From: Phycisphaerales bacterium | Lineage (GTDB): Bacteria > Planctomycetota > Phycisphaerae > Sedimentisphaerales > Anaerobacaceae | Assembly (NCBI GenBank): GCA_020343675.1 | Contig: CP070806.1 | Coordinates: 47,734-86,373, forward strand | Length of the DNA: 38,640 nt | Reading direction: 5' to 3' | In this document: positions 1 to 38,640 of the stretch, one piece after another | Position numbering within the stretch: the stretch's first letter is position 1 | Layout of the letters: each line of letters starts with the position of its first letter | The notes under the pieces: model-generated | Databases searched by the model: none | The model's input: the letters and a program-made list of their open reading frames with translations, nothing else | Told to the model about the DNA's origin: nothing | Position numbers and translations under genes: made by a program

Positions 1-201
1 GTACGTTTTTGGATGCCATGACACGTTTTGAAGAAGACAACGGATGCCGTGAATGACCGAGGAATTTTGGGCGGAGACATTGGCTGGAATTGAGTATACT
101 GTTCCCCGAATTGTCTAAAGCAATCGACCTAATTGATAAAATAACGAATCTCTTGGGAACAATTTCCTGACTTTTTGACGGACAATCACAAGGAGGCGAC
201 A

Positions 202-612
202 GTGAGGTTTTGCACTGCCATAAACTGCATGGATGGAAGGGCACAGATCCCGGTCATCCGCTATCTGCAGAAGCGTTTTGACGCCGAGTACGTGGACATG
301 GTTAGTGAACCCGGGCCGAACCGGATTCTCGCCGCAGGTCAGGATACCGTGACAATTGCGTCCATCGAGAGGCGCGTTCGGCTGTCCGTGCAACGGCACC
401 AATCCGTAGGCGTCGCGGTGATTGGCCACCATGACTGCGCCGGCAACCCGTCGCCCGCCGTGCAGCAAAACCAGGATACTGCTGCAGCAGTACTTCGTAT
501 TCGCACAGCATTCCGGCATATCCCAGTGATCGGACTTTGGCTGAACGAGAGCTGGGAGGTCGAGGGGCTTCAGGATGAGGCAGCCAACAAGCCGGATGTA
601 GGCGACTCGTAA
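202..612 (+). CDS. Beta-carbonic-anhydrase-like protein (small Pro_CA_2-type)
   Basis: A 136-residue protein resembling the small beta-carbonic-anhydrase-like family. Visible are a Cys-Met-Asp-Gly-Arg motif (C9, D11, R13) and an HHDCAGN motif (H76/H77, C79). These correspond to the Cys...His-x-x-Cys zinc ligands and the Asp-Arg dyad of beta-carbonic anhydrases. The expected activity would be CO2 hydration in the cytoplasm, but the protein is much shorter than classical enzymes (about 200 residues), so its substrate is uncertain. I chose GTG at 202 because AGGAGG (191-196) lies five bases upstream. A TTG at 175 is in frame but has no such site. A -10-like TATACT at 95-100 is the only promoter hint. 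The gene stands alone, with 231 bases before the next gene. Confidence 0.75.
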   Translation: MRFCTAINCMDGRAQIPVIRYLQKRFDAEYVDMVSEPGPNRILAAGQDTVTIASIERRVRLSVQRHQSVGVAVIGHHDCAGNPSPAVQQNQDTAAAVLRIRTAFRHIPVIGLWLNESWEVEGLQDEAANKPDVGDS

Positions 613-721
613 CACTCTCGCCTGATCTGCAGCGTTCGCTCTTTACTGTAAGCGGGAGGTTTCATTATGTGAATTCGCGTCATGATTTCATTTTTCGGGG
701 GACATCACACTTAGATTGAAT

Positions 722-739
722 GGTGCGATGCATCGCACC
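722..739. repeat. Perfect 18-bp palindrome (REP-like)
   Basis: GGTGCGATGCATCGCACC reads identically on both strands (arms 722-730 and 731-739). It lies in the intergenic space before the aminotransferase, just upstream of a second inverted repeat. Short palindromes of this kind are often dispersed many times in a genome, but only one copy is seen here. Confidence 0.7.
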
Positions 740-762
740 CTACCTTGCTATTGACGAGTGAG

Positions 763-790
763 ATTGCCACGGCCCTTCGGGCCTCGCAAT
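763..790. repeat. Dispersed-type inverted repeat
   Basis: ATTGC (763-767) and GCAAT (786-790) flank an inner hairpin, GGCCC-TTC-GGGCC (771-783). Read on the minus strand, this element gives the translated string HCEARRAVAIS, which I recognise as a common false-ORF product of intergenic repeats. It is therefore a repeat element and not part of a gene. Confidence 0.6.
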
Positions 791-806
791 GACGGACGGA
801 GCGGGG

Positions 807-835
807 TTGACTCCGGCGGGGCGGTCGGCTATGAT
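807..835 (+). promoter_or_regulatory. Sigma-70-type promoter for the aminotransferase
   Basis: TTGACT (807-812), a 17-base spacer and TATGAT (830-835). The ATG at 844 is only eight bases past the -10 box and has no Shine-Dalgarno sequence between, so the transcript would start at or next to the start codon (leaderless). Confidence 0.6.
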
Positions 836-843
836 GCCGGGCT

Positions 844-1953
844 ATGAAAAAGATAATCGCCGACAGGACTGAGCTTGTTGACGCCAGCGGGATTCGCAAG
901 GTCTTTGCATTAGCGGCTGAGCTGCAAGACCCGGTGAATTTCTCGATAGGCCAGCCGGACTTCGACGTGCCCGAGGCGCTCAAAGAAGAGGCCATCCAGG
1001 CCATCCGGGCGGGGCAGAACAGCTATTCGCAGACGGCCGGCGACGAGGTTCTCAAGGAAAAAATCACGCAGCGGGTGGCGGCCGAGTACGGCTGGGAGAA
1101 TCCGGCCGTGCTGGTCTCCAGCGGCGTCAGCGGGGGGCTGCTGCTGACATTCATGGCCACCGTCAACCCGGGCGACGAGGTCATCATCCCCGACCCTTAC
1201 TTCGTGATGTACAAGCATTTGGTCAACCTGTTGGGTGGAAAGTGTGTTTTTGTCGATAGCTATCCCGATTTCGAGCTGCCGGTGGAGAAAATCAGCCGGG
1301 CCATCACGGACAGGACCAAGATGATTATCCTCAATTCGCCCTGCAATCCGACCGGCGTGGTGTACTCTGAGCAGCAGGTCAGGAACCTGGCGCAGATTGC
1401 GTCCGAGCGGGACGTTCTGGTTCTGACCGACGAGATATACGAGAGGTTCTGCTACGACGGGGCGTGCCCGAGTATCGCGCATTATCACCAGAAGACTCTT
1501 GTACTCAAGGGCTTTAGCAAATCGCACGCAATGACAGGCTGGCGCTTGGGTTACGTGGCGGCCCCGGCGGGCCTGCGGGACGTTATCGAGCAGATGACCA
1601 AGATTCAGCAATATACGTTCGTCTGTGCACCGAGGCCTTTCCAGAAGGCGGCCGTCGCAGCCATGGATTACGACGTGAGCGATTGGGTGGCGGGGTACCG
1701 CCGCAAACGCGACCTGCTCTACGAGGGGCTCAAGGACACGTTCGAATTGGTCAGGCCGGGCGGGGCGTTCTACGCCTTCGTAAAGGCCCCCGGCGGGGCG
1801 GCGAGCCCCTTCGTCGAGAAGGCCATCAGGAACAACGTGCTGATTATTCCGGGCAGCGTCTTTAGCGAAAAAGACACGCATTTTCGCATCAGCTACGCGA
1901 CCAGCGACGAGAAAATCGAGCAGGGGGTGGAGATTCTTCGCAGCCTGGCGTAG
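844..1953 (+). CDS. Class I/II PLP-dependent aminotransferase
   Basis: A 369-residue fold-type I aminotransferase of the aspartate/aromatic aminotransferase group, which moves an amino group between an amino acid and a 2-oxo acid in the cytoplasm. Visible motifs are NSPCNPTGVVY (substrate/PLP loop), LTDEIYE, and GFSKSHAMTGWRLGY with the Schiff-base lysine at K226. The SxHxMTGWR arrangement supports the aspartate aminotransferase Ib-gamma-like subgroup, but exact substrate specificity cannot be read from sequence. The ATG at 844 follows a strong promoter directly, implying a leaderless message. A second enzyme of the same broad family is encoded at the far end of the window (37784-38640), so the two are probably not redundant. 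Confidence 0.9.
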   Translation: MKKIIADRTELVDASGIRKVFALAAELQDPVNFSIGQPDFDVPEALKEEAIQAIRAGQNSYSQTAGDEVLKEKITQRVAAEYGWENPAVLVSSGVSGGLLLTFMATVNPGDEVIIPDPYFVMYKHLVNLLGGKCVFVDSYPDFELPVEKISRAITDRTKMIILNSPCNPTGVVYSEQQVRNLAQIASERDVLVLTDEIYERFCYDGACPSIAHYHQKTLVLKGFSKSHAMTGWRLGYVAAPAGLRDVIEQMTKIQQYTFVCAPRPFQKAAVAAMDYDVSDWVAGYRRKRDLLYEGLKDTFELVRPGGAFYAFVKAPGGAASPFVEKAIRNNVLIIPGSVFSEKDTHFRISYATSDEKIEQGVEILRSLA

Positions 1954-1990
1954 GTCCGGGTTGTTTCATTTTTACTGCGGCGTTTTTCGC

Positions 1991-2019
1991 TTGACCGCTT
2001 ACGCCACGCCGGATTAAAC
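1991..2019 (+). promoter_or_regulatory. Possible promoter for the Na/Pi cotransporter
   Basis: TTGACC (1991-1996), a 17-base spacer and TTAAAC (2014-2019). The -35 box is good and the -10 box is weak. It would give a leader of about 95 bases before the ATG at 2120. Confidence 0.3.
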
Positions 2020-2119
2020 TGCCGCGCAATGATAACAATCAGAACGAGCACAAGCACGCAAGGAGACAGAGGTCAGCCGTTTACGTATTTGTGATACGCC
2101 GGTGTTGTAGGGAGTGTCT

Positions 2120-3823
2120 ATGGTCAAGGATATGATTTTCGGGACGGTAGGGGGCTTAGGCCTGTTCTTGTTCGGCATGGGCATCATGTCCGGTGGGCTG
2201 AAGGACATTGCAGGACAGAAGCTCAAGGATATCCTTGGCACGCTGACGAAGCACCGAATGTTCGGCGTTCTGATGGGGGCGTTTACGACGGCGCTGATTC
2301 AGTCGAGTTCGGCAACGACGGTGATGACCGTCGGATTTGTCAACGCGGGCCTGTTGACGCTGAAGCAGGCGTTGTCCGTCGTGCTCGGCGCGAACGTCGG
2401 GACGACGTTTACCGCGTGGGTTGTTTCGGCCTTCGGGCTGGGGGGACTGAAAATCACCGCGTATGCACTTCCGGCTATCGGCGCAGGCTTTCTGTTGCGA
2501 ACGGCGGGCAAGACGCAAAAAATGAGAGGCTTTGGCAACGTGCTGCTGGGCTTTGGCCTTCTGTTCGTGGGCATCGGGTTTATGAAGGAGGCATTCGATC
2601 CTCTCAAAGACAACCCTGACGTGACACGGACTCTGATTTGGGTCGGAAAGAACCCGCTGCTGGCGGTGCTGGCTGGCATGACTCTGACGATGCTGCTTCA
2701 GAGCAGTTCGGCCTCGATCATGATCGTGCAGATTCTGGCTTTCCAGGGCGCGTTCGGGACGGACTGGCATCTTGCCGTTCAGGTGGCCATACCGTTTATC
2801 CTGGGCGATAACATCGGCACCACCATTACGGCCGAATTGGCCGCAACGCAGACGTCTCGAAATGCCAGGCGTGTGGCCAGGGGGCATACGATGTTCAATG
2901 TCATCGGTGTGGTCTATATGCTGCCGCTGGTCTGGTACGGGGTGTTCGGCAGAGCGGTCGATTATCTGACGCCGTGGGAATTGTCCGAGAAGACAATCAT
3001 GGCTGAACTGGCCTTTGCTCACAGCCTGTTCAACGTGTGCAACGCCCTGATGTTTACGGCCGTCCTCGGCTGGCTGGTCACTGTCGTCAAGAAGATTGTC
3101 CCGATCACCGAGCAGGAGATTGCTCAGAAGCCTGTGGCCCTCGAGAAGCACCTGCTGAATACGCCGGTGATCGCGCTGGAGCAGGCCAAACGGGAAATCG
3201 TCCGCATGGCCAAGACGGCCAAACAGGCCGTCAGACAAGCGGTTGACGGGATCATGGACAAGAACAGGAAAGAGTTGAAATCGGTCAGAGAGTTGGAAGA
3301 CTTCATCGATGTGATGCAGCTCGAAATCACGTCGTATCTGACGGCGCTGTCACGCCGGAACTTGTCGAACGAGGTTTCCATTGAGCTGCCCGTGCTTTTG
3401 CACACGGTCAACGACCTCGAGCGCATCGGCGACCATGCCGTCAACATCGTCGAAATCGGCGAACGTAAGATCGAGCAGAAACTCTCCTGGAGCGATTCGG
3501 CGCAGGCCGAAGCCGACATGCTTCGAACAGAAATCGATCAGATGTGCGATCGCATCATAACTGCTCTGGAGCATAACGATATCAAGGCCGCCGAGTCGGC
3601 TCTGACGAACGAACACAACCTTAACCGGATGCAGCTCGAGTTTCGCCGCAGTCACGTGGACCGGATGGGCAACGGCATCTGCACGCCCCAGGCCGGCCTG
3701 ATATTCATCGACCTGGTGGACAACATCGAAAAGTCCGGCGACCACCTCACGAACATCGCCCAGGCGATTATCGGCGGCCTGCAATGGGAGGGAATCAAGC
3801 CGAAAATTCCGGCCGAGACATAA
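2120..3823 (+). CDS. Na/phosphate cotransporter with C-terminal PhoU-like domain
   Basis: A 567-residue inner-membrane protein of the NptA/PF02690 family, expected to couple sodium entry to inorganic phosphate movement. The two internally repeated transport signatures are visible as IQSSSATT (about residue 58) and LQSSSASI (about residue 196), each within strongly hydrophobic helices. From about residue 350 the protein becomes soluble and helical with PhoU-type motifs such as LHTVNDLERIGDHAVN and a second copy LVDNIEKSGDHLTN. ATG 2120 is chosen because AGGGAG (2109-2114) lies five bases upstream; GTG at 2114 falls inside that site. The stop lies 44 bases before the next gene. Confidence 0.92.
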   Translation: MVKDMIFGTVGGLGLFLFGMGIMSGGLKDIAGQKLKDILGTLTKHRMFGVLMGAFTTALIQSSSATTVMTVGFVNAGLLTLKQALSVVLGANVGTTFTAWVVSAFGLGGLKITAYALPAIGAGFLLRTAGKTQKMRGFGNVLLGFGLLFVGIGFMKEAFDPLKDNPDVTRTLIWVGKNPLLAVLAGMTLTMLLQSSSASIMIVQILAFQGAFGTDWHLAVQVAIPFILGDNIGTTITAELAATQTSRNARRVARGHTMFNVIGVVYMLPLVWYGVFGRAVDYLTPWELSEKTIMAELAFAHSLFNVCNALMFTAVLGWLVTVVKKIVPITEQEIAQKPVALEKHLLNTPVIALEQAKREIVRMAKTAKQAVRQAVDGIMDKNRKELKSVRELEDFIDVMQLEITSYLTALSRRNLSNEVSIELPVLLHTVNDLERIGDHAVNIVEIGERKIEQKLSWSDSAQAEADMLRTEIDQMCDRIITALEHNDIKAAESALTNEHNLNRMQLEFRRSHVDRMGNGICTPQAGLIFIDLVDNIEKSGDHLTNIAQAIIGGLQWEGIKPKIPAET

Positions 3824-3831
3824 ACAGGGCG

Positions 3832-3860
3832 TTGCCAGCCAGACCGTCGGACGGTATAAT
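3832..3860 (+). promoter_or_regulatory. Near-consensus promoter for the NfeD operon
   Basis: TTGCCA (3832-3837), a 17-base spacer and a perfect TATAAT (3855-3860), located between the cotransporter stop codon and the NfeD start. The ATG at 3868 is seven bases past the -10 box, so the message should begin at or beside the start codon. The NfeD/FloA genes can therefore be transcribed separately from the cotransporter. Confidence 0.65.
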
Positions 3861-3867
3861 TCACGTT

Positions 3868-5412
3868 ATGGAGAATGCATTTCGTATAATTGCGGTTGGT
3901 GTGCTGTGCCTGTTCTTGTTCGCGGGGGCGGGCGCGCCCGTCGAGCTGAGCGACGCCGGCGCAGAGCCAACATCCGTCAAAGCCGCGGTCATCGTCTGCA
4001 AGGGCCTGATCGACGACGGGCTCTACAAATCCATCCGGCGCCGGACCCAGATTGCCCTCGATGCCGATGTGGAATACCTGATTTATGAGATTGGCACGTA
4101 CGGGGGGCTGCTCCAGTCGGCCGACGACATCTCCAAATACTTCATACTCGATATCGGCAAGAAGGCGCACACCGTGGCGTACATCACGACCGAGGCGATA
4201 TCGGCCGGGGCGATGATCAGCGTTTCGTGCCAGGACATCATCATGCTGGAGAACACCACCATCGGCGACTGCGCCCCGATCACCATCGGCGGCAAGCTCG
4301 AAGGCGTCGAGCGGGAAAAGGTCGAGAGTTTCACGCGAGCGGCCTTCATGCGGGCGGCCGAGGCAAACGGCTATCCCGCCGCGCTGCTCAAGGCCATGGT
4401 CACCATGCAAACGAAGGTCTATCGAGTCAGGAATCTCCAGACGGGCGCTTATGAGTATGTCGAGGACGAGCGGCTGGCCGAAGACCCGAATCGATACGAC
4501 GCCGACGGCAAAGAGCTGATTGTCAACGATGATGAGCTTCTGACGCTGACGGCCGCTCAGGCTCACGACTACGGCATCGCCAGGGCACAGGTCAAAGACA
4601 GGTCGGGGGCGCTGGTGTTTTTGGCCGAACGCGACGGCGTGACGTTCGCCGCAGAGCCGATGGTCCTTGAGACCAACTGGTCGGAGGAGATGGTCCGGTG
4701 GTTGAATTCGCCGGCGGTGATGGCCGTGCTGGTCATGCTCGCCCTGCTGGGGGCGTATATCGAATTCAACACGCCGGGTGTTGGGCTGCCCGGGCTTGTG
4801 GCGGTGATTTGCTTTGTCATCATCATCGGCAGCAAATACCTCGTCGGACTGGCCAACTGGGTCGAGGTGGCGCTGTTTTTCCTGGGGATTATCCTGATGC
4901 TGGTGGAAATCTTCGTCCTGCCCGGCTTTGGCATCGCGGGTTTTGCCGGGATTACGTGTATTCTCGTCGGCCTGTTCGGGATGCTCGTCAAGAATCCGCC
5001 CGACCGGGTGCCGTGGCCGCAGGACTCCATCGGCTGGAATGATTTCATTCAGGGGGTCATCGGGATGTCGCTCGGCTTTGTCGGGTTTATCATTGGGGCG
5101 TGGATTCTGGCCAGGCACCTGCCGCGCATTCCGTATCTGAGCGGCCTGGTTCTCGTGCCGGGAGCGACCGGGCAGGGGATGAAGATGCGCGTCAGCCTGA
5201 CCGCTTCGCCCGAGACCCAGACCACGGACGTACAGCTCGGTGACACCGGCAAGGTCATCTCGACACTCAGACCGACGGGCAAGGCGCAATTCGGCGACGC
5301 CATTGTCGATGTCGTCGCCGAGGCCGAGTTCCTTGACAAGGGCACCAGGGTCGGGATAATTGAAATTCACGGCAATCGAGTCGTTGTTAAAGCTCTCAAA
5401 GAGCAATCTTAG
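3868..5412 (+). CDS. NfeD long form: membrane-bound ClpP-class serine protease
   Basis: A 514-residue protein of the long NfeD family (NfeD1b type). Residues 1-22 are a signal peptide or membrane anchor. Residues about 38-270 form a ClpP/SppA-type protease domain, with GTYGGLLQSADDI and a likely nucleophile S112 in AISAGAMIS. Residues about 290-430 hold four or five membrane segments, and the C-terminus (about 440-514) is the soluble OB-fold NfeD domain. Known relatives cleave hydrophobic membrane-protein segments and work with flotillin/stomatin proteins; FloA is encoded downstream. An in-frame GTG/ATG further upstream (3784) would overlap the cotransporter, so ATG 3868, with no leader, is preferred. 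Confidence 0.88.
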   Translation: MENAFRIIAVGVLCLFLFAGAGAPVELSDAGAEPTSVKAAVIVCKGLIDDGLYKSIRRRTQIALDADVEYLIYEIGTYGGLLQSADDISKYFILDIGKKAHTVAYITTEAISAGAMISVSCQDIIMLENTTIGDCAPITIGGKLEGVEREKVESFTRAAFMRAAEANGYPAALLKAMVTMQTKVYRVRNLQTGAYEYVEDERLAEDPNRYDADGKELIVNDDELLTLTAAQAHDYGIARAQVKDRSGALVFLAERDGVTFAAEPMVLETNWSEEMVRWLNSPAVMAVLVMLALLGAYIEFNTPGVGLPGLVAVICFVIIIGSKYLVGLANWVEVALFFLGIILMLVEIFVLPGFGIAGFAGITCILVGLFGMLVKNPPDRVPWPQDSIGWNDFIQGVIGMSLGFVGFIIGAWILARHLPRIPYLSGLVLVPGATGQGMKMRVSLTASPETQTTDVQLGDTGKVISTLRPTGKAQFGDAIVDVVAEAEFLDKGTRVGIIEIHGNRVVVKALKEQS

Positions 5413-5422
5413 GAAGACACAC

Positions 5423-5917
5423 ATGGGCTGGTGGCTGATCTTAGCTGTCGTTTTGTTTCTTGCCTGTGCGGCGTTGATCGTCGCGGAGGTGTTCGTGCCG
5501 AGCGGCGGCTTGATAAGTGTTTCTGCGCTCGCGTGCCTGGTGGGGGGTATAGCCATATTTTTTCACTACAGCACAGTCGCCGGCTGGATTGGGGTCCTTC
5601 TCGCGATGGTCATGATACCGGCGACGTTGATCGTCGCTTACAAAATATTGCCGAAAACGCGGTTCGGAAAGAACGTCACACTCGCGCCGCCGCAGCGCGA
5701 GCAGGGTGATGCCGTTCCCGATACGGCCGAACTTAAGAAGCTGCTCGGCACCACCGGCGTCGTTTTGACGCCGCTGCGCCCGGTGGGCACATGTGATTTC
5801 TCGGGAAGAAGAGTCGAGTGCGTCGCCGAGAGCGGATACGTTGACAAGGGAATGAAGGTCAAAGTGATCTGCGTCCAGAGCACGCAGTTGACTGTTCGCA
5901 TGATCGAAGATAGCTGA
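5423..5917 (+). CDS. NfeD short form (membrane plus OB-fold)
   Basis: A 164-residue short NfeD protein. Two or three hydrophobic helices occupy residues 1-75, and a soluble beta-rich NfeD domain follows (about 100-160, GTTGVVLTPLRPVGTCDF onwards). It lacks the protease domain. Short NfeD proteins are usually partners of flotillin-like scaffolds and are thought to stabilise membrane microdomains. ATG 5423 is chosen because AGGAAG (5411-5416) sits six bases upstream; the in-frame upstream start at 5360 lies within the previous gene. The gene sits ten bases after the long NfeD and fifteen before floA, indicating one operon. Confidence 0.88.
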   Translation: MGWWLILAVVLFLACAALIVAEVFVPSGGLISVSALACLVGGIAIFFHYSTVAGWIGVLLAMVMIPATLIVAYKILPKTRFGKNVTLAPPQREQGDAVPDTAELKKLLGTTGVVLTPLRPVGTCDFSGRRVECVAESGYVDKGMKVKVICVQSTQLTVRMIEDS

Positions 5918-5932
5918 TGAAAGGATACGAAG

Positions 5933-6946
5933 ATGAATAGCTTGACAGGTGTGATATTGGGAGCTGCCGAGGCTCCGATGATAGGCACGATGGTCGTCCT
6001 GGTCGTCGTTGGCATTATAGGTCTGGTCGGGTTGCTCCTGATCGTGAAGTTCGCCAGACTGTGGCTGCAGGCATATTTTTCCCGGGCCGACGTCAGATTA
6101 TCCGAGCTGATCGGCATGTGGCTGAGGAAGGTCGATGCCAGGACCATCGTAATCAGCAAGATAACCGCGATACAGGCGGGCCTGACTCTGACGACAAAAG
6201 ACCTGGAGAGCCATTATCTGGCCGGTGGGCGGGTCCCGAATGTCGTACGCGCATTGGTGGCTGCAAACCGGGCAAATATTGACTTGAGCCTGAAAACGGC
6301 TACAGCAATTGACCTGGCCGGCCGCGACATCCTCGAGGCGGTCCAGACAAGCGTCAATCCCAAGGTGATTGACTGCCCCGATCCCGAGAAGAGCAGAGGC
6401 ACTATAGATGCAGTTGCTCAGGACGGCATCCAGCTGAAAGCGAAGGCACGCGTGACGGTCCGAGCTAATATTGAAAGACTGATAGGCGGCGCTACTCAGG
6501 AGACTATCATCGCTCGCGTGGGCGAAGGAATTGTTACCACAATTGGCAGTGCCATAACGTACAAAAGTGTTCTGGAAAATCCGGACGACATTTCCAAGTC
6601 GGTTTTGTCCAAGGGACTTGACGCCGGTACGGCTTATGAGATTTTGTCCATCGACATTGCCGACGTTGATGTAGGCCAGAACGTCGGCGCCCAACTGCAG
6701 GCCGCCCAGGCTGAGGCGGATATGCGAAGGGCAAAGGCCGAGGCCGAGAAACGCCGGGCGATGGCCGTCGCAAGAGAGCAGGAGATGCGAGCGCTCGTGG
6801 TCGAGAATGAGTCAAAAGTGCCGTTAGCCATGGCTGAGGCTTTCAAGAAGGGCAACCTCGGCGTCATGGACTACTACAGAATGAAGAATATCATGGCGGA
6901 CACCTCGATGAGAGATTCCATCGCAGGGCCCAAGAAGAAAGAATAG
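5933..6946 (+). CDS. floA: FloA, flotillin-like microdomain scaffold
   Basis: A 337-residue protein of the YqfA/FloA (UPF0365) family, close to the usual length of about 330. One hydrophobic hairpin (about residues 8-45) anchors it to the inner membrane. It is followed by the family's conserved SPFH-like region ([20 protein letters not shown], then [29 protein letters not shown]). The Ala/Glu-rich coiled coil (about 245-290) drives oligomerisation. Family members organise membrane microdomains and affect signalling and protease function. An AAAGGA sequence lies just upstream of ATG 5933. It is the third gene of the NfeD operon. Confidence 0.92.
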
Positions 6947-7001
6947 TCTCGATACCCCGGCATCGGAATCCTGATAACCTCTGTGGTCTGCGGGGAAAAG
7001 T

Positions 7002-7634
7002 ATGAGAGATCTTATACCTTTGGCACAGACAATCCTGGCTCAGCGCAACGAGGACGCCGAGAAGTGGATGAACATCCTGTTCGTTGTGGTGCTGGCCGTC
7101 TTTTGGGCCCTGGGCGGTATTCTCAAAGCCAGGACGGGAAAAACGAAAAGCCGCGATGCCATGCAGCCGCCTCGCAAACCGGTCCACGGGCCGGCGGCGC
7201 AAAGCAGGGCGGCACAGGAACGACTGCTCAAGGCACCCCAACGCCCCGCCGGCGGCAAGGAATCTCAGCCGCATCGCCCCGCACGCACGCGGCTCGCCGA
7301 GTGGCGTGTGGCCGCCCAGAAACTCGCTGCCGAAGCCGAACAGGCCTTCCGCGATCAGATTCAACAGCCGGAACAGACGCCGGAACGCCCGGTCCGAAGG
7401 CCCAAAAGTCCGCCCAAGGTCGTGGATGCCTCGCAGTCTCCTGCAACATCCTCAGCAATACCGCACGCTGCGGAACTCTCGCCACCCGCTGAAACACTCC
7501 CGTCGGCATATCTCCCCGGACTCTTGTCGGATTACACGGACCCCGACCAGCTCAGAAGGGCAATCCTCCATTACGAAATCCTCGGCAAACCGTTGTCGCT
7601 GCGAGAATCTCCCGACTCCCTTATCGGACCTTAG
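7002..7634 (+). CDS. Unknown membrane-anchored protein with basic/proline-rich tail
   Basis: A 210-residue protein that I do not recognise. One membrane helix is visible at residues 24-42 (MNILFVVVLAVFWALGGIL). It is followed by a long, low-complexity cytoplasmic region rich in Arg, Ala, Pro, Gln and Lys, and a short ordered C-terminus (YLPGLLSDYTDPDQLRRAILHYEILGKPLSL), which resembles a docking or dimerisation motif. It begins 55 bases after floA in the same direction and is probably the last gene of the NfeD/FloA operon. A role in the microdomain is inferred from context only. The reading frame is favoured because it starts right after floA and carries a clean membrane helix; overlapping frames give no sensible protein. 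Confidence 0.65.
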   Translation: MRDLIPLAQTILAQRNEDAEKWMNILFVVVLAVFWALGGILKARTGKTKSRDAMQPPRKPVHGPAAQSRAAQERLLKAPQRPAGGKESQPHRPARTRLAEWRVAAQKLAAEAEQAFRDQIQQPEQTPERPVRRPKSPPKVVDASQSPATSSAIPHAAELSPPAETLPSAYLPGLLSDYTDPDQLRRAILHYEILGKPLSLRESPDSLIGP

Positions 7635-7641
7635 ATCGATT

Positions 7642-7669
7642 GCGCGGCAAACTCATTTCTTGCCGACGC
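7642..7669 (+). terminator. Hairpin after the NfeD/FloA operon
   Basis: GCG-CGGCAA (7642-7650) pairs with TTGCCG-A-CGC (7660-7669) with one bulged base and a nine-base loop, seven bases after the last stop codon. There is no strong T-tract behind it, so it may terminate weakly or protect the 3' end. Confidence 0.4.
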
Positions 7670-8122
7670 TTGTGAACAATTCTCGCCAAGGATGCACATC
7701 GCCTCGCCCGTACGCGGACAAGCACGTCCGTGACAAACACAAACGATCACCGCACACATCCACCATCTCTGATCTCAGGCACGCGCCTATCATTTCCACA
7801 CGCCATCCGCGAAAGGTACTCAGTACAAACTCCCACGCCAATCGATACGCGCGATCAAAAACAATTCACCATTGGCGCCCGAACTTGCAGACCATAGCGA
7901 CCTCGGACGAGTCATTATCTGAAGTTGGCACCAGAGTAACAGGCGAAAACCTTTGACCGCTCACTCAAGACCCAATGCAGCTGCAATGGTGTATCGTCGT
8001 GGAGTCGCTAAAAACGAGACCATCCATAACGTCTCATAATATATGTTATGTTTCATTCGGGCCGCGTTCTGAGCTCGTCAGTGGGGTTTGCGATATTTGG
8101 CCTTGTCGGGGCATTTCGCCCG
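7670..8122. other. Gene-free stretch between convergent operons
   Basis: About 450 bases with no convincing gene. Open frames here are basic and low in complexity and continue from shadow frames. A small hairpin, CGGAC-AAGCAC-GTCCG, occurs near 7715-7730. An AT-rich near-palindrome, CATAATATATGTTATG, occurs at 8034-8049. A GGGC-GAAAT-GCCC hairpin at about 8105-8117 lies just past the stop of the minus-strand TPR gene and could end its transcript. Confidence 0.4.
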
Positions 8123-9736
8123 TCAGAATGAGAACGGATACTTTGCATTGACTGCGTGGTCGGCCGTGGCTGAAAGATTGTCCCATGTCACCGCTGCCCG
8201 GTCCAGCAATCCGAGGTTCTGAAGAATGATGGAGATGTTGACCGTGGCATCCGGTGCCGAGTAGTTGTTCTCGAGGTGACGTTCGAGATTGAGCAGCGAG
8301 GAGGCAAATTTTATCTTGTTGCAATACAACAGGGCGGTTTGGTAGTGAAGTTCGAGTGAGTCCCTGTCCAGACCGTCGGGGCCGGTCAACTGCTCGAGCG
8401 CTTCACTCTTACGCCCTGCCTCGAACAAAGCGACGGCCAATTTGCTCCGGGCCCTGGTGTAGGCCGGATTAAGGTGCAGGGCCGTCTCGAACGAACTGAT
8501 GGCATGACTCAGCCTTCCGACGTTCATCAGCAGGAGGCCGAGTCGATAGTGCAAGTCAGGGTTTTGAGGCCGCAACTCGATCTGCCGGCAGTGAGCCGTA
8601 ATGACGGCATTGGTCAGACCGGCCGAATCCTCCACCTCATCGAAGAGCGAATTGCTGCTGAGCCTGGTCTTGAACTGAAGCATTGCGGTCTCGGTGAACA
8701 ACAGGGAGCTGTTTGGCTGAATGGCCGCAGCCAGGGAGAGCGTGCCCAATGCCTCCGGAATCATTCCGGCCAGTTTTTGAGCGATGGCCAGGCCAATGTA
8801 GGCCTCGACAATGTTGTCGTTGATTTCGACGGCTTTGTTGAATTGCCGGGCGGCAAGCTGCTCCTGGCCCGTCTGCAAGTATTGGGTCCCCAGCTTGATG
8901 GCGGCCTCCAGGAAATCCGGGCACGAACGCAGGGCCTCCTCATATTGGCAGAGAGCCTCTGTGGTGGCCCCCAACATGCGAAGAATGTCGGCACCCTTCA
9001 AGAGCAAATCGATTCTGTGAGGCTCGGCCCGCAGCAGGTCCTCGACCTGCTCGAGCGCCTCTTCGAGCTCGCCCTCGGCGATGAGCTGGTCCGTCGTGTC
9101 ATTTGGAGTGTGGAAGTTGTCCGGATGAATCAGGATCGCGGTGTTAAACGTCTCGATAGCTTCGGCGTATTTACCGATGGCCATGTACAGATGTCCGAGC
9201 GTGACGAGCGTCGCGATCTCGTCGGGGTACTCGCTCTTGAGAAGCTCATATTGGCAGAGAGTCCTCTCCAACTGACCGTTCTTGAAGTAGATGGCCGCCA
9301 GCCGCTGGGCCGGAAGCTGCAAATAGCTCTTGAACTTCAGACAATCCTGGTAGAACTCTATGGCCTGAGACTCTTTGCCAAGCCGCTCATAGCAATACCC
9401 GAGAGCATACAGAGCCATCGTATTATTCGGGTGGCGAAGATACACGGAATTCAATTCCTTGATCGCCTCCCGGAGCCGGCCCCCGTGCAGGCAGATCGCC
9501 GCCGCCGCCAGCCGGCCGTGCGTGCAGGCGGGATTTTCGAACAGATACATCCGAAGCTGCTCGGCGGCCGTATCGAGCTTCATCCGGCTCATCAGCTCAA
9601 TCGTCGTATTGAACTGCTCGCATCGGGCGGATTCGTCCTCGCCGGCGGGGAGCCTGACCGTGTTGAGCCAGTGCCATATCAAATCGGCGGTATCGACCGT
9701 AATCGCCCTGCCGAGAATCTCAAGTAATCGACTCAT
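8123..9736 (-). CDS. Large cytoplasmic TPR-repeat protein
   Basis: A 537-residue protein with no signal peptide or membrane helix, made almost wholly of tetratricopeptide repeats from about residue 55 to 520. Repeat units are recognisable by the Leu-Gly-Tyr and Ala spacing, for example ALYALGYCYERLGKESQAIEFY and LVTLGHLYMAIGKYAEAIETF. Later units include LHYRLGLLLMNVGRLSHAISSF. Such arrays bind partner proteins and do not by themselves indicate an enzyme. The first 50 residues (AVTVDTADLIWHWLNT-like) are not TPR and may be a capping segment. No gene lies close by in the same direction, so the partner is unknown. The long plus-strand frame opposite is a coding shadow. Confidence 0.85.
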   Translation of the reverse strand: MSRLLEILGRAITVDTADLIWHWLNTVRLPAGEDESARCEQFNTTIELMSRMKLDTAAEQLRMYLFENPACTHGRLAAAAICLHGGRLREAIKELNSVYLRHPNNTMALYALGYCYERLGKESQAIEFYQDCLKFKSYLQLPAQRLAAIYFKNGQLERTLCQYELLKSEYPDEIATLVTLGHLYMAIGKYAEAIETFNTAILIHPDNFHTPNDTTDQLIAEGELEEALEQVEDLLRAEPHRIDLLLKGADILRMLGATTEALCQYEEALRSCPDFLEAAIKLGTQYLQTGQEQLAARQFNKAVEINDNIVEAYIGLAIAQKLAGMIPEALGTLSLAAAIQPNSSLLFTETAMLQFKTRLSSNSLFDEVEDSAGLTNAVITAHCRQIELRPQNPDLHYRLGLLLMNVGRLSHAISSFETALHLNPAYTRARSKLAVALFEAGRKSEALEQLTGPDGLDRDSLELHYQTALLYCNKIKFASSLLNLERHLENNYSAPDATVNISIILQNLGLLDRAAVTWDNLSATADHAVNAKYPFSF

Positions 9737-9971
9737 ACATCACTCTCATCCAGTCTTCAACGCTTGGCTTGCAGTCGTGATAGTGGGTCTGTGAATCATC
9801 CTCCGTCCGCATGAATCACAGTGAGAGTATCGACCATCGACGCGCGCGGATTAACCCCGCCCTGGGCAGTTGGCGAGACGATACGTCATTTTGTGTTGTC
9901 GTTGGGCGGATTGTGTGTGCTGTGCCGATTGTTACGATTTTTCAAACGCGGGAGCCCATTGTTGAGGACCT

Positions 9972-9999
9972 TTGCCGATCCGATGAGACTGCCCTATAA
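9972..9999 (+). promoter_or_regulatory. Possible promoter of the structured-RNA candidate
   Basis: TTGCCG (9972-9977), a 16-base spacer and TATAAG (9994-9999). Transcription would start near 10005, just ahead of the GC-rich, hairpin-forming segment. Confidence 0.35.
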
Positions 10000-10003
10000 G
10001 AAG

Positions 10004-10175
10004 TGCTGTTGCTGTAATCTCAGCCCCCCTGCCAGCAATGAGACGTGCCTCGACGGGTTTCAAGAGGCAGACGGGGCCTGGATAAGCGGCACAGTGCCGG
10101 GGGAGAGCCCTGGTGACCTGGGCCGGCAGGGCCCGAACGCAAAATCCCGTCCCCTCGCGGGCACGTTCAATTTAT
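10004..10175 (+). ncRNA. Candidate structured RNA of unknown family
   Basis: This GC-rich segment lies in a 471-base gene-free gap between two minus-strand genes. A closing helix is seen: CCCTGCC (10027-10033) with GGCAGGG (10125-10131). Inside it are three hairpins. The first is CGT-GCCTC (10044-10051) with GAGGC-ACG (10064-10073, two-base bulge). The second is CGGCA-CAG-TGCCG (10087-10099). The third is GCCC/GGGC with an inner GG/CC (10107-10123). A fourth hairpin follows: GAACG (10135-10139) with CGTTC (10164-10168), and CCCG with CGGG inside. Its size resembles 6S-like RNAs, but I see no signature of 6S, SRP, tmRNA, RNase P or a known riboswitch. The strand is not certain, because the complement folds too. 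An imperfect inverted repeat also lies at 9789-9821. Confidence 0.35.
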
Positions 10176-10207
10176 GGGAACCTGTTGTCTCTTGCTCGAC
10201 CGTGATT

Positions 10208-10696
10208 CTACAGTGAATCAGATTTTGCCATTTGTGCCTGTCGTTCTATCTCGCGTAGATACGTCAGCGTTCGGTCCATCTTATCGGTCAGGTGTTTCAG
10301 TTTCAACATCGTCCTCACACGCGTCAGAAGCTCGAGCTTATTGACGGGCTTGCTGAGAAAGTCATCCGTGCCGGAGTCGAGGCCGCGTCCGATGTCACCG
10401 AATTCATTCAGGGCAGTGACCATGATGACGGGAATGTCGGTGGTTCTGGGGTCGTTCTTGATCTTTTTACAGACTTCAAAGCCGCTCATTTTGGGCATCA
10501 TCACATCGAGCAAAATCAAATCGGGCGGATTCTCTGCTACGATTTTCAGCGCCTCCAGGCCATCGCGCGCGGGAACCGCCCGGCAGTCCACATCCTCAAG
10601 GTACGCCTGCAACAGCTCACGATTCGGCCGGTTGTCGTCAACCACCAGCACAACGGGCGTCTTCGCCGGCTCCTTCTGATCCCTTTTCTTGCCCAT
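10208..10696 (-). CDS. Stand-alone response-regulator receiver protein
   Basis: A 162-residue CheY-type receiver with no DNA-binding or enzymatic output domain. The acidic pocket (VVDDN, D20/D21), phospho-acceptor D64 (ILLDVMMP), T94 (IMVTA) and K116 (LSKP) are all present, so it should be phosphorylatable. The last 30 residues form a helical tail, KHLTDKMDRTLTYLREIERQ, probably a coiled coil for dimerisation or partner binding. ATG 10696 is preferred because AGGAG is nine bases upstream; TTG at 10702 is too close. It is the last gene of the sialidase/DJ-1 run, 34 bases after the DJ-1 gene. A hairpin, TGATTC-N6-GAATCA (10203-10220), spans its stop codon. The orphan histidine kinase at 14778 is a possible partner. 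Confidence 0.88.
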   Translation of the reverse strand: MGKKRDQKEPAKTPVVLVVDDNRPNRELLQAYLEDVDCRAVPARDGLEALKIVAENPPDLILLDVMMPKMSGFEVCKKIKNDPRTTDIPVIMVTALNEFGDIGRGLDSGTDDFLSKPVNKLELLTRVRTMLKLKHLTDKMDRTLTYLREIERQAQMAKSDSL

Positions 10697-10730
10697 ATAC
10701 AAAAGCTCCTGTTCAACGAAACCGCGTGCG

Positions 10731-11246
10731 TTACTTCTTCAACGCATCCATCACCGCCCTGCAGAATGCAGGCAAATCATCCGGCTTGCGTGAGGTGATC
10801 AGATTGCCGTCCACAACACATTCGGCATCGATGTATTCAGCGCCGGCGTTGATAATATCGTCTTTGATTGCCATAAAACACGTGGCCTTCCTGCCCTTGT
10901 ACACCCTCGTGCTGCACAGCAACCATCCGCCGTGACAGATCGCCGCGATCACTTTGCCGGCATCGACCATGTCGTTGGCGAACCTAATGACGTCCGGGCT
11001 TCGTCGCATGAAATCCGGCGCGAACCCTCCCGGCACCAGCAGGCCGTCGTAATCGCCCGCGTTAGCCTTGGCCGCCGCGACTTCGGAGACGCAAGGATAG
11101 CCTTCCTTTGAAGGATACTCTTTTGACGCCTCGGCCGCAACGAAATTAACTTCAAGCCCCGCTTCGCGAAATCGATAGTACGGATACCAGACCTCAAGCA
11201 CCTGATACATTTGGTCCACCATGATGGCAATCTTTTTGGCCGGCAT
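10731..11246 (-). CDS. DJ-1/PfpI family protein (class I glutamine-amidotransferase-like)
   Basis: A 171-residue cytoplasmic protein of the PfpI/YhbO/DJ-1 group. The nucleophilic elbow AAICHGGWLL has C104 followed by H105, and E18 sits where the family has its activating acid. Relatives have been described as proteases, glyoxalases or protein/nucleotide deglycases acting on methylglyoxal damage, and sequence alone does not decide which. Length is typical (about 165-190). AAGGAG lies nine bases before the ATG at 11246. The gene starts 17 bases after the sialidase fusion gene and is followed 34 bases later by the receiver gene, which suggests a shared transcript, perhaps with a stress-related role. 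Confidence 0.88.
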   Translation of the reverse strand: MPAKKIAIMVDQMYQVLEVWYPYYRFREAGLEVNFVAAEASKEYPSKEGYPCVSEVAAAKANAGDYDGLLVPGGFAPDFMRRSPDVIRFANDMVDAGKVIAAICHGGWLLCSTRVYKGRKATCFMAIKDDIINAGAEYIDAECVVDGNLITSRKPDDLPAFCRAVMDALKK

Positions 11247-11263
11247 ATTGTACTGCTCCTTTT

Positions 11264-14200
11264 CTACTGTTGCCCCAATTCGCGGAAATTTCGAATCCGG
11301 TGAAAGGTCATATAGTTCGCATCGTGCGCGCGATGGGCGCCGCCGAGGCCGTCGTCATAGGCCGTCCTGGACACGGCGACGATATCGTCTCCCTCGAAAA
11401 GCCAATCGATGTATTGGAAGGCGTGCTTGATGCTGTCCCCGTGACGCAGAATCACGGATTCAACGCGCCAGCTCCCCAAATCGAACGACGAGACGAGCGT
11501 CAGAACGTTGCGATAGGCCGTCGGATTCTTTTGTTTATTGACAAGCGACCAATAGCGACGAGTCCGTGGGTCGTAGCGAATTGTGAATTTATTCGTGCCG
11601 CCGTAGAAATGGATGAAATCGCTGTCCGGATCAAAAGACACAGATTGGCCGTCCCCGGAAACACGGACCACGGCCGCTATTTCTCGTTCTTTGTTCTCGA
11701 CGCGGAGGATATTGACAAGCTTGTTGTCCGGGGTGACAACGATATTTCCTTCCAACCACGCCCTGCCGGGCCATGCCTGGTCGAAGCGCAGCCGGTTAGT
11801 GGAAGTCCAGCTATCGGCCTTGAGCAGGTCCGCATCCACGGCAGCGCTCATCACGAACGAGCGAAAGTTACTGCCCCAGCCTTCCGGCGGGTATCTGTCT
11901 TCCATCGCCCGCCAGAGCCGCCCGTTGTGGATGACGACGGGCACCGGCGCGCAATGATACTGGCCTTCGGCGAACAATCGGCCCGACTGCTCATTGATCG
12001 GCGTGGTCCAGGTCGCGCCCCCGTCTCTGGAGCGGCGAATCACGGCGCCGCCGTACGGGCCGGCCGTACCCATAATGTATAGGGCCCCTTTGTGGACAAA
12101 CAGCGAGGACCAGAACTGGCCGTCAAATTCAGTGAGTCGTCGCCATGTCCTGCCCGAATCGTCGGAACGGAAGATAGCCGTGCGATTTTCGTTCGTCGCC
12201 GGCCCAAAGTAATCATGCGAAGCCGCATACACACCATTGCCCAGCGCGGCAATGCTCGGCGAGCCGATATACCTGCCGCTCTCGGCCGGACTGTGGTCGA
12301 TGACCACACCCGGTACGCGCCAATGATCCGCATGTTCCGGTCTCAGTTCCCGCCCTCCTCTTGCGCCTTGCTGGATCCAGGCAAGATTGAAAACGTAATG
12401 CTGCTTGCTGCTGATCAGGTGGATAAGGCCGTCGGGTGTTTGCGTGGCCGCCAGGTAACCTTTCGGCTCGGCGTGGGTGGCGTCCATCACGAACTTTCCT
12501 GTATTGCCTCCCCCGTCAATCTCCCTGGCGGGGCCGCCGTCGGTGAGCAGCCTCTTGACGGGCCAGGTCTTGCCTTCGTCGAAGCTTAACGCGACGAACA
12601 TCCCGAACACCTTATGCTCAATCCCATCGGCATCTTGGATGACCATGCCTCTTCTGCGGTCGGTGAAGCTCACGAGCAGAATCGGCCCTTCAAACAGCCT
12701 TCGCAAAACAAGCCGCTGCCCGCCGCCGAGCGGTGGAAACTCGCTGGCCGAGTAGGTCCAGTTTCGGCCCATATCCTCAGAGACACTCATCGGCATCCGG
12801 CCCTCGATGGTGTCACCCCGCCCAAGCGCCATGAGCCTGCCGTCTTTGAGTTGCGTGACGCCTGCATGAATCCCGGCCACCCACGCACCGTTTGTGTCCG
12901 ATTCAAACGTCGGCGCGGGACGGCCCTCGCCCGCATCCAGCCACGTTTTGCCTCCATCCCGGCTAACGTGCACGGCTGTGCCGCCATTGCCACCCGTGAC
13001 GGCGTCACAGGGCAGGACGATAAAACCTTCCCGCGTCCTGAAGACCGACTCGACGGGCATGTGGCGAAGGCCATGCTCGGGATTGATGAGTGTCGCTTTC
13101 GACCAGGTGGCGCCGTTGTCGGTGGAAACGCGCATTACGGTGGCTAAGGATCCCCAAGTCGCCGCCGCAGACAGGCCGTTGAAGTGGTAGATGGCCTGAC
13201 GGCCGTCGAACCACAAGGCCGGAGCGTGGTCGTTGCGGTCGGGTGCATCCCAGAAACACGAAGCCGGCTCCCATTCTTCGCTGCCGTATCGCAACCGGCT
13301 CGCCAGGATACACAATTCACGGCCGGGTTCATTCCAACACGAATACCAAATGGCCAACAGGTCCCCATTGGGGCAATCGACCAGCGCAGGGTCATGGTTA
13401 TGCTCCGAATACATCGGGCCGTTTGAGCCGGGTGGTATCTTGACATACTGGCGCGGCCCTTTGAAATACGGTTCATTCGGATCGGGACCACTCGCCCAGT
13501 CAGGCTGAAGATGTAGAACTACATCTCGTGCGTTCAACGGCAGTTCAGAAGCCGCAAGCGGCTCGATCCCGGGCAACTCGGCCTGGACTACTCGGAATCC
13601 GATGAGCCAGCTTTTGTCCTCAGGCAGCGTCCCCAGCCGGTTGGCCGAGCGCAGGAAGGCAATCTCAGTGCCGTGACTTCCGCCGCGAGTGACCTTGAAA
13701 TCCCCAGCGGCCCGACCGACCGGATCCGTCTGCTCGGCTTGCTCATAAGGCCCATACCAGTCATAGCACCATTCCTCGACATTTCCGTGCATATCGTAGA
13801 GGCCCCACGCATTCGGCGCCGTCTGCGCGACAACCAGCGGCACCGGCTCAGCACCCTTTCGGCGGCGCGCCGGATCCGGAAACCACGTCATCCTGGCGTT
13901 CTTGTGAAACTCGCTGGGAAGGCGATTGCCCGTGTGGTAGGCGCTCGTCGTGCCCGCACGGCATGCATACTCCCACTCGGCCTCAGTCGGCAAGCGACAG
14001 GGCTTGCCTTCCTTTTTCGAGAGCCACTGACAGAACCGCATTGCCTCATGCCAGCTCACGAACACGACGGCCTCGTCGTCCCGCTTCGAGAAGCCAAGCT
14101 TTCCGCGAAGCTCGCGATGCGCAGGGTCGAATTGTTCGTATTGGGCATTCGTGACTTCCGTGACCGCCATCGAAAAAGGCACTGTAATCCTTACTCCATG

Positions 14201-14401
14201 CACCGGCCGCTCGTCCCAGTCGCCTCCTTCTTCCTGCCCCATCCGAAAAGAACCCGGTTCGATCCGCACGAATCTCATACCGATGGAATTCGTGAATGTA
14301 TCAGGTGCCTGCTCCGAAGACGCAGCGGATGACATTTGAAAAGAACAGCATCCGGCCGCCGCACACACTACTGCAACCATGAGCCATCTACATTTGGTCA
14401 T
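11264..14401 (-). CDS. Secreted SUMF1-domain / sialidase-like (Asp-box) fusion protein
   Basis: A 1045-residue exported protein. The signal sequence (residues 1-18) ends in AAGC, so it may be a lipoprotein anchored at C18. Residues about 36-273 form a formylglycine-generating-enzyme-like (SUMF1) domain: MRFVRIEPGSFRMG, WEYACRAG, NAWGLYDMHGNVEEWC and GFRVV are present. The segment that carries the two catalytic cysteines in true FGE reads VTRGGSHGTEIAFLRSANR and has none, so this domain probably binds ligands only. From about residue 330 it is a sialidase-type beta-propeller with several Asp boxes (STDNGATW, SRDGGKTW, SFDEGKTW, RSRDGGATW). It probably cleaves or binds extracellular glycans. 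AGGTG precedes the ATG. It heads an operon with the DJ-1 and receiver genes. Confidence 0.85.
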   Translation of the reverse strand: MTKCRWLMVAVVCAAAGCCSFQMSSAASSEQAPDTFTNSIGMRFVRIEPGSFRMGQEEGGDWDERPVHGVRITVPFSMAVTEVTNAQYEQFDPAHRELRGKLGFSKRDDEAVVFVSWHEAMRFCQWLSKKEGKPCRLPTEAEWEYACRAGTTSAYHTGNRLPSEFHKNARMTWFPDPARRRKGAEPVPLVVAQTAPNAWGLYDMHGNVEEWCYDWYGPYEQAEQTDPVGRAAGDFKVTRGGSHGTEIAFLRSANRLGTLPEDKSWLIGFRVVQAELPGIEPLAASELPLNARDVVLHLQPDWASGPDPNEPYFKGPRQYVKIPPGSNGPMYSEHNHDPALVDCPNGDLLAIWYSCWNEPGRELCILASRLRYGSEEWEPASCFWDAPDRNDHAPALWFDGRQAIYHFNGLSAAATWGSLATVMRVSTDNGATWSKATLINPEHGLRHMPVESVFRTREGFIVLPCDAVTGGNGGTAVHVSRDGGKTWLDAGEGRPAPTFESDTNGAWVAGIHAGVTQLKDGRLMALGRGDTIEGRMPMSVSEDMGRNWTYSASEFPPLGGGQRLVLRRLFEGPILLVSFTDRRRGMVIQDADGIEHKVFGMFVALSFDEGKTWPVKRLLTDGGPAREIDGGGNTGKFVMDATHAEPKGYLAATQTPDGLIHLISSKQHYVFNLAWIQQGARGGRELRPEHADHWRVPGVVIDHSPAESGRYIGSPSIAALGNGVYAASHDYFGPATNENRTAIFRSDDSGRTWRRLTEFDGQFWSSLFVHKGALYIMGTAGPYGGAVIRRSRDGGATWTTPINEQSGRLFAEGQYHCAPVPVVIHNGRLWRAMEDRYPPEGWGSNFRSFVMSAAVDADLLKADSWTSTNRLRFDQAWPGRAWLEGNIVVTPDNKLVNILRVENKEREIAAVVRVSGDGQSVSFDPDSDFIHFYGGTNKFTIRYDPRTRRYWSLVNKQKNPTAYRNVLTLVSSFDLGSWRVESVILRHGDSIKHAFQYIDWLFEGDDIVAVSRTAYDDGLGGAHRAHDANYMTFHRIRNFRELGQQ

Positions 14402-14412
14402 GACGTCACCTT

Positions 14413-14679
14413 TCAGGTTATTTGACTGCTGTGATCTTCAATAAATTGGCGTATCTGCGGCTTGATGTATATCTGCTCAATATCCGCCACTTTCGATATC
14501 GCCTCGGCGCACAGCGCCGCTGCCGCAACCGACGGGGCCTGCGTGTCGAGAAAAAAAATGTGCTTTCCCTTCATTGTACAAAGCCCCCCGCCACTTCCGC
14601 CCAAAGGCTCGCTGCGAATAGTCACGCCGTTGCCTTCCAACAACGCCAATAGCTCCTGCAGAATCCTTTGCTCATCCAT
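14413..14679 (-). CDS. Small soluble protein of unknown function
   Basis: An 88-residue protein that I cannot assign to a family. It starts with a helical segment (MDEQRILQELLALLEGNGVTI). A beta/turn region follows with Gly-rich GGSGGGLCTMKGKHIFFLD, then a helix (VAAAALCAEAISKVADIEQIYIKPQIRQFIEDH). There is no signal peptide or membrane segment. The pattern suggests a compact alpha/beta protein, and the Gly-rich turn followed by KGKHIFFLD is its most distinctive part. It ends eleven bases before the SUMF1-sialidase start and may be co-transcribed with it. It is divergent from the histidine kinase, with a 19-bp dyad between them. Confidence 0.7.
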   Translation of the reverse strand: MDEQRILQELLALLEGNGVTIRSEPLGGSGGGLCTMKGKHIFFLDTQAPSVAAAALCAEAISKVADIEQIYIKPQIRQFIEDHSSQIT

Positions 14680-14738
14680 GGCCGTTCGCCGCCTTGTCTG
14701 TGCCGCGGTTCAAGAAAACACGTCCTGCAAGTCGATAT

Positions 14739-14757
14739 ATTCCATTAGAAATGGAAT
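14739..14757. promoter_or_regulatory. Perfect dyad between divergent genes, possible operator
   Basis: ATTCCATT-AGA-AATGGAAT has eight-base arms (14739-14746, 14750-14757) and a three-base centre. It lies in the 98-base space between the divergent 88-aa gene and the kinase gene. The short centre is typical of a homodimer binding site. An RNA hairpin in the kinase leader is also possible. Confidence 0.45.
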
Positions 14758-14777
14758 TTTATAGCAGGAGACGACCA

Positions 14778-15551
14778 TTGGCAAGTATTACGGAAAAACG
14801 CCTTTCGCTGCACAGACGCATCAAAGCCCAGGACAGCCGTAACGAGGCCCTGAAGTCCCAGCTCGCCGGTCTTCAGCATCTCGCGAACGTGGGTACCGTC
14901 AGTCACATGATCGCCCATGAAATCAATAATCTGCTCACCCCCTTAAAAAGCTATGCGTCCCTTGCGCTGAATCACCCCGACGATGCCGTACTCACTGAAA
15001 AGGCCCTCCAGAAGACCGCGGCCAATTGCGAACGGGCCTCCAAAGTGGCCGAAAGCCTGCTCGCTCTGGCCGACGGCCAAACCCAGCCGGAGCAGACCAG
15101 CCGGCTGGACGAACTCGTGGAAGGTATTTTCACGTGTCTCTGCCGGGATTTCGGAAAAGACGGAATCTCTGTGGATATCCGGATTCCGGAGGGACTCACC
15201 GTCCGAGGAGTGCCCGTACAGATTCAACAGGTTCTGATGAACTTGATTCTCAATGCCCGCGATGCCATGCTGCCTCGCGGCGGCGTCCTGAGCATCGGCG
15301 CAACACAGAAGGCAGACGCAGTTGAAATCGTCGTCGCCGACACGGGACAGGGCATTGCACAGACTGATCTGGACAGTATCTTCGAGACGTTTTTCACTAC
15401 GAAGACGGAGAAAGCTCCGGCGCAGCACTCGGGGACCGGCCTCGGGCTGGCCTTCTGCAAAATGATCGTTGATAGACATGGCGGTCACATTTCGGTAGAA
15501 TCCACACCCGGTCAGGGGAGCCGTTTCACGATAACGCTGCCCCCGTCATGA
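14778..15551 (+). CDS. Soluble sensor histidine kinase (HisKA + HATPase_c)
   Basis: A 257-residue cytoplasmic kinase with no sensor domain or membrane helix. A short coiled coil (residues 5-35) leads to the phospho-acceptor box VSHMIAHEINN with H47. The HATPase follows, with the N-box (MNLILNARDAM), G1 (DTGQGI), F-box (FETFFTT) and G2 (GTGLGLAFCKMIV). All catalytic motifs are intact. The start is TTG 14778, supported by AGGAG (14766-14770) seven bases upstream; longer in-frame starts at 14694 and 14751 lack a site. Input probably comes from a partner protein. Its stop overlaps the start of the DUF21 gene (ATGA), so kinase and transporter-like proteins are translated together. The receiver at 10208 is a candidate partner. 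Confidence 0.88.
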   Translation: MASITEKRLSLHRRIKAQDSRNEALKSQLAGLQHLANVGTVSHMIAHEINNLLTPLKSYASLALNHPDDAVLTEKALQKTAANCERASKVAESLLALADGQTQPEQTSRLDELVEGIFTCLCRDFGKDGISVDIRIPEGLTVRGVPVQIQQVLMNLILNARDAMLPRGGVLSIGATQKADAVEIVVADTGQGIAQTDLDSIFETFFTTKTEKAPAQHSGTGLGLAFCKMIVDRHGGHISVESTPGQGSRFTITLPPS

Positions 15552-16819
15552 TCAGGTCTTTGCTAATGGCGGCTCAGATTCCGAAAATTATTCTGATGCT
15601 GGTCTTGCTGGTCGGCTCCGCGTTCTTTTCCGGCGCCGAGACAGCCTTTTTTAATCTGTCGCGCAGGCAGATGCGGCTGCTGGAGACATCCAAGCATCGG
15701 CTGCAGAAATTGGCCGCGAACCTTCTGAAAAGACCAGGGAAACTGCTTAATTGCTTCCTGTTCGCAAATATGACGGTCAATGTCCTGTTCTACGCCGTGG
15801 CCAGCGTGCTGACCATCCGGCTAAAGGACCACAGCAGCACGGCGGCGGCGATAGCCGCCTTGGGGAGCTTTGCCGCCCTGGTGCTCTTCGGCGAAATCGT
15901 GCCCAAATCCATCGCCTACGCAAATTCAAAGTCTCTGAGCGTGGTCGCCGCGGCGCCGGCTTTTCTGTGCCTGCAGATCTTCACGCCGCTTGAATTCGTA
16001 TTCAAAGTCCTCATCCTGGAACCGGTGCTTCGGCTCTTGCTGGGGCCGGCCAGGCACCCCAAGGCGATCACCGTCAGCGAATTCAGGTCTCTGATCGAGA
16101 CGACGCGAAAGCAGGGTCTTATCACCGCGGATGAAAACAAGCTTCTGGCCGAGGTCATCGAGCTTGGATTTCTCAAGGTCAGGCACGTGATGCGGCCGCG
16201 CGTGGATATGATGGCCTGCGCCGTCACGGATTCGAGCGCAGTGGCCCGCGAAAAAATGCAGAAACATCGACTGACAAAACTGCCTGTCTATGTCAAGAAC
16301 ATTGACAACATTGTCGGCCTCGTGCACCTGCGCCAGATTTTGCTGCGAGGCGATGTCCCGCTGGACAAGATTGTCCAAAAGGTCCACTTTGTCCCGGAGC
16401 AGAGGACAGTTGAGTCGCTCCTGGAATTTTTCAGGAGGAGCCGGACGGACATGGCCGTGGTGGTCGATGAATATGGCGGCATCGCCGGTTCGGTTTGTCT
16501 TGAGGACATCGCCGAAGAGCTGCTTGGCCAGATCGAACCGACCGGTCCCATTAGACCCATCGAGCAAATCGGTCCCTTCGAGTATCGACTGGCGGGCTAT
16601 CTGGCCGTTCACGACTGGGCCGACGTGTTCGATGTCGATTTGGCCGAGACGCGCCAGGTCACCATCGGCGGATTAGTCACCGCCCTGCTCGGCAAGATAC
16701 CCAAGCCGGGTGACACGGCGTCTCTGAAGAATCTCAAGTTCACCGTTGAGAACGTGCGAAGACGCAGAATAGAGACTCTCGTATTGACCCTTGAGCCCTT
16801 CGATAACAATGGTCCATAG
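15548..16819 (+). CDS. CNNM/CorC-type membrane protein (DUF21 + CBS pair + CorC_HlyC)
   Basis: A 423-residue inner-membrane protein of the HlyC/CorC/CNNM family, linked to Mg2+ or other divalent cation transport. The DUF21 membrane domain (about residues 8-190) includes GSAFFSGAETAFFNLSRRQ. Two CBS domains (about 205-325) bind adenine nucleotides in relatives. The C-terminal CorC_HlyC domain (about 335-420) contains FEYRLAGYLAVHDW. The ATG overlaps the kinase stop by four bases. The following gene encodes a shorter paralogue whose start overlaps this stop, and the two may form a heteromer. The historical name hemolysin for this family is not a good guide to function. Confidence 0.9.
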   Translation: MIRSLLMAAQIPKIILMLVLLVGSAFFSGAETAFFNLSRRQMRLLETSKHRLQKLAANLLKRPGKLLNCFLFANMTVNVLFYAVASVLTIRLKDHSSTAAAIAALGSFAALVLFGEIVPKSIAYANSKSLSVVAAAPAFLCLQIFTPLEFVFKVLILEPVLRLLLGPARHPKAITVSEFRSLIETTRKQGLITADENKLLAEVIELGFLKVRHVMRPRVDMMACAVTDSSAVAREKMQKHRLTKLPVYVKNIDNIVGLVHLRQILLRGDVPLDKIVQKVHFVPEQRTVESLLEFFRRSRTDMAVVVDEYGGIAGSVCLEDIAEELLGQIEPTGPIRPIEQIGPFEYRLAGYLAVHDWADVFDVDLAETRQVTIGGLVTALLGKIPKPGDTASLKNLKFTVENVRRRRIETLVLTLEPFDNNGP

Positions 16820-17825
16820 CGCAATTCTATTATTGGTAGTCGTATGTTGTGTGATGCTGGGCGGTCTGTTTTCCGGTTCGGAGACCGGTTTGTACCAGCT
16901 CAGCCGGCTTCGTGTGCGGCTGGGTGTCGAGAAAAAACAGTTGCCGTTTGTCATCCTCGGACGATGCCTTCACGACGGCCCCGGATTGCTGTTCTCTCTG
17001 CTGATCGGCAACAATCTGGTGAACTGTATCGCCACAAGCCTGGTCACAGGTATGTTTCTGTCCCGGATGGGCGCCGCACATGAACACAAGGCCGAGCTTT
17101 TCGCCACCCTGGTCATGGTGCCGGTACTGTTTGTCTTCTCCGAGCTGATTCCCAAGAATATTTTCTTTTGCCGCGCCGACACGATGATGCCGGCCTTCTC
17201 GCCGCTGTTGTATGCATTTCACAAGTTCCTGAGCTGCAGCGGGATCATCGGCCTGCTCAAATTCATTTCATCCCTGTTCACCCGTCTGGCGGGGCTGGCC
17301 GCATCTTCAAAAACGGTTATTACCTCTACACAACGGCACAAAGTTCAGGCCATCCTGAAGGATACGCACGAGGAAGGTCTTCTGAGCTCTGTGCAAAGCG
17401 ACATCATCAACCGGCTGGTGACAATCTCCCACGTGCACGTTAAATCGGTGATGATACCGCTGCAAAACGTCGAGACGATTGACGTCGATTCCGACCGTAC
17501 TGTTCTGCTGAACCAGTTGAACAGATGCGCCTACACTCGCCTGCCGGTCACCGAGGGCCGGCCTGGAAATATCATTGGCTTTATCAATATCTACGACGTG
17601 TTGGGTTCGGGGCAGGAGTTTGCCGACTTGCGCGGTTTCCTCAAGCCCCTTTGCCGGCTGGATGCCGATACAACCGTCACCGACGCGATGAATATCGTGC
17701 AGAAGCAAAAGCAAAAGATTGTCTTAGTGACCAAAGGTGGCCGTCTCACAAAGGCAAAGCCCGTCGGGATCGCGACAATGAAAGATCTGGTCGAAGAGCT
17801 TCTCGGCGAATTGGCCGAATGGTAG
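16809..17825 (+). CDS. Second DUF21-CBS membrane protein, lacking CorC_HlyC domain
   Basis: A 338-residue paralogue of the preceding gene. The DUF21 domain starts with CVMLGGLFSGSETGLYQLSRLR, and a CBS pair follows (about residues 205-330). It stops there and has no CorC_HlyC domain, unlike its neighbour. It probably sits in the inner membrane beside the longer protein. ATG 16809 is chosen because the in-frame TTG at 16791 lies deeper in the previous gene; the eleven-base overlap suggests translational coupling. Its stop codon lies inside the extended -10 element of the next gene. Confidence 0.87.
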   Translation: MVHSAILLLVVVCCVMLGGLFSGSETGLYQLSRLRVRLGVEKKQLPFVILGRCLHDGPGLLFSLLIGNNLVNCIATSLVTGMFLSRMGAAHEHKAELFATLVMVPVLFVFSELIPKNIFFCRADTMMPAFSPLLYAFHKFLSCSGIIGLLKFISSLFTRLAGLAASSKTVITSTQRHKVQAILKDTHEEGLLSSVQSDIINRLVTISHVHVKSVMIPLQNVETIDVDSDRTVLLNQLNRCAYTRLPVTEGRPGNIIGFINIYDVLGSGQEFADLRGFLKPLCRLDADTTVTDAMNIVQKQKQKIVLVTKGGRLTKAKPVGIATMKDLVEELLGELAEW

Positions 17826-17828
17826 AAT
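17820..17828 (+). promoter_or_regulatory. Extended -10 element TGGTAGAAT
   Basis: TGG-TAGAAT matches an extended -10 and overlaps the stop codon of the DUF21 gene. It lies ten bases before an ATG at 17839 that opens a seven-codon frame. No clear -35 box is visible. The same nine bases occur before the GT2 gene at 19467. Confidence 0.4.
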
Positions 17829-17838
17829 GGCCCCGAAT

Positions 17839-17862
17839 ATGAATTTCAATCGAGTCGAGTGA
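17839..17862 (+). CDS. Possible leader mini-ORF coupled to the GT-C gene
   Basis: A seven-codon frame (MNFNRVE) whose TGA stop (17860-17862) overlaps the ATG of the GT-C gene (17862) as TGATG. The ATG at 17839 is eleven bases past the extended -10 element, so the message would be nearly leaderless. The overlap would allow ribosomes that finish the mini-ORF to restart on the main gene, which itself has no good ribosome-binding site. No regulatory residues are obvious in the peptide. It could be a chance frame. Confidence 0.3.
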   Translation: MNFNRVE

Positions 17863-19403
17863 TGTCTGCCAGAACCATTACGATTATTGGGATTACGATA
17901 CTCATCGCCCTCTCGGTGATCATTCTTGCCAACAGCATGACTAAGGAGCTCGGCCGGGACGAGCACATGTACTGCACCGGCGGCGTCCTCCTGGCCCAGG
18001 GTAAAGTGATTTACAGGGATTTTTCCTATCCTTCTCAACTGCCCTACCATCCGATGCTCTACGCTGTCCTGTTCAAAACGCTCAATACCACACGTTATCT
18101 GCTCGTCGGGCGGTGTGTCTCGGTTCTGGCCGACGTGCTGGTGATGCTGTGCATTGCGGCGGTCTTTGTTCGCGCTTTTGGCAAGCTCAGGATTTGGGGG
18201 GCGCTGCTTGGCCTTTGTGCGGCTGTGCTGTACGTGTACAACCCGGCGGTGGATTATGCCAACGGCTACGCCTGGAACAACGACGTCGTAATCCTCTGTG
18301 TTGCACTGGCCTTTTTGCTTTTCACCCGAATCGAGGCCGATCAAAAGGCCGACTTCGGGCGTGTCGCCCTCATCGGTGCCCTGCTCAGCTTGGCCACTTT
18401 TATGCGTATGACCACCGCCGCGGCGCAGCTGCTTTTCATGGCGGCGCTTCTGAGTCTGCCCGCTGCGACCGTCAGAGAACGCCTGACAACAATTGTCCCG
18501 TTCCTGCTGGCAACGGCCGTCGTCTCGGTCTATCCGGTCCTGATTGCCGCCCGCGCGCCGGAGGCATTCTTCATCAATATATTCAGGATACATATACTCA
18601 ACAGTGAATGGCTGCGCGGGATCGGTATTGTCCATGACAAGCTGGGCCTTGCCCTGACATATCTGACTTTTCCGGGGTACCTGCTGCTTTTTGCCGTCGC
18701 GGGCTATCTTGTCGTCGCCCTTGTCTTACTGCGCGGCAAGTTGAAGGTATCGAACGCCCGAAGTGCCCTGCTCGCAGGTTTGCTGGCTGCTACGTTTCTT
18801 GCCATCGCCCTGAGCTTGCCGACAATCTGGCGGCAATACCTCGCCCCGCCTGTTCCCTTTCTGATACTCGGCTTTGCCTATCCGTTAGCGTCCCTGGCGC
18901 AGCTTGCGAACAAAAAAACGGGAGCGGGCCTCGCAAAAGCAGGCGCAGCTTTAATGAGTCTGGCTGCACTGGTTGCCTTCGGTGCAGGGCTGAACATCAC
19001 CGCACGCATTCCCGCGGTTTTCAAGCCGGGAACGTGGGTTCCGATGCAAGTGCACGCAGTAGCAGCCGACATCGCAAACAGAACCAAAGAGCCGAAGCTC
19101 GTTCTGACCACTGCCCCGCTGTTTGCCCTCGAAGGCGGCTGCGAGATTTATACGGAATTTTCCGCCGGCGTATTCGCATACAGGATAGATGATCTTATGA
19201 CGCAAGAGCAGCGACGCATCACGCGCACCGCCGGACCGCAAATGCTGCCTGAGCTGGTAAAAAAATCGCCTCCCTCGGCCATAATTGTCGGCGTCGAGCC
19301 GGAGTATTTCTCGCATCTTGAGGAGCCTTTTGAAACGCTGCCCGGAGCCGATTGGCGAAGAGAAGTCTATGAGAACGGCCTGAGGGTATACTTCAGACCC
19401 TGA
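17862..19403 (+). CDS. GT-C-type membrane glycosyltransferase (PMT/ArnT-like)
   Basis: A 513-residue inner-membrane protein with about ten hydrophobic helices. The first periplasmic loop has ELGRDEHMYCTGGVLLAQGKVIYRDFSYPSQLPYHPMLYA broken across residues 25-65, with the acidic DEH pair expected of GT-C enzymes. These transfer a sugar from a polyprenyl-phosphate donor to protein or lipid in the periplasm. A soluble C-terminal part (about residues 395-513) follows the last helix. ATG 17862 is favoured over GTG 17859 because of the TGATG overlap. A GT2 enzyme of the donor-making type is encoded next, which supports a glycosylation pathway. The acceptor is unknown. Confidence 0.8.
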   Translation: MSARTITIIGITILIALSVIILANSMTKELGRDEHMYCTGGVLLAQGKVIYRDFSYPSQLPYHPMLYAVLFKTLNTTRYLLVGRCVSVLADVLVMLCIAAVFVRAFGKLRIWGALLGLCAAVLYVYNPAVDYANGYAWNNDVVILCVALAFLLFTRIEADQKADFGRVALIGALLSLATFMRMTTAAAQLLFMAALLSLPAATVRERLTTIVPFLLATAVVSVYPVLIAARAPEAFFINIFRIHILNSEWLRGIGIVHDKLGLALTYLTFPGYLLLFAVAGYLVVALVLLRGKLKVSNARSALLAGLLAATFLAIALSLPTIWRQYLAPPVPFLILGFAYPLASLAQLANKKTGAGLAKAGAALMSLAALVAFGAGLNITARIPAVFKPGTWVPMQVHAVAADIANRTKEPKLVLTTAPLFALEGGCEIYTEFSAGVFAYRIDDLMTQEQRRITRTAGPQMLPELVKKSPPSAIIVGVEPEYFSHLEEPFETLPGADWRREVYENGLRVYFRP

Positions 19404-19448
19404 TCCCCCAAAAACGGACTCCAGACGGTAGAGGTCCGCCGATGGTTT

Positions 19449-19457
19449 TGGTAGAAT
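19449..19457 (+). promoter_or_regulatory. Extended -10 element TGGTAGAAT before the GT2 gene
   Basis: TGG-TAGAAT, the same nine bases as at 17820-17828, lies nine bases before the ATG at 19467. No Shine-Dalgarno sequence lies between, so the start looks leaderless. No convincing -35 box is present. Confidence 0.45.
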
Positions 19458-19466
19458 AATGTCTCG

Positions 19467-20228
19467 ATGGTCATGGAAACTAACAACCGGACGGATGGAT
19501 CCTTGCGCATCAGTTTCATTCTGCCCGTACTCAACGAAACGTATTCGCTCAGGCAGACTGTAGATACGATATTCGAGCTTGCCCGGGCCGACCTGCACGA
19601 GGCATTGATCATTACCGCCGAAAGGACGACGCCGGAAAGCCTGGTGGTCGTTGAGACAATAAAGAAAGAGTACGGCGCCCGGGTCAGGGTGCACAAACAG
19701 ACATTGCCCTTCCTGGGCGGTGCGATGCAGGAAGCATTCGAAATCGCATCGGGTGAGCACGTGATGCTGATGGCCAGCGACCTTGAAACGGACCCGGCGA
19801 TGATTCCGGCGTTTATTGACAAGGTCAGAGAGGGTTGCTGGGATATTGTGGCCGCCAGCCGCTGGCTCAAAGGAGGCGGTTTCGAGGGCTACAGCAAAAC
19901 GAAGCTCATCCTCAATTACCTTTTTCAGAAGATCTTCCGCATTCTGTACCGCACGACGGTAACGGATCTGACATACGCATACCGGTTGTACCGCAAATCG
20001 GTACTGGAGCCGATGCGCTGGGAGGAATTGAAGCACCCTTTTCTTCTTGAGTGCCTCTTGAAACCGCTGCGCTGCGGGGCAAGGATAACCGAGATCCCAT
20101 GCACGTGGCGGGCTCGCACCGAAGGGACTTCGGCGGGTGTGTTCATCGGGACTTTCGCCTATCTCCGCATAGCCCTCAAGACAAGATTCGTCCCGGCCGG
20201 CCGTCTCAGGAAAAAGAAAAGGCAGTGA
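19467..20228 (+). CDS. Family 2 glycosyltransferase
   Basis: A 253-residue cytoplasmic or membrane-associated GT-A enzyme. The nucleotide-sugar fold starts with ISFILPVLNETYSLRQTVD. A metal-binding motif appears as ASDLETDP, about residue 108, where most GT2 enzymes carry DxD. It resembles polyprenyl-phosphate sugar synthases (DPM1/DpgS) in size but has no C-terminal membrane helices. It probably makes the lipid-linked donor used by the GT-C protein encoded upstream or modifies a polysaccharide. A second possible ATG lies two codons in (19473). The lack of a ribosome-binding site and the nearby -10 element suggest a leaderless message. Confidence 0.85.
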   Translation: MVMETNNRTDGSLRISFILPVLNETYSLRQTVDTIFELARADLHEALIITAERTTPESLVVVETIKKEYGARVRVHKQTLPFLGGAMQEAFEIASGEHVMLMASDLETDPAMIPAFIDKVREGCWDIVAASRWLKGGGFEGYSKTKLILNYLFQKIFRILYRTTVTDLTYAYRLYRKSVLEPMRWEELKHPFLLECLLKPLRCGARITEIPCTWRARTEGTSAGVFIGTFAYLRIALKTRFVPAGRLRKKKRQ

Positions 20229-20307
20229 GAGAATCCCGGACTGCAACAGCGTGCAGGATCGCCGCTTGTTCTGGCGCGGCCCGCACTCGACTATGGAGCA
20301 TTGGACA

Positions 20308-21222
20308 ATGAAGGTCATTGTAACTACGACGATCAATCCCGTGACCGAGGCCATCGAACATTTTGACAGCCTTACCGACTGGCGCCTAATCGTCATCGGC
20401 GACAAAAAGACCCCCCCCTACCGCGTTAAGAACGGCACCTACGTGTCCCCTGAGGAGCAGGAAAAGTACGACAGGCAGTTATCGGACGCGATTGGCTGGA
20501 ACTGCATACAACGGCGGAATTTCGGCCTGCTGCTGGCCCACGATATGGGAGCCGACATCGTAGCCGTGGTGGACGACGACAACATCCCCCGTGACGGCTG
20601 GGGACAGAACCTGATGGTCGGCAAAGACATCGAGGTCAATTACTACCAGACCGACCTGCCGGCGTTCGACCCCGTGGGTGCGACCAACGAGAAACAAATC
20701 TGGCACCGAGGTTATCCGTTGCAGCTTGTCCCCAGACGTGATTACTCCGGTAAATCAAGGCAAATCATCCGCCCCGACATTCAGGCAGATTTCTGGAACG
20801 GAGAGCCCGACATCGATGCCGTCTGCCGCATGGAGCATGCGCCGCAATGCGAGTTCGACCCGGCTGTGTTTCCCATAGCAAGCAATGGGCTCGCGCCGTT
20901 CAATTCACAAAACACGTTCCTTCGTGGGCGACTGCTGAAGGACTACTTTCTCTTCCCGCATATCGGGCGCATGGACGACATCTGGGCTTCGTATTACCTT
21001 CAGGCCAAAGGGTATAAGGTCGTGTATGGCAAGCCATCGGTTTTTCAGGCGAGAAATGAGCACGACCTTGTCAAGGACATGAAGCAGGAGTATCTGGGCT
21101 ACGAAAACAACCTGAGCATCGTCAGGGACCTGGCCACCGATCCTGAAAACATATTTGACTATCTTCCGGCGCGGTCGATTCAAGCGTTTGAGCTTTACAG
21201 AAGACATTTCACGGATGCCTGA
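20308..21222 (+). CDS. STELLO/DUF288-like glycosyltransferase-related protein
   Basis: A 304-residue protein resembling the DUF288/STELLO family, best known from plant Golgi proteins needed for cellulose synthase assembly. Key stretches are MKVIVTTTINPVTEAI at the N-terminus, LIVIGDKKTP, the aspartate-rich VAVVDDDNIPRDGW (a DxD-type metal site, near residue 97) and GRMDDIWASYYLQAKG further on. The fold is expected to be GT-A-like, but donor and acceptor are unknown. There is no signal peptide or membrane helix. ATG 20308 is chosen because homology-like sequence starts there, and GGAG lies ten bases upstream; ATG 20293 is an alternative. It follows the GT2 gene by 79 bases. Confidence 0.7.
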   Translation: MKVIVTTTINPVTEAIEHFDSLTDWRLIVIGDKKTPPYRVKNGTYVSPEEQEKYDRQLSDAIGWNCIQRRNFGLLLAHDMGADIVAVVDDDNIPRDGWGQNLMVGKDIEVNYYQTDLPAFDPVGATNEKQIWHRGYPLQLVPRRDYSGKSRQIIRPDIQADFWNGEPDIDAVCRMEHAPQCEFDPAVFPIASNGLAPFNSQNTFLRGRLLKDYFLFPHIGRMDDIWASYYLQAKGYKVVYGKPSVFQARNEHDLVKDMKQEYLGYENNLSIVRDLATDPENIFDYLPARSIQAFELYRRHFTDA

Positions 21223-21393
21223 GCCCCCCGCTCGCGCGGCCACGGGCATTGGAGGGCGCCGGGGCCGGAGCAGAGTTTCAGGAATTCCGGCATTTTGTAT
21301 TGACTGTCGGGTTCGATGACAATAAGTTGCCTTCGTTCGACAGAGTCGTCCGAAAATTGAGCGTGAAGATTCAAGCCAAAGTGAGCGTGTGAT

Positions 21394-22110
21394 ATGTCTG
21401 ACAATGGAATCGTGACACAAATCGGATCGTTGCCTTACGACGACGTCGAGAAGGCCGTGGAATTCAGCCTGAGGCACGACATACCCTTCCTGCCCGAACT
21501 GCCCAAGCTGGGCGACGCGATGATGGATTACATCAAGAACCCGGGCAAGCTGAGCTGCTTAGAGACGTTCAAGAGAAAATGCGAAGGCCGGCCGGTCGTG
21601 AAGGTGCAGTGCATCGGCCCGGCTACTCTCATCCTCGCCGGCTACAGCGAGGACGAGGCAATTGCCAGGACGTGCCAGCACATCGAAGCCCTGCTCGACG
21701 GATTGAACGCCGGCACGATAATCCTTTTTCTGGACGAACCAGCGCTGGGACAGGCGGGCTTCGATTACCACCGACTGTGGACGCCGCTGTTCGAGAGCTT
21801 TGACGTCACTCCGGGCGTACACGTCTGTGGCAATATGAACTGGGACGATCTGTTCAATTCCCAAATCGAGATCATCAGCTTCGATGCCTCACAGTACGAT
21901 ATTACAAAATACCCCGCGTACAGGAACAGCAAGAGAATCGCCTGGGGGATCGAAACCAGAGAGAACGTCAGAGATTTTCAAAGAGGCGACCTGCTGACGT
22001 TGCCCTGCGGCATGGGGCCGAAATTCTACAGCACGGATGATTGTGATGTTTGGTTGGGGACGCTGCGTCAGGTCGCGGACGACGTGCGAACCGTGGAGAA
22101 ACACCCGTAG
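21394..22110 (+). CDS. Miniature MetE/UROD-superfamily protein
   Basis: A 238-residue protein resembling the C-terminal catalytic barrel of cobalamin-independent methionine synthase (MetE). Present are an N-terminal TQIGSLPY, LDEPAL (E115), a Cys/His zinc-site pattern VHVCGN (H143, C145) and LPCGMGPKF (C205). Where MetE has a glutamate ligand (ISIE-S), this protein has ISFDAS, so the fourth ligand may be aspartate D164. At 238 residues it is shorter than described core-MetE proteins (over 300) and lacks the N-terminal folate-binding half. It may move a methyl group from another donor, or bind zinc without methionine synthesis. It follows a 171-base gap and has no obvious corrinoid partner nearby. 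Confidence 0.65.
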   Translation: MSDNGIVTQIGSLPYDDVEKAVEFSLRHDIPFLPELPKLGDAMMDYIKNPGKLSCLETFKRKCEGRPVVKVQCIGPATLILAGYSEDEAIARTCQHIEALLDGLNAGTIILFLDEPALGQAGFDYHRLWTPLFESFDVTPGVHVCGNMNWDDLFNSQIEIISFDASQYDITKYPAYRNSKRIAWGIETRENVRDFQRGDLLTLPCGMGPKFYSTDDCDVWLGTLRQVADDVRTVEKHP

Positions 22111-22155
22111 TCCGCCACTGCCGAGGGTATCGAAAAATAGAAGGAGAGCAAAACC

Positions 22156-24093
22156 ATGAAAAGACTATTCGAGCAAACATCGAGCGGATTGCACAGAATA
22201 GCTCTCAGACCGCTCGTGGTGTCCATCGCTCTGTGTTTGTTTTTGACCGGTCCGGCCGCCGCCGAACCGCTTACCCTGCCGGTCGATCAACGCCCCGACT
22301 GGCTCGGGCGAGACGGGATTGTCATGGCAGGCAGTTGGGAGCCGCTTCTATTTCGCGTCCGGCGAGACGGCAGCGAGGGCTACACGCCCACCGACGAGCA
22401 GCGAGCCGCTTACCTGCGCGAGCACAGCCCCGCGATGGTCGCCAGGCTCAAGGCCCTCGGCGTCAATTTCATTATGATGCACTGCTACAAGGGGGCCGGC
22501 CTCGAAGCTGAGCGCCAAAGCATGGCCGATGCGGTCAGGTTTGCCAGCCTGTGCAGGGATGCCGGTCTGCGCGTCGGAGTTTATAACTACAGCGGAGCCT
22601 TTCTCTGGGAGCCCTTGTTCGAAGAGACGCCCGAGGCCAAGGACTGGGTCCTGTTCGGCGCCGACGGCAAGCCGCTGACATACGGCAGCGCGACGTACCG
22701 CTACCGCTGGAACCGCAACCACGCCGGCGCTGAGGCGTTCTATCGGGGACTCGTTCGCTTTGCCGTCAACGACATCAAAGTGGACTTGCTGCACTTCGAC
22801 AATTATGGATACGGCCCGGGGCGGGATCCAAACTCTGTCCAGCGCTTCGCCGATTATCTAAGCGAGAACTTCACGGCCGGCCAGCTACAGGAAATGGGCG
22901 TCGAGAACGTCAACACCGTCAAGCCGCCTATGACGGGTCCGGCCGAGACCATGCTCCGCCGGGCGTGGCTGGACTTTTCATGCCGTTCGCTTGCCGAGTC
23001 CTACGACCGGATGGGCCGGTATGCACGGACGCTGCGCAAGGACATTCTCGTCGAATGCAATCCGGGCGGACCCGGCAACTGGATTCGCCCGCCCGTGGAC
23101 CATGGGCGGCTGCTTCAGGGCGGCGAGGCCTTCTGGGACGAAGGCCGACCCCCGAGCTACGAAGGCGGGCAACTGCGCACGCGCATCGGCACGTATAAGG
23201 TCGCCAGGCGGATGGACAACATCGCGTTTGCCTATGCAACAACGCCGCTCGAGATGGCCGAGTCGATGGCGTTCAACCGCGACTGTCTCGGTTGTATCTG
23301 CTGGTTCGAATATGGCAAGATCGTCGCTCGCCCGGGCTCGGACGAGCCTATGTCCGAGGCACTGCCGCCTTTCATTCGCTTCTTTCATGCACGTCGGGAT
23401 TTGTTGCGCGAGACGCAGGTCGTCGCCGATGTGGCGGTCCTGCGCAGTTTCGGCTCGCAGGTGTTCGCTGGCCCGGATTCCGCCCGGCTGACCCATCAGG
23501 CCGAACAGGCCCTGATCGAGAACCGTCTCTGCTTCCAGATTATCTACGATCACCATCTGAATGATTTGAATCGCTATCGCGTTCTGGTGCTCGCCGGTTG
23601 TGTCGCCTTATCCGATGAACAGATTAGGCAAATCGAACGATACGTCAGCTCCGGCGGGCGGGTCTGTATCGTTGGGCAGGCCGCTACGCATGACCAGTGG
23701 CTGCGTCCGCGAGAAAAACCGGGCCTGGACAGCCTTCCGACCGCTCGGGTAGTGCGGATCACCGAAAATGACGATATCCTCGGCGCTGTCCGCCGGGCCT
23801 GTGACAATCGGCTTTCTCTATCGGTTGAGGCCCCGTCGGGGCTTTGTGCGGAGCTGACCTCGCAGCCGGGACGACGTCTGGTTCACCTTGTCAACTACCG
23901 GGACGGCGTTCCCGCCAAAGACATCTCAATCCACCTGCGTTTGCCCGCCCGGCGCCGGGTCGAATCGGCCATTCTGGTGAGCCCGGAGCGAGAAAGCGAG
24001 CTTCAACTGGCTTTTCAGGAGCGAGAAGGAGTCGTTACATTCGGCGTGCCGCAGGTGGGCGTGTACGAAATCGCGGTGGTCACGATGAAATAG
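22156..24093 (+). CDS. Secreted glycoside-hydrolase-like TIM-barrel protein
   Basis: A 645-residue exported protein. Residues 1-36 form a signal peptide ending PAAA. The next 340 residues look like an alpha-amylase/beta-galactosidase-type barrel: LKALGVNFIMMHCYKG, GLRVGVYNYSGAF, KVDLLHFDNYGYGPG and ILVECNPGGPGNW alternate as strands with acidic or aromatic tips. Residues about 410-520 resemble the glutamine-amidotransferase-like trimerisation domain of GH42 enzymes (RVLVLAGCVALSDEQIRQIERYVSSGGRVCIVG). A small beta domain closes the C-terminus. The substrate is probably an extracellular polysaccharide. AAGGAG stands before the ATG. It ends 14 bases before the convergent dacB gene. Confidence 0.72.
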   Translation: MKRLFEQTSSGLHRIALRPLVVSIALCLFLTGPAAAEPLTLPVDQRPDWLGRDGIVMAGSWEPLLFRVRRDGSEGYTPTDEQRAAYLREHSPAMVARLKALGVNFIMMHCYKGAGLEAERQSMADAVRFASLCRDAGLRVGVYNYSGAFLWEPLFEETPEAKDWVLFGADGKPLTYGSATYRYRWNRNHAGAEAFYRGLVRFAVNDIKVDLLHFDNYGYGPGRDPNSVQRFADYLSENFTAGQLQEMGVENVNTVKPPMTGPAETMLRRAWLDFSCRSLAESYDRMGRYARTLRKDILVECNPGGPGNWIRPPVDHGRLLQGGEAFWDEGRPPSYEGGQLRTRIGTYKVARRMDNIAFAYATTPLEMAESMAFNRDCLGCICWFEYGKIVARPGSDEPMSEALPPFIRFFHARRDLLRETQVVADVAVLRSFGSQVFAGPDSARLTHQAEQALIENRLCFQIIYDHHLNDLNRYRVLVLAGCVALSDEQIRQIERYVSSGGRVCIVGQAATHDQWLRPREKPGLDSLPTARVVRITENDDILGAVRRACDNRLSLSVEAPSGLCAELTSQPGRRLVHLVNYRDGVPAKDISIHLRLPARRRVESAILVSPERESELQLAFQEREGVVTFGVPQVGVYEIAVVTMK

Positions 24094-24107
24094 CGCCGGT
24101 GCGGTTA

Positions 24108-25526
24108 TCAGTTGGTGACCTCGCTGCGACTGTCGGCCTCGTCGATGATCGCCTGGGCGATGTTGTTGATGACGGTGCGGGTTTGGCCGTTCGTGTTATT
24201 GGAGAGGATGGAGAAGATGATGTCCCCTTCGGCCGTGCTGCATACGCCGGAGAAGGATTTGACACCGTTGATATATCCCGTTTTGCCCCGGATTCTGCCC
24301 CGGTACTTTTCCTGCTTAAAGTACTTCTCGATGGTCCCGTCCATCCCCCCCACCGCAAGCGAATCCCTGTAGAATTGCCAGTTCGGGCTTCTGTAAATGT
24401 CCAGGAAAACGGTCGTGATGCAGTAGGCGGTCAGCTCGTTCTGCCGGCTCAGGCCGCTTCCGTCGTCGATGTAGTATTGGCTGCTGTCCAGGCCAAGCTG
24501 GGCCAGATACTCAGAGACCAGCTCGCGCCCCCTCTCCCAACTGCCGTCTTTGCCGTCCGGATTGCCTTGGGCGGCAATCTTCTTGAGCAGCGATTCGGCG
24601 GCCAATCCGAGGCTGTTCTTGTTGCACCGCGCCAGGCAGTCGGCGAGCGAAGTGCTGTATTCGACGAGAGGCCTGAATCCCCTGTAATCATCCAGCGTTT
24701 TCTCCGCAAGCTGCCCCTTGACGTCGATGTCTGCTCCGGCCAGATGCTCGAACAGCAGGTAGCCGAAAAACGCAGCGGGCCTTTCAATCGCCACCTCGAA
24801 CGGCCCGACCGCGTCCCTGCACTTGCCGAAAACGGTCAGATTGTTCGGCTGACGATTGCGATAGGTCCCCACGGCGCCGGTGCCCTTCGATATCGGCTTG
24901 ACCTTGTTGATCAGGGCGATAAAAGACGTCGGCGGATCGAGAAAAATCGCGATTCTTCCGTCGATATTTTTGGTGCTGATTTTCACACAATTGTCGTTGA
25001 AATTCAGGCCGCTCACTTCGCAGGCGTACCACTTGTTCAGGTCCTTTGCCGGCCAGCTCGGGTGGACCGGCTCGTTGTCAAAGACGCTGCTATCGACAAT
25101 GATATCTTCGATCGTGCCGATGCCTTTGGCCTTCAGCGTATTTGCGATGTCCTTGAATATCCAGCCAGACTCCCGGCCGTACCTGGCGTCCGTCTTTTCG
25201 TCGCCCAGCAGCGGATCCCCGCTTCCGATAACGACCAGCGCGTTACCGAGCAGCCCGACCCGGGTCCTGAACGCGTAATCGGGCCCCAGGTATTTCAACG
25301 CGGCGGCGCTGGTCATAATCTTCATATTCGAGGCCGGTATCATCAGCTCCTTCGCATCGTGCTCATAGAGCGTTTGGCCCGACCGGGCGTGGACGATGCG
25401 AATCGAAAACCGGACCCTCTTTTGCAGGGACTCGCTGATAATGCCATCAACCTGTCCGGCCAGATCCGCCTTCGCAAACCGGCCAAGGCACAGGACAAAT
25501 GCCACCCAAACCAGTCGTTTCTTCAT
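24108..25526 (-). CDS. dacB: D-alanyl-D-alanine carboxypeptidase/endopeptidase (PBP4-like, S13)
   Basis: A 472-residue penicillin-binding protein that trims peptidoglycan peptides in the periplasm. The catalytic triad of motifs is complete: SxxK as ASNMK (S66, K69), the SxN equivalent in GSGLSRQNELT, and KTG in GKTGYINGVKSF. A long insertion domain between the first two motifs is typical of class C (DacB/PBP4). ATG 25526 is chosen because it gives a normal signal peptide (MKKRLVWVAFVLCLG..AKA); an in-frame start at 25565 would add thirteen residues before it. No clear ribosome-binding site is seen. The gene diverges from the ECF sigma-factor gene. Confidence 0.9.
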   Translation of the reverse strand: MKKRLVWVAFVLCLGRFAKADLAGQVDGIISESLQKRVRFSIRIVHARSGQTLYEHDAKELMIPASNMKIMTSAAALKYLGPDYAFRTRVGLLGNALVVIGSGDPLLGDEKTDARYGRESGWIFKDIANTLKAKGIGTIEDIIVDSSVFDNEPVHPSWPAKDLNKWYACEVSGLNFNDNCVKISTKNIDGRIAIFLDPPTSFIALINKVKPISKGTGAVGTYRNRQPNNLTVFGKCRDAVGPFEVAIERPAAFFGYLLFEHLAGADIDVKGQLAEKTLDDYRGFRPLVEYSTSLADCLARCNKNSLGLAAESLLKKIAAQGNPDGKDGSWERGRELVSEYLAQLGLDSSQYYIDDGSGLSRQNELTAYCITTVFLDIYRSPNWQFYRDSLAVGGMDGTIEKYFKQEKYRGRIRGKTGYINGVKSFSGVCSTAEGDIIFSILSNNTNGQTRTVINNIAQAIIDEADSRSEVTN

Positions 25527-25591
25527 CCGTATGTCCATAGGGCCGTTCATTATTTCAAAACGCACCGGTCATATCAACCCTTTATTTAATG

Positions 25592-25620
25592 TTGCGGGAG
25601 AATCGGTTTGGCGATACACT
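25592..25620 (+). promoter_or_regulatory. Possible promoter for the ECF sigma gene
   Basis: TTGCGG (25592-25597), a 17-base spacer and TACACT (25615-25620), giving a short leader before ATG 25646. The boxes are moderate matches. ECF-type autoregulatory sequences (GGAAC) are not seen. Confidence 0.35.
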
Positions 25621-25645
25621 GCTTTTTGCCTGACAAGGAAAAATA

Positions 25646-26266
25646 ATGGACGAAAAGGCAAATTTGGCGGAACAGAAGCCCGACCTGGCGTATCCTACAA
25701 GACAGCAGCGGGATCTCGGCGTGAATGAGGCCTCGGTGAGACAGAGGCCGGGTCCGCTTTCCGCTCGACTCAGGGCCGGCGACCGGGCGGCGGCCGTCGA
25801 GCTTGTGGATGAATACCACGAACAGATTTACCTGTTCATGCGAAGGCTCGGCCATGACCGCCATGTCAGCGAAGACCTGACCCAGGACGTCTTTTTCAGT
25901 GCCTGGCACCATATAGGGCAGTTGAAGGACGACAAAGCCCTGAAGAGCTGGCTGTATCGCATCGCCAGCAACGTCTCGCGATTGTACTGGCGCCGGCACA
26001 AGCACAAAGAAGTGGCCGGCATCGAGCTTATTGACATGCCGGACAGCAGCGAGACCGGGCCCGAGAAGGCCGGGCGCCGTGAGCAGCTGGAGCAGGTCAT
26101 AGACGCAGTGACGCGGCTGCCGACGAAACTGAAAGAGACGATTGTTTTGCACTACGTGCAGCAGTTGACGATTGCCGAGGCCGCGGAGGTCGCCGGCATC
26201 AGAGAAGGCACTTTCAAAAGCAGACTGAACCGGGCGTTAAGAACTTTGAAAAAGACCGTTCCATAG
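25646..26266 (+). CDS. ECF-family RNA polymerase sigma factor
   Basis: A 206-residue sigma-70-family protein with region 2 (about residues 50-110: LVDEYHEQIYLFMRRLG.., SEDLTQDVFFSAWHHI, and the promoter-melting helix ALKSWLYRIASNVSRLYWRR). Region 4 (about 145-200) has LPTKLKETIVLHYVQQLTIAEAAEVAGIREGTFKSRLNRA. The first 45 residues are an unconserved extension rich in charged residues. It recruits RNA polymerase to a dedicated set of promoters. AAGGA lies near the ATG. The downstream gene, 56 bases away, encodes a single-pass membrane protein that may be its anti-sigma factor. Confidence 0.9.
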   Translation: MDEKANLAEQKPDLAYPTRQQRDLGVNEASVRQRPGPLSARLRAGDRAAAVELVDEYHEQIYLFMRRLGHDRHVSEDLTQDVFFSAWHHIGQLKDDKALKSWLYRIASNVSRLYWRRHKHKEVAGIELIDMPDSSETGPEKAGRREQLEQVIDAVTRLPTKLKETIVLHYVQQLTIAEAAEVAGIREGTFKSRLNRALRTLKKTVP

Positions 26267-26322
26267 AGAGACCCGGGCGGGCGATATCGCACGCGGGCCC
26301 CGAAGAAAGACAGGGAGCTGCA

Positions 26323-26856
26323 ATGGCAGACAGAGAAGTCCGTGAATTGCTGGCTGAATTGCCTCGGCGATGGACCGAGCCTGCCCGGCCCGGATTAGGC
26401 GAGGAAATCAAGCAGCGCATCCCCCACAGGCTGGCCCGGCACAAAATCGGCTGGGACACCGTCAATATCATCATCGATCTGAGGCTGAGCAAATCCGTGG
26501 CCGCGGCGGTGATCGTCGTTACGATGGTCCTGTTGCTGAATCTGTTCGGGGACCGGGATTCATCCGTTCGCGGGCTCGTCCGGGACGGCGTACTGCTGGT
26601 CAAGTACTGGGGAGGGGCCGGCCGGGACGATATTGCCGTCATCAGGTCCAAGTACGAACATCTGCTGCACCGGGGCGAATACGTGAGATGGTATGGCGAC
26701 GCCATCGACACGAAGGACGGTCAGACCGTGCTTATGCAGCAAAAGCTCTCTGACGGCAGCTACGTGGTAACATACGTGGATGGACGCGAGAGAGAAGTCG
26801 ATTCCGAGGAGCTGCTCGAGCTGCTGGCCCGCATGCTCCAGGAAAAAGCCAAATAG
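26323..26856 (+). CDS. Single-pass membrane protein, probable anti-sigma factor
   Basis: A 177-residue protein of unrecognised family. Residues 1-60 are cytoplasmic and charged, a membrane helix lies at about 62-80 (KSVAAAVIVVTMVLLLNLFG), and the rest is an extracytoplasmic domain. The gene order (ECF sigma, then a one-helix protein) is the usual one for sigma/anti-sigma pairs. There is no H-x3-C-x2-C zinc motif, so it is not a ZAS-type anti-sigma, and the exposed part YGDAIDTKDGQTVLMQQKLSDGS reads as beta-strands. GGGAG precedes the ATG. The role is inferred from context. Confidence 0.6.
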   Translation: MADREVRELLAELPRRWTEPARPGLGEEIKQRIPHRLARHKIGWDTVNIIIDLRLSKSVAAAVIVVTMVLLLNLFGDRDSSVRGLVRDGVLLVKYWGGAGRDDIAVIRSKYEHLLHRGEYVRWYGDAIDTKDGQTVLMQQKLSDGSYVVTYVDGREREVDSEELLELLARMLQEKAK

Positions 26857-26894
26857 GAAACTTTCCCGCAGATAAGAAACCTGACGATTAATCC

Positions 26895-26923
26895 TTGAAT
26901 CCCACGCGGCCACGTGATAAAAT
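26895..26923 (+). promoter_or_regulatory. Promoter for the pseudopilin cluster
   Basis: TTGAAT (26895-26900), a 17-base spacer and TAAAAT (26918-26923), giving a leader of about 45 bases before ATG 26975. Good matches to both sigma-70 boxes. Confidence 0.55.
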
Positions 26924-26974
26924 AGCTAAGAGTAAGTTTTAAGGGCGGTTATTGTAGTGTTTTGGAGTGCTAGT

Positions 26975-27775
26975 ATGAGAAAGAGAAGAGGGTTCACCCT
27001 AATCGAATTGCTGGTTGTGATCGCGATTATTGCGCTGTTAATGGCCATTATGATGCCGGCCCTCCAGCGTGTCAAGGGCCAGGCCCAGGCCGTCGCCTGT
27101 CTGGCAAGGCTCAAGGAATGGGGCTTGTTGTTCAAGCTCTACACCGACGACAACAACGGCTATTTTAACAGAAGAGAGCAACAACTGTGGATGAGTGCAA
27201 TGCGGCCCTACTACAACAACGAGCCGGACATGCTTCTGTGCCCGACGGCTACACGACTCATGCGGGACTTTTCTGACTGGGGCACGTTCAAAGCCGCCTC
27301 ACTCGAAGGTGACGTCTTCAGCTATGGCATCAATTCCTGGGTCAACAATAATGCGGGGGACCGTGGTGCCCGTCCGGTGGAATGGTTCTGGAAGCGAGTG
27401 AACAACAATACAACCGTCGCACCCGACCGAACTTTTATCGGCAAGCCAGTCAGCACAAATACCATACCAGTCTTTGGTGATTCCACGTGGTACGACGCCT
27501 GGGTGAGAGACACGGATACTCCGGCTCTGACGATGGATGCTTTCGGGATAGGCAATAAAGGTGTAAACGATGAGATGAATCACTTTTGTGTCAATCGGCA
27601 TGATGGGTTCATAGGCCTGCTGTTTATGGACTGGTCCGCCAGGCGCGTCGGGCTCAAGGAGCTGTGGACGCTGAAATGGCATCGAGCTTTCAACACCTCA
27701 GGCGTCTGGACGACAGCCGGCGGCGTCCTCGCCGACGACTGGCCCCTCTGGCTGCGACGCTTTAAGGATTATTGA
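26975..27775 (+). CDS. Pseudopilin 1 (type IV pilin-like, GFTLIE)
   Basis: A 266-residue pseudopilin. The short basic leader MRKRR is followed by [17 protein letters not shown], the signature cut by prepilin peptidase after Gly and methylated on Phe. The mature part has a hydrophobic helix and a large globular domain with paired cysteines (AVACLARLKEW, LLCPTATRL). The conserved C-terminal stretch is [34 protein letters not shown]. This tail is typical of Phycisphaerae pseudopilins, whose role (fibre, secretion or surface structure) is not known. GGAG (26964-26967) seven bases before ATG 26975 fixes the start. It is the first of three paralogues in tandem. Confidence 0.88.
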   Translation: MRKRRGFTLIELLVVIAIIALLMAIMMPALQRVKGQAQAVACLARLKEWGLLFKLYTDDNNGYFNRREQQLWMSAMRPYYNNEPDMLLCPTATRLMRDFSDWGTFKAASLEGDVFSYGINSWVNNNAGDRGARPVEWFWKRVNNNTTVAPDRTFIGKPVSTNTIPVFGDSTWYDAWVRDTDTPALTMDAFGIGNKGVNDEMNHFCVNRHDGFIGLLFMDWSARRVGLKELWTLKWHRAFNTSGVWTTAGGVLADDWPLWLRRFKDY

Positions 27776-27796
27776 GAAGAGACGGCAAGACAAGAG

Positions 27797-27824
27797 GAAA
27801 GGCCGTCTCAACCCGGCCTTTCTT
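27797..27824 (+). terminator. Hairpin between pseudopilins 1 and 2
   Basis: GAAAGGCCG (27797-27805) pairs with CGGCCTTTC (27814-27822), a nine-base stem with an eight-base loop, followed by only two T residues. A weaker version of the same element follows pseudopilin 2 near 28765-28782. Confidence 0.5.
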
Positions 27825-27904
27825 ACCGGCGGGTGATTTCCGGAAGATTCGGTCTATCCGAGCTTTCATGTGGTTCTTGCCTGAATCGTGGAAGGAGTGC
27901 TATC
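27819..27904 (+). repeat. Leader repeat, copy 1 (before pseudopilin 2)
   Basis: About 86 bases that match the leader of pseudopilin 3 at most positions (TTCTTACCGGC-GGTGATTTC at the start, GGTTCTTG-CTGAATC-TGGAAGGAGT-CTATC at the end). It runs from the previous gene's hairpin to the start codon and contains the AAGGAG site. This shows that genes and leaders were duplicated together. Confidence 0.65.
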
Positions 27905-28750
27905 ATGAAGCACCGGCAAGGTTTCACGTTAATTGAGCTGCTGGTTGTGATCGCGATCATTGCGCTGTTGTTGGCCATCATGATGCCGGCTTTGCAGCGC
28001 GTCAAGGGCCAGGCCCAGGCAGTGGCCTGCATAGCGAGACTCAAGGAATGGGGGCTGGTTTATAAGCTGTACACGGATGACAATAACGGCTATTTTCCTG
28101 AAGGCTGGCGCGACGGCGACGAGAGAGTGATTTGGATCAACGCCCTGAGGCCCTATTACAAGGATAATTTCGAGATGCTCTTGTGTCCGACGGCCACACG
28201 CGAGATGCTAAGCAGCGCCGACTGGGGCACGTTCAAAGCCGCCTGGCGCGACCTGGATCTTCCGGAAGGCGGCGTGCGCCATTTTGTCTTCAGCTATGGC
28301 AACAATACATGGACAGACTATATGGCCAGCGATCGTGGCGATCGCTTGGAGGAATGGTTCTGGAAACGTGTGGACAACAACACAACCGTAGCACCCGGCA
28401 CGCGAACCGTTATTGGCAGGCCGGTCAGCACAAATACTATACCGGTCCTTGGTGACTCCACGTGGCACGATGCATGGCCGCGACATACGGATGAGCCGTC
28501 CCAGCTGCCGGATGCTTTTGGCATACGCGATCAAGGCGTAAACAATGAGATGAACCATTTTTGTGTCAACCGGCACGATGGTTTTGTGGGCATGCTTTTT
28601 GTGGACTGCTCCGCCAGACGCGTCGGGCTCAAGGAGCTGTGGACTCTGAAATGGCATCGGGCTTTCAACACGGCAGGCCCCTGGACAACAGCCGGCGGCG
28701 TCCTGCCCGGGGACTGGCCCGCCTGGCTGCGACGCTTCAAGGATTATTGA
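27905..28750 (+). CDS. Pseudopilin 2 (type IV pilin-like)
   Basis: A 281-residue close paralogue of pseudopilin 1, with leader MKHRQ and [17 protein letters not shown]. Shared blocks include LKEWGLVYKLYTDDNNGYF, LLCPTATREM, NNNTTVAPGT, PVSTNTIPVLGDSTW and the C-terminal [25 protein letters not shown]. It has a short insertion (DLDLPEGGVRHFVF) relative to copy 1. The two were clearly produced by duplication. ATG 27905 is set by AAGGAG seven bases upstream and by the short leader expected of pilins. An in-frame extension to 27833 is open but would spoil the prepilin leader. Confidence 0.88.
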   Translation: MKHRQGFTLIELLVVIAIIALLLAIMMPALQRVKGQAQAVACIARLKEWGLVYKLYTDDNNGYFPEGWRDGDERVIWINALRPYYKDNFEMLLCPTATREMLSSADWGTFKAAWRDLDLPEGGVRHFVFSYGNNTWTDYMASDRGDRLEEWFWKRVDNNTTVAPGTRTVIGRPVSTNTIPVLGDSTWHDAWPRHTDEPSQLPDAFGIRDQGVNNEMNHFCVNRHDGFVGMLFVDCSARRVGLKELWTLKWHRAFNTAGPWTTAGGVLPGDWPAWLRRFKDY

Positions 28751-28779
28751 GAAAACACCGCCGGAGAAAAAGGTTGGCT

Positions 28780-28866
28780 TTTCTTACCGGCAGGTGATTT
28801 CCCGAAGGGTTCGGTTTGTCTGGACTTTCACGCGGTTCTTGTCTGAATCTTGGAAGGAGTACTATC
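28780..28866 (+). repeat. Leader repeat, copy 2 (before pseudopilin 3)
   Basis: The partner of the leader at 27819-27904, with one extra base and scattered substitutions. The AAGGAGT-CTATC-ATG end is preserved. Confidence 0.65.
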
Positions 28867-29619
28867 ATGAAGCGCCGGCAAGGTTTCACGCTAATTGAGC
28901 TGCTGGTCGTGATTGCAATTATTGCGCTGCTGATGGCAATCCTGATGCCGGCTTTGCAGCGGGTCAGGAAGCAGGCCAAGACGGTCCTGTGCCGGGCCAA
29001 CCTCAAGCAATGGGCTGTTGTCTGGGCCATGTACACCGACGAGAACGACAGCAAGTTCCCCGACTACATGGGTCTGAACTGGATGCAGAAGCTGATCGAT
29101 TACTACTCCAATTCCGAAAAGCTTCTCTATTGCCCGATGGCGACCAAAACCATATCCGAGGGGGTGCCGGTGCGCTATTCGGCGCTTCCGGACGGAGCCG
29201 GCAGCTACACCCTCAACGAGTGGGTCAATGACAGCGACGATGTCAGTGACGGCCGAAAGCTGGAGGACTACTGGAGGCATACGAATCACAAGGGCCTGAA
29301 CAACGTGCCGGTGATGGCAGACGGGGCCTATCGCGCCGACGGCCAGCCCTTCCCAACCGACAGCCCTCCGAGCTACGATGGGGAGCCCCGCACCGGCGTC
29401 GGAACATCGGGAAACGAAATGCGTATTTTCTGCATTGACCGGCACGATGGGTCGGTGAACGTTTTGTTCATGGACTGGACCACAAGAAGAGTCGGGCTCA
29501 AAGAGCTGTGGACGTTGAAATGGCACGGCAGCTTCAACATCGCGGGCCCGTGGACGATGGCCGGCATGGCCCGGCCGGACGACTGGCCCCAGTGGATGAG
29601 GCACTACAAAGATTATTGA
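28867..29619 (+). CDS. Pseudopilin 3 (type IV pilin-like, diverged)
   Basis: A 250-residue third member of the tandem set. The leader MKRRQ and [17 protein letters not shown] are as in copy 2, and the C-terminal block [34 protein letters not shown] is conserved. The middle region is different: it lacks the NNNTTVAP and PVSTNTIPV blocks of copies 1 and 2 and has its own [16 protein letters not shown] segment. It may be a minor pilin or tip protein with separate specificity. ATG 28867 has AAGGAG upstream. It is convergent with the HTH/pseudo-receiver gene. Confidence 0.87.
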
Positions 29620-29632
29620 TCCCCCCCGCTTC

Positions 29633-29650
29633 TTTGCCATCCTGGGCAAA
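29633..29650. terminator. Hairpin between convergent genes
   Basis: TTTGCC (29633-29638) pairs with GGCAAA (29645-29650) with a six-base loop, followed on the plus strand by AACGGGG. It lies between the pseudopilin 3 stop (29619) and the stop of the minus-strand HTH gene (29669), and could end either transcript. Confidence 0.35.
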
Positions 29651-29668
29651 ACGGGGCGTGCCCGGATG

Positions 29669-30247
29669 CTAATAGATGATGGCTATCGCCTCTTCAATTC
29701 TCTTGATGACCTCCGTCGGTTCGGCCGAGTACGGCACATAGCCGTCGAAGCCCTTGCTGAGCAGGGCCGCCGCTTCGGAATCGCTCAGATCGTTTATCAG
29801 CGCGATGATCTTGATCGTTCGCAGGTCCTCGTTGTCTCGAATGCCTTTGCAGACACCCATCGCATCGATGCCGTTGGCTAAGAAGCTGACCAGCAAGACG
29901 TGCGGGGTGAATGTCCGAACGATTGTGCCGGTCTCAAAGCTGCTCTGGGCGGTTTGCACTTCGTAGTCCGCCTTGCCTTTGAGGACGCCGGCCAGGGCCG
30001 AGGCGGTTTGCTCGTTGCTGTCGGCAATGAGCACACGGATTTTGCCGACCGCCAGCTCGGCCGTCGGCATGTTGTGCACCTTCATAAAACGAATCAGCTC
30101 GCTGAGCGGTATGCGCCGGTCTTTGCTGCCTGGAATGCGGTAGCCTTTGAGCTGGCCGTTGTCAAACCACTTCGATACGGTTCGCGGAGCCACGTGACAA
30201 ATCCGAGCCACGTCGCCCGTCGTCAGTACGTTCTTGCCTTTAGCCAT
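29669..30247 (-). CDS. HTH protein with degenerate receiver domain
   Basis: A 192-residue regulator. The N-terminal domain (about residues 6-58) is an excisionase/BldC-like helix-turn-helix: LTTGDVARICHVAPRTVSKWFDNGQLKGYRIPGSKDRRI, split over residues 8-46. The C-terminal domain (about 68-190) looks like a CheY receiver, but its phospho-acceptor Asp is replaced by S121 (HVLLVSFLANG) and the conserved Lys is missing (GYVPYSAEP). D76 of the acidic pocket remains. It therefore cannot be switched by normal phosphorylation and may respond to a ligand or partner. It probably represses or activates nearby genes. GGAA lies before the ATG. Confidence 0.8.
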   Translation of the reverse strand: MAKGKNVLTTGDVARICHVAPRTVSKWFDNGQLKGYRIPGSKDRRIPLSELIRFMKVHNMPTAELAVGKIRVLIADSNEQTASALAGVLKGKADYEVQTAQSSFETGTIVRTFTPHVLLVSFLANGIDAMGVCKGIRDNEDLRTIKIIALINDLSDSEAAALLSKGFDGYVPYSAEPTEVIKRIEEAIAIIY

Positions 30248-30467
30248 GTCTGGATTCCCGCTACTGAGTATTCAAAACCGTACTTATCTTCGGCTCTAAA
30301 GGGCCTGCTGTTTAACGCGGATGCGCAATTCTCGCGTGGGCTGCAAATAAGCGGCGGCTTCGGCCGCATGACGTCCTATAAGCGCTTCCGGGATGCGCAG
30401 AAAAGACCTGTGCGCAGGCAGAGCCGCGTCTTGCCGCCGCCGGCGTATCGGGCCATTGAAAATGTTT

Positions 30468-30495
30468 TTGATTTGCTCATCGCAGGCAGTAGAAT
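30468..30495 (+). promoter_or_regulatory. Promoter for the DegT-type aminotransferase
   Basis: TTGATT (30468-30473), a 16-base spacer and TAGAAT (30490-30495), with a start expected near 30503 and a 37-base leader carrying GGGAG. Confidence 0.5.
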
Positions 30496-30539
30496 TTCGT
30501 AGATTGTTCTGGTCCGCCTGAACCATTGGGAGATTGCTT

Positions 30540-31655
30540 ATGACGATACACTTGTCCCGGCCGGACATTACGGATAGAGAAATCGAGGCCGTCTGCGCGG
30601 TGCTTCGCAGCCCCAACCTGTCGCTCGGTCCCAGACTGGCCGAGTTCGAGGGGGCGTTCGCCCGGTACATCGGCACCAAACGCGCCGTCGCCGTCAGCAG
30701 CGGCACGAGTGGCCTGTTTCTATGCGCCTCGGCGCTGGAAATCGGGCCCGGGGACGAAGTCGTGACGACGCCGTTCACGTTCGTCGCCTCGGCCACTTCG
30801 ATCATGATGGCCGGAGCCAGGCCGGTCTTTGTCGATATCGACCCGGCCAGTCTGAACATCGACCCGACAAAAATCGAGTCCGCAGTCACGGGCAAGACAA
30901 AAGCCGTTTTGCCGGTCGAGGTCTTCGGCAATCCCGCCGGCCTCGACCGGGTCTGTGAGATTGCCCGAGAGCACAACCTGGCGGTTATCGAAGATAGCTG
31001 TGAGGCCCTCGGTTCGGCGCTGAATGGCGTCAAAGCTGGCACATTCGGGGCAATGAGCGTGTTCGGCTTCTATCCCAACAAGCAAATCACAACCGGCGAA
31101 GGAGGCATGATTCTGACCGACGACGATGCTCTGGCCGATGCGTGCGTGTCACTTCGCAACCAGGGACGCGCCAAAGACGGCCGCTGGCTGGGGCACGAGA
31201 GACTGGGCTACAACTGCCGGCTCAGCGATATCAACTGTGCGCTGGGCGTCGCGCAGTTGGAAAGAATCGACGAAATCAAGGCCAAACGCAAACAGGTTGC
31301 CCAATGGTACCGGGAGATGCTGGCCGATGAGAACCGGCTTATCGTTCCCTCCGAGCCGGCCAATTGCGACCTGAGCTGGTTCGTCTTCGTGATCCGTCTG
31401 AGAGAGGACTTTGGCCTCAAGCAGCGGGACCATATTCTCGAGCAGATGAGAAGCCGGGATATTGAGGTCAGCAATTACTTCCCGCCCGTGCATCAGATGC
31501 CTTTCATCGCCGAGCGGTTCGGCTACGGACCGGGCGACTTTCCCATTTCCGAAGCCGTTAGCCGGCGAGCCATCGCCCTGCCCTTCCACAATCACCTGAC
31601 CAGGGACGAGGTCGCCACGGTCTGCCGGACCCTGAAGCTGCTCATGGGAGGATAA
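30540..31655 (+). CDS. DegT/DnrJ/EryC1/StrS family PLP aminotransferase
   Basis: A 371-residue enzyme of the sugar-aminotransferase family, which aminates nucleotide-linked keto-sugars used in surface polysaccharides or glycoproteins. The signatures are AVSSGTSGLFLCASAL, GDEVVTTPFTFVASATSI, VIEDSCEALGS and FGFYPNKQITTGEGG, with K181 as the PLP lysine. The substrate sugar cannot be named. ATG 30540 is fixed by GGGAG (30528-30532) seven bases upstream; the TTG at 30534 is in frame but badly placed. It stands alone, with its own promoter, near a glycosylation gene set on the other strand. Confidence 0.92.
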   Translation: MTIHLSRPDITDREIEAVCAVLRSPNLSLGPRLAEFEGAFARYIGTKRAVAVSSGTSGLFLCASALEIGPGDEVVTTPFTFVASATSIMMAGARPVFVDIDPASLNIDPTKIESAVTGKTKAVLPVEVFGNPAGLDRVCEIAREHNLAVIEDSCEALGSALNGVKAGTFGAMSVFGFYPNKQITTGEGGMILTDDDALADACVSLRNQGRAKDGRWLGHERLGYNCRLSDINCALGVAQLERIDEIKAKRKQVAQWYREMLADENRLIVPSEPANCDLSWFVFVIRLREDFGLKQRDHILEQMRSRDIEVSNYFPPVHQMPFIAERFGYGPGDFPISEAVSRRAIALPFHNHLTRDEVATVCRTLKLLMGG

Positions 31656-31735
31656 ACAACACGGTTTCGACGTTTTCCGTTTGGCATCCGGCGTTCCATA
31701 TACTACATATTTAGTAGAGGAAAGCGGAAGAGACC

Positions 31736-31756
31736 GGCTGGGGGGGGAACCAGCCG
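31736..31756 (+). other. Hairpin in the leader of the 93-aa gene
   Basis: CGGCTGG (31736-31742) pairs with CCAGCCG (31750-31756) around a seven-base loop. It lies between the aminotransferase stop and the next start, with no T-tract behind, so it is more likely a leader structure than a terminator. A shorter inverted repeat, TACTA-N6-TAGTA, lies near 31702-31717. Confidence 0.4.
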
Positions 31757-31787
31757 ATAAAACAATGTTCCTTTGGGGAGAATCATC

Positions 31788-32069
31788 GTGAGCGGCTGGA
31801 GATCAAAATTCATCTTCCTTCTCATCGTCTATTTTGCCGGCTTTGCTACAGCTATCTACACCCTGGCTCCCGCGCCCAAGAACGGCAAGCAACTGTCCCT
31901 GGGCTCACTTGTTCCGACACGCTCGGGGCAGGCCGAACCGTTCGACAAGGAGGAATTCGTCGAATCCTTTAACACCGGGATGCACAAGTGCATCGATTTC
32001 GGCAAGGCTGCCGCCCTGCAGACGGCCAAGTTCATCAGGGAAAAATTCAAAGAAATGCCCAAAAGCTGA
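31788..32069 (+). CDS. Small membrane-anchored protein of unknown function
   Basis: A 93-residue protein with one N-terminal membrane helix (about residues 7-25, FIFLLIVYFAGFATAIYTL) and a soluble, charged tail. Within the tail, FDKEEFVESFNTGMHKCIDFGKAAALQTAKFIREKFKE forms an amphipathic helix split over residues 53-90. I do not recognise the family. GTG 31788 is the preferred start because GGGGAG (31775-31780) stands seven bases upstream. It runs toward the minus-strand GGCT-amidoligase gene and ends 15 bases from its stop. Confidence 0.65.
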   Translation: MSGWRSKFIFLLIVYFAGFATAIYTLAPAPKNGKQLSLGSLVPTRSGQAEPFDKEEFVESFNTGMHKCIDFGKAAALQTAKFIREKFKEMPKS

Positions 32070-32084
32070 AAACAGGGCGCAGGA

Positions 32085-34016
32085 TTAACTTGAAGCGTTC
32101 TGCCTGAGCTGCTTGTTGAACGTTCGCAGTTGCCCATCTATCGCGCTGAGCACGTAGTCGATGTAATGCAGTTTGTGAACCGGCTGGCGATGCCCCTCGT
32201 TCATCAGGCCCGTTTGAACCATCGCCACGAACCTGTCTATCGTCTGGCGGCTGATCTCCGTGGGCTCGGCCGCCCATTTTTTCAAGTCTTCATACTGCTC
32301 TCGCAACATCGGATTCTGTCGTAGCTGCTCGGCCGTCAGGTAGTCCGACGGATTGTACGCCAACTGCAACCCCTTCAAACACATAATCAGCGGCTCATAA
32401 TTCGTTCTCTTATCCAGGCGGATGAATTTGTACTGCTGGACATACGTCGTGGCCTGCGCCGGCGGCTTGTTCGCAATCTCATCCCCGCCCAGATACCACC
32501 GGCGCTTGCTGGTCCGGGCAAAAACAAGCTCTTCGCCGAGCTGGTACTGTTTGATCTCGTCGTATCCCATTCGGGATACCCACAGCCTGCCTGTCTTTTT
32601 CCGCTCCGGGCCGCCGCCGAGCACCAGCAGACATTTGACGAAACCGAGCGGCAGAAGCTTCTGGCTGTCGAGCTGTCTCCTTCGAAGCTGCAATGACAAA
32701 TGCAGACTGTGCGGACGCACGTCATAGAAATTGACAATCTCATGGATCAACTGATTGAGCAGCCACGGGTCGGCGGTAGCCGGCCGGGACAGCTCGCCGG
32801 CGATATTCAACCTTCCCGGCGCCAGCTCCAAAAAACCGCTCCGCCGTCCCTGGTCGGTGGCGCCGGTGTGGTCGTCCACATAACCGCCGAGTTTCCAGGA
32901 CAGAATGTCCAGGTGAAAATCATAAAAGTATTTGAACCCGTCATAGACCGGGTCGGTTGTCTTCTGAAGGCTTCTTTGCGGCTCTACGGCGGCCGCGCCG
33001 AGGTTGCTCAATTCCATCTCAATGCCGAGTGGGACCAGTCCGGCTTGGAGATTCGAACGGATGTGAGCCAGATTGGATTCAACCACCCGAGCATCGAACA
33101 TGCTTTTGGCCGCCCGGACGGCGTACTTCACGTAGTCAATCAGATCGTTCTTTCGATGGGGCATCGTCTGCAGACACTTGCTGACGATCAAATCAACCGT
33201 CTCCGGATTTCTATTGATCATTCGCAGAGCAACAAGCACGCTGGCCGAGCGGTTGAAATATCTTTCCGACGTGCGCAGGCGCTCGATTTCAAACCGGTGC
33301 TGGGACTGGATATGCTCATCGAGCTGGTTGAACAGTACCTGCCTGACGACCATGGTGAGATAATTCCTGATAAAGGGCTCGGCCTCGTGGTCGTCGTACA
33401 GGTGTTTGATGCTCGGCCGGGGGCGGTCCAACTCATGTTCGAGATAGTAATCGCTCACGGCATCCGTACGATAATGGCTCATCACCAGATCCCGCTCGGT
33501 GGTCGCGAGCAGCTCCCGGTCCGCTCGGCGCTCCGATTCGGCATCGACGGTCCGCTCGCCCGGGCGAATGTGCCGTTTGATGAATTTCTCGATGCGCTTT
33601 CGCAGCCAGAGCTCGTGGATCAGGTTGACGTGAAACCTGTCGCCGAAATGCTGTTTCATCGAGTCGTGAGAAACCAGATAGGCCTGGGCCTCGACGGTGC
33701 CGCGTGCCGTGTTGACCCGGACGGTTTCCCTTTCGTAGCGTTTGCCTTCGTACCTGTCGATCTCGGCCATGGCCCTGGCCGGGACGGCATAGATGACCAA
33801 ACCGTCAATTCGTGAAGACGGCGCCTCGATGGCGTAGTGATAAACGTCGTCCGGGCTAACGCGTCGATGATGCGGAAGCAGCGCCGATTCGGCAAAAAGC
33901 GTCTCACTATCGATTTTGGAGGCCCTTCTGGAGAAACTCAAACCACAGACCGATTGAAGAATCGAGCTGTCTCGCAGCGATCCATAAACGAATAAATTGG
34001 CCTTTCCTTCGCTCAT
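32085..34016 (-). CDS. Gamma-glutamylcyclotransferase-like / amidoligase (GCS)-like fusion protein
   Basis: A 643-residue cytoplasmic protein. Residues about 7-125 match the AIG2/GGCT fold: LFVYGSLRDS at the start and IDRYEGKRYERETVRV, where E90 corresponds to the catalytic glutamate. Residues about 150-325 are helical and unassigned. From about residue 325 there is a region resembling glutamate-cysteine-ligase-type amidoligases: LGIEMEL (E333, E335), GFLELAPGRLN, GELSRP and HSLHLSLQL (H436, H439). Amidoligases and GGCT-like cyclotransferases are known to occur as neighbours that make and break gamma-glutamyl or related amide bonds; here both appear in one chain. Substrates are unknown. AGGA lies close to the ATG. 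It is the last gene of a minus-strand operon, 43 bases after the GT2 gene. Confidence 0.6.
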   Translation of the reverse strand: MSEGKANLFVYGSLRDSSILQSVCGLSFSRRASKIDSETLFAESALLPHHRRVSPDDVYHYAIEAPSSRIDGLVIYAVPARAMAEIDRYEGKRYERETVRVNTARGTVEAQAYLVSHDSMKQHFGDRFHVNLIHELWLRKRIEKFIKRHIRPGERTVDAESERRADRELLATTERDLVMSHYRTDAVSDYYLEHELDRPRPSIKHLYDDHEAEPFIRNYLTMVVRQVLFNQLDEHIQSQHRFEIERLRTSERYFNRSASVLVALRMINRNPETVDLIVSKCLQTMPHRKNDLIDYVKYAVRAAKSMFDARVVESNLAHIRSNLQAGLVPLGIEMELSNLGAAAVEPQRSLQKTTDPVYDGFKYFYDFHLDILSWKLGGYVDDHTGATDQGRRSGFLELAPGRLNIAGELSRPATADPWLLNQLIHEIVNFYDVRPHSLHLSLQLRRRQLDSQKLLPLGFVKCLLVLGGGPERKKTGRLWVSRMGYDEIKQYQLGEELVFARTSKRRWYLGGDEIANKPPAQATTYVQQYKFIRLDKRTNYEPLIMCLKGLQLAYNPSDYLTAEQLRQNPMLREQYEDLKKWAAEPTEISRQTIDRFVAMVQTGLMNEGHRQPVHKLHYIDYVLSAIDGQLRTFNKQLRQNASS

Positions 34017-34059
34017 ATCCTGTGTGTCGCACCCTCAGAATCCTGTTTCGTCTCGGCTG

Positions 34060-34755
34060 TCAGTTCCCGCTGCGAATTCGATGATGCAGCTCGAATAACT
34101 CCTTGAATGCGCGGGCAATAACCCGAAGGCTTGCACCGGTTTGTACGCCTGCGGTTCGGGGATAGTGGTGCACCCCCTTCTGCGTAATACGGTACCCCTT
34201 CAGGGCGGCCCGGGCCAGGATCTCGGCGTCGATCAGAGCCCCAGTGCTCGAAAGTTCAATCCGGTCGAAAATCCCTCTTCTGTACAACTTGAACGCACAG
34301 TCGATGTCCCGGATGTTCAGGCCGAAAAGCAGGCAAACCAGCTTCGTCCAGGCCCAGCCGTTGATCTTGCGTACGAAGGAATCCCGCCGATTGAGTCGGT
34401 AACCGCTCACAATGTCATAGTGCTCCATCAAGTCCAGTAAAGGCGGCATCTCATTCATATCGAACTGGCCGTCACCGTCCGTGTAGAAAACAAGCTCCTT
34501 CGTTGCCGTTTTGAAACCGGATCGCAGCGCCGCTCCGTACCCGAGGTTACGCTCGTGGTGCACAACTTTGACCCGGCTGTCGCGGCCGGCAATCTCGTCG
34601 GCGATTCGCCCCGTGCCGTCTTTGCTGCCGTCGTCCACGATAATAACCTCGAAATCGGCGTCGAGTTTTCCCAGAACCATCAGCGCGTTTTCTACGGTCC
34701 GGCCAACATTCTCCTGCTCATTGTAACACGGGAAAAAAACGCTGACGGACACCAT
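34060..34755 (-). CDS. GT2 polyprenyl-phosphate sugar synthase (DPM1-like)
   Basis: A 231-residue GT2 enzyme: VSVFFPCYNEQENV, VIIVDDGSKDGTGRIAD, and YTDGDGQFDMNEM with the DxD metal site. These match dolichyl/polyprenyl-phosphate mannose synthases, which transfer a sugar from a nucleotide donor to a lipid phosphate on the cytoplasmic face. Only a short hydrophobic patch is seen near WTKLVCLLFGL, with no C-terminal membrane domain. ATG 34755 overlaps the previous stop as TAATG, and AGAGG lies five bases before it; the in-frame GTG at 34761 is less likely. Its product would feed the GT-C protein encoded just upstream. Confidence 0.9.
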   Translation of the reverse strand: MVSVSVFFPCYNEQENVGRTVENALMVLGKLDADFEVIIVDDGSKDGTGRIADEIAGRDSRVKVVHHERNLGYGAALRSGFKTATKELVFYTDGDGQFDMNEMPPLLDLMEHYDIVSGYRLNRRDSFVRKINGWAWTKLVCLLFGLNIRDIDCAFKLYRRGIFDRIELSSTGALIDAEILARAALKGYRITQKGVHHYPRTAGVQTGASLRVIARAFKELFELHHRIRSGN

Positions 34756-37700
34756 TACCACCTCTTGCTCGCAGACAACCAGGCTGTCTCATCCAAACAT
34801 TCGCTTTCCTTCAGCGCATAACGGCTTGCCACTTCCATATCCCCCCGGGCCCGCGCGGCAGTTTTCAAATGATAGCAGGCCAGCCGCGCCGATTCGAGGT
34901 GAAGGCGATAGCCGTCCTGCTGAGCCCAAAGTTCCTGATTCTGCGTGAATTCCTGAACGTACGCTTCGCAGAACTTGTCAACCTCGGGTTTCAAATCGGG
35001 GTACTTCGCACCGAAGGCCATAGTTTCCAGCATTGGCGTAGGAGATCGTCTCTGTTTGAACGCTTCGAGAGCATGATCAAGCCCCCTCTTCCGGTCAGCC
35101 AATTCCGGCAGAAACAAGAAGTACGTGCGCGCGAGAATCAGATTCCGGTGATAGTCGTCCGGATAACGCGTCTGGCCCGTCAGAATTCCCCCGAAAAGCT
35201 CTTTGCCCCGCTGGGTTCTTATATCGACGAAGAGCTTCTGCCTGCGGCTGAGGAAAACGAGTCTCCAGTTGGGATTATACTCGATCCCTTTAATGGCGTG
35301 ATACATGGCTTTCTGATCCGGATCGGCAAAGACCACGGCCGGCATCAGGACGACCCAGATATTGTAGGCCTGCATTTGTTCGTCCATCCATTGACCGATC
35401 TTGACGTAATCGGAAGCCGTCACCGGCTGCCCGCGGGCTTGAGTGCGCTGGAGGGTCTGGCCAGTGATCTGGCCGCCGGCCATGACGTGTGACCAGAGGT
35501 CGAACGTGCTGCGGTTGTAGGCCGCCTGTGCCCTGCCGTCCATGAACAACTGCAAAGGCGTTCGGCCCGTGTTCGGGTCCGGTTCCTGGCCCCAGGCGAT
35601 AAAGCCGCCCTCGGTCCAGTAGTTGAACATTTTGCCCGACAGCTCGTTATCTTTGATGAACTTCATGGCGTAGAACGGCTTGGCGTCCGAAGCGGTCATT
35701 CGCATGAAGACCGAATTCAGCCTAGCATCGGACGGCCACGCATCGAGATAAACACGCTTAAACTTGACCGCCCACGCCGTGCCTAAGAACAAAACGACCA
35801 CCGCGCCGGCAATCACGCAGAACAGTTGCACACTGTGCGGCATGCGCGAGACCGTCAGACGACCCCGGGTATGGAAGTTCCTCGCCGCGGAAAACGCCTG
35901 AATGGTCTGCTCGGTCAGCATCGCCACAATCGGGCAGGCGGCGATGGCCGCGATTGGAATGAAACGGCGGGACCGGACCGCCATATAAATCGTCAGGGCC
36001 GCAACCGCCATGATCCCCAAGTCAATCCTGGGCAGTCGATAGGTGTCATCCGCCGGCGGCCCTTCAGGCTCCATGACCGCCTGGTTGATTGCGCTTCTCA
36101 AGAAGGGAATCCCCAGCCAGACGACGATGGCAAGGATATTGACCACGTAAAGACCGTCGAACAGGTGGGCGTAAGTCACTTCGAGGTTGCGTTCGTAGAC
36201 CGGACGTGACAAACGCTGCAGGTCCAAAAATTGCTGCACGTGCCAAATCGATTTGTCAAACTTGAATGGATCGAAGATCAAAACCATCAGGACCAGCGAA
36301 GCGACCGCCGCGGCGGCGACAAAACCGATGTTCCGGGTCTCGCGCTTTACCGTTTTCGAGATAAGCGAAGCCAGAATGTGCAGGAGAACATACGCGGGCA
36401 CGAGAACAAAAGGATAGAAATACCTGCTGTCATAACCAGCCAGAGGGTCCCCCGACCAAACGGCCAGCAGAATAAGCGGGACGACCAGGTAAATGAAATG
36501 AATGCTCTTATAGACGCTCAGCATGAGGACCATCGCAAAGAGCGCGCAGATAAAAAAGCTTCCCGCATCAAGTGCGAGAAACGAAAAACTGACAAACGTC
36601 ACCCAAAAAACGAATACGCACAGGGCCGCGCCGAAGATTCTCGATAAGAACCCGAAAAGCTTTCTCTGCGCCTCAAGCTCGTTGGTCGGTGCTTTGAGGA
36701 ACCTTGGCACCAGGAATCGGGCGAATACCCAAAGCACAACCAGACCAATGCTCAGGATGTACAGCACCAGAAATGGGAAGCCTGTGCCGACCCGGTTGGT
36801 CCAATCGAAGGCGGATTGCCATTCGTGAATGTCACGCCAGCGTTCGGCGTGTTTGCTGACGCTGACGACGAACGTATGCGTCAGATTCGTCAGGTGAAAC
36901 GGGTTTAGCGCAATCACGGCCAGAAGCGTGACCGCGCCCGCGGCGACGGTGTGACAGACGCCTCGCAGCCCGATCGAGCGAAACCTCTTTTTCGAGAAGC
37001 TGGTCAGCAGATGAAGTCCGACGAAGGGAACGAGCGTGATGAAGACGTAGATGTACCCGCCGTGCACGTTGCACCAGAAGACCGTCACCGGGACGATCAG
37101 CCAGACATAGAGGATGTTTCGGTAGCTCGCGAGGACAAGAACGAGCAGAAAGACGGCAACCAGCAGGTTCGAGAAACCCGCCGGCCGGATGTCGATATAC
37201 GACCGTCCTGCAAAAAGGGCAAAGCACGAGACCACCGCGCACAGCACCGGGTTGACTCCGAGAAGCCGCCCCGTGTAATAAACGCAGAGGATGGCCAGGA
37301 TGTAAACGGTGAACTTCCAATAGACCAGGGCGTTGGATGAGAAGCTCAGGCCGTCCGCGTAAGAGGACTCGGGAACCAGCGAGTAGAAGATTACGTGGGT
37401 CAGCCAGTTCTGGTTGATCCAGCCGGTGGGATGGCAGGCTTTGACCGCATCAAGGCCGACGGTCTCGGCAATCCACCGGGCCCAGCCGGGCCATGTCGCG
37501 ATCTCCTCGGGCGTCGGGCCCGGCTTGTGCGAATTCGCACTGAACGGCTCGACGGTATCGACCCCGTGATGGACAAAATGCCGCCCGCACGCCATCGCCA
37601 CCCACGTATCGCCGGCGGCGACCATGTGGGTGCAGGCATGAAACGTGAAAATCAGCATGGCGGCCCAGCCGATAATCATGGGCCAGCCGGCTAAGGCGCG

Positions 37701-37799
37701 GGGTCCGGCGGTTGCTGCTGCTTCTTCAGAGACGGATGAATCGCCCGTCTGCGGCGCGGGCGACGCTTTTTGCTTCCTTCTCTTTACTGATTTAGCCAT
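34755..37799 (-). CDS. Large GT-C-type membrane protein with soluble C-terminus
   Basis: A 1014-residue inner-membrane protein. After a basic 40-residue tail there are about a dozen hydrophobic helices. The first periplasmic loop carries AAGDTWVAMACGRHFV and DTVEPFSANSH, and then NQNWLTHVIFYSL, the acidic and aromatic pattern of GT-C glycosyltransferases of planctomycete type. Residues about 690-1000 form a soluble region (KPFYAMKFIKDNELSGKMFNYWTEGG and others) of likely periplasmic or helical-repeat nature. It presumably transfers sugars from the lipid donor made by the downstream GT2. Its start overlaps the upstream aminotransferase gene by 16 bases, and its stop overlaps the GT2 start, showing tight coupling. 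Confidence 0.82.
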   Translation of the reverse strand: MAKSVKRRKQKASPAPQTGDSSVSEEAAATAGPRALAGWPMIIGWAAMLIFTFHACTHMVAAGDTWVAMACGRHFVHHGVDTVEPFSANSHKPGPTPEEIATWPGWARWIAETVGLDAVKACHPTGWINQNWLTHVIFYSLVPESSYADGLSFSSNALVYWKFTVYILAILCVYYTGRLLGVNPVLCAVVSCFALFAGRSYIDIRPAGFSNLLVAVFLLVLVLASYRNILYVWLIVPVTVFWCNVHGGYIYVFITLVPFVGLHLLTSFSKKRFRSIGLRGVCHTVAAGAVTLLAVIALNPFHLTNLTHTFVVSVSKHAERWRDIHEWQSAFDWTNRVGTGFPFLVLYILSIGLVVLWVFARFLVPRFLKAPTNELEAQRKLFGFLSRIFGAALCVFVFWVTFVSFSFLALDAGSFFICALFAMVLMLSVYKSIHFIYLVVPLILLAVWSGDPLAGYDSRYFYPFVLVPAYVLLHILASLISKTVKRETRNIGFVAAAAVASLVLMVLIFDPFKFDKSIWHVQQFLDLQRLSRPVYERNLEVTYAHLFDGLYVVNILAIVVWLGIPFLRSAINQAVMEPEGPPADDTYRLPRIDLGIMAVAALTIYMAVRSRRFIPIAAIAACPIVAMLTEQTIQAFSAARNFHTRGRLTVSRMPHSVQLFCVIAGAVVVLFLGTAWAVKFKRVYLDAWPSDARLNSVFMRMTASDAKPFYAMKFIKDNELSGKMFNYWTEGGFIAWGQEPDPNTGRTPLQLFMDGRAQAAYNRSTFDLWSHVMAGGQITGQTLQRTQARGQPVTASDYVKIGQWMDEQMQAYNIWVVLMPAVVFADPDQKAMYHAIKGIEYNPNWRLVFLSRRQKLFVDIRTQRGKELFGGILTGQTRYPDDYHRNLILARTYFLFLPELADRKRGLDHALEAFKQRRSPTPMLETMAFGAKYPDLKPEVDKFCEAYVQEFTQNQELWAQQDGYRLHLESARLACYHLKTAARARGDMEVASRYALKESECLDETAWLSASKRW

Positions 37800-38640
37800 T
37801 CTTGAAGTCTGTCTAATCCCTTGGTAATCTGTTCGAGCGAACAGGCAAAACTCAGGCGCACATTGTTGTCGCAGCCAAAGGGCAGGCCCGGAACCACCGC
37901 GACGTTGGCCTGCTCCAGAAGGGCTTTTGCGAAATCCATGCTGCCCTTTATTTTCGCCCCGTTTATATTTCGGCCATAATGGCTCGAAACATCAGGGAAA
38001 CAGTAAAACGCGCCGGTCGGCTCGGAACACAAGATCCCTTCCATGGCGTTCAGCCGTTTGGCCATATATTGCCCTCGACGCTCGAATTCCTTTCTCATGC
38101 CTTCGATGGTCTCGGCCGCCGGCTCGCCCAACGCGGCGATGGCCGCGTACTGCCCGAACGTGACCGCGTTCGAGGTCATGTGCGATTGCAGGCGACCCAT
38201 CGCCTTGATCACTTCCAGCGGACCGGCGGTATAGCCGAGACGCCAGCCGGTCATGGAAAACGTCTTACTAAAGCCGTTCAGCGTCAGAGTCCGGTTATAG
38301 GCATCGTCGCTCAGCGCGGCGAAACTCACAAACTCAGTGTCGCCATAGATGAGCTTTTCGTAGATTTCATCCGACAAAACACAGACGTTCGTCCCTTCGA
38401 GCACTTCGGCCAGGGCCTTGAGCTCGCGGGGCGTGTAGGTGAATCCGCCGGGGTTGTTGGGTGAGTTGAGCACGAGCATCGCGGTTTTCTCCGTGATGGC
38501 CTGGCGCAACTGCGACGGGGTGACCTTGTAGCCAGTACTGGCCTGGGTTTCAACGATTTTGGCCTTTGCGCCGGCCAGCTTGACGGTCTCGGGGTACGTC
38601 ACCCAGTAAGGCGTGGGCAGAATGACCTCGTCGCCCGGGT
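37784..38640 (-). CDS. Class I aminotransferase (aspartate-type), N-terminus outside window
   Basis: A partial gene, C-terminal 285 residues visible, running off the window end at 38640 in an open frame (..GDEVILPTPYWVTYPETV). The motifs are LVLNSPNNPGGFTY, CVLSDEIYEKL and LNGFSKTFSMTGWRLGYTAGP with the PLP lysine in SKT. These support aspartate aminotransferase (subgroup I-gamma), probably an aspartate/2-oxoglutarate or prephenate-type enzyme. An apparent internal start at 38602 is a GTG within conserved sequence, so the real start lies outside. Its end overlaps the large GT-C gene by 16 bases, so it heads the visible part of the operon. Confidence 0.9.
   Translation of the reverse strand, partial: PGDEVILPTPYWVTYPETVKLAGAKAKIVETQASTGYKVTPSQLRQAITEKTAMLVLNSPNNPGGFTYTPRELKALAEVLEGTNVCVLSDEIYEKLIYGDTEFVSFAALSDDAYNRTLTLNGFSKTFSMTGWRLGYTAGPLEVIKAMGRLQSHMTSNAVTFGQYAAIAALGEPAAETIEGMRKEFERRGQYMAKRLNAMEGILCSEPTGAFYCFPDVSSHYGRNINGAKIKGSMDFAKALLEQANVAVVPGLPFGCDNNVRLSFACSLEQITKGLDRLQEWLNQ

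Follow-up and report, generated by a model that had tools for sequence, protein, structure and literature searches.

A cyclotransferase domain joined to a divergent ligase-like domain of predicted GS fold in a single protein of Sedimentisphaerales

Can a domain that makes γ-glutamyl amides and a domain that breaks them reside in a single polypeptide? This question is raised by an open reading frame in the DNA of a Phycisphaerales bacterium (GCA_020343675.1, contig CP070806.1, positions 47,734 to 86,373); the whole stretch analysed, 38,640 nt in length, is called the window below. The reading frame (32085..34016, minus strand) begins with ATG and encodes 643 amino acids. A preliminary description of this DNA had proposed that a GGCT/AIG2 domain and an amidoligase-like domain are joined in this chain, citing motifs that are all found at the residues it gave: VYGSLR (10–15), IDRYEG (86–91, with E90), GIEMEL (331–336), GELSRP (407–412), and HSLHLSL (436–442). 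A search of 40 related genomes turned up homologues with 55–79% identity and no internal stops in 27, as near full-length proteins except in two genomes that hold contig-split pieces only, and 80 loci were fetched in a wider scan. These homologues confirm that the reading frame is a genuine gene, and the motif and domain observation holds.

The N-terminal part securely adopts the AIG2/GGCT fold. Pfam GGACT (PF06094) matches residues 8–117 (33666..33995, minus strand) with an E-value of 5.3e-14 and 53.2 bits, against a curated cut-off of 22.8, and the N-terminal profile matches the plant AIG2-like structures 2jqv (E 3.3e-6) and 2g0q. A Foldseek search with the full-length model returned 2g0q (E 2.6e-5), 2jqv, human GGCT (3cry), and GGACT, all with a probability of 1.00, as well as urea amidolyase, in which a GGCT-fold domain occurs in another setting. 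In an alignment of 61 homologues, Y11, G12, S13, and E90 are invariant, and L14 is present in 60. Residues 11–14 (YGSL) make up the substrate loop, and E90, a catalytic-type Glu, aligns with the Glu of 2jqv and 2g0q. The fold, YGSL, and a DxxEGxxYxR motif containing the catalytic-type Glu are common to this protein and the known AIG2/GGACT cyclotransferases (PF06094; 2jqv, 2g0q, 3cry, 3jub); the latter are mostly single-domain, whereas the fusion protein carries about 520 further residues. Enzymes of the GGCT/GGACT family free the amine from γ-glutamyl amides with formation of 5-oxoproline, and we infer that the N-terminal domain has cyclotransferase activity.

The further residues were examined in an AlphaFold2 model of the full-length protein (pLDDT 84, pTM 0.79), for which the 61-sequence alignment served as input. 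The cyclotransferase domain is followed by an all-helical middle domain (residues 134–322; 33051..33617, minus strand) with conserved ELWLRKRI and TTERDL motifs, for which a profile search found no PDB sequence match; as the preliminary description suggested, it may serve in target binding. Next come a predicted GS-fold carboxylate-amine ligase-like core (residues 326–560; 32337..33041, minus strand) and four C-terminal helices (562–567, 569–583, 590–605, and 616–642, within residues 561–643; 32088..32336, minus strand). No Pfam or NCBIfam model covers the protein outside residues 8–117, and the C-terminal domain matches no sequence family in either library; Pfam matches to Thoc2 and SpoVR were put down to chance and rejected as spurious.

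Fold comparison places the C-terminal domain among the GS-fold carboxylate-amine ligases, as a probable and very divergent relative. Apart from cyclotransferase-fold structures, the PDB matches listed at a probability of at least 0.5 were Dop (0.80), PafA (0.60 and 0.54), and glutamine synthetase (0.57) for the full-length model, and GshAB (0.97 and 0.69) and PafA (0.93 and 0.54) for a separate model of residues 318–643. All the non-cyclotransferase matches listed at this level in the two runs are thus members of the GS-fold ligase superfamily, an agreement that would be hard to explain by chance. The C-terminal E-values are modest (4e-3 to 0.3) and count against the ligase reading; in a viral fold library, a phage amidoligase ranked second for the C-terminal model at a low probability of 0.28. 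The C-terminal region therefore does match the GS/GCS-type fold that the preliminary description had expected at the level of predicted structure, and the searches found no conserved family already assigned to another activity.

Sequence-profile comparisons gave a fainter signal. Alignment of the C-terminal domain by hhalign with amidoligase, Pup ligase, and GCS2 alignments was not significant by the program's own probability, and in most pairings the scores were no better than those of unrelated controls. Modest support came from Amidoligase_2 alignments, against which the profile score exceeded 395 of 400 and 397 of 400 block shuffles (about 1 in 100); the alignment falls on the GhExE strand, setting GIEME against GVEVE. 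None of the 61 members matched Amidoligase_2 (PF12224) above the Pfam cut-off, so Pfam does not place the protein in Amidoligase_2 in the narrow sense, and none matched the PafA/Dop family (PF03136, Pup_ligase) above the cut-off. The source genome as a whole gave no match to GCS2, Pup_ligase, or PF12224.

The conserved residues were compared with published features of the superfamily, strands being assigned to the core from AlphaFold2 secondary structure and their order. Carboxylate-amine/ammonia ligases share a six-stranded core, in which strand 1 carries Ex[EH] (GhExE), strands 2 and 3 carry acids, and strand 4 carries [HD]x[NH] or [HQ]x[NH] (PMC2588565). Strand 5 carries an Arg, with another in the preceding loop, and strand 6 carries Ex[RK]x2D or [QH]x4D; helices follow strands 3 and 6, and PafA and other members add four C-terminal helices (PMC2588565). 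In the fusion protein, strand 330–336 bears G331-I-E333-M-E335, a GhExE motif in which G331, E333, and E335 are found in all 61 sequences. D381 (strand 379–382), E397 (strand 394–398), R482 (in the loop before strand 5), and R505 (strand 500–506) are likewise invariant. Helix 417–430 follows strand 3 and helix 541–553 follows strand 6, with four more helices after it. The GCS-type arrangement of motifs is thereby largely borne out, with two adjustments: the third acid had been sought in GELSRP, but E408 is retained in only 59 of 61 sequences and the invariant E397, on a predicted strand, fits better; and both histidines that had been singled out, H436 and H439 on strand 435–443, are invariant, with H439 by position the likelier catalytic residue.

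Two strands depart from the consensus. The strand 4 motif is HxS, with H439 invariant and position 441 Ser in 58 sequences and Thr in three, so that it agrees with [HD]x[NH] at the first position only. Strand 6 (523–533) reads QxKxxR, with Q528, K530, and R533 invariant; the Gln and Lys fit the consensus, and the final Asp is replaced by Arg. Because of these two changes, the chemistry may be altered. The presumed catalytic half on the C-terminal side is the most conserved part of the protein, with 20% invariant columns versus 14% in the N-terminal core and 13% in the middle domain. Compared with GS-fold ligases (GCS2, GshAB, PafA/Dop, and Amidoligase_2), the protein shares the predicted fold, GhExE, the acids of strands 2 and 3, the strand 4 His, the two arginines, and the order of helices, but differs in HxS, QxKxxR, the lack of a family-level sequence match, and the added N-terminal cyclotransferase and helical domains.

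The fusion is kept across much of Sedimentisphaerales and, in the genome surveys, is confined to that order. Convincing matches in surveys of 294 and 392 genomes of the phylum were all fused and all within Sedimentisphaerales, with no stand-alone C-terminal domain among the 392. Among 84,980 species genomes, scanned with patterns that cover the beginning of the middle domain, 111 relatives turned up, and the 80 loci that were kept all encode an essentially full-length fusion; a stand-alone C-terminal domain outside the phylum could escape such a scan. The two parts were together in every case in these 80 loci and in the phylum survey, which answers the call of the preliminary description for a check on their co-occurrence. 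The titles of the 80 loci name Phycisphaerae/Sedimentisphaerales or plain Planctomycetota metagenome-assembled genomes (MAGs), apart from one titled Candidatus Kuenenia stuttgartiensis, which carries the operon and is probably mislabelled or mixed. Weak extra survey matches were short (E 0.004–0.5), and the one inspected looks like chance. A phage or plasmid origin was rejected, as phages, plasmids, and viral contigs gave no match to the fusion protein, and a role as a defence system was rejected for want of a PADLOC match.

Separate genes for the two activities have been found side by side, as the preliminary description had stated. In firmicutes, an AIG2 cyclotransferase gene lies beside a GS-fold ligase of this kind (PMC2588565); amidoligase or ligase genes occur near cyclotransferase genes in both firmicutes and phages (PMC2588565, PMC3890496, PMC10945688), and the neighbours have been proposed to share one pathway. 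The CJD_1902-like GCS2-sized ligase family (PMC2588565) and the phage amidoligase and GGCT genes thus link the same two activities by neighbourhood. These pairs are separate genes, whereas here the two are one chain, with a ligase sequence not recognisably of the CJD_1902-like family. Opposed synthesis and cleavage in a single chain have a precedent in trypanothione synthetase-amidase, which, like glutathionylspermidine synthetase/amidase, combines amide-making and amide-breaking domains as the fusion protein appears to do. Both enzymes consist of an ATP-grasp ligase and a CHAP amidase, folds unrelated to those found here. No earlier report of a GGCT–ligase fusion was found in the part of the literature and sequence databases that was covered. 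A pair of functions already known from elsewhere appears here in a single polypeptide, whose ligase-like part has diverged strongly. That one order has kept the two domains fused is direct evidence of a connection between their functions and provides a single cloneable protein for testing them. It also adds a ligase branch recognised by none of the sequence libraries used, and concerns one of the numerous conserved planctomycete proteins that lack an assignment.

How might the two domains work together? The superfamily usually uses ATP to activate the γ-carboxylate of glutamate, to which an amine is then coupled (PMC2588565). By analogy, the C-terminal GS-fold domain would activate a carboxylate with the help of ATP and Mg2+, the γ-carboxylate of glutamate being the likeliest, and couple an amine to it; this amine would afterwards be set free by the N-terminal AIG2/GGCT domain through an intramolecular attack that yields 5-oxoproline, E90 acting as general acid-base. 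A small amine could in this way be protected or carried for a time by the glutamyl group, for which butirosin offers a precedent, or the group could be a reversible tag. We consider the chances about evenly balanced that the protein is a bifunctional enzyme of this type, whose C-terminal domain makes and whose N-terminal domain breaks a γ-glutamyl amide; catalysis by both domains, the use of glutamate, action on the same bond, and an amine as substrate are what we infer. A search of the source genome (assembly about 82% complete) gave no 5-oxoprolinase PxpA, which counts against make-and-release, as does the survival of the other operon genes without the fusion gene in sister families. More tentatively, and less probably than not, the protein may be a single-chain enzyme that writes and erases γ-glutamylation, with a new and order-specific GS-fold ligase branch and a helical substrate domain, acting on an undescribed planctomycete amine metabolite or protein target.

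Three other accounts of the same domains were weighed. The ligase could be active while the GGCT domain takes another substrate or only binds or regulates, without a make-and-break cycle on one bond. GGCT-fold domains do occur elsewhere, as the urea amidolyase match illustrates, and the N-terminal core is no more conserved than the middle domain; the retention of YGS and E90 in all 61 aligned homologues and the adjoining of ligase and cyclotransferase genes elsewhere speak against this arrangement, which we regard as unlikely. It is quite improbable that the protein has two bond-breaking domains, with Dop-like isopeptide hydrolysis at the C-terminus and the cyclotransferase then clearing the leftover γ-glutamyl amide: Dop ranks high in the fold search, strands 4 and 6 deviate from the ligase consensus, and PafA and Dop show that one fold can serve ligase and hydrolase, but the source genome yielded no Pup_ligase-family protein, and neither the ligases' GhExE signature nor the two arginines vary. 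That the C-terminal match is spurious, or the domain degenerate and non-catalytic so that the cyclotransferase works alone, accords with the missing family match, the near-control hhalign scores, and the altered motifs, but is very improbable given the concordance of two fold searches and the strong conservation of the catalytic half, including E333, E335, D381, E397, H439, R482, and R505.

Turning from the bifunctional reading to its setting, the fusion gene stands at the end of a conserved same-strand operon with short gaps or overlaps between genes, which sometimes includes an alanine racemase. In the window, a GT2 family glycosyltransferase (34060..34761, minus strand; PF00535, E 4e-32) lies 43 bp upstream and is overlapped by the gene for a 1014-residue hydrophobic membrane protein (34755..37799, minus strand), which is conserved beside the fusion gene. 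The first gene encodes a class I/II aminotransferase (37784..38640, minus strand; PF00155, E 1.8e-55); its start lies beyond the end of the window, and the reading frame is longer in the genome. GT2 is directly upstream of the fusion gene in 56 of 78 testable loci, and an alanine racemase lies between the two in 15 of the 78. Other families of Sedimentisphaerales lack the fusion gene yet have the aminotransferase, the membrane protein, and GT2, in most cases with an alanine racemase, or only the membrane protein and GT2. Because these families keep the operon without it, the fusion gene seems to have been appended to an older operon, or lost from its end, and its neighbours reveal little about the substrate. 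The operon with GT2 and the membrane protein is real, but the link is loose, as relatives keep these genes without the fusion gene; the cell-envelope or lipid-linked product suggested in the preliminary description is at most a possible target.

The membrane protein gave no Pfam match at the cut-off and no PDB match. It has a conserved GDTWVAxACGRHFxHHGVDTVxPFS motif, occurs in 37 of 41 genomes, and resembles GT-C type glycosyltransferases by impression only. Elsewhere in the window, 29669–30247 (minus strand) encodes a 192-residue protein with an HTH_17 and a receiver-like domain, the receiver match falling just under the Pfam cut-off. Among 119 sampled planctomycete genomes, Pup_ligase-family proteins occur in 16, none of them in Sedimentisphaerales. 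Ala_racemase_C was detected in 3 of 25 genomes of Anaerobacaceae versus 16 of 16 from the other families of the order, some of the assemblies being incomplete; this suggests that alanine racemase, and perhaps D-Ala-based wall synthesis too, was lost in Anaerobacaceae. Outside this family, alr often lies within the operon (locus L112, 8826–9977).
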